This document shows, one piece after another, positions 1 to 64,000 of a stretch of 64,000 bases of DNA. The first letter of the stretch is position 1; every line of letters starts with the position of its first letter. This stretch comes from Acidobacteriota bacterium (GTDB taxonomy: Bacteria; Acidobacteriota; Vicinamibacteria; Marinacidobacterales; Marinacidobacteraceae). Below the pieces are notes generated by a model. It made no database searches and had not been told where the DNA came from. It saw nothing but the letters and a program-made list of their open reading frames with translations. The stretch spans positions 58,872 through 122,871 of the forward strand of contig JAJEFG010000039.1 in assembly GCA_022820545.1 (NCBI GenBank). Direction: 5' to 3'. The translations under genes and the position numbers were made by a program.

Positions 1-1157
1 AAGACGCCCAGCGCAAGGTCTTCGGCAAGGAGAACGAGGCCTACGCGGCGCGGAGCATGGAGCTCGTCGCGGTGAGCGCGGCGCTCTTCCCGCTGCTGCT
101 GGCCCTCATCGGGATGGGACTCGCGGGATCGCTGGTGCTCGGGGGCCGCATGGTCATCGAGGGGGCGATCTCGCTGGGCGAGCTCGTGGCCTTCCTCTTC
201 TACTACGGCTACCTCACCTGGCCGATGATCGCGATCGGCTGGGTGGTGAACATCCACCAGCGCGGTGCGGCCTCGATGAAGCGGCTGGCGGTGATCTTCG
301 ACGCCGAGCCCCTCCCCGCCCCGCCGGCCGTCCCGAAACCGGCAACCGCGGACCGCCCCGCCGCCGGCATCGAGTTCCGGGATGTCCGCTTCGCCTACCC
401 CTCCGCCGCTCAGAACGGCGCCAGCTCCAACGGGGCCGAGCCGCGGCCGGTGCTCTCGGACTTCAACCTGCGGATCGAGCCCGGTCAGACCGTGGCCTTC
501 GTCGGCAAGACCGGCAGCGGGAAGAGCACGGTGGCCCGGCTCATCCCGCGCATCTACGACGCGCAGGAGGGCTCCATCCGGATCGATGGGCGCGACGTCC
601 GCGAGATCCCGCTGCACGAACTGCGGAGCGACATCGGCTTCGTTCCGCAGGACAGCTTCCTGTTCTCCATGACCCTGCGCGACAACCTCGCGTTCGGGGA
701 CGACGACGCGCCCATGGACGAGGTCTACCGGGTGGCCGAGGAAGCGGGGCTCGCCGGCGACATCGAGGAGTTCGCCGACGGCTACGACACCATGGTCGGG
801 GAACGCGGAATCACCCTCTCCGGGGGCCAGCGGCAGCGCGCCGCGATCGCCCGCGCCCTGCTCCTCGACAGCCGCATCCTGGTGTTCGACGACGTCCTGA
901 GCGCGGTGGACTCGGAGACGGAGTCGCGGATCCTGGGAGCGGTGCGCCGGGCGTCGCGCGACCGCACCACCGTCATCGTGGCCCACCGGCTCAGCACGGT
1001 GAAGGACGCGGACGTCATCTACCTGCTCGACGCCGACGAGACGGGAGCCACCCGGGTCGTCGAGAGCGGCACGCACGACGACCTGGTCGCCGCCGGCGGG
1101 CTCTACGCCGGCATGTACCGGCGGCAGATGCTGGAAGAGGAGCTCTCGCGACTGTGA
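1..1157 (+). CDS. ABC transporter, permease/ATP-binding half (5' truncated by window edge)
   Basis: Walker A GKTGSGKST, signature LSGGQRQR, Walker B ILVFDD; reading frame open to window start. Confidence 0.93.
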   Translation, partial: DAQRKVFGKENEAYAARSMELVAVSAALFPLLLALIGMGLAGSLVLGGRMVIEGAISLGELVAFLFYYGYLTWPMIAIGWVVNIHQRGAASMKRLAVIFDAEPLPAPPAVPKPATADRPAAGIEFRDVRFAYPSAAQNGASSNGAEPRPVLSDFNLRIEPGQTVAFVGKTGSGKSTVARLIPRIYDAQEGSIRIDGRDVREIPLHELRSDIGFVPQDSFLFSMTLRDNLAFGDDDAPMDEVYRVAEEAGLAGDIEEFADGYDTMVGERGITLSGGQRQRAAIARALLLDSRILVFDDVLSAVDSETESRILGAVRRASRDRTTVIVAHRLSTVKDADVIYLLDADETGATRVVESGTHDDLVAAGGLYAGMYRRQMLEEELSRL

Positions 1158-2932
1158 GCGGCGGACCTTCGAACGGCAGGGACGCGGGCCGGGGGCTGCT
1201 CCGGCGGATGCTGCCCTACCTGCTCCCCTACTGGCCGTTCGTCTCGCTCGCGGTGCTGCTCGTCCTGATCGGGACCGCGGCGCAGCTCGCCGGGCCCTAC
1301 CTCACCCGCATCGCGCTCGACGACTACATCGCCGCGGGGGACATGGAGGGGCTCGTCGGACTCCTCGGCATCTACGCGGTGATCCTCGCGGTCGGCTTCG
1401 GCGGCGCCTACGGACAGGCGTGGATCGTGAACCTGTTCGGCCAGCGCGTGATGCGGGACATCCGCCGCGACGTCTTCGACCACATCCAGAAGCTCCACAC
1501 CGGCTGGTTCGACCGCCACCCGATCGGCAAGGTGGTGACCCGCGCCACCAGCGACGTGGACGCGCTGAACGAACTGCTGAGTTCGGGCGTGGTCATGATC
1601 ATCACCGACGTGGTCCTGCTGGTCGGGATCATGGCGGTGCTGATCTGGATGAACCCCGCGCTCGCGCTCGTGACCTTCGGGGCGGTGCCGGCGCTCTTCC
1701 TCGCGGGCTGGATCTTCCGGCGCAAGATCCGTCCCGCCTTCCGCCGGGTGCGGGCGGCGGTCGCCTCGGTGAACGCCTTCATCCAGGAGACGCTGACCGG
1801 CATGGAGGTGCTGCAGCTTTTCCGGCAGGAGCGGCGCCGGGCGTGGGAGTACCGGAAGCTCAACCGGGAGCACACCGACGCGCATCTCGACACGGTGATG
1901 TGCTTTTCGGTGTTCTACCCGGTGGTGGAGATGATCACCGCGATCACGGTGGCGCTCATCGTCGGCTACGGGGGCTCCCGGATCGGCGCCGGCGAACTCA
2001 CCGTCGGCGCGCTGGTCGCGTTCCTGATGTATTCGGAGATGTTCTTCCGGCCCATCCGCGACCTCACCGAGAAGTTCAACATCCTGCAGGGCGCCATGGC
2101 CGCCTCGGAGCGCATCGTCGAGCTCCTCGACACCGAACCGGGAATCGCGGACGCGCCGGCCGCGCGCCTCCCCGGGCACCGTCACGGGGCGCTCCGTCTC
2201 GACGGCGTCTCCTTCGCCTACAACGAGGACGAATGGGTGCTCCGGGACATCGACCTCCAGATCGCGCCCGGTGAGACGGTGGCCCTCGTCGGGCACACGG
2301 GATCGGGCAAGACGACCCTCGCCGCCCTGCTGCTCCGGCTCTACGACGTCCAGCAGGGGCGCGTGCTGGTGGACGGCCTCGACGTGCGCGACTGGCGGGT
2401 GCCGGAGCTGCGCCGCCAGTTCTCCATGGTCCAGCAGGACGTGCACCTGTTCTCGGGCACCGTGCTCGACAACATCCGGCTCGGGGACGAGACCATCACC
2501 GAGGAGGACGCCCGCCGGGCGGCGGAGGCGGCCGAGGTGACCGCCTGGGCGCGGAACCTGCCCGACGGGCTCGACACCCAGCTCGGCGAACGCGGCGGCG
2601 GCCTCTCGCAGGGGCAGCGGCAACTCGTGGGCATCGCCCGCGCCATGGCCCGCACCTCGCGGGTCCTGGTGCTCGACGAGGCCACCTCCAGCGTGGACAC
2701 CGAGACCGAGCGCGCCGTCCAGACCGCGCTCGGGCGGGTGATCGAGAACCGCACCAGCCTGGTGATCGCGCACCGGCTCTCCACCATCCGGGGCGCCGAC
2801 CGCATCGTCGTGCTCCACCGGGGAAGGATCCGCGAGACCGGCACCCACGAGGAGCTGCTGGCCGAAGGCGGCATCTACCGCCGCCTCTACGAACTGCAAT
2901 TCGCCGAGGAGGCCGTGCTCGCCGCCGGATAA
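1154..2932 (+). CDS. ABC transporter, permease/ATP-binding half (partner of upstream gene)
   Basis: Full TM domain plus NBD (GHTGSGKTT, LSQGQRQ, VLVLDEATSS); start overlaps upstream stop. Confidence 0.93.
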   Translation: MSGGPSNGRDAGRGLLRRMLPYLLPYWPFVSLAVLLVLIGTAAQLAGPYLTRIALDDYIAAGDMEGLVGLLGIYAVILAVGFGGAYGQAWIVNLFGQRVMRDIRRDVFDHIQKLHTGWFDRHPIGKVVTRATSDVDALNELLSSGVVMIITDVVLLVGIMAVLIWMNPALALVTFGAVPALFLAGWIFRRKIRPAFRRVRAAVASVNAFIQETLTGMEVLQLFRQERRRAWEYRKLNREHTDAHLDTVMCFSVFYPVVEMITAITVALIVGYGGSRIGAGELTVGALVAFLMYSEMFFRPIRDLTEKFNILQGAMAASERIVELLDTEPGIADAPAARLPGHRHGALRLDGVSFAYNEDEWVLRDIDLQIAPGETVALVGHTGSGKTTLAALLLRLYDVQQGRVLVDGLDVRDWRVPELRRQFSMVQQDVHLFSGTVLDNIRLGDETITEEDARRAAEAAEVTAWARNLPDGLDTQLGERGGGLSQGQRQLVGIARAMARTSRVLVLDEATSSVDTETERAVQTALGRVIENRTSLVIAHRLSTIRGADRIVVLHRGRIRETGTHEELLAEGGIYRRLYELQFAEEAVLAAG

Positions 2933-2940
2933 TCCGCCTC

Positions 2941-3369
2941 GTGTCCGAGCCGCTGACCCTCGACCAGGCCGCGGTGCTGGAGGTGCTGCCGCACCGCGAA
3001 CCGTTCCTCTTCGTGCACGGCGTCTCGGACCTCGTGCCGGGACAGCGCGCCCGGGGGTTCGTCACCGTTCCGGCGAACCACCCGTACACCTTCGGCCAGC
3101 CGCACGTCCCGGCGGGGCTCGTCATCGAGGCGATGGCGCAGCTCGGCGGCATCGCGGTGCTCTACGAGCGGCGCGACGAGGACATCGTGGCGCTCTTCCG
3201 CTCGGTGGCGGATTTCACGATGGAGCGGACGGTGGACTTCGGCGAGCGCATCGATCTCTTCGCCGAGGTCGGGCGCATCCGGGGCCCGTTCGCCGAGGTG
3301 GCGACATCGGCGAGCGCCGGTGGAGCGCCGGTCGCATCCGCGACCCTCGCCTTCGCGCTGCCGCGATAA
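2941..3369 (+). CDS. FabZ-like 3-hydroxyacyl-ACP dehydratase family (hotdog) protein
   Basis: LPHREPFLFVHGVSDLVPG...VPAGLVIEAMAQLGG hotdog pattern; GTG start. Confidence 0.75.
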   Translation: MSEPLTLDQAAVLEVLPHREPFLFVHGVSDLVPGQRARGFVTVPANHPYTFGQPHVPAGLVIEAMAQLGGIAVLYERRDEDIVALFRSVADFTMERTVDFGERIDLFAEVGRIRGPFAEVATSASAGGAPVASATLAFALPR

Positions 3370-3788
3370 CGAGCGGCGGGCGGCGCGCTCCCGGGTGCGC
3401 GCCGGCGCCCGAACCGGGAGGCCGAAGGAAGGGCGGACCGGCTGTAGGTGGACCCGCCGCTGCGACAGAGAGTTCCTCTCTATTGGCTCACTGTTCGCCG
3501 AATCCGGCCGCTGCCGGCCTGACACGGGACAAGGGGCATGGAACCACTCCTCTCCATTCCCGGATAATCGCTCAGTGATCACACTTGGCCGCCGACAATG
3601 GATCACGCGCGACTCCTGTTGACAGAATACAAACCATGAGGCAGACCTGATCGACCGTCCGCTGCGGCGGTTGTTTCCAGTTGACTGGCGCCGCGAAACG
3701 CAGGTCGCCTTTCTTTTGCTGTCCACGGATCGTGAGAGTGATTCAAACGTTCCGGCGATCCGCGCGATCCCTTGATGGGGGAGAACAC

Positions 3789-6176
3789 ATGACCATATTC
3801 AGCGACACTCGAAGCCTGATGGCCGCCGGTCGGGCGCTCTTTCCGGCAGTCCTTGCCGCGGGATTCGCCCTGTTCGCGAGCGGCTGCGGCGGCGATTCGT
3901 CCGGTGCTCCGTCCGCGGTGTCCCCCGCGACTCCGGCACCCGCACGGCCGGCCACGATCCCCGAGCCCGGCACCGTGACCCACCTCGTGCCGCTGTTTCC
4001 GGAGAGCTCCAGCGGTTCCGGAACGGAGGGATTCGTCCGCATCGTCAACTACTCGGAGGAGCCCGGCGCAGTGCGCATCACGGCCTTCGACGGAAGCGGC
4101 CGCGCGTACGGGCCGGTCGGGCTCGCGATGGAGGCGGGCCAGACGATCCAACTGGCGCCGGAGGACCTGGCGCAGGGCAACTCCGCCATCGGCGTGTCCG
4201 GCGCCACCGGCTCCGGCTGGGGTGACGGCCGGCTGGAGCTGTCGAGCGACCTGGACCTCATGGTGCTGTCGTACATCCGTCATCCGGACGGGTTCTTGAC
4301 CGCGATGCACGACTCCGTACCGAGGGAAGGAAACCGCTACCACGTGCGGACCTTCCATCCGGGCAGCGGGTCGAACGGGGCGAGCCGGCTGCGGCTGATC
4401 CATACCGGCGAGAATCCGGCGACGGTCCGGATCCGGGGCATCGACGACCGGGGCGACTCCAGCGGTCAGGTCACGGTTTCCGTGCCGGCGGGCGCGACGC
4501 GGGAGTTCACCGCCGCCGAACTGGAGTCCGGAGCCGGCATGACCGGCGCCCTCGGCGCCGGCGCCGGGAGGTGGCGCCTCGTCCTCGAATCCGAGGACCA
4601 TCTGGTCGTATTGAACCTGTTGGAGAACCGGACAGGGCGCCTGGCGAATCTCTCCACCGCCCCGCGCCCCGGGCGAACCGGGGCGTGGACCGTCCCGCTC
4701 TTCCCCGGAGCATCGGATCCGGCGGGAAGGCGGGGGCTACTGCGGATCGTCAACCACTCCACCCGCGGCGGCGCGGTACGTGTGGCCGCCTTCGACGACA
4801 ACGGGCGGCGCCATCGGCCGTTCACCACACAGGTCGGGGCGGGACAAACCGTTCACCTCGACTCGGACGACCTCGAGGCAGAGCTGTCCAGCGGAGCCGG
4901 CGCGGGCAGCCGGCGGCTGGTGGCGAGCAGCGATCTGGACATCGAGGTGCTGTCCTACATCGAGCATTCGGACGGCTTTCTCACGGCGACGCACGACGTC
5001 GCGCCCCTGGGCGGATATCGGGTGGCGACCTTCGCGGCCGGAGGCCGGTTGCGGCTGGTCAACGCCGGGGCAACGGCGGCGCGCGTCACGGTGACGGCGG
5101 TTGACGACCGGGGCTCGTCTTCGGCAGGCGCCTTCGAGGTGACCGTTCCGGCGGCCGCGACGCGGGAGTTCAGGGCGGCGGAGATGGGGTTCGGCGGGAC
5201 GTCCGGCAACCGGCGTCTCGTCATCGACTCCGAAGCGTGGGTGGAGGCGATGAGCCTGCTGGAGGGCCCGGCGGGGCACCTGGCGAACCTGTCCACGGAG
5301 CCGCGGCGGGATCCGATCCCGGTGGAGGAGTTCCCCGTGGCCGCGACGAAGGGCAACCCCGCGGGCGTCCCCGTTTCGGTTCTGGACGCCGAGTTCGGTC
5401 CCGACACGCACGGACAGCGCATCACCGACACCTTTTTCGACCACACGCGTCACGCGGCGCTCGCGCAAGTCGGAGAGTGGGGCCAATACGCATTGAATGG
5501 TTCGGAACTTGTCGCCAATGCTTACGGCTCCGTCCTACACGCGCTGACCCGTGGCGGAGGCATCTTCTGGACCGCCACGGATTCATCCCCGGGGTACAAC
5601 CGCCGCTGGACAGATCCGTGGTTCGTGAAGCACGGTCGGCCGTTCAGGCGAGACATGCGGGAGTTCGCCAACTGGCGGCGCGACCGGGACGTGCTCTTCG
5701 TCAGCAGCATGGAGAACACGACCGTCCGACAGACGGAGGACGGGTACGTCCCCGCCTATTGCGACGACTTCGAGGTGCGCGAAGACCTGGACCACCTGTG
5801 GATCCCGCTGTGCGGCGAGTTCGACGACTACGTCGCCCATTCCGGCGTCGGGATCGACACCATCCTCTTTGCCGGCGCCCTCGATCCGCGGTTTGGCAAT
5901 GCCTCCGGGGCCATTCGCGCCGACGGCGTCTTCGCGCCGCACGCGATCTACGTCGAAGCCAGGAACACTTCGCACGCGACGGCGGTGCTCGCCGCCTATG
6001 CGGTGAATCTGTCGTTCGCCAACCCCTCCTGGAGCGCGGCGCGGCTGAAGCGCGAGCTCATGGCGCTGGCTCGCGAGGAAACCGTCGACTACGACGAAGG
6101 GAGATCCAACGAGAGAGGCACAATCGTGCTGGACCGTCGAACGGTCAGGATCATCCGCCCCGGATGGGCGCCCTGA
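3789..6176 (+). CDS. Putative lipoprotein with two ~240 aa internal repeats and a C-terminal divergent subtilisin (S8)-like region
   Basis: Signal plus lipobox FASGC; repeated blocks VPLFP..RIVN(Y/H)S..VLSYI.H.DGFLTA.HD..NLST.PR; C-term VLDAEF, THGQRI, NTSHATAVLAAY reminiscent of the S8 Asp/His/Ser motifs. Confidence 0.6.
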   Translation: MTIFSDTRSLMAAGRALFPAVLAAGFALFASGCGGDSSGAPSAVSPATPAPARPATIPEPGTVTHLVPLFPESSSGSGTEGFVRIVNYSEEPGAVRITAFDGSGRAYGPVGLAMEAGQTIQLAPEDLAQGNSAIGVSGATGSGWGDGRLELSSDLDLMVLSYIRHPDGFLTAMHDSVPREGNRYHVRTFHPGSGSNGASRLRLIHTGENPATVRIRGIDDRGDSSGQVTVSVPAGATREFTAAELESGAGMTGALGAGAGRWRLVLESEDHLVVLNLLENRTGRLANLSTAPRPGRTGAWTVPLFPGASDPAGRRGLLRIVNHSTRGGAVRVAAFDDNGRRHRPFTTQVGAGQTVHLDSDDLEAELSSGAGAGSRRLVASSDLDIEVLSYIEHSDGFLTATHDVAPLGGYRVATFAAGGRLRLVNAGATAARVTVTAVDDRGSSSAGAFEVTVPAAATREFRAAEMGFGGTSGNRRLVIDSEAWVEAMSLLEGPAGHLANLSTEPRRDPIPVEEFPVAATKGNPAGVPVSVLDAEFGPDTHGQRITDTFFDHTRHAALAQVGEWGQYALNGSELVANAYGSVLHALTRGGGIFWTATDSSPGYNRRWTDPWFVKHGRPFRRDMREFANWRRDRDVLFVSSMENTTVRQTEDGYVPAYCDDFEVREDLDHLWIPLCGEFDDYVAHSGVGIDTILFAGALDPRFGNASGAIRADGVFAPHAIYVEARNTSHATAVLAAYAVNLSFANPSWSAARLKRELMALAREETVDYDEGRSNERGTIVLDRRTVRIIRPGWAP

Positions 6177-6198
6177 AGCGCGTTTTCCTGGATCCACC

Positions 6199-6474
6199 GT
6201 GCCCGTCATCGAGGCGATGGCCCAGCTCGGCGGCATCGCGGTGCTCTACGAGCGGCGCGACGAGGACATCGTGGCGCTCTTCCGCTCGGTCGCCGATTTC
6301 ACGATGGAACGGACGGTGGACTTCGGGCAGCGCATCGATCTCTTCGCCGAGGTCGGACGCATCCGGGGACCATTCGCCGAGGTGAAGACGTCAGCGAGCG
6401 CCGGCGGCGAGCCGGTCGCTTCCGCCACCCTCGCCTACGCGCTGCCCGGAGGGCCGGCGGGCGCCGCCGGGTAA
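6199..6474 (+). pseudogene. Truncated second copy of the fabZ-like gene (C-terminal two thirds)
   Basis: About 90% identical by eye to 3121-3369; lacks the N-terminal part. Confidence 0.85.
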
Positions 6475-6489
6475 CGCCCGGAAACGACG

Positions 6490-7245
6490 ATGGAGCTGGA
6501 GTTCGTTCCGTTGCTCCGCGTGCAACGGCAACTGCACGAGCAGCCGCGCGGCGGGGAGCGTTTCCGGAGCTATCTGCGTACGATGATCGATGACCGGACC
6601 GGAGATCTGGAGCTACCGCTCGTGGCCATGAATCCCATGGGCGGAGATCACGTTCCGGCCCTGCTCGACCGGCTGCTCGCCGTCGATGCAGAGGGGGCCG
6701 GAGCGGCGGCGACGGCGGCCGCCGCCACCCATTCGGCGACGCGCGGCGTGCGCGGCCGGTTCCGGGTCGCGCTGGTCCTCGCGGACGATGCGCACGGGGG
6801 CTGGACCAACCGCTATCAGAGTGAGTTCGACCACTACTTCGAGGGCGACGCGCTCTACCGGCGCGGCTGGATCACGGGCATCCTCTGGACGAGCGAGGCG
6901 CCGACGGCGGAGGCGGCGCGGCGCGCCACGGCGAACGCAATCCACCGCGTGGCCCACATCCGCCGCTTCGGTCCGGCGCGCACCCTGCGTGCGATGCTGG
7001 CCCAGGAGGGCGCCGTGATGGCGGCGGCGGATTGCCGCGAGCCGTCGCTGAGCCCCGACGACCTTGCCTATACGCGGGAGGCGATGGCGCCTTACTTCGG
7101 GGCAGAGGACCGTCCGACGGCGATTGCCTGTCTCTACGGCGACGAAGCGGCGCGCACGCTCGGCTATCCGCCGCTGGGCTTCAGTCCACGGGCCGGTTTC
7201 GCGCTTGCCCTGGACATGGCTCGACGGGGCGCCGGGCCGAGATGA
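6490..7245 (+). CDS. Hypothetical protein
   Basis: Intact 251 aa ORF with ATG; no family recognised. Confidence 0.6.
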   Translation: MELEFVPLLRVQRQLHEQPRGGERFRSYLRTMIDDRTGDLELPLVAMNPMGGDHVPALLDRLLAVDAEGAGAAATAAAATHSATRGVRGRFRVALVLADDAHGGWTNRYQSEFDHYFEGDALYRRGWITGILWTSEAPTAEAARRATANAIHRVAHIRRFGPARTLRAMLAQEGAVMAAADCREPSLSPDDLAYTREAMAPYFGAEDRPTAIACLYGDEAARTLGYPPLGFSPRAGFALALDMARRGAGPR

Positions 7246-7270
7246 CCGGCGGACGCTGACTTCGGGGGGC

Positions 7271-7326
7271 GCCCGCGGAGAGACGGTCGCCGGTGCGACC
7301 CTCGCCTACGCGCTGCCGCGGGAGAA
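7271..7326 (+). repeat. Third copy of the fabZ-like 3' terminus (remnant)
   Basis: GGTCGCCGGTGCGACCCTCGCCTACGCGCTGCCGCG matches the ends at 3316-3366 and 6400-6450; encodes GETVAGATLAYALPR. Confidence 0.75.
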
Positions 7327-7426
7327 GCGGGCAATCTCTGGCTCTCTCCCATCAAAGTACTGTTGTATATCATTCGTGATGTTCTGCGGGCGAAATCGCC
7401 TGATAAATAGTCAGAATCGATGTTTT

Positions 7427-7777
7427 ATGGAGACTCCCCCTCAACCATCCGATGACGCAGCCCTGCAAGCGCTTGGACGCCGTCTTGCGCGCCATCGGCT
7501 GAACCGGAACCTCACCCAGGCCGAGGTGGCCGCGGAGGCAGGCGTCTCCACGCTGACCGTGCAGCGCATCGAGCAGGGGCGTTCCTCGCAGGCCACGAAC
7601 CTCATCCGGATCCTGAGAGCGCTCGGGCTGCTGGACAACCTCGACTCCCTCGTTCCCGAACCGGCGATCAGCCCGATCCAGCAGGCCCGCATGCGCGGCC
7701 GGATCCGGCAGCGCGCCTCTTCCCGGTCCGGCAAGCCGGAGCCGCCGGCCGAATGGTCGTGGGGTGACGAGCCGTGA
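7427..7777 (+). CDS. hipB: HipB-like XRE-family antitoxin
   Basis: HTH_3: LARHRLNRNLTQAEVAAEAGVSTLTVQRIEQGRSS; overlaps the hipA-like gene. Confidence 0.85.
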   Translation: METPPQPSDDAALQALGRRLARHRLNRNLTQAEVAAEAGVSTLTVQRIEQGRSSQATNLIRILRALGLLDNLDSLVPEPAISPIQQARMRGRIRQRASSRSGKPEPPAEWSWGDEP

Positions 7778-9075
7778 CCGTGGCCACGGTCCGGCTGTGG
7801 GGAAGAACGATCGGGGCCGTAAGCTGGGACGACGACCGCGAAACGGCCTTTTTCGAGTACGACCCGGCCTTCGTTTCCGGCGGCCCGCAGGTTGCGCCGC
7901 TCACCATGCGGCTGTCCAGCCAGATCCACTCGTTTCCGGCGTTGTCGCGGCAGACCTTCCACGGCTTGCCGGGCCTTCTCGCGGACTCGCTCCCCGACCG
8001 CTTCGGCAATGCGCTCATCGACGCGTGGCTCGCCAGGCAGGGGCGCGACCCAAGCGAATTCAACGCCGTCGAACGCCTCTGCACCATCGGACGGCGCGGC
8101 ATGGGCGCGCTCGAGTTCCTCCCCGCCCAGGGTCCGGCGCACCGGTCGGCGCGCCTCGACGTCGCAGCGCTCGTCGAACTCGCCAGCGAAATCCTCACGG
8201 GCCGCAGGGCCCTCGAAGGCTCCCTGACGCCGGCCGGCCGGGAGCGGGCCATGCAGGACATCCTGCGCGTCGGCACCTCGGCGGGCGGCGCCCGGGCGAA
8301 AGCCGTCATCGCCTGGAATCCCGAGACCAAAGAGGTTCGCTCGGGGCAGATCAAGGCCGGCGACGGCTTTTCCCACTGGCTGCTCAAGTTCGACGGCGTG
8401 GCCGGCAACCGGGACCGGGAACTGGAAGATCCCAAAGGTTACGGGCTGATCGAATATGCGTACCACGCCATGGCCCGGGCGGCCGGCATCCGGATGACCG
8501 AATGCCGGATCCTGCACGAGACCGGCCGACATCACTTCATGACCAGGCGTTTCGATCGCACGGACACGGGCGAGAAGATCCACATGCAGTCCCTCGGGGC
8601 TCTGGCCCACTACGACTTCAACCAACCGGGCGCGGTTTCGTACGAACAGGCCCTGCGCGTCATCGACCGACTCGGGCTGGGCAAGGACGCGGCGGAAGAG
8701 CAGTTCCGGCGCATGGCCTTCAACGTCGTCGCCCGCAATCAGGACGATCACGTCAAGAACATCGCCTTCCTGATGGATCGCTCGGGCCGCTGGCGGCTCT
8801 CTCCCGCGTTCGACGTCACCTACAGCTACAACCCGCAGGGCCGCTGGACCGGCGCGCACCAGATGACCCTGAACGGCAAGCGCGACGGTTTCGAGGTCGC
8901 CGACTTCGTGGCCTGCGCCAGGAATGCCAGCCTGAAGCGCGGCCGGGCCGCCGCGATCCTGCGCGATGTCCAGGAAGCCGTGTCACGCTGGCCCGAGTTC
9001 GCGGAAGCAGCGGGAGTGCCGGCGCATTCGGCGCGCAGGATCGGCGCCGTCCATCGTACGGACCTTCTTCCGTAG
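7774..9075 (+). CDS. hipA: HipA-like serine/threonine kinase toxin
   Basis: GTSAGGARAKAV and NQDDHVKNIAFLMD HipA kinase motifs; GTG start overlapping hipB stop. Confidence 0.9.
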   Translation: MTVATVRLWGRTIGAVSWDDDRETAFFEYDPAFVSGGPQVAPLTMRLSSQIHSFPALSRQTFHGLPGLLADSLPDRFGNALIDAWLARQGRDPSEFNAVERLCTIGRRGMGALEFLPAQGPAHRSARLDVAALVELASEILTGRRALEGSLTPAGRERAMQDILRVGTSAGGARAKAVIAWNPETKEVRSGQIKAGDGFSHWLLKFDGVAGNRDRELEDPKGYGLIEYAYHAMARAAGIRMTECRILHETGRHHFMTRRFDRTDTGEKIHMQSLGALAHYDFNQPGAVSYEQALRVIDRLGLGKDAAEEQFRRMAFNVVARNQDDHVKNIAFLMDRSGRWRLSPAFDVTYSYNPQGRWTGAHQMTLNGKRDGFEVADFVACARNASLKRGRAAAILRDVQEAVSRWPEFAEAAGVPAHSARRIGAVHRTDLLP

Positions 9076-9095
9076 CGGTCGTCCGGACGGCGGAC

Positions 9096-9158
9096 TTCGG
9101 CGGCGAGCCGGTCGCCTCCGCCCTCGCCTGCGCGCTGCCTCAGAGCCGCCGGAGGTAG
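9096..9158 (+). repeat. Fourth copy of the fabZ-like 3' terminus (remnant)
   Basis: TTCGGCGGCGAGCCGGTCGCCTCCGCCCTCGCCTGCGCGCTGCCT aligns to 6400-6448 with a 3 bp gap; encodes GGEPVASALACALP. Confidence 0.75.
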
Positions 9159-9469
9159 AGAAAGGCCGCCAGGACCGCCATGGCCTGTGGAACCAGGGTT
9201 CCGCCGATCGTCCACGCCATGATCCGGTCCGGCGGCCATTCCGGAACGATCCGCCAGAGCTCCAGGTTGAAACAGATGGACAGGACGGCCGCAGCGCCCG
9301 TGAACCACCCTGCCGCCCGATTCGCCGAATACCACACCTCCGGAGAGGAAAGTGTCTTGCGCGTCCTGAAGCCGTAGATGTTGTTGGGGCCGACCTTGCC
9401 CAGAATCATCGGCAGGGATACCACCAGGATCACTCCTGGAACGACGAGGCCGGCGAGGTGTTTCTCCAT
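9140..9469 (-). CDS. SdpI-family membrane protein
   Basis: GPNNIYGFRTRKTLSSPEVWYSANRAAG motif, TM helices. Confidence 0.75.
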   Translation of the reverse strand: MEKHLAGLVVPGVILVVSLPMILGKVGPNNIYGFRTRKTLSSPEVWYSANRAAGWFTGAAAVLSICFNLELWRIVPEWPPDRIMAWTIGGTLVPQAMAVLAAFLYLRRL

Positions 9470-9479
9470 TGCTCCAGCC

Positions 9480-10130
9480 TCAGCCTCCACCGGGCGCGCC
9501 CGCAGCCAGCCCAAGCATCCGGACGAGCACGAACTTCGTCGCCAACTCTCCCACGATGACCGCCCCGACGAAGATCAACACCGCGCGGGCCCCCCGCTGG
9601 TTCAGGGAAACGGCGAACGCCTTCCACATGAGCCAGATCATCCAGCACAGGCACGCGCCGCCAAACAGTCCCGCGGCGAGGGTCGCCGCCCCCGGCGTCG
9701 GGAGGCGGCCCTCGGCCACGGCGGCGACGTGTTCCCGGCTCGCTTCGCGAACCGGCGCCGGCAGGGACGAGAGGGCGGCGAGCAGGTACGGAACCCGCGC
9801 CAGCGCCTGCGTGCCGGCGACGTCCACGACACGGACGGTCCGCGGCGCGACGAGGAACGACGCCAGGACCAGGAGCACCGAAAACACGGACCAATTCACG
9901 AACCCTTCGACCACGGGGACCCACAGCGACACGTCGTGCCCCGGGTGGAAGTCGAGCAGGCCGTCGAAGTGCACACCCGCCGCTGCCGCCACCAGTCCGC
10001 TCGCAACGATCCCGGTCAATCCGATCGCGAGCGCCGACTCCCCGCCGATGCGGACGAATGGATTGAACAACCACCGGGCCAGGGTCATTTCTCGCGGGAC
10101 TCCCGCACTACTCGTCGTTTCCTGCTGCAT
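9480..10130 (-). CDS. Multi-pass membrane protein, possibly Yip1-like
   Basis: Five or so hydrophobic segments; weak family recognition. Confidence 0.5.
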   Translation of the reverse strand: MQQETTSSAGVPREMTLARWLFNPFVRIGGESALAIGLTGIVASGLVAAAAGVHFDGLLDFHPGHDVSLWVPVVEGFVNWSVFSVLLVLASFLVAPRTVRVVDVAGTQALARVPYLLAALSSLPAPVREASREHVAAVAEGRLPTPGAATLAAGLFGGACLCWMIWLMWKAFAVSLNQRGARAVLIFVGAVIVGELATKFVLVRMLGLAAGAPGGG

Positions 10131-10212
10131 GGGCGGCACCTCCTGCGCCGTCGGCGGCAACATTGTGTCCGGCTCCGGTTCACGGGACGCCTCCGCGCAA
10201 TACGCTACCGGA

Positions 10213-10665
10213 ATGACTCGTGGTTATCGGATCTTCGCCATCGTCATCGTCGCCGTCGTCTGGTGCACGGCGCCCGCGGCCGGCCGCGTCTCGACGGCCC
10301 TCGGGCAGGAAGAGGCGCGGACCGAGCAGCCCGAGGAGTTTCGCCAGCGCCTCGAAGAGGCCCGCACCCGGCTCGACCTGACCGACGAGCAGGCCGAGCA
10401 GGTCGGACCCATCCTCCGGGAGGGACGCGAAGCCCGGCAGGAGGTCCTTCGGGAGTATGGGATTCATACCGGGGGCCGCTCGGGCGGCGCCAATCGCCTC
10501 GGGTTCCGTCAGTTGCGCCGCCTCCAGCGGGAACTCAACGCGGTGCGGGAGCAGACGCTTGAAAACCTCGACGCGGTGCTGACCGACGAGCAACTCGAGG
10601 CCTACAAGGAAATCCAGGAGGAGAACCGGCAGGCGATGCGCGAACGCCTGCGCCAGCGCCGCTGA
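10213..10665 (+). CDS. Small secreted/periplasmic helical protein (Spy/CpxP-like)
   Basis: Signal peptide; RLDLTDEQAEQVGPIL and LDAVLTDEQLEAYKEIQ paired helical motifs. Confidence 0.55.
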   Translation: MTRGYRIFAIVIVAVVWCTAPAAGRVSTALGQEEARTEQPEEFRQRLEEARTRLDLTDEQAEQVGPILREGREARQEVLREYGIHTGGRSGGANRLGFRQLRRLQRELNAVREQTLENLDAVLTDEQLEAYKEIQEENRQAMRERLRQRR

Positions 10666-10667
10666 CG

Positions 10668-11456
10668 ATGGACGGGATCGGCCTCCGGCTGCTCGTCCTC
10701 CTGTTGGTGTTCGTGGCGGCCGAGTCCGCATGGTCGGCCTTGCGGAGGCGTCGCACCTACAACCTGAGGGACTCGCTGGCGAACGTCGCGATCTCGGTCG
10801 GGAACAACCTGCTCCGGCCGCTGTCGCTGGCCTGGAAGTACGTCGTCTTCTCGTGGGTGGAGCCGTTCCAGGTGTACCCGCTGCCTGATACGGGCTGGGC
10901 GTTCCTCGTGACGTTCCTGATCGCCGACTGCGCGTACTACTGGTACCACCGGCTCAGCCACGAGATCCCGATCCTGTGGACGATGCACCACACGCATCAT
11001 TCCAGCCCGTGGATGAACCTGACGACGGCGGTGCGGCTGAACTGGATCGCGAACTTCGTCAGCCCGTTCTTCTTCGCGCCGTTCATCCTGCTGGGCGTCT
11101 CGCCGGAGTGGATGACAGCGTCGCTGGCGCTGGGCCTGTTCTACCAGTTCCTGCTGCACACCGACGCGGTGCCGCCGCTGGGGTGGTTCGAAGGGAAGCT
11201 GCTCAACACGCCCTCGGCCCACCGGGTGCACCACGGGTCGAACCCGGTGTACATCGACCGCAACTACGCCGGTGCGCTCATCCTCTGGGACCGGCTGTTC
11301 GGGACCTACCAGTCTGAGGTCGAGCCGGTGCGCTACGGCGTGACGAGCGGGTTCGTGGGGCACAACCCGTTGGTGATCCAGCTGGCCCCGCTCTGGAAGT
11401 ACCTGCGGGGCGAGTGGCGGCGCGAGAAGGACGTCATGCGAGGGCGCCCATCCTGA
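10668..11456 (+). CDS. Sterol desaturase/fatty acid hydroxylase superfamily protein
   Basis: Histidine boxes YHRLSHE, HHTHHSS, AHRVHHG. Confidence 0.92.
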   Translation: MDGIGLRLLVLLLVFVAAESAWSALRRRRTYNLRDSLANVAISVGNNLLRPLSLAWKYVVFSWVEPFQVYPLPDTGWAFLVTFLIADCAYYWYHRLSHEIPILWTMHHTHHSSPWMNLTTAVRLNWIANFVSPFFFAPFILLGVSPEWMTASLALGLFYQFLLHTDAVPPLGWFEGKLLNTPSAHRVHHGSNPVYIDRNYAGALILWDRLFGTYQSEVEPVRYGVTSGFVGHNPLVIQLAPLWKYLRGEWRREKDVMRGRPS

Positions 11457-11689
11457 ACGGTCCGCGGACGGCTTCGAACGTCGCGTGGATTCCCGCTGGA
11501 AGGGTGGGAACCGCCGAGGGAATCAGGACCGGGTCGTTCACGACGAACGCCCTGGTCCTGGTGGCCATGACCTATAGGCTTTCGATGGCTGACGCTGGAG
11601 GTGATCGAGCAGTGGATCATGAGCGGTACGGACCGTCCCTACCGAACCATCGAAGCGAGCGACGTGGCCCGGATCGCTACGCTGTCCGA

Positions 11690-12979
11690 ATGACTTCTCG
11701 GGCAGCCGGCCGGCGCGTCGCGGTGCTGCGCTGGTTCACGGCGGCGGGTCTCGTCCTCGCGGCCAGCGCCGCCGGGCAGGAGGACTGGCCCGGATTCCGG
11801 GGTCCGAACCGGGACGGCCGGGTCACGGGATGGACGGAGGCAATGAACGACCCGCACGCGTGGCCCGAATCGCTGGAGCAGCGGTGGCGGATCCCGGTCG
11901 GGCTCGGCCACGCGAGCCCGGTGGTCCATGACGGCGCCGTCATCGTGTTCTCCCGCGAGGGCGACGAAGAAGTGCTGCGCGCGCTCCGCGCCGCGACCGG
12001 AGAGGAAATCTGGCGCGCTTCCTACCCGGCGCCGTACACCATGAATCCCGCCGCCGTGGGTCACGGTCCCGGCACGAAGGCGACCCCCGACGTCGCCGCC
12101 GGACGGATCTTCACCCTCGGGATCTCCGGGATCCTCTCCGCGTGGGACGTTGGAGACGGCTCGCTGCTCTGGCGGCGACCTCCGGACCCCCGCTTCGGGG
12201 GCGCCGAAGCACCCCTCTTCGGCGCCGGCAGTTCCCCCGGCGCGTCGCCCGCGGGCGACGTGGTGCTGGTCCACCTCGGGGGGCCGGACAACGGGACGTT
12301 CGCGGTGCTGGCCGCCGCGACCGGCGAAACGGTGTGGGAACTCGCCGGTGACGGTCCCGCCTACGTCTCGCCGACGGTGGTGGAGGTGGCCGGGGTCCAG
12401 GCGATCCCGACCATGACCGAGGAGCGCATCCTTCTCCTTGCCTCCACGGACGGCCGGGTTCTCTGGGAGATGCCCTTCACCACCCCCTACGACCAGAACA
12501 TCGTCAACCCGGTCGTGCTGCCGGGGGGCGAAGTCGTGATCTTCGCGGGGCTCGGGAACCCGACCTTCGCGATGCGTTTCCGCGAAGCGCGGGACGGCTC
12601 GCTTGCCGGGGAAACGGTCTGGGAGGCCGGCGAAAGCCCGTTCTACATGAGCAATCCTGTCCTCGCCGGCGACCGCCTGATCGGGTTCTCCGAGCGCAAC
12701 AGCGGCCAGTTCGTGGCCATGGACCCCCGGACGGGAACGGACTTCTGGCGCTCCCCGCCCCGGCAGGGAGAAAACGCCGCACTCCTGGTGGCCGGAAACA
12801 CCGTCCTCGCGCTCACCGATCAGGCCGAACTCTTCATCCTGGACCCGGCCGCCGCCACGTTCGAACCGCTGCGCCGCTACGAGGTGGCTCCGAGCCCGAC
12901 CTGGGCGCATCCCGTGCCGGTTGGAGAGGGCATTCTCATCAAGGACGAGACCCACCTGACGCTCTGGAACTTTCGCTGA
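11690..12979 (+). CDS. PQQ-like beta-propeller repeat protein, secreted
   Basis: Signal peptide then DWPGFRGPNRDG and repeated ATGEEIWR/ATGETVWE blades. Confidence 0.85.
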   Translation: MTSRAAGRRVAVLRWFTAAGLVLAASAAGQEDWPGFRGPNRDGRVTGWTEAMNDPHAWPESLEQRWRIPVGLGHASPVVHDGAVIVFSREGDEEVLRALRAATGEEIWRASYPAPYTMNPAAVGHGPGTKATPDVAAGRIFTLGISGILSAWDVGDGSLLWRRPPDPRFGGAEAPLFGAGSSPGASPAGDVVLVHLGGPDNGTFAVLAAATGETVWELAGDGPAYVSPTVVEVAGVQAIPTMTEERILLLASTDGRVLWEMPFTTPYDQNIVNPVVLPGGEVVIFAGLGNPTFAMRFREARDGSLAGETVWEAGESPFYMSNPVLAGDRLIGFSERNSGQFVAMDPRTGTDFWRSPPRQGENAALLVAGNTVLALTDQAELFILDPAAATFEPLRRYEVAPSPTWAHPVPVGEGILIKDETHLTLWNFR

Positions 12980-13264
12980 GCGGGGCCGGGCTTGACTCCC
13001 GTGCCGTCCTTGATCTATCAGAACTGAATCTATCCCGTGGACGTCAACGGGATCCGTTCGTGGTAGACCCGTTGTTCATGGCGACCGACCCGTTGGTGGG
13101 GTAGTCCACGACAACGGTCAGCGCCCAGGCGAACCAACGCCAACCAGGCGCTTCAACGACGGTGCCCATCTGCTCCCCGATGCCAAACGGATCATCCTGA
13201 CGATGGACCACCTCAGCACAAGTCGTCCCTGCGACAACGGCGTTCGGATACCTTACTGAGGGCC

Positions 13265-14659
13265 ATGATCCCGCCACACGTCTCTGACTGGGCGGCTGCC
13301 GGTGAGTCGGAGATCCAGGAGTTCAAGGAGACCACCGGTCAGCGCAGACTGGGTGCAAGGGCGGTGTGCGCGATGCTGAACCACCGGGGAGGTCGCGTCA
13401 TCTTCGGGGTGAAGAAGGGCGGCGCGATTGGCGGACAGCTCGTTGGAGAAGATACCGAGGCGGACGTCGCGGAAGAGATTCGAGCTATCGAACCGCCCGT
13501 TTACCCCAGCATCGAGCGCGCGGACGTCGGAGGCGGCCGGGCAGTTCTCGTGGTTACGGTACCGGCGGGCTCAAACCGCCCCTACAGCTATCGGGGTCGA
13601 GCTTGGCGCCGGGTGGGGACGACAAACGTTCGCCTTTCCCAGGAGGCGTACAACCGGATGCTCCTTGAGCGGGTGCATGGTGAGGTGCGGTGGGAGAACG
13701 AGGATGCTACGGACTGGACGATAGCCGACCTCGACTCCGAGCAGATTTCGCGAACCGTGACCGAAGCAGTCCGCCGGGGCCGCCTCGAAGACCCGGGCAC
13801 TCGAGATCCCGAGACGTTGTTGCGAGGACTCCAACTCTTACGTGGTAATGCCCTGTTGCGCGCGGCTGTCGTCCTTTTCGGGCGAAGAGAGCACTTGGGG
13901 CGAAGCTATCCGCAGTCTTTGCTCCGGCTTGCGAGGTTCCGGGGCACAACGCGCACGGAATTTCTCGACAACCGACAATTCCATGGAAACGCCTTTGAGG
14001 TTCTGGAAACGGCCCAGCGGTTCCTGTTGGAAAGCCTGCCGATCGCGGGCCGGATCAAACCTGGCCTGTTCGAGCGGGTGGACGACCCACTCTATCCACC
14101 TGAGGCGTTGCGGGAGGCGGTGGCGAATGCCATTTGTCACCGGGACTACTCGATGGGAGGCGGTTCAATAGGGATCGGGATTTACGACGATCGTCTCGAG
14201 ATCACTTCGACCGGGTCGCTGCATTTCGGTCTGACGCCGGCGATGCTGTTCGAGCCCCATGAATCGCGCCCGTGGAACCCTTTGATTGCGGGGGTCCTTT
14301 ATCGGCGCGGCATCATCGAGAACTGGGGCCGTGGCACGATCAAGATGGCCGAACTCACTGAGCAGGCGGGCCTTCCTCGGCCGGAAATCGAAGATTCCGG
14401 CGGCGCGGTAACGGTTCGGTTCTTGCCGGGACGGTATGTCCCTCCAATGCGTGTGGGGATGGACCTCACGGCCCGTCAACGGGAAATCCTCTCGATTCTT
14501 GGAGAGACCGCTGGCGGAGTCGCGTTACGCGACATCCTCCCGCGCGTGAGGAACGGGGCAACGACCCGACAGATTAGAGACGATCTCCAGGTGCTGCGGA
14601 CGGTTGAGTTGGCTGATCCCGTCGGCTGGGGACGCGGAGCGCGTTGGAGGCGACGGTAG
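13265..14659 (+). CDS. AlbA_2 (Schlafen-type) putative ATP-binding/transcriptional regulator
   Basis: ESEIQEFKETTG, CAMLNHRGGRVIFGVKKGG, NAICHRDYSMGGGSIGIGIYDDRLEITSTG. Confidence 0.9.
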   Translation: MIPPHVSDWAAAGESEIQEFKETTGQRRLGARAVCAMLNHRGGRVIFGVKKGGAIGGQLVGEDTEADVAEEIRAIEPPVYPSIERADVGGGRAVLVVTVPAGSNRPYSYRGRAWRRVGTTNVRLSQEAYNRMLLERVHGEVRWENEDATDWTIADLDSEQISRTVTEAVRRGRLEDPGTRDPETLLRGLQLLRGNALLRAAVVLFGRREHLGRSYPQSLLRLARFRGTTRTEFLDNRQFHGNAFEVLETAQRFLLESLPIAGRIKPGLFERVDDPLYPPEALREAVANAICHRDYSMGGGSIGIGIYDDRLEITSTGSLHFGLTPAMLFEPHESRPWNPLIAGVLYRRGIIENWGRGTIKMAELTEQAGLPRPEIEDSGGAVTVRFLPGRYVPPMRVGMDLTARQREILSILGETAGGVALRDILPRVRNGATTRQIRDDLQVLRTVELADPVGWGRGARWRRR

Positions 14660-14676
14660 TGGTTCGGCCCATTCGC

Positions 14677-14817
14677 GGCCCATTCGCGGCGCTTTCCGGC
14701 TCATTCACGGCGCTTTCCGGTCCTTTCGCGGCGCTTTCCGGCTCATTCACGGCGCTTTCCGGCCCTTTCGCGGCGCTTTCCGGCCCATTCGCGGCGCTTT
14801 CCGGCCCATTCGCGGGG
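14677..14817. repeat. 21-bp tandem repeat, six full units plus partial
   Basis: GGCCCATTCGCGGCGCTTTCC with small substitutions at 14677, 14698, 14719, 14740, 14761, 14782 and partial at 14803. Confidence 0.95.
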
Positions 14818-14821
14818 AGAA

Positions 14822-15240
14822 CTAACTAACACCGTCACCCGAAAGGTCGAAACACGTAAAGAGGCGACCCTCGAACCGGCGGCGCAACCGCTCGACGCGC
14901 CGCCGGTTCACCCCGAAGTCATAGATGCCGATCCGCGATGCGGAACGCACCTGGATCACCTTCTGCCGGCGGCAGAGCAGGAGTTCGAGGTCGTCCACGA
15001 ACCCGATCCGGGTGCGGCAGCGGGCGTGCAGGTAGCGGTCCGTAGCGGTAAGCACGCGCGTCCTCCGGGTGTTCGCCACCAGGTGCGTGACGCGGGCGAA
15101 GGCAGCGTCCGGATCCTCCGAGAACCCGATTGGTGCGATTCGGTGGCGGCGCGACCCGTCCTCGCGGCTGCACACACAGTTGAAGCGGGCCCTGCACGGC
15201 CGCAGGGAATCGCGCACGGGGGTCGCGGGGCGATCAGGCG
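14822..15240 (-). CDS. DUF1499 family protein (copy 1; start uncertain)
   Basis: NCVCSRED...DRYLHARCRTRIGFVDDLELLL..VIQVRSASRIGIYDFGVNRRRVERLRRRFEG. Confidence 0.7.
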
Positions 15241-15324
15241 CCGACTCCGGCCCGGCGACTCCCGGCGGCAACTGGTGAAGCAAAAGAGAGCGACCTCCCT
15301 GAATCAGTCGCCGCCGCTGATCGC

Positions 15325-15690
15325 TTACCCGCCCTCGAACCGGCGGCGCAGCGCCTCGACGCGGCGCCGGTTCGCGCCGAAGTCCGTGAAGAGCGAGATG
15401 TACGAGGCGCTGCGGACGTGGATCACCCCCTCCGCGGCACACAGCAGGAATTCGAGGTCGTCCACGAAGCCGAGCCGGGTCCGGCACCGGGCGTGGAGAT
15501 AGTCGTCCGCGGCGGCAACGATCGCGGTGCACGGCGCGCTCGCCACGAGCCGCTTCAGGCGGGTGAACGCGGCGTGCGGGTCTCCCGATGCGTCGAACGG
15601 CTCGACGCGATGGCGAGCGCGCGCATCGTCGCGGCTGGAGACGCAAGTCGGGAAGAAGGAGCAGGGCGAAAGCCGGCCTGACACGGAAAC
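15325..15690 (-). CDS. DUF1499 family protein (copy 2; start uncertain)
   Basis: TCVSSRDD...DDYLHARCRTRLGFVDDLEFLL..VIHVRSASYISLFTDFGANRRRVEALRRRFEGG. Confidence 0.7.
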   Translation of the reverse strand, partial: VSVSGRLSPCSFFPTCVSSRDDARARHRVEPFDASGDPHAAFTRLKRLVASAPCTAIVAAADDYLHARCRTRLGFVDDLEFLLCAAEGVIHVRSASYISLFTDFGANRRRVEALRRRFEGG

Positions 15691-15701
15691 TGTGGCTGTT
15701 G

Positions 15702-16892
15702 CTACGCGGCGCGCAGGCACGACTCCAGCGCGTCGGCGGCGCGGTGAACGTCCTGGGCCCTCGTCCAGCCGAGGTGGCCGAGCCGCAGGATCTTCCCCTG
15801 AAGCTGACCAAGTCCGCCCGCCAGCACGATTCCGTGACGCTGCTGGAGGGTACGCGTCAGTTCCGGCCAGGCGACTCCCGAGGGCAGCCAGGCGGCGGTG
15901 ACCGTGTTGCTGGCGCTTTCCTCGTCCGCGACCAGGCGCAGTCCCATCGCCTCGAGTCGGCTCCGGGCCGCCGCCGCGGCCTCCGCGTGCCGGCGGAAGA
16001 CCGCATCCCGCCCCTCGCGGAGCATGAGCCGAAGGCCGGCCTCCATCGCGAACAGGACGGGGACGGCGGGGGTGAAGGGCATGGAGCCGCGCGCGAGCGC
16101 GTCGCGGTAGCGCGAGAAGCTCCAGTAGTAGCGGGGGAGGCGGGCGCTGCGCTCGGCCGCCGCGGCGCGTTCCGAAATCCAGACCATCGCCATTCCGGGC
16201 GGCAGGCCCCACGCCTTCTGGGAGGCCGTGAACACGGCGTCGCAGGAGTCCACCGCCAGCGGCATCCCGCCGAGGCTGGACACCGCGTCCACCAGAACCA
16301 GGGCGTCGCTCTCCTCGCGGACGACCCGGACCAGTTCGGGCAGCGGATGCAGGACGCCCGTCGAAGTCTCGGAGTGCGTGAGGAGCACCGCCCGCGTCCC
16401 GGGGCCCGTCCGGAGGGCTACCCGGAGCCGCTCGGGAGCGACCGCCCTGCCCCAGGGCGTGTCGAGGCTCCGCGTCTCGAGCCCGAACGCCTCCGCCACC
16501 CCGAGGAAGCGCTCGGCGAACTGGCCCCCGCCGATCCCGAGCACCGGGTCGCCCGGTGACAGCAGGTTGGCGAGCGTCGCCTCCATGGCGCCCGTCCCCG
16601 ACGCGGTGAGCAGGACGGGCTGCCGCTCGGTGCCGAGGTAGGCGCAAAAACCCTCGGCGATCCGGCCGAGCAGCGCGCGGGCCTCGGGCCCCCGGTAGGA
16701 GATCAGCGGTTGCGCCATCGCCGCCGCGACTTCGGGGTGGAGCGGCGTGGGGCCGGGGGTGTGGAGACCCGGGGGGATGGGAGCGCCACCGGGAGATACG
16801 CCATCCGGGCGCGTGGCGTTCTGCGTGCCGCCCGCCTGCGGCGGGCTGTGCCGGTCTGAAGACCGGCGCTCCCACCGGCGCTCCCTGGTCAC
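15702..16892 (-). CDS. Class V aminotransferase (alanine-glyoxylate/serine-pyruvate type)
   Basis: HTPGPTPLHPEVAAAMAQPLISYRG, GTGAMEATLANLLSPGD, ASQKAWGLPPGMAMVWIS; start codon uncertain. Confidence 0.88.
   Translation of the reverse strand: MTRERRWERRSSDRHSPPQAGGTQNATRPDGVSPGGAPIPPGLHTPGPTPLHPEVAAAMAQPLISYRGPEARALLGRIAEGFCAYLGTERQPVLLTASGTGAMEATLANLLSPGDPVLGIGGGQFAERFLGVAEAFGLETRSLDTPWGRAVAPERLRVALRTGPGTRAVLLTHSETSTGVLHPLPELVRVVREESDALVLVDAVSSLGGMPLAVDSCDAVFTASQKAWGLPPGMAMVWISERAAAAERSARLPRYYWSFSRYRDALARGSMPFTPAVPVLFAMEAGLRLMLREGRDAVFRRHAEAAAAARSRLEAMGLRLVADEESASNTVTAAWLPSGVAWPELTRTLQQRHGIVLAGGLGQLQGKILRLGHLGWTRAQDVHRAADALESCLRAA
16848..16874. repeat. REP-like palindrome (GTGCCGGTCTGAAGACCGGCGCTCCCA variant)
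   Basis: Identical to 28349-28375. Confidence 0.7.
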
Positions 16893-18418
16893 ATCGTGAG
16901 GATCGCGGCGAAGCTGACGATGGAGCGGAAGAAGTGCCCCAGGCGCAGGTTCTCGTTCGGGCTGTGCTGGTTGTTGTCGTGGTTCACGGTCGGGACCATC
17001 AGCGCCGGAACGCCGAGCGCCTCCACGAAGGGTGCGATCGGCACGGTCCCGCCGCTCGTGCGCTTGCGGACCGGCTCCTCGCCCCAGATCTCGGTGAGGC
17101 TGCCGATGAGCCGCGCCGCGACCGGATGGTCGAGCGGGGTGCGGAAGGCGTTCGTCCCCGCGCTGCGGGTCAGCCGGAGGAGACGGGGATGCTCCCGCCG
17201 CTCGGCGTCGGTCGGGTCCCGGTCCAGGATGAACCAGCCTTCCGCCTCGATGAAGTCGCGCACCTTCGCAAACATCGCGTCCGCCGGGGTCTCCGCGACC
17301 AGGCGCACGTCGATCGCGGCGGTGGCGGTGGCCGGGACGATCGTCCGCGCGTCGCCGCCTACCCAGGCGCTCGACAGGCCGCGCACGTTCAGCGACGGGA
17401 ACTGGAGGGCCTCCTGGAGCGAACCGCCCACCCGGTCGGCTTCCGCGAAGCCGAGCGAAGACATCAAGTCCGGCAGATCGTCCGGGACCGCCGCCAGCGC
17501 CCGGCGCTCTTCGGCGGTGAAGTCGATGCCGTCGTAGAACCCCGGAATCACGACCCGGCCGCCCTCGTCCTTCATCGAGGAGATGAGCTGCGCCAGCCGG
17601 ACCGCCGGGTTCGGCGCCCAGTTGCCGTAGTGGCCGCTGTGCAGCGGGACGCGCGGCCCGTACACCACCAGTTCGAGGGTCAGGATCCCGCGGGCGCCGA
17701 AGCTGACCGTGGGCCGGCCGCTCTGGTGGAGCGGGCCGTCGAGGATGAGCATCACGTCGGCGGCGAACCGGCTCCCGTAGCGGGCGATGGCGGGGACGAG
17801 GTTCGGAGATCCGGCCTCCTCCTCGCCGTCGAGGATCACCTTGAGGTTGCTGGTGACCGCGACGCCGGACGCGTCGAGCGCGTCGAGCGCGCCGAGCAGG
17901 GCAATGATCGGCGCGGTGTCGTCGGCGACCGAGCGGGCGTAGATGCGGTCGTCGGGGCGAAACACCTCGCTGGCGCGCAGGTCGAGGAGCCCCGCTCCGT
18001 CCGCCAGGCTTCCCGCCCGCAGGATCGGCTGGAAGGGATGCTCCTGTTGCCAGCGGGACGGATCCACCGGCTGGCCGTCGTAGTGGAAGTAGATGAGCAG
18101 CGTGCGGTCGGCATCCGCGGCGAGCCGCTCGCCGAAGACGAGGGGATTGCCGGCGGTCTCGAGGAGTTCGGCCGCGAAGCCGCGCCGCTCGAGGGAGGCG
18201 CGCAGGAACTCCGCTTTCCTCCGGATGTTGGCGGCGTCGGCCGCCACCGACGGGATGGAGACCGCCTCCACCAGCTCGGTCACGAGCGCCCGCTGCGCCC
18301 CGTCCACGTGCTGCTCGACCGTGGTGCGCAGATCCTGCGCCAGCGCGGGGACGGCGAGCGTCAGACCGGCGGCCAGGAGGGCTGCCAGCGATTTCACTGG
18401 GGCCGGTCCTCGGTCCAC
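16889..18418 (-). CDS. Secreted M20-family peptidase
   Basis: LIYFHYDGQPVDP, DGEEEAGSPNL, SGGTVPIAPFVEALGVPALM; signal peptide. Confidence 0.92.
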   Translation of the reverse strand: MDRGPAPVKSLAALLAAGLTLAVPALAQDLRTTVEQHVDGAQRALVTELVEAVSIPSVAADAANIRRKAEFLRASLERRGFAAELLETAGNPLVFGERLAADADRTLLIYFHYDGQPVDPSRWQQEHPFQPILRAGSLADGAGLLDLRASEVFRPDDRIYARSVADDTAPIIALLGALDALDASGVAVTSNLKVILDGEEEAGSPNLVPAIARYGSRFAADVMLILDGPLHQSGRPTVSFGARGILTLELVVYGPRVPLHSGHYGNWAPNPAVRLAQLISSMKDEGGRVVIPGFYDGIDFTAEERRALAAVPDDLPDLMSSLGFAEADRVGGSLQEALQFPSLNVRGLSSAWVGGDARTIVPATATAAIDVRLVAETPADAMFAKVRDFIEAEGWFILDRDPTDAERREHPRLLRLTRSAGTNAFRTPLDHPVAARLIGSLTEIWGEEPVRKRTSGGTVPIAPFVEALGVPALMVPTVNHDNNQHSPNENLRLGHFFRSIVSFAAILTM

Positions 18419-19497
18419 ACCCGGTCGTCCGATTCTTCCTCGCCGAACTCGCGCAGGAGCGGCAGGTCCAGATCGAACTCGTAGATGCTGTCGGACGTGG
18501 CGACCGCGAGCGTGCGGCTGTCGTTGAGCGCCACTCCGACCAGCGGCGGAGCGCTGACCACGCGCCGTGCGCCCGTGGGAGTGAACAGGAACAGGCCGGC
18601 GTCACCGGCGAGTCCTTCCGCGACGAAGCAGCGGTCCCGGTCGTCGAAAGCGATCCCCTGGGGCCGGCCGAAGCCGGAATGCACCCGGCAGGGCGCTCCG
18701 TCGGGGCGGAACTCGACGATCTGGTCGCGGGACGAGAGCGTGGGGCCGGAGACGAAGAGGTAGCCGTACGAGTTGAACGCCAGGTGGTAGGCCGAGACCG
18801 ACGCCCGGAGGTGCGAGAACACGCTGACGTCGCTCTCGGCGTCGATCCGGTAGAGCGTTCCGTCCCGGTCGCCGATCACCATGTCTCCCGTCGGCGAGAA
18901 CCCGATCCCCGTCGCGCAGCCGAGGTTCTCGGCGAGCATGTGGAAGACGCCGTCGTCGCCCATCCGGTAAACGCAGCCGTCCTCGCGGGAGGACACGTAG
19001 AGGGTGTCGTCCGGACCCCACGCGAGGCCGGTCGGATTCACGATGCCGTCACCCATCGGCTCGGGGTCGCCTTCGTCGGTCAGCCGGTAGATCGGATGGG
19101 GAACCTTCTCGCCGCGGCGGCCGCTGACCGTCGAGTAGAGATTGCCGCGAGGGTCGTACACGGGGTTCGCGACGATGTGGAGGTCCTCGGCGAAGAGGCG
19201 GCCGATGGTCACCGGGTGCGGCTCGGTCTCCCGGTCGTTCAGGCACACCCGGACCTCGTCGCCGGCGCCGTCGGGCACCCGGACCCCCAGCCGGGTCGAA
19301 GACACCCGGTACAGGTGGGCCTCCTCGTCCCCGAAGAACACCCTCAGGCGCGGAGCCTGGTCCACCGTGAAACCGCGGCCTCCGATGTCCAGCCGTCCCC
19401 CCGGAATGGCGTAGTGCGGCCAGAGCCGATCGATGGCCAGCCGCGGCCGCCTCGGCCGTTCGGCACGTCGCACGGGAGGACGAGCGCGGGCGGACAT
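18394..19497 (-). CDS. IPT/TIG plus SMP-30/NHL-type propeller protein
   Basis: N-term DIGGRGFTVDQAPRLRVFFGDEEA; propeller repeats NPTGLAWGPDDTLYVSSREDG, CATGIGFSPTGDMVIGDRDGTLYRID. Confidence 0.75.
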   Translation of the reverse strand: MSARARPPVRRAERPRRPRLAIDRLWPHYAIPGGRLDIGGRGFTVDQAPRLRVFFGDEEAHLYRVSSTRLGVRVPDGAGDEVRVCLNDRETEPHPVTIGRLFAEDLHIVANPVYDPRGNLYSTVSGRRGEKVPHPIYRLTDEGDPEPMGDGIVNPTGLAWGPDDTLYVSSREDGCVYRMGDDGVFHMLAENLGCATGIGFSPTGDMVIGDRDGTLYRIDAESDVSVFSHLRASVSAYHLAFNSYGYLFVSGPTLSSRDQIVEFRPDGAPCRVHSGFGRPQGIAFDDRDRCFVAEGLAGDAGLFLFTPTGARRVVSAPPLVGVALNDSRTLAVATSDSIYEFDLDLPLLREFGEEESDDRVWTEDRPQ

Positions 19498-19516
19498 TCA
19501 CGGCAGATTAGCAGTC

Positions 19517-19734
19517 TCGGAGCGCCGGCCTCCGGCCGGCATCGCGGCCGCAGGCCGCGAAACGCGAGCCGCCACCTGCGCCGATGGCGAAACCCCAACC
19601 GGGGACAACGCAACGCCGCCCAGACACACACATTGCGTTGCGCAAGCCGCTGTCGGGCTGCACCTCGCGGGAACGAACGATGTGCGTTTCGCCTCGCTGC
19701 GCTCGGCGATGCCGGCCGGAGGCCGGCGCTCCGA
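19517..19734. repeat. Inverted-repeat-bounded element 1 (29 bp termini)
   Basis: TCGGAGCGCCGGCCTCCGGCCGGCATCGC at 19517-19545 and its exact reverse complement at 19706-19734. Confidence 0.9.
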
Positions 19735-19787
19735 GGCGGGGTAGGATCGGGCGCCTTTCCCGGCGAGACAGACCCATCCAGAAGACC

Positions 19788-20279
19788 GTGAGCCGCCATC
19801 CGAGTCCCGCCGCCCGCTGCATCGCGGTGATCGGCGGTTCGAGCGCACCCCCCGAGGTGCTCCGCGCGGCCGAGACCGTCGGGCGGGAGCTGGCGCTCGC
19901 GGGCGCCGACCTCGTGTGCGGCGGGCTGGGCGGGGTCATGGAGGCCGCCTGCCGCGGCGCTCGCGAGGCCGGGGGCTTCACGATCGGCATTCTCCCGGGG
20001 GAGGACCGGCGCGAGGCCAACGCCTGGGTGAGCTGCGCCATCCCGACCGGCCTCGGACACTTCCGCAACTTCCTGGTCGTCCGGGCGGCTGACGGCGTGA
20101 TCGCCCTTCCCGGCGCGAGCGGCACCCTCTCCGAGGCCGCCATGGCGATCACCCTGGGAAAGCCGGTGGTGACCGTTCCCGGAAACACGAAACAGTGGAG
20201 CGTTCCGGGAGCGGTTCCCGCGGGTTCCGCCACCGAAGCGGTCCGCCTGGTGCTGGCGGACCGGCAACAGTTCCGGTGA
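19788..20279 (+). CDS. LOG/TIGR00725-like Rossmann-fold protein
   Basis: CIAVIGGSSAPPEV, GADLVCGGLGGVMEAACRGAREAGGFTIGILPG, ALPGASGTLSEAAMAI; GTG start. Confidence 0.85.
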   Translation: MSRHPSPAARCIAVIGGSSAPPEVLRAAETVGRELALAGADLVCGGLGGVMEAACRGAREAGGFTIGILPGEDRREANAWVSCAIPTGLGHFRNFLVVRAADGVIALPGASGTLSEAAMAITLGKPVVTVPGNTKQWSVPGAVPAGSATEAVRLVLADRQQFR

Positions 20280-23200
20280 GCGGCTTCGAGGCGCTTCTCG
20301 CCGCCGTCCGCGCCCGCCGGGAGGCCGGGGTGCGGCGGATCGGCCGCCTCTTCGGGCCGGCGCGGCTCGCGGTGGCGGCGGCCTGGGCCGGGGAATCCGA
20401 CTGGCCGCTGGTGCTCCTGACGGCGCACGACCGGGACCTCCTGACGGGGGCCGCCGACCTCGAGGTGCTGCTGGCGGCGCTCGGCGCGACGCGGCCGGTC
20501 CTGCGCCTTCCGGGTCCCGCGGTGAACCCCTACGCGGGGGTCGCCCCGCACGCGGAGGTGCTGGCCCTTCGGGCGACCGCGCTTTCCGCCCTCGCCGCAC
20601 CCGGGGACCCGCCCCTGGTCCTCGCCTCGGCGGCCGGAGCGCTCTGCCGCACCGCCCGGCCGGACCGGCTCCGGGACGCGGCGATCCACATCCGGCGGGG
20701 AACCGATGCCTCCCCGGCGGGCATCGCGGCAGGGCTCACCGCGGCCGGCTATCGCTACGAGGATCCGGTGAGCGGGCCGGGGGACTTCGCCCGCCGCGGG
20801 GGCATCGTCGATTTCTTCCCGGTGGACTGGGAACTCCCGGTCCGCATCGAGTTCGGCTTCGAGGGAATCGAGAGCATCCGCGAGTTCGAAGTGGAAACCC
20901 AGCGGGCGGGCGACCACCTCGCGCGTCCGGAAGCGGTGTCCGTCCCGCCGTCGTGGGAATGGATCGGCGCCGAACTGGACGAAGGACCCCATCCCGCGTT
21001 CCGGCTTCCCGGGTCTCCGGGGTTCGACAGCGGGTTCGACGCCTACCTCGAGGGCGCCGAGGTGATCCTGGACGAACCCGACCGGTTCTGGGACGCCGCC
21101 GAAGCCGAAACGGCGCGGGTGGTGGACGCCCGGCTCGCCGCCCGGGAGTTCCGGGCCCGCGCCGCCGCCCCGCCGGAGCGGCTCCTGACCCCGATCGAAG
21201 CGCTCCGGCGGCGGCTGGAACGACCCCCGCCGGCCGGGGCCGTCGAGCTGCGGGAGCTCGAGGCCGCGGGGCCGGCGGCCGCCGGCAGCCAGGACCTGCC
21301 CGCCCGGCCCACCGACTCCTTCCGGGGCCGCACCGGTGAGTTCCTGCATTCACTGCAGGCGGCCGGAGACCCGCGGCGGACCGTCCACGTCTTCGTGCCC
21401 GGGGCTCCCGCCGCCGAGCGGTTCGCGTCCCGCGCCCGGGAAGCGGGCGCCCGCGTTCGCGACGGCGGAAACGCGCACGGCGTCCCGATTCCGGAGGAGA
21501 CGCCGGGCGCCCTGCCGGCGCCTCCGCGGGTCTTCGTTCACGCCGGGCGGCTGAGCGCCGGGTTCGAGCTTCCGGAGCTTCACCTCCGGGTGATCAGCGG
21601 CGCCGCCATGGTGGCGGCGCCGCCGCGCACCCCGCGGCGCCGCGCCCGCTCGGGCAGTTTCCTCTCGGACTTCCGCGACCTGAAACCCGGCGACCCGGTC
21701 GTGCACACCGACCACGGAGTGGGCCGCTTCATCCGGATGACGCGCCTGGGGGAGGAGGAGAACGCGCCCGAACTTGTCGAGATCCACTATGCGAAGGGGG
21801 GAAAGCTCTTCCTGCCGGTGGACCGGCTGGATCTGCTCGAGAAGTACTCGGCCGGCTCGACGGCCGGCACGCCGCCGCTCGACCGGCTGGGGGGCACGAG
21901 CTGGGTGCGGCGGCGGAAGCGCGTCGCGAAGGCCATGCGGGACATCGCAGGCGAACTCATCCGGCTGTATGCGGCCCGCCGGAGGGTCGCCGGCCACGCG
22001 TTTTCCCGCGATGTACCGGGCATGGAGGACTTCGAGGACGCCTTCGAATGGACCGAGACCGAGGACCAGGCGCGGGCGATCCGCGACGTGTTCGAGGACA
22101 TGGAGTCGGAAGTGCCGATGGACCGGTTGCTCGCCGGCGACGTCGGCTTCGGGAAGACGGAGGTGGCCCTCCGGGCGGCGTTCAAGGCGGCCATGGAAGG
22201 GAAGCAGGTCGCCATCCTGGTTCCGACCACGGTGCTGGCGGCGCAGCACGCGCGGGTCTTCGAACGGCGGTTCGCCGCGTTTCCGATCCGGGTGGCGCTC
22301 CTCTCCCGGTTCCGCACTCCCAAGAGGCAGAAGGAGATCGTCGCCGGGGTCCGGGACGGGACCGTGGACATCGTCATTGGCACCCACCGCCTGCTGTCGA
22401 AGGACGTGGCCTTCCGCGACCTGGGACTGCTGATCGTGGACGAGGAACAGCGTTTCGGGGTGACCGCCAAGGAACGGCTGAAGGCGATGGCGCCGCAGGT
22501 GGACCACCTGGCGATGACCGCGACGCCGATCCCGCGGACCCTCAACATGTCGCTCTCCGGCATCCGGGACATGTCGGTGATCGAAACGGCGCCCCGCGAC
22601 CGGATGGCCATCCAGACCCACGTCCTGCCCTTCGATCCGGACCGCATCGCGGAGGCCGTCCGGCACGAACTCGCGCGCGAGGGCCAGGTCTATTTCGTGC
22701 ACAACCGGGTCCGTTCGCTGCCGGCGATGGCGAAGCTCCTCGACCGGCTGGTCCCGGAGGCGCGAGTCCTGATCGCCCACGGCCAGATGCGCGAAGCGGC
22801 GCTGGAGCGCACCCTGATCCGCTTCCAGGAGCACGAGGCCGACATCCTGCTCACCACCACCATCATCGAGAACGGCATCGATCTGCCGCGGGTCAACACC
22901 CTGCTCGTGAACCGGGCGGACGCGTTCGGACTCGCCCAGCTCTACCAGATCCGGGGCCGCGTCGGGCGATCCTCGCGGCGGGCGTACGCCTATCTGCTCG
23001 TGCCGCAGGGAGCGCCGCTCTCGGGCGGCGCGCAACCGCGCCTCGCCGCGCTCCGGGAGTTCAGCGAGCTCGGCGCCGGGTTCCGGGTCGCGGCGCTGGA
23101 CATGGAACTGCGGGGCGCCGGCAACCTGCTGGGCGCCGCCCAGCACGGCCATCTGGAAGCGGTAGGGTTCGACCTCTACTACCGGCTCCTCGAAGAAGCG

Positions 23201-23656
23201 GTCGCCGAAGCCCGCGGCGACCGGCCCCGCTCCCGCTGCGCCATGAACCTTCGCTTCCAGTTCCGCATCCCCGGAGACTGGCTGGAGGACGTCCGGCGCC
23301 GGATGTGGCTCTACAAGCGCTGCTCTTCCGCCGCCGACCTCGACACCCTGGACCGGCTCCGGGACGAAGTGCGCGACCGCTTCGGGGCCCTGCCGCCGGA
23401 GGTGGAGCTCCTCTTCCAGCACGTGCGCCTCCGGGTCCGCGCCGAGGCGCTCGGCTACACGGCGGTGATCCGGGAGGGCGATTCGCTGCGCTTCGAATCG
23501 GACGCGAAGGACCGTTCCTTCCGCTCTCCCCTCGCCCCGGGGGCGGGTCCGGCGGAGGTGCTCGGGTCGCTCCAGATGGCCCTGTCGGCCCTCGAGGCCG
23601 TCGCTCTCAGCCGGGAACACGAGGGTCCGGCGGACCGGAGGGCGCCGCTGTCGTGA
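20276..23656 (+). CDS. mfd: Transcription-repair coupling factor
   Basis: DPVVHTDHGVGRF, RLLAGDVGFGKTEVALRAAFKA, VDEEQRFGVTAKERLK, TATPIPRTLNMSLSGIRDMSVIETAP, TIIENGIDLPRVNTLLV. Confidence 0.97.
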   Translation: MSGFEALLAAVRARREAGVRRIGRLFGPARLAVAAAWAGESDWPLVLLTAHDRDLLTGAADLEVLLAALGATRPVLRLPGPAVNPYAGVAPHAEVLALRATALSALAAPGDPPLVLASAAGALCRTARPDRLRDAAIHIRRGTDASPAGIAAGLTAAGYRYEDPVSGPGDFARRGGIVDFFPVDWELPVRIEFGFEGIESIREFEVETQRAGDHLARPEAVSVPPSWEWIGAELDEGPHPAFRLPGSPGFDSGFDAYLEGAEVILDEPDRFWDAAEAETARVVDARLAAREFRARAAAPPERLLTPIEALRRRLERPPPAGAVELRELEAAGPAAAGSQDLPARPTDSFRGRTGEFLHSLQAAGDPRRTVHVFVPGAPAAERFASRAREAGARVRDGGNAHGVPIPEETPGALPAPPRVFVHAGRLSAGFELPELHLRVISGAAMVAAPPRTPRRRARSGSFLSDFRDLKPGDPVVHTDHGVGRFIRMTRLGEEENAPELVEIHYAKGGKLFLPVDRLDLLEKYSAGSTAGTPPLDRLGGTSWVRRRKRVAKAMRDIAGELIRLYAARRRVAGHAFSRDVPGMEDFEDAFEWTETEDQARAIRDVFEDMESEVPMDRLLAGDVGFGKTEVALRAAFKAAMEGKQVAILVPTTVLAAQHARVFERRFAAFPIRVALLSRFRTPKRQKEIVAGVRDGTVDIVIGTHRLLSKDVAFRDLGLLIVDEEQRFGVTAKERLKAMAPQVDHLAMTATPIPRTLNMSLSGIRDMSVIETAPRDRMAIQTHVLPFDPDRIAEAVRHELAREGQVYFVHNRVRSLPAMAKLLDRLVPEARVLIAHGQMREAALERTLIRFQEHEADILLTTTIIENGIDLPRVNTLLVNRADAFGLAQLYQIRGRVGRSSRRAYAYLLVPQGAPLSGGAQPRLAALREFSELGAGFRVAALDMELRGAGNLLGAAQHGHLEAVGFDLYYRLLEEAVAEARGDRPRSRCAMNLRFQFRIPGDWLEDVRRRMWLYKRCSSAADLDTLDRLRDEVRDRFGALPPEVELLFQHVRLRVRAEALGYTAVIREGDSLRFESDAKDRSFRSPLAPGAGPAEVLGSLQMALSALEAVALSREHEGPADRRAPLS

Positions 23657-24597
23657 GCCGGATTTCCTGGGTCCTCGTGCTGGCGCTCGCCGCTGCGAGT
23701 TGCGGCGACTCCTCCGAGGACCGAGATGTGGTGGTCGTCTCGGTGGGCGACCGCGAGGTGACCCAGGCCGTCCTCGACAGGTTCATCGCCTCCCGGACGG
23801 GACTCGGCGGAACGCTCGACGCTCCCCTGCTCAGCGCTCTCCTCGAAGAGTTCGTCCGCGAGCAACTGCTGGTGATCGCCGCGGAGGAGGAAGGGATCGA
23901 GGTCTCCGAGGTCCAGTTGCTCGAGGAGACCTCGGCCCTGCGGCGCGGGCCGGGTCCCGAGGTGGTCCGGACCGACGACGGCGCCGCCGTGCCCGAGAGC
24001 GCCGGCGTGGAGGCGGAAGGCCCGGCCGACGACTGGTTGCGCTCCCGGGTGAGGGACCGCCTGATGGTGGACCGGCTGATGGACGCGGTGGTGCTGGCCG
24101 GCCTCGAAGCCACGGACGAGGCCCTCCAACTGGAGTTCGAGGCGAACCGCGCCTTCTACGCGCGCCCCGAAACGGTCACGCTCTCGGAACGGCGGTTCGA
24201 CGACCGGGAGAGCGCGCAGGCCGCCGCCGGGCTCATCCGTCAGGATGGCGCGTCAAGCGAGGAAGACGCGGACCCCTTCCTGCCGGTGGGCACGTTCCGC
24301 CGAGGTGAACTGCCGGATGCCGTGGACGAGGCGGTCTTCGTCCTCGATTCCGGGGACACCACCGACGCGGTCGAGACCGCGGCGGGGTTCCGGGTCTTCC
24401 GGGTGGACGAGCGGCTCCCCGCCGCGTCGCTCGAGTTCGAAGAGGTGCAGGACGTGGTCCGGCTCACCGTGCTTCGCCAGGAGGCCGACGTCCGCGTCCA
24501 GGCCTTTCTCGACGACCTCCAGCGACGCCATCCCGTCCGCATCCACACCGCCAACCTGGCGTTCCCCTACATCGGGTCGCTCCCCAGGGTGGAGTGA
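23653..24597 (+). CDS. PpiC/SurA-type peptidyl-prolyl isomerase lipoprotein
   Basis: Lipobox AAASC; SurA-N-like helix then parvulin-like region FLPVGTFRRGELPDAVDEAVFVLDSGDTTDAVETAAGFRVFRV; overlaps mfd stop. Confidence 0.78.
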   Translation: MSRISWVLVLALAAASCGDSSEDRDVVVVSVGDREVTQAVLDRFIASRTGLGGTLDAPLLSALLEEFVREQLLVIAAEEEGIEVSEVQLLEETSALRRGPGPEVVRTDDGAAVPESAGVEAEGPADDWLRSRVRDRLMVDRLMDAVVLAGLEATDEALQLEFEANRAFYARPETVTLSERRFDDRESAQAAAGLIRQDGASSEEDADPFLPVGTFRRGELPDAVDEAVFVLDSGDTTDAVETAAGFRVFRVDERLPAASLEFEEVQDVVRLTVLRQEADVRVQAFLDDLQRRHPVRIHTANLAFPYIGSLPRVE

Positions 24598-24629
24598 CCC
24601 ACCGCCCGGCCCCGGGATCCCACACTAGA

Positions 24630-25652
24630 ATGCGAGGCCCGACGATGTTCCGCGCTTCCTCCCGCATTTGGCTCGCCGCCATGCTTTGCCTGGCCGGTGC
24701 GGGCGCGTTCGCGCAGGACCCGCAGTCCGGCGGCGCCGAAGTGGTGGATCGGGTCGTCGCGCTCGTCAACGGGGACATGATCACGCTCAGCGAACTGGAG
24801 CGGCAGGTCGTCATCCAGGGAGAGCGTCTCGGCGTCCCCGACGATCCCGAGGTCCAGGCCACCTTCCGGAGGCAGGTCCTCGAAGGAATGGTGGACAACA
24901 CGCTGATCCTCCAGGTCGCCGACCAGCGCGGCCTCCGCGTTCCGGACCGGTATTTCGACGAATGGAAGGAAGCGACCATCCAGGAGATGAACCTCCCGGA
25001 CGAGGCGGAGTTCATCCGGCAGGTGGAGCTTCAGGGATCCAACATGGAGGAGTTGAAGAAACAGTTCCTCGAGGGTGTCCTCATCCAGGAGATCCGGCGC
25101 CAGGACATCGAGGAACGCGTGCAGATCAGCGAGCCGGAGATCGAGCAGCGCTACCGCGAGAACGTGGACGAGTTCATTCGCCCGCCGCAGGTGCGGCTCA
25201 GGGAACTGGTGGTCCACGTCACCGAGGCCGGCGAGGCGGAGGCGCGGGAGCGTCTCGGGGAAGCCCAGCGCCTGATCGCGTCGGGCACGGATTTCGGCGA
25301 GGTGGCGAAGGTGCGGTCCGAGTCCGGTTCGGCGGAGAGCGGCGGGGACCTCGGTCTCTTCCTGGTCCGCGAGCTCGACGAGTCCTTCCGGTCGGTGGTG
25401 GCCGAACTCGAGACGGGAGCGGTTTCCGAGCCGCTGCGGATCGGCGAATCCCTCTACCTGCTCAAGGTTGACGAGCGGACCGAAGAGTCCACCATCCCGC
25501 TCGACGACGTGCGGAACCAGATCGCCGAGTCGCTCTACAGCGAAAAGATGGCGACCGAGATGGACAGCTTCGTCCGCAACCTGCGGGAGCACTCCATCGT
25601 CGAGATCCGCCTGGACGACGGCGCTTCCGCGACCGAGCCGCCCTCCCGGTAG
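24630..25652 (+). CDS. surA: SurA-like periplasmic peptidyl-prolyl isomerase
   Basis: DRVVALVNGDMITLSEL; parvulin SAESGGDLGLFLVRELDESFRSVVAELETGAVSEPLRIGESLYLLKVDER. Confidence 0.85.
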   Translation: MRGPTMFRASSRIWLAAMLCLAGAGAFAQDPQSGGAEVVDRVVALVNGDMITLSELERQVVIQGERLGVPDDPEVQATFRRQVLEGMVDNTLILQVADQRGLRVPDRYFDEWKEATIQEMNLPDEAEFIRQVELQGSNMEELKKQFLEGVLIQEIRRQDIEERVQISEPEIEQRYRENVDEFIRPPQVRLRELVVHVTEAGEAEARERLGEAQRLIASGTDFGEVAKVRSESGSAESGGDLGLFLVRELDESFRSVVAELETGAVSEPLRIGESLYLLKVDERTEESTIPLDDVRNQIAESLYSEKMATEMDSFVRNLREHSIVEIRLDDGASATEPPSR

Positions 25653-25661
25653 CGGCCCGGC

Positions 25662-25692
25662 GCGACGCCGGCCCGGAGGCCGGCCCTCCGAG
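25662..25692. repeat. REP-like palindrome / possible terminator downstream of surA
   Basis: GCCGGCC-CGGA-GGCCGGC hairpin 10 bp after the stop codon, related to the 19.5 kb and 30 kb termini. Confidence 0.55.
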
Positions 25693-25718
25693 GGTCGGGC
25701 GCTACAGCGTCTCGACGC

Positions 25719-26054
25719 TCAGCCGAGAACCCGTAGCGCGGTCTCGGGGGCTCGGTCAAGCAGCCGCAGCAACGCCCTCGCGGCGCCGGTCGGGCAGCGC
25801 TTCCCCTGTTCCCAGTTCCGGATCGTCTCGGGCGGCACCTGGATCCGCCGCGCGAACTCCACCTGGGTCAGGCCAAGCCGCCGACGGACCCTTCGAGCGT
25901 ACCGCGCCGTCTCCCGGACCGCTTCTTCGTCGTCGTCTTGTTGCTGCCGGGCGAGGTCCGCTTCGGTGGTTCGGTCGAGCACGGCGTAGTCCACCCGCCC
26001 CGGAGGCAGACTGCCCGGATCCTGCGGATCAATCCGCACGTTCGTCGTCTTCAT
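25719..26054 (-). CDS. XRE-type HTH protein, probable antitoxin of adjacent BrnT
   Basis: LGLTQVEFARRIQVPPETIRNWEQGKRCPTGAARALLRLL. Confidence 0.85.
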   Translation of the reverse strand: MKTTNVRIDPQDPGSLPPGRVDYAVLDRTTEADLARQQQDDDEEAVRETARYARRVRRRLGLTQVEFARRIQVPPETIRNWEQGKRCPTGAARALLRLLDRAPETALRVLG

Positions 26055-26313
26055 ATTCAGTGACCTCTCGACGGTTGGCCTTGCGGGCCGAAATGATTCT
26101 CTTCGCCGGACCCCGCAGCGTGTAGATCAGGACGAAGATGCGACCTTCGATCGCCCCGAGCAATCGGTAGCGGTCCTCGCCATAGTCCTGGCGGTAATCC
26201 GGTCCGACCATCCGGCGCGGATCGAGAAAGGCGCGGACTGCGTAGGCGAAGTCGAAGCCACGCTCCTGAAAGCACCTGTCGCTCTTGGCTTCGTCCCATT
26301 GGAACTCCACCAT
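26029..26313 (-). CDS. brnT: BrnT-family toxin
   Basis: FQWDEAKSDRCFQERGFDFAYAVRAFLDP...YGEDRYRLLGAIEGRIFVLIYTLRG..KRIISARKANRREVTEYE. Confidence 0.85.
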   Translation of the reverse strand: MVEFQWDEAKSDRCFQERGFDFAYAVRAFLDPRRMVGPDYRQDYGEDRYRLLGAIEGRIFVLIYTLRGPAKRIISARKANRREVTEYEDDERAD

Positions 26314-26431
26314 GTGAATGTAGGCCAGTGGCCTACCTCGGTCAAGGCCCGACCCTCTGTTCGCTTCGAGAACGCAGTCCCGCGGGTCGGCCAACGGCCG
26401 TGATGGCGCCCCCGGCTTGGAACGCCGAGAG

Positions 26432-27478
26432 TCAGCCGCCGCGGGTGTGCATCTCGAGGTGGGGGTCCTTGCGGAGATCTCCGGCCGCGACGAGTGGTGT
26501 GCGCCGGTCGAGGGCCGCCCGTTCCTCGGCGCCTCGGTCTTCCCGGCCTGACCAGGTGGAGGCGATCAACGACTCCATCTCGGCGGCGGTCGCTCCGGAG
26601 CGGAGCGGCTCCCTGAGGTCGAGCCCCTCGCGGGCATAGAGACACCGGAACCACCTTCCGTCCGCCGTGACGCGGCTGCGGTCGCAGGCGCGGCAGAAGG
26701 GTTCGGAAACCGAGGCGATGATTCCGAAGACCCGTCCGTCGGGTATCCGGTAACGGCGGGCCGGCGCGGTGGGGTCCTCCACCGGAACGGCCTCGACGCC
26801 CCCGTAGCGCCTCGCCATGAGGGCGCGGATGGCGTTCGCATCGAACACCAGGTCCGGACGCCAGCCGGTCGCCCCTCCGACATCCATGTATTCGATGAAG
26901 CGGACCTCGCCGCGCTGTTCCGAGGCGAATTCGAAGAGGTCCACCAGCTCGTCGTCGTTGAACCCCCGGATCACCACCGTGTCGAGCTTCAGCGGCCGGA
27001 GCGCCGCCGCGTTCGCCGCGGTGATCCCCTCGCGGACCGCGTCCAGTCCGTCCCGTCGCGTGAGCGAGCGGAACCGGTCGGGCCGGAGGGTGTCGAGGCT
27101 GACGGTGATGCGGTGCAGGCCCGCCTCCTTCAGCGCCGCCGCCTGACCGGCGAGCAGGATCCCGTTGGTGGTCAGGGCGACGTCCTCGATCCCGGGAACG
27201 ACCGAGACCAGCCGGACCAGTTCGGGCAGGTGACGGCGGATCAGCGGCTCCCCGCCGGTGATCCGGAGCTTCCGGACGCCGAGCGCCGCAAACCGTTCGA
27301 CGACGAAGGCCGTCTCGTCGAAACTCAGGAGGTCCTTCCGCGGAAGCCAGACGTACTCCTCCTCCGGCATGCAGTACTGGCAGCGGAGGTTGCAGCGGTC
27401 GGTCACTGAGAGGCGCAGGCTGCCGAGCGGCCGGCGGAACCGGTCGAGGAGGGGCGCGGAGACCGGATGGGACGACAC
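26432..27478 (-). CDS. moaA: GTP 3',8-cyclase MoaA
   Basis: RLSVTDRCNLRCQYCMP, KLRITGGEPLIRR, CRACDRSRVTADGRWFRCLYA. Confidence 0.95.
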   Translation of the reverse strand: MSSHPVSAPLLDRFRRPLGSLRLSVTDRCNLRCQYCMPEEEYVWLPRKDLLSFDETAFVVERFAALGVRKLRITGGEPLIRRHLPELVRLVSVVPGIEDVALTTNGILLAGQAAALKEAGLHRITVSLDTLRPDRFRSLTRRDGLDAVREGITAANAAALRPLKLDTVVIRGFNDDELVDLFEFASEQRGEVRFIEYMDVGGATGWRPDLVFDANAIRALMARRYGGVEAVPVEDPTAPARRYRIPDGRVFGIIASVSEPFCRACDRSRVTADGRWFRCLYAREGLDLREPLRSGATAAEMESLIASTWSGREDRGAEERAALDRRTPLVAAGDLRKDPHLEMHTRGG

Positions 27479-27525
27479 GGAGCCCTACAGCCTACTACCG
27501 GGAGTTGGAAAAAGCCGGGTGTCCG

Positions 27526-28383
27526 TCAGTTGACCGCGATCAGTTCGACCTCGAAGAGCAGGGTCGCGTAAGGAGGGATCCGGGGTTGCCGGCCGGCCGC
27601 TCCGTAGGCGAGTTCATGGGGAATCACCAGGCGCCGGCGTCCTCCGACACGCATCCCCACGACCCCCAGATCCCAGCCCACGATGACCGCGCCCACTCCG
27701 AGCGTGAACTCGAAGGGGTCCTCCGCGGTGGTGGAATCGAAGGTGTCGCCCCTGTTGTCGGGCGCCAGCAGGTCGTACACCCAGCCGTGGTAGGCCATCG
27801 AGAGGGAGTCCCCGTTCTCCGCCTCCTCCCCGGAGCCGACCTGAAGATCGATGGTTTCGAACGGCACCTCCGCCCCCGCCACCAGAGCCACCTCGAAGAC
27901 CAGGGTGGCGTTTCCGGGGACCAGGTTGTTCCCCTGGGCGCCGAAACCGAGATCGGGCGGCACGACGATCCGGCGTCTCCCTCCCACCCGCATTCCGGCC
28001 ACCCCCTGGTCGATGCCGGAGATGACCTGTCCCACCCCGAACCGGAACGAGTCGGGGTCCCCGGGCGGCACCGAAATGAACTCCCGTCCCTTGTTGTCGG
28101 CCGCGGCCTCGTCGTAGAGCCACCCGGTGTACGCGATCGCGAGCAGCCAGCCGTCCTCCACCTCGGGACCCTCCCCTTCCTCGAGATCGGTGAACCCGAA
28201 GGGCACGTCGAGCGGCGGGGCGGGTTCCGGCGGTTCCGGGGTCGTGGGAGAGGCCCCGTCACCGCCGCAACCGAGTCCGAAGGCGCCGGCGGCAAGCAGG
28301 AAAGCAGGCAGGAAGAACGGCCCGCATGTCGTCCGCCTCCGGCGTGCGGTGCCGGTCTGAAGACCGGCGCTCCCAGCCGCCAC
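27526..28383 (-). CDS. Two-domain FKBP-type peptidyl-prolyl isomerase lipoprotein (start uncertain)
   Basis: Two copies of VGQVISGIDQGVAGMRVGGRRRIVVPP / VGAVIVGWDLGVVGMRVGGRRRLVIPH; GTG start proposed. Confidence 0.85.
   Translation of the reverse strand: MAAGSAGLQTGTARRRRTTCGPFFLPAFLLAAGAFGLGCGGDGASPTTPEPPEPAPPLDVPFGFTDLEEGEGPEVEDGWLLAIAYTGWLYDEAAADNKGREFISVPPGDPDSFRFGVGQVISGIDQGVAGMRVGGRRRIVVPPDLGFGAQGNNLVPGNATLVFEVALVAGAEVPFETIDLQVGSGEEAENGDSLSMAYHGWVYDLLAPDNRGDTFDSTTAEDPFEFTLGVGAVIVGWDLGVVGMRVGGRRRLVIPHELAYGAAGRQPRIPPYATLLFEVELIAVN
28349..28375. repeat. REP-like palindrome, same as 16848-16874
   Basis: GTGCCGGTCTGAAGACCGGCGCTCCCA. Confidence 0.7.
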
Positions 28384-28390
28384 CGTACGC

Positions 28391-29929
28391 TCAGCGGACA
28401 AGAAAAACGCCGGGGCGCGCGCCGGTGACGGCGCCGTCCGCGAACACGGTTTCGCCCCCGACCAGGACCCGGTGGATCCCGACCGAGAGTTCATGGGGCG
28501 CCTCGGGCGTCGCCCGGTCGGAAACCGTCTCCGGGTCGAACAGGACGAGGTCCGCGACCATTCCGGGAGCGATCCGGCCCCGGTCCCCGAAGCCCATGTG
28601 GTCGGCAGCAAGCGAAGTCATCCGCCGCACGGCCTCTTCGAGGCTGAGGATTCCCCGCTCGCGGACGAACTGCCGGAGCGCCCGCGGGAAGGAACCGAAA
28701 CCGCGGGGATGGGCGCCGAAGAGGGCCCCGTCGGTGGACAGGTTGGCGTGTTCCCAGGCGAAGAGGGCGGCGATGTCGTCCTCGGCCATGCTGGTCGCGA
28801 TCACCGTTTCGACGCGGGTTCCGGGTTCCAGATCCGGATCGGCGCGCATCGCCTCCGCCCGCTGGATCAGCTCGAGAAGGGTGACGGCGGGCTCCTCCCC
28901 GCGCTCCTCCGCGATGCTGGCGAGGGTGCGGCCGGCATAGGCGGGCTCCGGCGCATAGGTCGGAATCAGGATGCCCTCGGGGAGGGCCATCTGGGAGACC
29001 ACGAACCGCGACTCCTCCAGATCGGTGAAGTCCCGCTCCGGGAACATCACGGTGAGGGTGGACTGCCAGTAGGGATAGGGGTAGACGTCCAGCGTGATGT
29101 CCACTCCGGCGGCGCGGGCTTCCTCCAGCCGGCCGAGCAGGCGCGGCACCTCCCCCCAGAGGCTCTGGAGCGCCAGCTTGGCGTGGGTCAGTTGCACCGG
29201 CATTCCGGTCTCCGCGCCGATCCGGATGATCTCCTCGACCGCCTCCCAGAACCAGCGGTCCTCGCTTCGCAGGTGGCTGAGATAGCGGCCACCGGCGTCA
29301 GCGGCCACCTGCGCCAGCGCCACCACCTCCTCCGTCGCCGAGTAGATCCCGGGGTCGTACTCGAGACCGGTGCTCAGGCCGAGCGCCCCGGCGGCGAGAT
29401 CCGCTTCGAGGAGGCGCGCCATCGCGGCGATCTCTTCCGGAGTCGCCTCGCGGCGGAATTCCTCGCCCATCACCAGCTCCCGGAAGGTGTTGTGGCCCGC
29501 GTAGCTGGCTACGTTCACGGTGGCCGGGGAGGCCTCGAAACGGGCGCGGAACTCGGCCAGCGGATGGTGCGAGCCCCCGTCCTGCCCCACCACCAGGGTC
29601 GTGATCCCCTGGCTCACGGCAGCGGTGGCGTCCAGCCGCTCGAGGAGGTCGAAATCGGCGTGGCTGTGGGTGTCGATGAACCCCGGCGCCAGTACCAGGC
29701 CTCCCGCATCGATCACGGTGTCCCCGGATAACGGCGCGGCACCCGCGCCCACCTCCGCGATCCGCCCGTCCACGACGCGAACGGTTCCGGAAACGGCCGG
29801 GGCGCCGTCGCCGTCCACGATGCGGGCGTTCATGATGGCCAGCCCGGGAGGCCCGCTGGGGCCGCATCCGGCAAGGGCCAGCGCCAGCCCCGCCAGCGCA
29901 AGCGCGACGCCACGCTTTCGGCGGATCAT
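28391..29929 (-). CDS. N-acyl-D-amino-acid deacylase family amidohydrolase, lipoprotein
   Basis: VLAPGFIDTHSHADFDLL, TTLVVGQDGGS, GLSTGLEYDPGIYSATEEVVALA. Confidence 0.92.
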   Translation of the reverse strand: MIRRKRGVALALAGLALALAGCGPSGPPGLAIMNARIVDGDGAPAVSGTVRVVDGRIAEVGAGAAPLSGDTVIDAGGLVLAPGFIDTHSHADFDLLERLDATAAVSQGITTLVVGQDGGSHHPLAEFRARFEASPATVNVASYAGHNTFRELVMGEEFRREATPEEIAAMARLLEADLAAGALGLSTGLEYDPGIYSATEEVVALAQVAADAGGRYLSHLRSEDRWFWEAVEEIIRIGAETGMPVQLTHAKLALQSLWGEVPRLLGRLEEARAAGVDITLDVYPYPYWQSTLTVMFPERDFTDLEESRFVVSQMALPEGILIPTYAPEPAYAGRTLASIAEERGEEPAVTLLELIQRAEAMRADPDLEPGTRVETVIATSMAEDDIAALFAWEHANLSTDGALFGAHPRGFGSFPRALRQFVRERGILSLEEAVRRMTSLAADHMGFGDRGRIAPGMVADLVLFDPETVSDRATPEAPHELSVGIHRVLVGGETVFADGAVTGARPGVFLVR

Positions 29930-29967
29930 CTCGGTTCCGGCTCCGTCGGCGGAAGGTACCAGACCGA

Positions 29968-30175
29968 TCGGAGCGCCGGCCTCCGGCCGGCATCGCCGAC
30001 CGGAGGGAGGCGAAACGCGCTCCCGCGACGAGTTCCGACGGCGCGGACGCAAACAGGGAGACTTCGGGCCACCGCCCGCAACGAGCCGACTGCGGCTCGC
30101 ACGTTCTCCTGGAGCGGCGTCATCTGCGCAGGTTTCGCGCTCCCGCGCGATGCCGGCCGGAGGCCGGCGCTCCGA
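29968..30175. repeat. Inverted-repeat-bounded element 2 (same 29 bp termini as element 1)
   Basis: TCGGAGCGCCGGCCTCCGGCCGGCATCGC at 29968-29996 and exact reverse complement at 30147-30175. Confidence 0.9.
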
Positions 30176-30178
30176 GCC

Positions 30179-30508
30179 CTACCCGATCAGCGCCTCGAGG
30201 CGGGCCGCCAGGTTGGCCTTCGACTGGACTCCCACGATCTGGCCGACCACCTCGCCCTTGTGGAAGAAGAGCAGGGTCGGGATCGAGCGGACCCGGAACT
30301 TCTCGGCGATCCGGGGTTCGTCGTCGACGTTCACCTTGCCGATCACCGCCCGGCCGTCGAAGTCCTCGGCCAGTTCCGAAATCGCCGGCGCGATCATCCG
30401 GCAGGGGCCGCACCACTCGGCCCAGAAATCCACCAGGCTTGGCTGGTCGCCGCCCACCGTCTGGTCGAAATTGTCGCTTGTCAATTCCAGCGCCTTGCCA
30501 TCGGTCAT
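30179..30508 (-). CDS. trxA: Thioredoxin
   Basis: VDFWAEWCGPCRMIAP, VNVDDEPRIAEKFRVRSIPTLLFF. Confidence 0.96.
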   Translation of the reverse strand: MTDGKALELTSDNFDQTVGGDQPSLVDFWAEWCGPCRMIAPAISELAEDFDGRAVIGKVNVDDEPRIAEKFRVRSIPTLLFFHKGEVVGQIVGVQSKANLAARLEALIG

Positions 30509-30624
30509 ACTTGGCTTTACTCCGGGGAATGGGTCCGCCACTGGCGGTGTTCAGGGATCGGTTTCCATTCTAGCCGGTGGGGTTTCGCGCGCCGCCTTGG
30601 GCCATACTTAGCCGATCACGCGTC

Positions 30625-31551
30625 ATGTCGCATCACCATCATCACGACGCGCTAGCCCCTGCACACGGTGGGAAATTGCCCTCGCGGTGGGCGTTGGGCG
30701 CCGCCCTGATCTGCACGCTGACGATTGCGGTCGTGCAGTTCGTGGGCGGCATCCTGGCGAACAGCCTGGCCCTCCAGGGCGATGCCGGGCACATGTTGAG
30801 CGACGCGGCGGCGCTCTCCGTTTCGTTTCTCGCGGCCTGGTTGGCCACCCGTCCGATGACGGCCCGCCGGACGTTCGGATTCCACCGGGCCGAGGTGCTG
30901 GCGGCGCTGCTGAACTCGGTATTCCTGCTGGGGATCGCCGGCTGGGTCGGCATTCGCGCGATCGGCCGGCTGGGTCATCCGGTCGAGGTCGCCGCGATAC
31001 CGGTGCTGTTCATCGCGATCATCGGCCTGATCGTGAACCTCGTCGCCCTGAAGGTCCTGGGCCACCACCAGCACAGCAACCTGAACATCCGGGGCGCTTT
31101 CCTCCACGTTCTCGGCGACACGCTCGGTTCGGCCGGAGTCATCGTGTCAGCGATCGTCATCTATTTCACCGGCTGGAACACCATCGATTCCCTCGTTTCG
31201 ATCGGGATCGGCTGTCTGCTCGTGCTCTCGGGAGCGCGGCTGCTGCGCGACAGCATTTCGGTGCTGATGCTCGCCACCCCGGCCAACGTGGACGGCGAGG
31301 CGGTGCGTTCCGGGCTGCTTTCCCTGCCGGGCGTCCTCGGAATCCACGATCTCCACATCTGGACGGTGAACAGCGGTTTCGTCTCGCTCAGTTGCCACGC
31401 GGACATCGAGGCCAACACCCCGACGGACGTCATTCTGAAGAGCGCTACCCAACTGCTGCGCGAGCGGTTCGGCATCCGCCACGTCACGATCCAGCCGGAG
31501 GTCACCCGGGTCCACGGAGACGCCGACTCTTGCCAGATCCTCGCGACCTGA
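30625..31551 (+). CDS. CDF cation efflux (CzcD-like) transporter
   Basis: MSHHHHHD..., LQGDAGHMLSDAAALSVSF, LGDTLGSAGVIVSAIVIYFTGW. Confidence 0.93.
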   Translation: MSHHHHHDALAPAHGGKLPSRWALGAALICTLTIAVVQFVGGILANSLALQGDAGHMLSDAAALSVSFLAAWLATRPMTARRTFGFHRAEVLAALLNSVFLLGIAGWVGIRAIGRLGHPVEVAAIPVLFIAIIGLIVNLVALKVLGHHQHSNLNIRGAFLHVLGDTLGSAGVIVSAIVIYFTGWNTIDSLVSIGIGCLLVLSGARLLRDSISVLMLATPANVDGEAVRSGLLSLPGVLGIHDLHIWTVNSGFVSLSCHADIEANTPTDVILKSATQLLRERFGIRHVTIQPEVTRVHGDADSCQILAT

Positions 31552-34037
31552 CGAGGGGGGCGCCCTTCGTCGCCGCCCTGGCAGGTCTCCTGTGCGCAGC
31601 GTCCGGCGCGGGCGCCCAGATGAGCACCCTGCGCTACCCGGCGGTGGCCGGAGGACAGATCAGGGTCGAGAACTACCTGGTTCCCCGCGTCACGTCGTGG
31701 CCGGCGTATCCCGCCTGGTCTCCCGACGGGAGCGAGATCGCGTTCGCCCTCGACGGACGTCTCTGGGTAATGCCGGCGGCCGGCGGGGAAGCGCGCCAAC
31801 TGACCGGCGGCCCCGAGGACGCGGAGCCCGCCTACGACTTCGAACCGGACTGGTCCCCCGATGGCGGATCGGTGTTCTTCTCCCGCGACACCGACGGGAA
31901 TCTGGACATCTGGCGGGTGGAGCGCGGGGGAGGGACGCCCGAGCGCCTCACGAGCCATCCCGCGATGGACTTCCACCCGCGGGCCGCCGGCGGCGGGTCC
32001 GTCGTCTACTCCGCGGCGCAGTCCGGCAGTTTCGACATCCGGATGGTCGGCCCCGACGGAACGGACACGCTCGTCTGGGGCGGTGATTCCAACGAGATCC
32101 AGCCGGACCCCGGGCCGGATTTCGGGGCGGGACTCCCGGGAGGCTTCCTGGTGGCCGTGTCCAACCGGTCGGACCATCCCGGCACCGGGGGGATCTTCCG
32201 CATCGAGGGGCAGGGCGACTACCAGGAACTCCACGTCGAGGAGACGACCTTCCGGACCCGTCCCGCGGTGTCCCCCGACGGAAGCTTCATCGCCTTCGCA
32301 TCGGACATCCGGGGCAGCTACGACCTCTTCCTGCTGCCCGCGGACGGCGGCCTGCCCTTCCGGCTGACCCGCGACGAGTACTGGGACGAGAAGGACCCCG
32401 CGTGGTCCCCCGACGGGCAGGAGCTCGTGTTCACCACGAACCGGAACGGACATCCCGAACTCGAGGTGATCGGCGTGCACGGCGGCGGCTCCCGGCCGCT
32501 GCCGGTCACGGGGCTCGAGCGCGCCGGACCCGCCTGGGGCCGCCTGCGGGTCGCGCTGAGCGAGCCGGCGCGCGCCACCGTCATCGGGGCCGATGACCGG
32601 GCGCATGCGCCGCGCGGCGTCTTCCGCCGCATCGTCTCCTATACCGAGACCCACTACTTCCACGCCGCCGGGGAATTCACGGTGGAGTTGCCCCCGGGAC
32701 CGGCCACGGTCCGGCTGAAGCGGGGAGTCGAGTTCCGGCCCTGGGAGCGGGAGGTCACCATCCGGTCCGGCGAGGAGTCGCGCCTCGAAGCGGAACTCGA
32801 GCGCTTCAGCGATCTGGGCGCGAGCGGCTGGATGTCCGGTGACACCCACGTTCACGACCTCCACGCCGGCGATCTCCGGATCACTCCCGAGGACCTCGTG
32901 GCCCAGGCCGAGGCCGAGGCGGTCGAGGTGATCCACGCGCTCATTCACGTGGACGGCTCGCGGACCATGGGCGACCCGGCGCGCTTCGTCCCCGGCCGCC
33001 ACCCGGCCTCCACCGAGACCGTGTTTCTCCGCTACGGCCAGGAGTACCGGATGCCGTTCGGACACCGGACCTTCCTGAACCCCGAGCGTCTCTTCTATCC
33101 GCTTGCGACCGGAGTCCGGGGTACGGCGAGAGAGGCGCCTTTCCCGCCTCTCTTCGAGTACATCCGGCGCCTGCGGGCCGAGCAGGGCGACCAGGTCGTC
33201 GTGGGGATGCCGCATCCCTACTTCGCCTATCTCGCGGAAGGGGTCCCGTTCGACGGCGCGTCGCCCTCCGAGATCCCGCTCGACGCCGCGCTCGGCGTCG
33301 CCGACTTCTTCGACATCAACTGCATCCCGAGTTCGGAGACCGGGTCGGCGGCGATCTACGCGCGCCTGCAGAACGCCGGATTCCGGCTCGCCGCCGCCGG
33401 CGGTTCGGACACCTTCTCCGACACCTCCCGCGATCCGCCGCTCGGCACCGGCCGGACCTACGTGCGGCTGCCGGAAGGGGCTGGGCCGGACGACTGGGCC
33501 CTCGCCCTCCGCGCCGGCCGGAGCTTCTCGACGAACGGGCCGCTGCTGGAACTGGACGTGGACGGTTTCGGGATGGGAGACGAGATCGGGCGCGAAGGCC
33601 CGGCGCGCCTGCCGGTCCGGGCGCGCGCCGTCTCCGCGGTGCCGATGGAACGGCTCGTGGTCCTCGTGAACGGCGAGGTGTGGCGGGAAGCAACCGGTGA
33701 CCCGGGCGCCGATCCCGTCGCCGGCTCGCCCTTCGGGCTCGAGATCTCCGGAGACCTCGAACTGGACGACAGCGCCTGGATCGCGGTGCGCGCCGAGGGG
33801 CCCCGATCGGTCTGGACCACCGACAGTTCGCTCTTCGCCCATTCCACCCCGGTGTACGTCGTGCTGGACGGCCGCGAGATCGTGGTCGAGGCCGACCGTC
33901 AGTACATGGAGGCCATGATCGCGGACTTCGGGGCCGCCATGGCTCGCCGCGACGACTGGCTGAACGACGCGCAACTCGAAACGGTGCTGTACGGCGTCGA
34001 CGAGGCGCTTCGCTCGCTCCGCCAGCGACCACGCTAG
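31530..34037 (+). CDS. TolB/WD40-like propeller fused to CehA/McbA-type (PHP) metallohydrolase
   Basis: PAWSPDGSEIAFALDG, PDWSPDGGSVFFSRDTDG repeats; GDTHVHDLHAGDLRITPEDL; TTG start proposed. Confidence 0.8.
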   Translation: MPDPRDLTRGAPFVAALAGLLCAASGAGAQMSTLRYPAVAGGQIRVENYLVPRVTSWPAYPAWSPDGSEIAFALDGRLWVMPAAGGEARQLTGGPEDAEPAYDFEPDWSPDGGSVFFSRDTDGNLDIWRVERGGGTPERLTSHPAMDFHPRAAGGGSVVYSAAQSGSFDIRMVGPDGTDTLVWGGDSNEIQPDPGPDFGAGLPGGFLVAVSNRSDHPGTGGIFRIEGQGDYQELHVEETTFRTRPAVSPDGSFIAFASDIRGSYDLFLLPADGGLPFRLTRDEYWDEKDPAWSPDGQELVFTTNRNGHPELEVIGVHGGGSRPLPVTGLERAGPAWGRLRVALSEPARATVIGADDRAHAPRGVFRRIVSYTETHYFHAAGEFTVELPPGPATVRLKRGVEFRPWEREVTIRSGEESRLEAELERFSDLGASGWMSGDTHVHDLHAGDLRITPEDLVAQAEAEAVEVIHALIHVDGSRTMGDPARFVPGRHPASTETVFLRYGQEYRMPFGHRTFLNPERLFYPLATGVRGTAREAPFPPLFEYIRRLRAEQGDQVVVGMPHPYFAYLAEGVPFDGASPSEIPLDAALGVADFFDINCIPSSETGSAAIYARLQNAGFRLAAAGGSDTFSDTSRDPPLGTGRTYVRLPEGAGPDDWALALRAGRSFSTNGPLLELDVDGFGMGDEIGREGPARLPVRARAVSAVPMERLVVLVNGEVWREATGDPGADPVAGSPFGLEISGDLELDDSAWIAVRAEGPRSVWTTDSSLFAHSTPVYVVLDGREIVVEADRQYMEAMIADFGAAMARRDDWLNDAQLETVLYGVDEALRSLRQRPR

Positions 34038-34054
34038 CGGCATCGCGGGGCACC

Positions 34055-35446
34055 GTGTCCCTTCTGGTCGCCGACGTAGCCGTCGTCGGCGGCGGCCCTG
34101 CCGGATCGCTGGCGGCCCGCCAACTCGCCGCCTTCGATTTCGACGTGGTGCTGGTGCACCAGCCCCGGAGGCAGCGGCAGCACCTCGGCGAGAGCCTGTC
34201 GGCCTCGGCGCCGCGCCTGCTGGCCTCCTACGGGCTGGAGTTGCCGCCATCCGTCTACGAGCCGCGGCCATCCGATCACTTCGTCCGCTGGGGCGGGCGT
34301 GAAGACCGGATCGCCGCCCAGCCGGAAGGAGGGGACGGAGAGGGTCAGCGGCTCATCCGCCGCGACCGCCTCGACGACTGGGCGCTCGCCGGCGCCCGGA
34401 GCGCTGGAGTGCGAGTTGTCGAAGGGTCGGCGACAACTGCCGCGGATGGATTGGTGGTCCGGAGGCAGGACCAGGACGAACTGCGCGTCGCCGCCCGGGC
34501 GCTCGTGGACGCTTCGGGCCGGAGCGGGGTCCTGACCCGGCGGGACCGCGACCGGCCCGGCTTCCGGACCACGGCGCTGACCGCGCACTTCGCTCCCGGC
34601 GAACGGGAGGGAACGCTGATCGAGTCCTTTCCGGACGGCTGGGTCTGGAGCGCGCCCGTGGTCGGCGGCCGCCGCGACGTGACGGTGATGCTCGATGCGG
34701 CAGATGCCGGCAGGGCGGAGGAACGCTTCCGGGAAGCGGTCCGCGAGGTGGATCTCGGTGGGTTCGTCACCGGCGATCTCCTGACGCCGGTGCGCGCGGC
34801 GGATGTGACGCCGTATCGGCTGCGGTCCGCGGCAACTGCCGAGGGCTCCCCGCTGGTCGCCGTCGGCGACGCGGCGAGCGCGCTCGATCCCCTCTCCGGA
34901 CTCGGGACCATGAAGGCCATGGATTCCGGGCTCACCGCCGCGATCGTGTTGCGGACCGCGCTCGGTCGGCCGCAGAATGCCGAACTCGCCCTCGCGTTCC
35001 ACGCCGCCAAGGAACGGGGGCTCGCGCTGGAGGCGGAAGAACGGCTCGGCGGCTTCCACGCCGAGGAAACGCGCTTCGCCCAGCGAGGGTTCTGGCGGCG
35101 CCGCGCCCGGAAGTCTTCACCGCCCGCGCCGCCCGTGCGGCTCCCGGCCGACGGCCGCCTCCGGGCGGCCGCGGGCGCCCGGGTCGAGACGCGGGGAGTC
35201 CTGCAGGGCGACTGGATCGTTCCCGCGGAAGTCGTGGTCCGGCCCGACCGTTTCCGCCCCGCGCACAAGGTCGCCGGAATCGCGCTCGCCGAGCTGTTTC
35301 GGGCCGTGAGCGCGTGGGGAGGGATCCGCCGGACGCTCCAGGAGTTCCCGGCACCGGAACCGGCCGTGCGGACCGCGCTCGCCTGGCTGGTCGGGGAGCG
35401 TTTTCTGATCCCGGGCGCTCCCGGCGCCCCCGGCGGCGCGGACTGA
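34055..35446 (+). CDS. qhpG: FAD-dependent oxidoreductase of the halogenase-like/QhpG-type group
   Basis: VAVVGGGPAGSLAARQLA, HLGESLSASAPRLL, VGDAASALDPLSGLGTMKAMDSG; assignment as qhpG inferred from the nearby qhp genes. Confidence 0.55.
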   Translation: MSLLVADVAVVGGGPAGSLAARQLAAFDFDVVLVHQPRRQRQHLGESLSASAPRLLASYGLELPPSVYEPRPSDHFVRWGGREDRIAAQPEGGDGEGQRLIRRDRLDDWALAGARSAGVRVVEGSATTAADGLVVRRQDQDELRVAARALVDASGRSGVLTRRDRDRPGFRTTALTAHFAPGEREGTLIESFPDGWVWSAPVVGGRRDVTVMLDAADAGRAEERFREAVREVDLGGFVTGDLLTPVRAADVTPYRLRSAATAEGSPLVAVGDAASALDPLSGLGTMKAMDSGLTAAIVLRTALGRPQNAELALAFHAAKERGLALEAEERLGGFHAEETRFAQRGFWRRRARKSSPPAPPVRLPADGRLRAAAGARVETRGVLQGDWIVPAEVVVRPDRFRPAHKVAGIALAELFRAVSAWGGIRRTLQEFPAPEPAVRTALAWLVGERFLIPGAPGAPGGAD

Positions 35447-35712
35447 GCGCCTCGAGGTCACCGCGATCGGGAAACCGATCGGCCGGCCGAGGGTGTCTTT
35501 CCCGGCCCCCCTGCGCCCGCGAGCCTGACCACAGAGGCGGACCGCGCCGGCGAGCCGGGCTCCCGTCGCCCGGCAGAACCTGCGGGCGGATACGAGGGCG
35601 CAGATCGGTACCCTACGCGCCGTGATGCAGGGTGGGCTCGGCGGCATGAGTACCGCAAAATCCGTCCGATACCCCCGCCTACGGAGCCATCACTGATCGC
35701 CGGTCCACCCTG

Positions 35713-45945
<10,233 letters not shown>

Positions 45946-45985
45946 GATCCGGGGGCGCCCCGGCCGGCCGGCAATCGGAGCGCGG

Positions 45986-46924
45986 TCAGTACAGACACTG
46001 AAGGCTCACGAAATCCCGGACGGCCGCGGCGCACGCCCCGGGATTCTCCAGCGGCAGAAAGTGCGTGGCTTCCGGGACGAAGTCGTAGTCCACGGTGAGG
46101 ACGTGGGTCAGGTCGAAGGTCGGCAGGTAGGAATACGGCAGCGTCGGATCGGCGCCCACCACCTTGGTCGGACAGCTCAGCGCCTCGAAGTTCACCAGCA
46201 CCGCAAACACCCTGGCGTAGTCGATGATCTGGGCCTCGTATTCCTTGGGGCAACGAAGCTCCAGGCCTTCCCCGTCGGCCGACTCGCGCAGGGTGGTCCG
46301 GGCCATGAGTTCGCGGGCCCCGGGAACCATCCGCGTGAAGGCCGGCGAGATGCCGAGTACCTCGGCGTAATCCTCCACCGTCCTGAAGCGGTCGGCCCTG
46401 GATCGCGTCATGGCCGTGGTACGTTCCGCCGCGAGGTCGAATTCCAACTGGCTGCGGCCGGGCTTGCACACCGGCGGATCGAAGAGGACGCGCGCTTCGT
46501 AGGCGCCGTCGGTCGCGGACGACAACAACGTCGTCAGCGCAGAAACCGAGTGGAAGACACCCACCTTGGGCTTGGCGCCGAATCGGTCGTCGATCGCCTC
46601 GAGCATCCGGTCGTGGTCCCGGACAAAGGTAGGGAGGCTGTGCGCCTCGCGCGGCCCGACGGCGTTCCAGCCATGGTTCCGGAGGTCGTAAACGACCAGG
46701 TCGAAGTCATCGGCGAGCAGCGACCAGAAGGGGTAGTAGAGGTCGACCGCCAGGCCGTTTCCGTGACTCAGGACCAGCCGCGGTCCGTCCCGATTGCCGT
46801 GGCGGCGGAGGGTGATCGAAGTGTCTGCGTCCACGGCCACGTCGCAGGTGGCGGTGGGCCTCGGGAGTTCCCAGACGGTCTCAGGAGTCTTGGTCAAATC
46901 CGTGACTCTCAGAGATGGTCGCAA
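45986..46924 (-). CDS. Alpha/beta hydrolase
   Basis: LVLSHGNGLAVDLYYPFW, DLRNHGWN, FHSVSAL nucleophile region, PEATHFLPLENP. Confidence 0.85.
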   Translation of the reverse strand: MRPSLRVTDLTKTPETVWELPRPTATCDVAVDADTSITLRRHGNRDGPRLVLSHGNGLAVDLYYPFWSLLADDFDLVVYDLRNHGWNAVGPREAHSLPTFVRDHDRMLEAIDDRFGAKPKVGVFHSVSALTTLLSSATDGAYEARVLFDPPVCKPGRSQLEFDLAAERTTAMTRSRADRFRTVEDYAEVLGISPAFTRMVPGARELMARTTLRESADGEGLELRCPKEYEAQIIDYARVFAVLVNFEALSCPTKVVGADPTLPYSYLPTFDLTHVLTVDYDFVPEATHFLPLENPGACAAAVRDFVSLQCLY

Positions 46925-46959
46925 TCAGGATCCCGGGCGCCGGAGGCATCGTGCCGACT

Positions 46960-48744
46960 CTACCCCGCCGGCGCCGGTTTCAACCCCGAAGCGGCGCCGG
47001 ACCGCGGCGCCTCGATCTGGATCGTCACGATGTCGGTGTCGTGGTACTGCTGGTGGCGCACCGAGGACGCGAGATGCCGGAGAATCCGGAGAGAGACCTC
47101 GCGTTCGGCCGAGACCTCATCCACATGGTCGCTGAGGAGCGCCACGCGGTCCTCGACGTTTTCCGACCCGGCCGCGGCGACGAACTCCAGGGCCAGACCA
47201 GCGCCCTGGCGGCGCGCCGTCACCACGAGCCCGCGCCGCACCGTCCGGTCCAGGGCCCGGTCCGGGGGCAGGAGGGTCAGCAGGGTCTCCTCGCAGACGG
47301 CGTCGAGGCGATGGATCATCGCCTTCCCGAACCCGTTGTCGGTCGCGAACCCGGTGAGGAAATCGCGAATCCGGGGCGCGGCGGCGAGTTCCAGGTCGGT
47401 CCGCAGCCGGCTCGCCCGGGGCTCGGTCACCAGGGTGAAACCGGTCAGGACGACGGCCAGGATGCCGCCGGAGGTCATGCCGTTGGTCAGCAGGCCGCCG
47501 GCGAAGTCGCGGACGAGTTCCGGGAAGATGAGGTCGTACTCGAACCCGAGTCCGGTCCAGAAGGAAAGGCCGACGATCAGCCCCTTGCGCTGATCGAACC
47601 CGTCGTTCAGGAGGAGCTTGAGACCGACGGCGAACAGGATCGCCAACAGCACCGCGATGTAGGCGGCGAGCACCGGACCGGGCACGGACACGATCAGCGC
47701 CAGAGCCTTGGGAGCGAAAGCGAAGGCGGCGAGCCAGATCCCGAGAGTGATTCCCACGACGCGGGACGCCACCCCGGTCAACTCGGCGAGCGACGCGCCC
47801 GTCTGGAGCGAGGACAGCGGCATGCCGCCGGCGAGACCGGCGAGCAGACTTCCGAGCCCCCCGGTCGCCACGGCATTCTGCACCGAGCGGAAGTCCACGG
47901 CGCGGCGGCGCCGCCACGAAACGTTCTGGATCGCGAGGTTGCCGCTGATGGTCTGCATCGAGGTCACCAGGGTGACGAACGCAAACGCCGGCAGCAGGCC
48001 CCAGAACGCCGGGCCGAACTCCAGATCCAGCCCCGGCCAGCGGGGTGACGAGAGGGCGATCCAGGCCACTTCGGCCACCCCGGTCCCGTCGTAGAGACCG
48101 AAGGCCGCCGCCACCAGCGACCCGGCGATCACCCCGACGATGGGCGCCCAGAGGCGCCACGCTCCCGTTGCCTTGAGCGCGATCGCGCTGATGACGAGCA
48201 CGGTCGCAAGCGCCGCGGCGGGCGCTCCCGCCGCCGGGGAACCCTCCGGCACGTCGTCCAGCATCGAAAATACGACGGGCATCACGTTGACGACGAGCAG
48301 AAAGACGACCGTCGCCGACACCGTCGGGGTGAGAACCCGGCGCAGCCACGAAAGCCGTGCGGAGAACAGGAGCTGGAGGGCCGCGGCGCTGACGACCAGC
48401 GCCGCAAGGAGCGGAGGCCCACCGGAACGGAGCGCGTCGGTAGTGACCGCAATCGCCGCGGCCGAAATCGCAGGCGCGATGATGAATCCTGCTCCGACCC
48501 GCCCGAAGCGGACTGCCTGGAGCGCCGCCGTCAACCCGCAGAACAGGACGGAGACGGAGACCGCCCAGGACACCAGGCCGTCGTCGGCGCCGGCAGCCCG
48601 GAAGGCGATGGTCGGAATCAGGATCGCCACGAAGAGCGGGGTAATGGCGACCTGAAGCCCCAGCCCGAGCGCGACCGGAACGGGTGGCCGTTCCTCGGGT
48701 TCGAAGCGGATGCGCCGGCCTTCAGGGCTCGCGGCGGCCCCCAT
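46960..48744 (-). CDS. NCS2/SLC23-like nucleobase permease with C-terminal HATPase (RsbW-like) region
   Basis: N-terminal ~430 aa multi-TM with MQTISGNLAIQNVSWRR; C-term DNGFGKAMIHRLDAVCEETLLTLL ... REVSLRILRHLASSVRHQQYHDTDIVTIQIE. Confidence 0.75.
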   Translation of the reverse strand: MGAAASPEGRRIRFEPEERPPVPVALGLGLQVAITPLFVAILIPTIAFRAAGADDGLVSWAVSVSVLFCGLTAALQAVRFGRVGAGFIIAPAISAAAIAVTTDALRSGGPPLLAALVVSAAALQLLFSARLSWLRRVLTPTVSATVVFLLVVNVMPVVFSMLDDVPEGSPAAGAPAAALATVLVISAIALKATGAWRLWAPIVGVIAGSLVAAAFGLYDGTGVAEVAWIALSSPRWPGLDLEFGPAFWGLLPAFAFVTLVTSMQTISGNLAIQNVSWRRRRAVDFRSVQNAVATGGLGSLLAGLAGGMPLSSLQTGASLAELTGVASRVVGITLGIWLAAFAFAPKALALIVSVPGPVLAAYIAVLLAILFAVGLKLLLNDGFDQRKGLIVGLSFWTGLGFEYDLIFPELVRDFAGGLLTNGMTSGGILAVVLTGFTLVTEPRASRLRTDLELAAAPRIRDFLTGFATDNGFGKAMIHRLDAVCEETLLTLLPPDRALDRTVRRGLVVTARRQGAGLALEFVAAAGSENVEDRVALLSDHVDEVSAEREVSLRILRHLASSVRHQQYHDTDIVTIQIEAPRSGAASGLKPAPAG

Positions 48745-48755
48745 GAACGAACCTC

Positions 48756-48942
48756 TCAACAGCCTGTGGAGAAAGTGGCGTGAGTGCCGAGAACGGCGAG
48801 GCGCCCGGCTGACAAGGCGCGTGAGGGAGGAATACCGGGTGTATTCCGACCGAAACGCAACGCAGAACGCCTCAAAGAGGCGCGGTTCAGCCGGGATGCA
48901 TCGCTGTTCGAATGCCGCGTGACTTTTTCCACAGGCTGTTGA
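48756..48942. mobile_element. MITE-like element with 21-bp terminal inverted repeats
   Basis: TCAACAGCCTGTGGAGAAAGT (48756-48776) versus ACTTTTTCCACAGGCTGTTGA (48922-48942), one mismatch; no transposase ORF inside. Confidence 0.6.
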
Positions 48943-49084
48943 CGCCCGGCTCGCGGTCTATCTGCGTCCGCGAACTCTCCGCAGTCCGAGCGACCTTACC
49001 GGAACCGCTCGCCGGGATCGACTCCGCGGAAGGAGTCGGCGTACACCGGGGCCCACAACCCCTGCGGCCCGGTGTCCGGGTGGA

Positions 49085-49309
49085 CTAGCTCGAGTGCTTG
49101 TCCACGAGTTTCCCGATCCCTCGCAGCGTCGTGCATCCGGCGCAGTCACCGGCGGTCAGCGAGAGACCGAAGTCACTGTTGACAACCTTCATGAACGCAA
49201 CGGCGTCCACCGAGGAAACTCCGGAGTCGGCGAATTGCGTGTCCAGGTCGGGGGTCCGGCCAAATTGTTCCTGGGCGAGTTCCGTAAGGCGCTGTTCGGT
49301 TGCAGTCAT
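49085..49309 (-). CDS. Free-standing acyl carrier protein
   Basis: 74 aa; TEQRLTELAQEQFG...FADSGVSSVDAVAFMKVVNSDFGLSL, phosphopantetheine Ser in SGVSSVDAV. Confidence 0.8.
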   Translation of the reverse strand: MTATEQRLTELAQEQFGRTPDLDTQFADSGVSSVDAVAFMKVVNSDFGLSLTAGDCAGCTTLRGIGKLVDKHSS

Positions 49310-49450
49310 GTGCAGTTCTCCTTGGCGCGGCGAAGTATCACACAGGCGGCAAACGAATCGCGCAACGATCTGCCGGCGCGCGGACAAGGGCTCCCACGCA
49401 GTCCGGGTACCAGGGCCTTACCCGCCAGGACGCCATCCCTTCAAACGGGA

Positions 49451-50704
49451 TCAGGCGGACATCCCCCGCGCCGCGATCGGCCACACCGCCTCCACCAGCC
49501 CGCCGCGGACCACGTACATCCGGTCGTAGAGGTTCACCACCGGGTCGCAGTGGGAGACGATGAGCTCCAGCTTGTCCCCGACCTGGTAGATCCGGCTCGG
49601 GTCCTCGTAGCGGATCGTGCCGAACTCGTCGGATCCTGACGTGTAGCTCATCCCGCTCTCGCCCTTGACGATCGCCCAGGGCCGGTTGATGGTGCAGGCC
49701 TTGGCGCCGGCATCGGTGGTGGCGCGGCCCTCGTACTGGGCGTTCAGGACGGTCGCCAGGATCGTCAGCGACGGCTGGAAGTCCGTGTATACGTCCGGAT
49801 CGGTGGCGCCGCCGATTTCGAGGTACTGGGCGTCCATGAAGACGTAGCTCCCGCACTGGACATCCGTGAATCCGGGCGTCTCGTGGTCGATGTTGTAGCT
49901 GCCGGTCCCCCCGCCGCTGAAGATGCCGGTGTCGAGCCCGGAGGCCTTCATCCGTTCGCAGGTGTCGGCCGCCGCCGCCAGCCGCCCCAGTGTCTGCGCC
50001 TTGCGCTTCTCGAAACCCTTGACGTGCTGCGAGCCGCCGTCGTAGCAGAGGATGCCGCGCAGCGTCAGGCCCGGAAGCCGGTCCACGAGCTGCGCCAGCT
50101 GGAGTGCCGGTTCTCCGGGCGTGATCCCGGTCCGGTGGCCGCCCGGGTCCACGTCCACGGTGACGTCGGCGGTGATCCCCGCCGCCACCGCCGCCTCCGA
50201 GAGGGCGCGCGCGTTCTCCTCGGTGTCGGTCGTCTGGATGAAGCCCGGGCACTGTTTCCTGAGCCCCATCGCACGGCGGATCTTGAACGGGGTCACGTTG
50301 CTCGTCGTCAGGAGCAGCCGGTCGATTCCGTGATCGAAGAGCGCCTGCGCCTCGCTGACCTTTGCTACCGAGATGCCCAGCGCCCCGGCTTCCAGTTGCA
50401 GCCGGGCGATCGCCGGGCACTTGTGGGTCTTGGCGTGAGGACGCGGCGCGATGCCGTTTTCGCGCGTCGCCCGCGCCATGGTGGCGATGTTCGCCTCCAG
50501 CGCGTCGAGGTCCACGACCAGCGCCGGAGTGTCGAGATCCCACATGGAAATCCCGAACTCCGCGACCTCGCGGCCGGCGGCGCGGGCCTCGATCTCGGCG
50601 CCGGTCAGACCTTTCGCGCCTCGAGGGGAGAGCACGGCCGCGGAGGCGCCGGCGGCGCCAAGGAAACTGCGTCGGGACAGGCTTTGGGATGGGGCGTTCA
50701 TCAT
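49451..50704 (-). CDS. DSD1-family PLP enzyme (D-threonine aldolase/alanine racemase N-terminal fold), Tat signal
   Basis: SRRSFLGAAGA; DLDTPALVVDLDALEANIATMA, RPHAKTHKCPAIARLQ, GGGTGSYN. Confidence 0.9.
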   Translation of the reverse strand: MMNAPSQSLSRRSFLGAAGASAAVLSPRGAKGLTGAEIEARAAGREVAEFGISMWDLDTPALVVDLDALEANIATMARATRENGIAPRPHAKTHKCPAIARLQLEAGALGISVAKVSEAQALFDHGIDRLLLTTSNVTPFKIRRAMGLRKQCPGFIQTTDTEENARALSEAAVAAGITADVTVDVDPGGHRTGITPGEPALQLAQLVDRLPGLTLRGILCYDGGSQHVKGFEKRKAQTLGRLAAAADTCERMKASGLDTGIFSGGGTGSYNIDHETPGFTDVQCGSYVFMDAQYLEIGGATDPDVYTDFQPSLTILATVLNAQYEGRATTDAGAKACTINRPWAIVKGESGMSYTSGSDEFGTIRYEDPSRIYQVGDKLELIVSHCDPVVNLYDRMYVVRGGLVEAVWPIAARGMSA

Positions 50705-50755
50705 CCGGCGTTTGTACCACCCGCCCGGTAGCGCCGGCGAGCGGGATTCCGTAAC

Positions 50756-52399
50756 ATGGCGAGCCCCATGCGCTCTGCTGCCGCGGTTGCGGTCATTTCG
50801 TTCGTCGGGCTGTCCGGCGCCGCGGAAGCGGAAGACGGCATCCCGGTAAAGAGTCCCCTCGTCGAGGCGGCGTGCGGCAGTTGCCACGCGACCGATGACG
50901 CCGGCCGGATGTCCCGGATCTCCTGGCAGCGGAAGTCGGCGGAGGGCTGGCAGATCACGGTGATCCGCATGATCCGGACGGGCAACATCAGCCTCGGTGC
51001 GGAAGAGGCGCGGGACGTGGTCCGCTACCTCACGGACAACCACGGCCTCGCTCCCGACGAGGAGCGTCCCTACTTCTATCTCGCGGAACAACGGCCCCAC
51101 CAGGAAACCTTCGCCGAGGACGAGGCGCTGCTCAAGGAGACCTGCTCGCGGTGCCACCTCACCGCCCGCTTCCGCACCCAGCGGCGGGCCGCCGCGGAGT
51201 GGGACCTGCTGAAGGGGATGCACGTCGGCTACTTCCCCAGGATCGAGGGCCAGACCTTCCGCGGGGAAACACCCGAAGAGGGTTGGGCCGTCGACCGGGT
51301 CCTCGACCAGCTCAAGGAGAAGTACCCCTTCGAAACCACGGCCTGGCGCTCCTACCGCGCCAAGGGGCCGGGGCCGGGCATCGCTGGACGCTGGTTCTTC
51401 CGGGGCTCCCAGCCGGGAAGCGGGCCGATCGGCGGCATCGTGGAGTTCCGGCCGGATGACGGACCCCCGGGGAACTACGGCTACGAGGCGAACCTGGTCC
51501 ACGCCGACGGCACCGCCGAGCGCCGGCTGGGCGCCGGAGTGCTGTACGGCGGGTTCTCGTTCCGCGGCCGGGCCCAGGGAGACCGCCTGGAGCAACGCCG
51601 CGCGGCGCTCATGCTTTCCGACGATGGCCAGACGCTCACCGGCCGGCTCTTCAGCGGCCGGTTCGGGGAGGACGGACTGGACGTCACGCTGACCCGCGCC
51701 GCGGCCGGCGTCCAGGTCGCCGCCGCCTGGCCACGTGCCGGACGGACGGGAACCACGGCCGCCGGGGTCCGGATCCTGGGTGCCGGCTTCGGCGAGGACG
51801 CGGCCGCCTCGCTCGACTTCGGCGCCGGCGTGACCGTCGAAAACGCCCGGCGGGTTTCCGAGATGGAGTTGCTGGTGGACCTCCGGATCGACGACGCGGC
51901 GCCGCTCGGCTACCGCGACGTCTCCGCGGGCGGCATCCGACTCGTGGACGGCTTCGCGGTCCACGACGGCGTGGACTACATCCGCGTCTCCCCCGAGATG
52001 GCGCTTTCCCGGGTCGGCGGCGCCGTGGCACCGAAACAGTTCGTCCAGTTCGAGGCGAGCGGCTGGCACCGCGGCCCCGACGACGCACCGCTCACCGGCG
52101 ACGACCTCGCGCTCGGGCCGGTCGAGGTCACCTGGACCACCGAGGAGTACTTCATCCGCGACGAGGACGCCGACACCCGCTTCGTGGGCAACATCGACGA
52201 ACGCGGCCTGTTCACCCCCGGCCTCGACGGCCCGAATCCGGAGCGCGAACTCATGGCCGACAACATGGGAGACGTCTGGGTGGTCGCCGAACACCGGGAT
52301 CCGGAGAGCGGCGAGACGCTCCGCGACCGCGCCCGCCTGGTCGTCTCTCCTCCCGTTTTCCTCTACTGGGACCTCTTCCCGCAGCGCGCCGAACAATGA
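50756..52399 (+). CDS. qhpA: Quinohemoprotein amine dehydrogenase alpha subunit
   Basis: Two CxxCH haem c motifs (CGSCH, CSRCH), QHNDH alpha-like domains, operon with qhpD/C/B. Confidence 0.92.
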   Translation: MASPMRSAAAVAVISFVGLSGAAEAEDGIPVKSPLVEAACGSCHATDDAGRMSRISWQRKSAEGWQITVIRMIRTGNISLGAEEARDVVRYLTDNHGLAPDEERPYFYLAEQRPHQETFAEDEALLKETCSRCHLTARFRTQRRAAAEWDLLKGMHVGYFPRIEGQTFRGETPEEGWAVDRVLDQLKEKYPFETTAWRSYRAKGPGPGIAGRWFFRGSQPGSGPIGGIVEFRPDDGPPGNYGYEANLVHADGTAERRLGAGVLYGGFSFRGRAQGDRLEQRRAALMLSDDGQTLTGRLFSGRFGEDGLDVTLTRAAAGVQVAAAWPRAGRTGTTAAGVRILGAGFGEDAAASLDFGAGVTVENARRVSEMELLVDLRIDDAAPLGYRDVSAGGIRLVDGFAVHDGVDYIRVSPEMALSRVGGAVAPKQFVQFEASGWHRGPDDAPLTGDDLALGPVEVTWTTEEYFIRDEDADTRFVGNIDERGLFTPGLDGPNPERELMADNMGDVWVVAEHRDPESGETLRDRARLVVSPPVFLYWDLFPQRAEQ

Positions 52400-53838
52400 C
52401 CGTTCCCGAGACCTCGCCGACCCTCGTCGAAGCGACCCAGATGCATCGCTTCTCCGGCGGCGAGCGCCGTTACGCGTTCCTGGTGCCGTCCTCCATGATC
52501 TTCGAGCTGGACGAGACCAGCGAACGGGTGCTCGACCGCCTCGCGGGGGGACCGAAGCCCCCGGCGGACGTCGTCGATTCGGCCGAGGAAGAGGCCGCGC
52601 TTCGCGAGCTGGCCGGCGTCGGCGCCGTCGCCCGCCAGGGTGCGCCCCTCATTCCGATCGGGGGCCTCCAGGAAGTCGATGGCCCGCCGCCGATCCGGAC
52701 CGTGGTGCTCAACGTCACGAACTCGTGCAACCTGGCCTGCCGCTACTGCTACGAATACGGCGACGACCGCATCGCCGAAGCGGAAGTTCCGCTGGCCATG
52801 ACCGAAGAGGTCGCGCGCCAGTCGGTGGACCGGCTGATCGCCGATTCCGGAGAGGCGAAGGACCTCCAGGTCACCTTCTTCGGCGGCGAGACGCTGCTCA
52901 ACTGGCGGGTGATCCGTCCCACCGTCGAATACGCCCGGGAGCAGGCGCAACAGGCGGGCAAGCGGGTGGACTTCAGCCTCACGACGAACGCCACGCTCCT
53001 CACCCGCGAGGTTTCGCAGTGGATCGCGGACAACGGGATCGGGGTCACGATCTCGGTTGACGGCGACAAGCAGTTTCAGGACTCCATGCGGGTGTACAAG
53101 AGCGGGATGGGCAGCTACGACGTCATCGCCCCCCGGATCGCCGAGTTCCTGAAGCTGCAGAAACGTCCGGTCGGCGCCCGGGTGACCGTCACCTCGAAGA
53201 ACCTCGACGTGCCCCGCATCTTCGAACACCTCATGGGGCTCGGGTTCTACGAGGTCGGATTCGCCCCGGTGACCTCCTCTCCCGATCAGGACTACGCCCT
53301 CGGCGAAGACGGATTCGACGAACTTCTGGACCAGTTCCGGGATCTCGCCGACGATTACGTGGAAGCAGCCACCGAGGGGCGCTACCTCGGGTTTTCGAAC
53401 CTCAGCGACCTGCTCGGTGAAATCCACGAGGGCGTGAGCAAGGCCTATCCGTGCGGCGCCGGACTCGGGCTCGTGGGGGTCGCGCCCGGCGGCGAAGTCG
53501 GCCTCTGCCACCGGTTCGCCGGGTCCGGCGACCATGATCTCGGCCACGTGGCCACCGGAATCGACGACGAAAAGCGGGCCGAGCACCTGCAGAAGGCGCA
53601 CATCGACGCCCGCACCGACTGCAGCCAGTGCTGGGTCCGCAGCCTCTGCTCCGGGGGCTGTTACCACGAGGCGCAGGTCCGCTACGGCGACCGCTTCCGC
53701 CCCAACCTCCACTATTGCGACTGGATCCGCGACTGGACGGCGCTCGGCCTTTCGGCGTACGGGCGTATCCTTGACCGGAATCCCCGCTTCCTGACCCGCT
53801 TCGAGGGCATGGTTCGGGTCGAGAGCCCGACGCCCTAG
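52396..53838 (+). CDS. qhpD: Radical SAM/SPASM maturase QhpD
   Basis: NVTNSCNLACRYCYEYG; SPASM CSQCWVRSLCSGGCYHEA; start overlaps qhpA stop. Confidence 0.93.
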   Translation: MTVPETSPTLVEATQMHRFSGGERRYAFLVPSSMIFELDETSERVLDRLAGGPKPPADVVDSAEEEAALRELAGVGAVARQGAPLIPIGGLQEVDGPPPIRTVVLNVTNSCNLACRYCYEYGDDRIAEAEVPLAMTEEVARQSVDRLIADSGEAKDLQVTFFGGETLLNWRVIRPTVEYAREQAQQAGKRVDFSLTTNATLLTREVSQWIADNGIGVTISVDGDKQFQDSMRVYKSGMGSYDVIAPRIAEFLKLQKRPVGARVTVTSKNLDVPRIFEHLMGLGFYEVGFAPVTSSPDQDYALGEDGFDELLDQFRDLADDYVEAATEGRYLGFSNLSDLLGEIHEGVSKAYPCGAGLGLVGVAPGGEVGLCHRFAGSGDHDLGHVATGIDDEKRAEHLQKAHIDARTDCSQCWVRSLCSGGCYHEAQVRYGDRFRPNLHYCDWIRDWTALGLSAYGRILDRNPRFLTRFEGMVRVESPTP

Positions 53839-53847
53839 GAGACAGCC

Positions 53848-54174
53848 ATGAAACACCTCTCCCCCAAGAACCTCAAGGCGCGCTTCGCTACCGAGTGGCT
53901 GGAAGGCGGCGGCGCGGCGCGCGCCACCGCCGACGACCCCGGACCCCACTACCCGTCGGGCTGCACCACCATCTTCTCGCCGGGCTGGGAGGTGGACTCG
54001 ACGGGCGGGACCGCCGCCCTCTGCCAGCCCATGGAGCGGGACCTCTACGACTGCTACAAGACCTGCTACTGGCCCGCCCAGGTGCCCGACTACCTCAACA
54101 ACAGTCCCGACTGGCACAAGAACTGTGCGGCCGCCGTGCAGGACTGGCGGGAGATCGATCTGGTCTTCCCCTGA
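53848..54174 (+). CDS. qhpC: Quinohemoprotein amine dehydrogenase gamma subunit (CTQ precursor peptide)
   Basis: GCTTIFSPGWEVDSTGGTAALCQPMERDLYDCYKTCYWPAQVPD: Cys/Glu, Cys/Asp and Cys/Trp crosslink residues retained. Confidence 0.93.
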   Translation: MKHLSPKNLKARFATEWLEGGGAARATADDPGPHYPSGCTTIFSPGWEVDSTGGTAALCQPMERDLYDCYKTCYWPAQVPDYLNNSPDWHKNCAAAVQDWREIDLVFP

Positions 54175-54221
54175 GGCGCAGTTCCCCCCTGGTTCCAACA
54201 ACCACCCCGAGTTCCAGTCCA

Positions 54222-55291
54222 TGATCCGGCGGCTCCTCCTCGCGCCTGGCCTGGCCGTGCTCCTGGCCGGAACCGCGGCCGGACAGGACGCGGACAGGTT
54301 CCTGGCGGGGATCTGGCCGGACGAACTCATCACCTTCGACCAGGAGTCCCTGACGTTCGAGAAGGTCGGGAACCTGCGGCACGGCGCCGCCACCAACAAC
54401 AACTGGACCGCCGACGGCCGCTATCTCGCCATCGTGACCGGCCGGATGGAGACCGTCGAAGTCTTCGACGCCGCCGAGATGGCAGTCGTGGACGACTTCC
54501 GGCTCAGCACGGTGGGCACCCGCATCCGCTTCATGAGCGCGACCCCGGGGCCGGGCGCCCGGCGAATCTACCTGGTCCCCGTCGTGGTGGACCTCGAGCC
54601 CGACCGCTTCCTTCACAAGACGCCGTCGGAGATCTGGGTCTTCGACCGCGAAGCGCGCGAAGTCACCCACCGGATCCCGCTCGGCGGCGCCGACGACTGG
54701 CGTCCCAACATCTACTTCAGCCCGGACGGCGCTTCGGTGTTCCTGGTGAACGACCAGATCGTGGAACTCGACGCGGAAACGTTCGAGGAAACGGACCGGA
54801 TCGAACTGGACCAGCCGCTCGCTCCCGGCTACGGCGGGGTTCGCGGCCACTCGCTCGACGAGGTGGAACCGGGCCGGCTCTTCGGGGTCTACCGGACCGT
54901 GGAACCCCGCCAGGGGATGGAACTCTTCGGCCTGCTGGAGATCCGGCTGCCGGAAAAGACCTTCAGCCACTACGAGGTGGGCCCCCAGATGCGGCTCGCC
55001 CGTTTCGCGCTCTCGCCCGACGGCAAGCGCGGCTACGCGGGACTGAGCGACGCGGCGGTGATCGACATGGAGAGCCGGCAGGTGATCCTGCGCAAGAAGG
55101 GCTTCGAGCGGGGCCGCACCAACATCTCGATGATCGTCTCGGCGGACGGGAAGCGCCTCTTCGTGTCGGGCGTCGGGGACACCATGTACGTCTACGACGC
55201 CGCGACCCTTGAGCCGGAGACCCAGATCTTCGCGGGCGGCGACTTCATGATCCCGCCGCAACCGATCCGCTACCGCGCCGCCGGGAACTGA
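54222..55291 (+). CDS. qhpB: Quinohemoprotein amine dehydrogenase beta subunit (propeller)
   Basis: Signal peptide; propeller repeats; position in operon. Confidence 0.85.
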
Positions 55292-55328
55292 GCAGCGATC
55301 GCCGGGAATCCCCGCATGACCCATCGTC

Positions 55329-57017
55329 ATGCGTGAAAGCGGCGCGCTGACCCGGCCCCCCGACATTTACCGGCGCGCGTTCCGCCTGACGCTTCCCTAC
55401 TGGCGGAAACTCTCGGGAGTCCTCCTCCTCTCCCTGCTGGCCGGACTGCCCGGCCAGCTCTGGCCGCTGCTCCTGGTCCCGCTGCTCGACGACGCCCTGC
55501 TCGGCGGCAACTTCGGACTCCTGCTCCAGCTCGCGGCGCTGATGGTCGTGATGCAGGTCGGCGGCCTGGTGCTGACCTCGTACACCGGCTACCGCTACGT
55601 GGGCCTGTCGGCGCGCGCCCTGTTCGATCTGCGTCTGACGGTGTACCGGCGGCTCCAACAGCTCTCGCCCCGTTTCTTCGCGGGCGCCCGCACCGGGGAT
55701 CTCCTGTCCCGGCTCAACACCGACGTATCCGAACTGCAGCGCACCGCCGGCGACCTGCTGCTGTCGCTCACCCAGAACGTGGTGGGGCTCGTGGTCGCCC
55801 TGGTACTCGTGCTGGCGCTTGCGCCGGCGCTGCTCGTGCCGGCGCTGCTGGTCCTGCCCTTCGCCGCCATCGCGCTGACGCGTCTCCGCACCCGGGTGAC
55901 CGACGAGAACCGCCGGCTGCGCGAGGCCGGGGCGTCGGTCGGCAGCGCCCTCGTCGAGTCCGTCCTGGGGATGCGGCAGACGGTCGCCTTCCGGCAGGAA
56001 GAGCGGGAGGCAGAGCGTTTCCGCGGCGAGAACGACCGCTTCATCAACGCGCTGCTCAGGGCGCGGCGGACGACCTACGTGGCTTCCGGAATCCCGGCGT
56101 CGCTGGTCTCGATCGCCGGGGCCGCGGCGTTCCTCTACGGGGGCTACCAGGTGATCCAGGGGAACCTCACCCTGGGCACGCTGGGGGCGGCGATGACCTA
56201 CCAGATGCGCCTCTTCGGCCCGGTGCAGGGTCTCCTGGGTCAGTACCTCGGGCTGCGCGCCGCCCGGGCGTCGTTCGAGCGGGTGTTCGAACTGCTGGAC
56301 GAACCCCCCGGCGTCGAGGACCCGGCGCATCCGGTCCCGGCTTCGAGGCCGCGGGGACCGCTCCGCATCGAGTCCGTTTCCCTGTCGTACGGCAGGGAGG
56401 AAAAGCCGGTGCTCGACGGGGTCTCGCTGACGCTTCCCGAGACGTCGCTCACCGTGCTGGTCGGCCCGAGCGGGGTGGGAAAGACCACGCTCTCGGATCT
56501 GATCCTGCGGCGCCTCGATCCGGACCGGGGCGGCGTCTCCTGGGCCGGCGCGGACATCCGGCGGCTTTCCCTTGCCGATCTCCGGAGCGGGATCGCGGTC
56601 GTGGAGCAGGATCCCTTCCTCTGGCACGCGCCGATCGCCGAGAACATCCGCTATGGGCGGCCCACGGCCGAGGACTCCGAGATTGCGGAGGCGGTCCGCC
56701 TCGCGGCGCTCGACGGTTTCGTCACGGATCTTCCGGAAGGTCTTTCCACGGTCGTCGGGGAGCGCGGCCAGCAGCTCTCGGCCGGCCAGCGACAGCGGAT
56801 CGCCATCGCGCGCGCGGTTCTCGCCGATCCGGCTCTCATCCTGCTGGATGAGCCGAGCTCGGCGCTCGACGCGGAGACGGAGGCACTCCTGATCGAGCGC
56901 CTCGTTCCCTGGCTGAAGCGCCGGACCGCGCTCGTGATGACCCACCGGCGCGCGCTCGTCGAAGCGGCCGATCACGTCTTCGCGCTCCGCGACGGCCGCA
57001 TCGAGGCTGCGAACTGA
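55329..57017 (+). CDS. qhpF: ABC exporter (QhpF-like)
   Basis: ABC TM plus NBD (VGPSGVGKTT, LSAGQRQR); position in qhp operon. Confidence 0.8.
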   Translation: MRESGALTRPPDIYRRAFRLTLPYWRKLSGVLLLSLLAGLPGQLWPLLLVPLLDDALLGGNFGLLLQLAALMVVMQVGGLVLTSYTGYRYVGLSARALFDLRLTVYRRLQQLSPRFFAGARTGDLLSRLNTDVSELQRTAGDLLLSLTQNVVGLVVALVLVLALAPALLVPALLVLPFAAIALTRLRTRVTDENRRLREAGASVGSALVESVLGMRQTVAFRQEEREAERFRGENDRFINALLRARRTTYVASGIPASLVSIAGAAAFLYGGYQVIQGNLTLGTLGAAMTYQMRLFGPVQGLLGQYLGLRAARASFERVFELLDEPPGVEDPAHPVPASRPRGPLRIESVSLSYGREEKPVLDGVSLTLPETSLTVLVGPSGVGKTTLSDLILRRLDPDRGGVSWAGADIRRLSLADLRSGIAVVEQDPFLWHAPIAENIRYGRPTAEDSEIAEAVRLAALDGFVTDLPEGLSTVVGERGQQLSAGQRQRIAIARAVLADPALILLDEPSSALDAETEALLIERLVPWLKRRTALVMTHRRALVEAADHVFALRDGRIEAAN

Positions 57018-57033
57018 CGGCGACGCAACCGAA

Positions 57034-57723
57034 ATGCTGCGGATCGCGATCCTGGACACGGGAATCAACCCCGCCCACCGCCAGGTGGGCCCGGTGGCGG
57101 GCGGGGTCCGGATCTCCTGGGTCGACGGCCGCGCGCGCCTCACCGGCGACCGGCGCGCCGACTGGATCGACGAGATCGGGCACGGGACCGCGGTGGCGGC
57201 GACCGTCTGCGACGGCCTGCCGCCCGAGGCCTTCACGCTGCTCTCGGTGCGCGTCTTCGGGCGCCGGGCGGACGCCCCGCCCCACTGTCTGGCGGCGGGC
57301 ATTCGCTGGGCGGTGGAGAACGAGGCCGCCATCGTCAATCTGAGTGCCGGAGTGCCGGTGGGCAGCGATCCGGAGGGCGAGAACGTCCTGCGGGACGCGT
57401 GGACCAGGGCCGGGGAGGCGGGAATCACGCTGGTGGCGCCGCGATCGGGCCGGGGTTCCCTCCTCGTTCCGGGTTCGCTGGCGTCGGTTCGGGGCGCCGT
57501 GGGCGTCGAGGCGGACGCGGAACTTGCCTACGGCGAGCTGGCCCGGCGCGGCGGGGTGCTGGTCGCCCCTCCCTGGGCCCGGCCACTGCCGCCGCTGCCG
57601 CGGGAGAAGAACTTCTCGGGGGTGAGCTTCGCGGTCGCCGCGGTCACGAACCGCGTGGCGAGTGTGCGTCTCGGTGTGGCCACCGACGGATTCCCCCCCG
57701 TCGAGCCGGACCCCGCTTCCTGA
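57034..57723 (+). CDS. qhpE: Subtilisin-like protease (QhpE-like)
   Basis: LRIAILDTGINPAH, IGHGTAVAATV, NFSGVSFAVAAVTN; position in qhp operon. Confidence 0.8.
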   Translation: MLRIAILDTGINPAHRQVGPVAGGVRISWVDGRARLTGDRRADWIDEIGHGTAVAATVCDGLPPEAFTLLSVRVFGRRADAPPHCLAAGIRWAVENEAAIVNLSAGVPVGSDPEGENVLRDAWTRAGEAGITLVAPRSGRGSLLVPGSLASVRGAVGVEADAELAYGELARRGGVLVAPPWARPLPPLPREKNFSGVSFAVAAVTNRVASVRLGVATDGFPPVEPDPAS

Positions 57724-57732
57724 TTCCCGGGT

Positions 57733-59230
57733 TCACTCCCAACCGAACGCGTCCCGGATGATGCCGTGGACCCGGGTGTTCTCCCCGACGCCGAGTACTC
57801 CGTCGGCCCCGGGCCCGTAACCGAGGAGCAGCACCGGCTCCGAGGTGTGGCCTCCCGTGGACCAGACGACCTGCGTGTGGTTCGCCAGTTTCCGGGCGGC
57901 CAGCGCCACGGGGACGGTGGACGCATCGAGGTAGTAGGTCGCAAAGTCACGGGGCGCGGGAGTCTCGGCGTTGAGCTGTTCCGCGAGATCGGCGGCCTCC
58001 TCCTCGGTGAGCCGGATTCCCGTCGCCTCCTCGATCACCGCGAGCACCGAGTCCACGGTCGCCGGGGAGGAGACCTCCGGCATCGCCTCGATCAGGGAGC
58101 GGCGCTGCGCGGCGAGCAGTTCCAGGTGCCGCGTTCCGGCCATCTCCGGGCCGGCCGCGTAGTCCGGGAACACGGTCTCCGGGAGGGGACCCGGTCCGCC
58201 AGGACCGTAGGTGAACGAAAAGCCCCCGGTCCCGTGATCGGCGGTCACCAGTACCAGGGTGTCCTCGCGAGTCCGCGCGAAGTCGAAACCGACCCCGACC
58301 GCCTCGTCGTAGTCCAGGATCTCGGCCAGCATCGCACCGGCGTCGTTGTCGTGTCCGGCGTAGTCGATCAGGCCGCCTTCGACCACGAGGAAGAAACCCT
58401 CCTCATTGCCCTCGAGCGAAGCGATCGCGGCGCCGGTGAGTTCGGCCAGGGCGGGCACCGAATCGTCGAGTCCTTCCCACGACCGGTCAAGCACATAGGG
58501 GAGGTGGCTCGCCGCGAAGATCCCCACCAGCCGCTCGGCGCCGCGGGCCGCCTGCAGGCTGGCGCGATCGCCCACGACGGTGTAGCCGCGGACCTCCGCT
58601 TCCGCGATCAGGTTGCGGTCGTCACTCCGGTTCGAGGCGCCGTCGGTTTCCCCGGGCAGACCGGGAACGCTGTCCCCGACGTTCGTTCCCTGCGGGACCA
58701 TCGCCCGGCCCCCGCCCCCGAGCAGCACTTCCACCTCGGGTTCGTCGAAGAGTTGATCGGCAAGCTCCGGCTCGGGGACGTAGCGCGATCTGGCGTGGAC
58801 CTTGAAGGCTGCCGGGGTCGCGTGGGTAAGGCGCATGTTCGCGACGAGTCCGGTCGCGAGGCGGCGCTCCTCCGCCCACTCCAGAATGGTCGGGATCGGC
58901 TCGGCGGTTTCCGGATCGACGCTCAGCGTCTCGGTGAGCGCCCCCTTGCCGGTAGCCATCTGGGTGGCGGCGGCGGCGGAATCGGTGGTGATCCGGTCGA
59001 AGGAGAAGGGGATCGCATACCCGGCGCTCCCCGCATTCGCCAACTCGGTCATCCGCAGCGGCCGGCCCTCGATTTCGGAGGCGTAGGCCAATCCCAGCGC
59101 GAGCTGGTTCATCCCGAACCCGTCCCCGATGAAGAGGATGACGTTCCTCGCCCGCTGCGGCTCCGGCGGCGGCGCACACCCGGCCCCCGCCAGTCCGAGG
59201 ACGAGGACGGTGGGGGAAAGGATCGCGGCG
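57733..59230 (-). CDS. Alkaline phosphatase lipoprotein (start uncertain)
   Basis: NVILFIGDGFGMNQ, DRITTDSAAAATQMATGKG, GGLIDYAGHDNDAG, LVTADHGTGGFSF. Confidence 0.9.
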
Positions 59231-59252
59231 AAGGAAGGCCGGCTGCTGCGAC

Positions 59253-59786
59253 CTACTGGCCCGTCAGGGCCGCGTAGTTGTCCTTGCAAAACTCCTCCAG
59301 TTGCTCGGCCAGGTGGCTGGCGGCGTTGCGCAGGCTGGGCCCGGTTTCCCGTTCGTCCAACCCGGTCAGGCTTTGACGCAGGCCTCCGGCGAGCGCCACC
59401 GCGTCCACGTAGTAGAACTCGACGATCTCGCTGCGCTCGACCAGCTCCACGCGGCCATTGATGATCAGCCGCTCGAGCTTGGGCAGCATCATCTGCGAGG
59501 TCCGGTAGTTGATGACGCGCACGGTGATCGCCGCGTCCTCCGCCGAGTCCACGATTCGAAACCAGTTCCGCCGGCCGCGGACGCGGTCCTGAACCTCCCG
59601 GGCCGCCGTCTCCAGCCCTTGCCGCAGCTCCGGATCCTCCGGATCGCTGGGGTGCACGAAGACGGTGAAGGGCTCGGGAGGGCGACGAGCCGCCTGGGCG
59701 CCGGCGGCCGAGGCGGCAAATGCGGCCAGCAACAGAAGCGCGGCGAACGCCGCCGGACGCGGATGCAGATGGCGGTGGATGGTCAT
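59253..59786 (-). CDS. Small secreted protein, paralog family member 1
   Basis: PPEPFTVFVHPSDPEDPELRQGLETAAREVQDRVRGRRNWFRIVDSAEDAAITVRVINYRT. Confidence 0.7.
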   Translation of the reverse strand: MTIHRHLHPRPAAFAALLLLAAFAASAAGAQAARRPPEPFTVFVHPSDPEDPELRQGLETAAREVQDRVRGRRNWFRIVDSAEDAAITVRVINYRTSQMMLPKLERLIINGRVELVERSEIVEFYYVDAVALAGGLRQSLTGLDERETGPSLRNAASHLAEQLEEFCKDNYAALTGQ

Positions 59787-59916
59787 GACGCCTCCCCGGG
59801 TTGCGCGAGGCCGCCCATCGCGACTGCTCGCCCCGGAATGATGGCACGGGGAACTGGTGCGGTTTCCGGACCCGGTGCGACGGAATCGTTCCCTGACCGG
59901 AGCGGGACGGGATGAC

Positions 59917-60459
59917 TCAGCGGGTGTCCGGCCTGGTCTCCATCCGCAGGCGCATCAGGGCGGCGTAGTTCTCCTTGCAGAACCGTTCCAGCTCTTCCGC
60001 CAGATGGCTTGCGGCGTTCCGAAGGCCGGGTCCGCCCGGAAAGTCCCGCTCATCCAGCCCCGTGAGCCCGCTCCGCTCGCCCCCCCCAAGAACGATGGCG
60101 TCCAGGAAATGAAACTCGCGGCCCATCAGGTCCGCGTAGGACCCCGGGGCTAGCGGATCTCCGTGTTGGCCGGTTCGGTAGTTGACAAGGCGCAGAGTCA
60201 GATCGGCGTCTTCAGCCGAATCCGCCAACTGGAACCAGTGCCGCCTCCGTTCCACGCGCTCCCGAACCATCGGAAGTACTTCCTCAAGCGCGGCCCGCAG
60301 CGCGTTGTCGCCGGGATCGCTGGTGTGAACGAAGACCCGAAACGGCTCCGAGGGACGCCGGGGCGCCTCGTCCTGCCCGGCGGCGGGCTGATCGTCCCAG
60401 GGCGCCAGGAGAAGCGGAAGCACGAGGGCCCAGGTTCGGGCCGAACCGCTCCGGATCAC
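59917..60459 (-). CDS. Small secreted protein, paralog family member 2
   Basis: EAPRRPSEPFRVFVHTSDPGDNALRAALEEVLPMVRERVERRRHWFQLADSAEDADLTLRLVNYRT; GTG start overlapping upstream stop (GTGA). Confidence 0.65.
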   Translation of the reverse strand: MIRSGSARTWALVLPLLLAPWDDQPAAGQDEAPRRPSEPFRVFVHTSDPGDNALRAALEEVLPMVRERVERRRHWFQLADSAEDADLTLRLVNYRTGQHGDPLAPGSYADLMGREFHFLDAIVLGGGERSGLTGLDERDFPGGPGLRNAASHLAEELERFCKENYAALMRLRMETRPDTR

Positions 60460-60995
60460 CGTGGCGCTGCTCCGCGTTCCCGCTTCGCCTGCGCTCTGGC
60501 TCGGCTCACGGCGCCGTAGTTGTCCTTGACGAACCGCTCCAGTTCCTCGGCCAGGTGACCGGCTGCGCTCCGGAGGCTCGGTCTCTCTTCGACACAGCGA
60601 TGATCCAGTCCCGACAACGCCGCCCGCTCGTCGCCAGCCAGGGCGACCGCATCCACGTAGTGATACCCCGTCGCCCAGCAGCCGTACATCGAACGGGACA
60701 GGTTGCCTCGGACCGAAAGATTCAGGTTCGCCTGCCGGTAGTGGGTGATCCGCAGCGTGATTTCGGCCGTCTCGGCGGAGTCCACCAGCCGGAACCACCT
60801 GTCGCGCCGCCTCACGCGTTCCCGGACCATGGGCAACGCGTCATCCAGGGTCGCCTGCACGGCGGCATCGGCGGTCGGGGTGGCATGGACGAACACTCGA
60901 AACGGCTCCGGGGGACGCCGGGGCGCCTCGTCCTGCCCGGCGGCGGCTGCCAACCCCAGGAGCGCGACGGGCGCGAGAATCAGGCCGGGCCGCAT
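60456..60995 (-). CDS. Small secreted protein, paralog family member 3
   Basis: EAPRRPPEPFRVFVHATPTADAAVQATLDDALPMVRERVRRRDRWFRLVDSAETAEITLRITHYR. Confidence 0.7.
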   Translation of the reverse strand: MRPGLILAPVALLGLAAAAGQDEAPRRPPEPFRVFVHATPTADAAVQATLDDALPMVRERVRRRDRWFRLVDSAETAEITLRITHYRQANLNLSVRGNLSRSMYGCWATGYHYVDAVALAGDERAALSGLDHRCVEERPSLRSAAGHLAEELERFVKDNYGAVSRARAQAKRERGAAPR

Positions 60996-61041
60996 GCCCC
61001 GCAGGCTACCAACGGGGTCCGCTCGGGCACAAAGGCGAAAC

Positions 61042-62430
61042 TCAGCCGTCCGCGGAGTCAGGGACGAACCGATCCGCCGCCGGAGCAAACGCCTCGATCT
61101 CCTCGCCCCCCTGGAAGGCGCCGACCACCGCTTCCCGGAGCGACAGCCGTACGACTTCGCCGGGATCCGGGAACAAACGCTCCTCGATCTCGGCGATCCG
61201 CTCGGGCTCCGACCGGGTCCGTGGGGACCCGGCGATCAGCGCACAGCAGTCTTTCGCGGGCACGGCGGAGGTCTCCCAGGTGCCGATCTTCTGCGCCCGG
61301 TCCATGATGGCCACCTTGTCGAACCCGACCAGCGGCCGCAGGACGGGTAGCGAGAGCGCGGCATCCACGCTGATGAGGTTCTCGAGCGTCTGGGACGCGA
61401 CCTGGGAAAGGCTGTCGCCCGTAGTCAGCGCCGCCGCTCCGAAGTGCCGGGCGACGACCTCGCCGCAGCGGAATGCGAACCGGCGGAACAGCACCGCCTC
61501 GTGGCCGGTTCTGCTGCCGGTGAGCCGGAGGTCGAAGTGGGTGTACGGAACGAGCACCAGCCGCGATCGGCCCGTATAGCGCGAAAGAACGCGGACCAGT
61601 TCCGCGGCCTTGCGGGCAGCGGGCGAATCCTGGTCCGGACGGGAGGGCGTGAGATGGACGAAGTCGAGCGAGGCTCCCCTTCCCGCCATCATCCAGGCGG
61701 CCACCGGCGAGTCGAAGCCGCCGGAAAGCATCCCCACCAGCCGGCCCGCGACCCCTACCGGAAGCCCGCCGGGCCCCTTCACCCGGCGCGTCCACAGGTA
61801 GATGGCTTCTTCGTGAGGCTCGATGAACACCGTGAGCGCCGGGTTCGAGAGGTCCACGCGGCCCCACGCCGTGCGCTGCAGAATGGCGCGCCCTACCGAC
61901 TCGGCAATGGCTTGCGAGCGGATGGGGAAGTTCCGGTCCCGGCGCCGCACCCGCAGGGCAAAGCCCGTCTCCGGTTCCGGCCGCGCATCCGCTGCCAACC
62001 AGCAGGCAAGCGAGGTGGTGTCGTCCAGCAACCGCTCGGGCGAGAGGGTTTCACCGCGCGGACGAGGAATCACGAAGCACGGAAGCGCGAGCTCGACGCC
62101 GAAAACGGTTGCGATCGCCGCGAGAGCCCGGTCGAGCGCCGCGGTCTCCCCCGGCGGAACTTCGATCCACACCCGGTCGCCGGCCGAACTCGTCCGCCAG
62201 CGCAGCCCGATGCCGCGGAGCCGCTGTCCGAGATTGCGCTTGAGCGCTTCCCGGAACGAGGGCCGGTTTCTGCCCTTGATGCGGATTTCCGGCGACCGGA
62301 TCAGGATGCGCCGCGGGGAGTCCGGCGCCGGATGCGCAGCCGCGCGGCCAAGTCGCTCCGCCTCTGCTGGCGCGCTGGGAAGACGTTCCGGCACGGTGGC
62401 GGGAGTGACGGTTCGGGACGATTCGGACAT
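61042..62430 (-). CDS. thiI: tRNA 4-thiouridine synthase ThiI
   Basis: THUMP domain; GRLVGMLSGGFDSPVAAWMMAGRGASLDFVHL PP-loop; TTGDSLSQVASQTLENL; DCCALI. Confidence 0.92.
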   Translation of the reverse strand: MSESSRTVTPATVPERLPSAPAEAERLGRAAAHPAPDSPRRILIRSPEIRIKGRNRPSFREALKRNLGQRLRGIGLRWRTSSAGDRVWIEVPPGETAALDRALAAIATVFGVELALPCFVIPRPRGETLSPERLLDDTTSLACWLAADARPEPETGFALRVRRRDRNFPIRSQAIAESVGRAILQRTAWGRVDLSNPALTVFIEPHEEAIYLWTRRVKGPGGLPVGVAGRLVGMLSGGFDSPVAAWMMAGRGASLDFVHLTPSRPDQDSPAARKAAELVRVLSRYTGRSRLVLVPYTHFDLRLTGSRTGHEAVLFRRFAFRCGEVVARHFGAAALTTGDSLSQVASQTLENLISVDAALSLPVLRPLVGFDKVAIMDRAQKIGTWETSAVPAKDCCALIAGSPRTRSEPERIAEIEERLFPDPGEVVRLSLREAVVGAFQGGEEIEAFAPAADRFVPDSADG

Positions 62431-62434
62431 CGGG

Positions 62435-62510
<76 letters not shown>

Positions 62511-62766
62511 AGTGTGTCCGCCGCAGACGGCCGAGGCGAGTCCGCGCGTGACCGACTTCACCATTGTAGCTGCATCCGTCCGCTGTTGGCCACGCCTGTC
62601 CGTCACGTGATCCTCGTCGACACGACGCTCGGCGCCGGAAGTCGATTGCGGATCGCAGGCTCGCCGGACCGACGCCCCGGAACGCGCCGGTCCCGGACTC
62701 CTGGGACCGGATTTGTCGACACCTGAACGGCTCGGCTAGAATCCGATTCGGCATTGGGAGGCGCCG

Positions 62767-63270
62767 ATGAAGTCCACTTCGATTCGACTGCGGGTGCTGG
62801 GGCTGATAATCCTCGGACCCTCGCTGGTAGTAGAGTCTCAGGTTGTGAACGATCCGGTCGTTGCGGAACTCGATGCGTACTGGGCCGAGGTGTCCCGGAC
62901 GGTCGCGGAAGGCGATTTCGAGAGCTACAAACGTCTCTATCATCCCGATGCGGTTCTGGTCGATCTGCAATCGGGGACCAGCTTGCCGATCGAGCAGGCA
63001 TTCGAGGGGTGGGAGCCGAGCTTCGTCGATACCCGTGACGGCCGGGTCCCGGCCACCGTCGAATTCCGCCTCACCGAGCGGCTGCACGATGAAACGACGG
63101 CGCACGAGACCGGCATCTTCCGGTACACGGCGACACCGGAGGACGCGGATCCGACCGTCGTCATTTTCCATTTCGAAGGTCTGCTCGTGCGGAAAGCCGG
63201 GAGTTGGCTCATGGTGATGGAATACCAGAAGCAGCCGGCGAGTAGCCAGGAGTGGGAGTCGGCCGAGTGA
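62767..63270 (+). CDS. SnoaL/NTF2-like secreted protein
   Basis: VVAELDAYWAEVSRTVAEGDFESYKRLYHPDAVLVD; F-H-F-EG..GSW pattern. Confidence 0.75.
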   Translation: MKSTSIRLRVLGLIILGPSLVVESQVVNDPVVAELDAYWAEVSRTVAEGDFESYKRLYHPDAVLVDLQSGTSLPIEQAFEGWEPSFVDTRDGRVPATVEFRLTERLHDETTAHETGIFRYTATPEDADPTVVIFHFEGLLVRKAGSWLMVMEYQKQPASSQEWESAE

Positions 63271-63391
63271 CGACGCCTCTGACGTGCGGATAATCGTCCA
63301 GCCGGGTTGGACCCCGGCCTTTCGCACCGCGTGAACTATGGTCAGGTTCGACAAGACTGACGGGAACGCATTGGAGTCGATAATCATGTTG

Positions 63392-63417
63392 ATAATTCCG
63401 CATGTAAAGCGGATTAT
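63392..63417. promoter_or_regulatory. Imperfect inverted repeat upstream of AbiEi-like gene
   Basis: ATAATTCCGC-N7-GCGGATTAT in an AT-rich leader. Confidence 0.35.
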
Positions 63418-63422
63418 GAATC

Positions 63423-64000
63423 ATGGTGTACGACACGCGATCCGGGTTGTCGAGATATGTCAATGGGTTGCTCTCTGCGGGCCGGACGGTGTTCACCTCG
63501 GAAGAAGCCGAACAGGCCCTCGGCGTCGGACACGGTGCGTTTCTGGATGCCGCCGAGCGGCTACAGCGTCGTAAGGCTCTGCTGAATCCGCGGAGAGGAT
63601 TCTATGTCGCCGTCCCACCGCAATATTCCGCTTGGGGAGGACCGCCGCCGGCCTGGTACATCGACGCGCTCATGCGCCATGAAGGCAACGCCTACTACGT
63701 CGGGTTGTTGAAAGCCGCAGAGCTTCATGGTGCGACGCATCAGGCCGTCATGGAGTTCCAGGTCGTGTCGGCCAAGCGCCTGCCGAAGATCCGCGCGGGG
63801 CGCAACCTGATCGTCTTCTACTTCCGCAAGAGCCTGGAGACGTTGACGGCAGGGACTGAGGATCGCAAGACCGACACCGGCGTGATGAAGATCTCGTCGG
63901 CCGCGCTGACGGCTCTGGACCTCCTGCGCTATCCGCGGGCGTCAGGCGGCATCGACAGTGTAGCCACAGTCCTTTCCGACCTCGCCGAGAAGATCGATCC
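63423..64000 (+). CDS. abiEi: AbiEi-family antitoxin/transcriptional regulator (3' truncated by window edge)
   Basis: MVYDTRSGLSRYVNGLLSAGRTVFTSEEAEQALG...RRGFYVAVPPQYSAWGGPPPAWYIDALMRHEGNAYYVGLLKAAELHGATHQAVMEFQVVSAKRLPKIRAGRNLIVFYFRK. Confidence 0.85.
   Translation, partial: MVYDTRSGLSRYVNGLLSAGRTVFTSEEAEQALGVGHGAFLDAAERLQRRKALLNPRRGFYVAVPPQYSAWGGPPPAWYIDALMRHEGNAYYVGLLKAAELHGATHQAVMEFQVVSAKRLPKIRAGRNLIVFYFRKSLETLTAGTEDRKTDTGVMKISSAALTALDLLRYPRASGGIDSVATVLSDLAEKID

Follow-up and report, generated by a model that had tools for sequence, protein, structure and literature searches.

The 3' end of a fabZ-like gene in a genome from the Acidobacteriota recurs three more times downstream of the intact gene, and a lipoprotein block, an orphan reading frame, and a HipBA module each precede one of these displaced ends. 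We propose that the three modules were inserted one after another inside the coding end of the gene and that a different end was supplied each time. As to how this came about, we favor, with moderate confidence, one-sided homologous acquisition of DNA from congeners without a dedicated mobile element.

The window that we analyzed is a stretch of 64,000 nucleotides (positions 58872-122871 of contig C108, which is 123 kb long, in the 3.46 Mb bin G000). The closest relatives of G000 are metagenome bins labelled Acidobacteria, and our guess is that G000 and these relatives are sponge-associated. We compared the locus across eight genomes of the genus (G000-G007). Coordinates are positions in the window unless another contig is named, and "nt" refers to positions in the intact fabZ-like gene.

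A row of displaced gene ends

The fabZ-like gene (2941..3369, nt 1-429) encodes a hot-dog dehydratase-like protein, ends in ...ALPR*, and has orthologs in all of the congeners. Two ABC transporter genes lie 5' of it in the window. (In G006, an insert of about 310 nt with a short dispersed repeat lies between the ABC transporter gene and the fabZ-like gene, at L039 2677-3000.) The protein matches PF07977 at 24.1 bits, just above the cut-off of 23. We call it FabZ-like rather than FabZ because it scores 58-68 bits against the curated NCBIfam FabZ models and does not reach their cut-offs (113-155). For brevity, we refer to the gene as fabZ.

The gene order in G000, G006 and G007 is fabZ, lipoprotein, c2, ORF251, c3, HipBA, c4, SdpI, where c2, c3, and c4 are the displaced fabZ ends. 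In the window, all of these lie on the forward strand except for the SdpI-like gene. Module 3 (3370..6196), which would be the youngest, contains a reading frame with internal repeats (3789-6176) that has a weak match to DUF5719; judging by eye from its N-terminus, it encodes a putative lipoprotein. Next comes c2 (6201..6446), which corresponds to nt 177-422 at 92% identity and whose frame continues to ...ALPGGPAGAAG* at 6474. Module 2 is an orphan reading frame of 251 amino acids (ORF251, 6490..7245). It belongs to no family that we could find: Pfam, NCBIfam, PADLOC, PHROGs, and PDB all gave no match, and its distant homologs are in two genomes of the class. It is followed by c3 (7250..7320), which ends in ALPRE and has lost its stop codon.

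Module 1, the oldest, consists of a HipB-like HTH antitoxin gene (7427..7777; PF13560 and PF01381) and a HipA-like toxin kinase gene (7774..9075; PF07804 and PF13657), which overlap by 4 nt at 7774-7777. The HTH antitoxin adjoins a HipA kinase that has both HipA domains, and by family the module is predicted to be a toxin-antitoxin pair. After it comes c4 (9084..9139), which ends in ALPQ, and then the SdpI-like gene (9140..9514, reverse strand; PF13630), which is the right neighbor of fabZ in genomes that lack the modules.

The first-pass annotation had described a recurring gene end, and the alignments bear this out. Relative to fabZ, all three copies are in direct orientation, with 6201-6446 matching nt 177-422, 7258-7320 matching nt 363-425 (81% identity, E = 3e-11), and 9098-9139 matching nt 378-422 (82% identity, E = 2e-6). 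Its placement of c2 at 6199-6474 was right as to the copy but not as to the limits: the homology begins at about 6201, and the end at 6474 takes in the extension GGPAGAAG*. It had also allowed that the short tails might be chance similarity, which is not the case, as c3 and c4 score far above dinucleotide shuffles of their own intervals (z = 17 and z = 7.7, respectively), while the lipoprotein interval, as a control, shows no excess (z = 0.1). When we searched the entire G000 genome with the 67-nt tail of fabZ, as had been suggested, we found it in four places only, all at this locus; the other matches were weak and short (about 20-35 nt). The array is not an assembly artefact, because the metagenome-assembled genomes G006 and G007 share it, with four copies and identical cargo at 89-92% DNA identity.

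Empty and intermediate states in the genus

Comparison with related genomes, another check that had been suggested, showed that states with no module, one module, and three modules all exist within the genus. G002, G004, and G005 have empty sites, in which fabZ abuts an SdpI-like gene on the opposite strand. (In G004, fabZ is split over two contigs with a 55-nt overlap, and SdpI abuts the part that includes the 3' end. We considered a second copy hidden at the contig ends inside fabZ, but searching the DNA of G004 and G001 revealed no further tail.) The G003 site has a single module: HipBA lies between fabZ and SdpI, and there is no displaced tail. Orthologs of the HipA protein are found at this site in G000, G003, G006, and G007, and elsewhere in the genus there are only distant matches (about 33%). 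Within the genus, ORF251 and the full-length lipoprotein are found only in G000, G006, and G007, and always at this site. None of the eight genomes has fabZ directly before the orphan reading frame, and none has the lipoprotein alone.

More broadly, the interval from fabZ to a PQQ-repeat gene is variable, with different genes 3' of fabZ in different congeners. The SdpI-like alleles are just 63-98% identical between congeners while the flanking genes are far less divergent, suggesting, from sequence comparison, either allele exchange or fast evolution. Furthermore, the SdpI of G007 is of another type than that of G000 and G006, although the same array precedes it. The divergence and the switch of type in G007 imply that the interval has been exchanged by recombination, or so it appears. 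Between SdpI and the PQQ-repeat gene, G000 and G006 have additional genes (9480-11456 in the window) that are absent from G007, G005, and G002; they encode a 227-amino-acid protein of unknown function, a protein with a weak LTXXQ match, and a fatty acid hydroxylase.

Such exchange could in principle have run in the other direction. If fabZ-HipBA-SdpI were the ancestral arrangement in G003-like strains, then the tails would be the leading edge of an incoming fabZ tail which, together with its downstream DNA, replaced the right side of the locus. We keep this rival in view because no displaced tail accompanies HipBA in G003 and because G001 shares the flank that follows fabZ in G003; the different SdpI types right after c4 (G007 versus G000 and G006) also fit. 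But it requires three independent joins, each just past the stop codon of a cargo gene and each with a fabZ tail, and the empty sites and the absence of the cargo elsewhere in the genus favor gain. We consider it rather unlikely.

Two displaced ends carry the signatures of other species

The strongest evidence for serial insertion is the way in which the copies end, and this evidence is independent of the mechanism. Beyond the ...ALP that all share, the intact gene ends in R* in G000, G006, and G007; in RE* in G003 and G001; in Q* in G004 and G005; and in RR* in G002. The copy beside SdpI (c4) has the Q ending, and its stop codon is kept in G007. The copy beside HipBA (c3) has an RE or QE ending and has lost its stop codon, and its flank past the old stop resembles the flank of the intact gene in G003. 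Thus, the endings of c3 and c4 match those of intact genes that lie beside the same neighbor in other species, which implies that c3 and c4 are former gene ends in their former contexts. The copy beside ORF251 (c2) ends in (G/R)GPAGAAG*, and by analogy it may likewise be a former end of fabZ. These signatures imply that the insertions occurred inside the coding end and that a different end was supplied each time. Along with the empty and one-module congeners, they support the original proposal that insertions entered the 3' end in series, each providing a substitute end.

The signatures also speak to a simpler idea, that the end of fabZ was duplicated in tandem and that unrelated DNA was later inserted between the copies. 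The copies are all direct and in the same order, as expected from tandem duplication, but duplication within a single genome would not yield the neighbor and the ending of another species' intact gene, as seen for c3 and c4. We view this explanation as very improbable.

The copies also seem to differ in age. The shortest remnant (c4) belongs to HipBA, the module that also occurs by itself (in G003), so HipBA was probably inserted first. Just upstream of c4 in G000 there is a match to nt 286-304 (18 of 19 nucleotides identical; 0 of 2,000 shuffles scored as well), which implies that c4 was once longer. A possible upstream piece of c3 (nt 285-302) is weaker, as 1.1% of shuffles did as well. In G000, G006, and G007, the frame of c2 is still open, and the changes between G000 and G007 are mainly at third positions, which fits a recently displaced end; the c2 of G006 has more amino acid changes. 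The suggestion that the short copies are older and decayed thus agrees with what we see, namely HipBA by itself in G003 and a c4 that has lost internal sequence. We also considered whether c3 and c4 arose by a 68-bp deletion between direct repeats internal to fabZ. For c3 the match was not above chance, and c4 did not fit; a junction of nt 286-304 with nt 378-422 is the better description of c4.

A second scar at a TPR gene

Our scan for further 3'-end copies took in 123 kb of the G000 genome and 319 kb of the G003 genome. It revealed one more convincing scar, at a TPR-protein gene in G003 (contig C26, 124607-125650; L139), where the end of the gene recurs 611 nt downstream. The other candidates that we looked at were dispersed palindromic repeats, repeats internal to proteins, or tandem repeats. 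In G005 (contig C12, 13809-14615; L135), a 249-nt copy of the TPR tail lies about 150 nt after the stop codon. Relative to a 135-amino-acid query, the copy begins at residue 92 in G003 and at residue 53 in G005. Neither scar contains cargo genes. The copy in G005 runs directly into about 3.3 kb of neighboring DNA that is common to six congeners at 90-96% identity, and the DNA right after the intact TPR gene of G005 resembles the G003 flank. The TPR gene end of G004 is slightly closer to the copy in G005 (92.7%) than to the intact end in G005 (90.4%), although this difference is small. We looked for the left crossover point at the G005 locus and saw only background divergence.

Two other kinds of repeats were noticed. 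Palindromic repeats with a GCCGGTCTGNAGACCGGCG core are dispersed in the genus (in the window at 16850-16868 and 28351-28369, and in L042, L043, L135, and others). One of these palindromes lies exactly at the joint of the TPR scar in G005, and a palindrome similar to them lies between fabZ and HipBA in G003. Within the window, we also asked whether two neighboring reading frames (14868-15645; 73% DNA identity over 317 nt), which we take to be DUF1499-like from their motif, represent a second scar, and concluded that they are paralogs in tandem. Also, short direct repeats of 46-67 nt, with spacings of 85 and 106 nt, occur at 14665-14815, after a gene for a Schlafen AlbA_2 / HATPase protein (13265-14659).

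Attachment site or integrase

As happens with integrative elements, the target 3' end was regenerated and the native end was displaced, and the locus had been likened to an attachment site of such elements. If so, the fabZ 3' end would be the attachment site for elements that carry a replacement end and that are moved in trans by a tyrosine recombinase encoded elsewhere in the genome, giving a tandem array like those of composite islands. Three events at the same gene, with the same polarity and with the end restored every time, are what this would produce, and the G000 genome has 13 matches to the tyrosine recombinase family (PF00589). The two top-scoring ones are probably XerC/XerD-like, and there are 11 others. 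However, none of the 13 is on the 123 kb of C108, consistent with the earlier remark that no integrase was visible, and profile searches of the cargo proteins found no integrase among their families. The copies also appear to start at different points in fabZ: c2 at about nt 177, c4 no later than nt 286, and c3 possibly no later than nt 285, where c3 and c4 are too decayed to give an exact start. Nor is the fabZ tail found elsewhere in the genome, and similar scars with different starts and without cargo genes lie at the unrelated TPR gene. Scars at two unrelated genes, with different starts and in one case without cargo, are hard to fit to a site-specific recombinase, so the comparison to attachment sites is not supported, and we consider an integrase acting in trans to be unlikely.

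A one-sided route of gene gain

Under the one-sided acquisition that we favor, DNA from a relative, carrying the 3' end of fabZ and the relative's own downstream gene, would enter the cell and pair by homology within the resident fabZ. The far end of the incoming DNA would then be joined illegitimately inside the 3' coding end of the resident gene. Equivalently, end joining might circularize the fragment, which a single crossover would then integrate. Either way, the product would be an intact hybrid fabZ, new cargo, and then the former 3' end, displaced but with its previous neighbor still beside it. HipBA would have come first and the orphan reading frame and the lipoprotein later. If fabZ must stay whole, then only events that restore it would survive, while the displaced tails would decay by substitution and deletion. 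How the DNA recombined, which relatives donated it, where the joints lie, and which of the last two modules came first are our inferences.

At both fabZ and the TPR gene of G005 and G003, there is homology on one side and unrelated DNA on the other. Ku is present in seven of the eight genomes and ComEC in all eight, so that both the uptake of DNA and the joining of its ends are plausible, although ComEC, a common protein, proves nothing by itself. By eye, we did not establish clear microhomology at the joints, which are decayed and whose donors are missing. Neither sliding identity nor a tree of the tails (which had low support) gave clear discordance that would point to a foreign origin of the fabZ end now in place. 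As a counterpoint, all three cargo blocks end about 25 bp or less from a stop codon, which would suit a defined cassette too.

Homology-facilitated illegitimate recombination has been described in three competent species, Streptococcus pneumoniae, Acinetobacter baylyi, and Pseudomonas stutzeri, and the known one-sided events usually delete about as much DNA as they insert and involve 3-10 bp of microhomology (PMC3240628). The fabZ locus resembles these events in having homology on one side, an illegitimate join on the other, no mobility gene, and foreign DNA beside a conserved gene. In contrast to the usual deletion of recipient DNA, the gene end is duplicated here, and the same gene was used three times. 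We saw no deletion in the recipient of about the size of the insert, either at fabZ or at the TPR gene of G005, and the native neighbor was kept. Because the gene end is duplicated instead of deleted, this is at most a variant of the known reaction: fabZ may work in a similar way, but it is not a typical case and we do not count it as a member. Circularization followed by a single crossover is one fate of linear DNA in E. coli (PMC3240628), and the product of single-crossover integration of a circularized fragment (an intact gene, the insert, a partial copy of the gene, and the native flank) is like what we see. The fabZ case differs in being natural, serial, and between species, and its circular intermediate is hypothetical.

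Other systems share some of these features. The prophage e14 inserts in the 3' end of the icd gene of E. coli. As at fabZ, a coding 3' end is used, a replacement end is supplied, and the native end is displaced to the far side, but e14 encodes an integrase and uses a defined site, and we found neither at fabZ. The orphan or displaced tails of CdiA-CT and Rhs proteins are old gene ends that were pushed downstream by recombination and kept in a row. In those systems the novelty in function resides in the swapped ends, whereas at fabZ the end is nearly unchanged and the cargo is new. In the minimal mobile elements of Neisseria, varied genes lie between two conserved genes and are exchanged by homologous recombination in the flanks, and fabZ too has variable genes between conserved neighbors. 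To our knowledge, a row of gene-tail scars has not been described for these elements.

Implications

In this genus, one-sided insertion-duplication might be a general and ongoing way of adding genes at the 3' ends of conserved genes, aided by Ku-type end joining and perhaps by the dispersed palindromic repeats at joints, with the scars as a time-ordered record of the genes acquired. We regard this broader claim as possible but doubtful. A genome-wide search for short 3'-end copies downstream of intact genes could give the rate of one-sided gene addition. At the fabZ locus itself, the gene-tail scars make the order of gene gain readable, and the congeners provide the empty and intermediate states. 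Here, genes have accumulated naturally in a lineage that is uncultured, and no mobile-element gene is visible.
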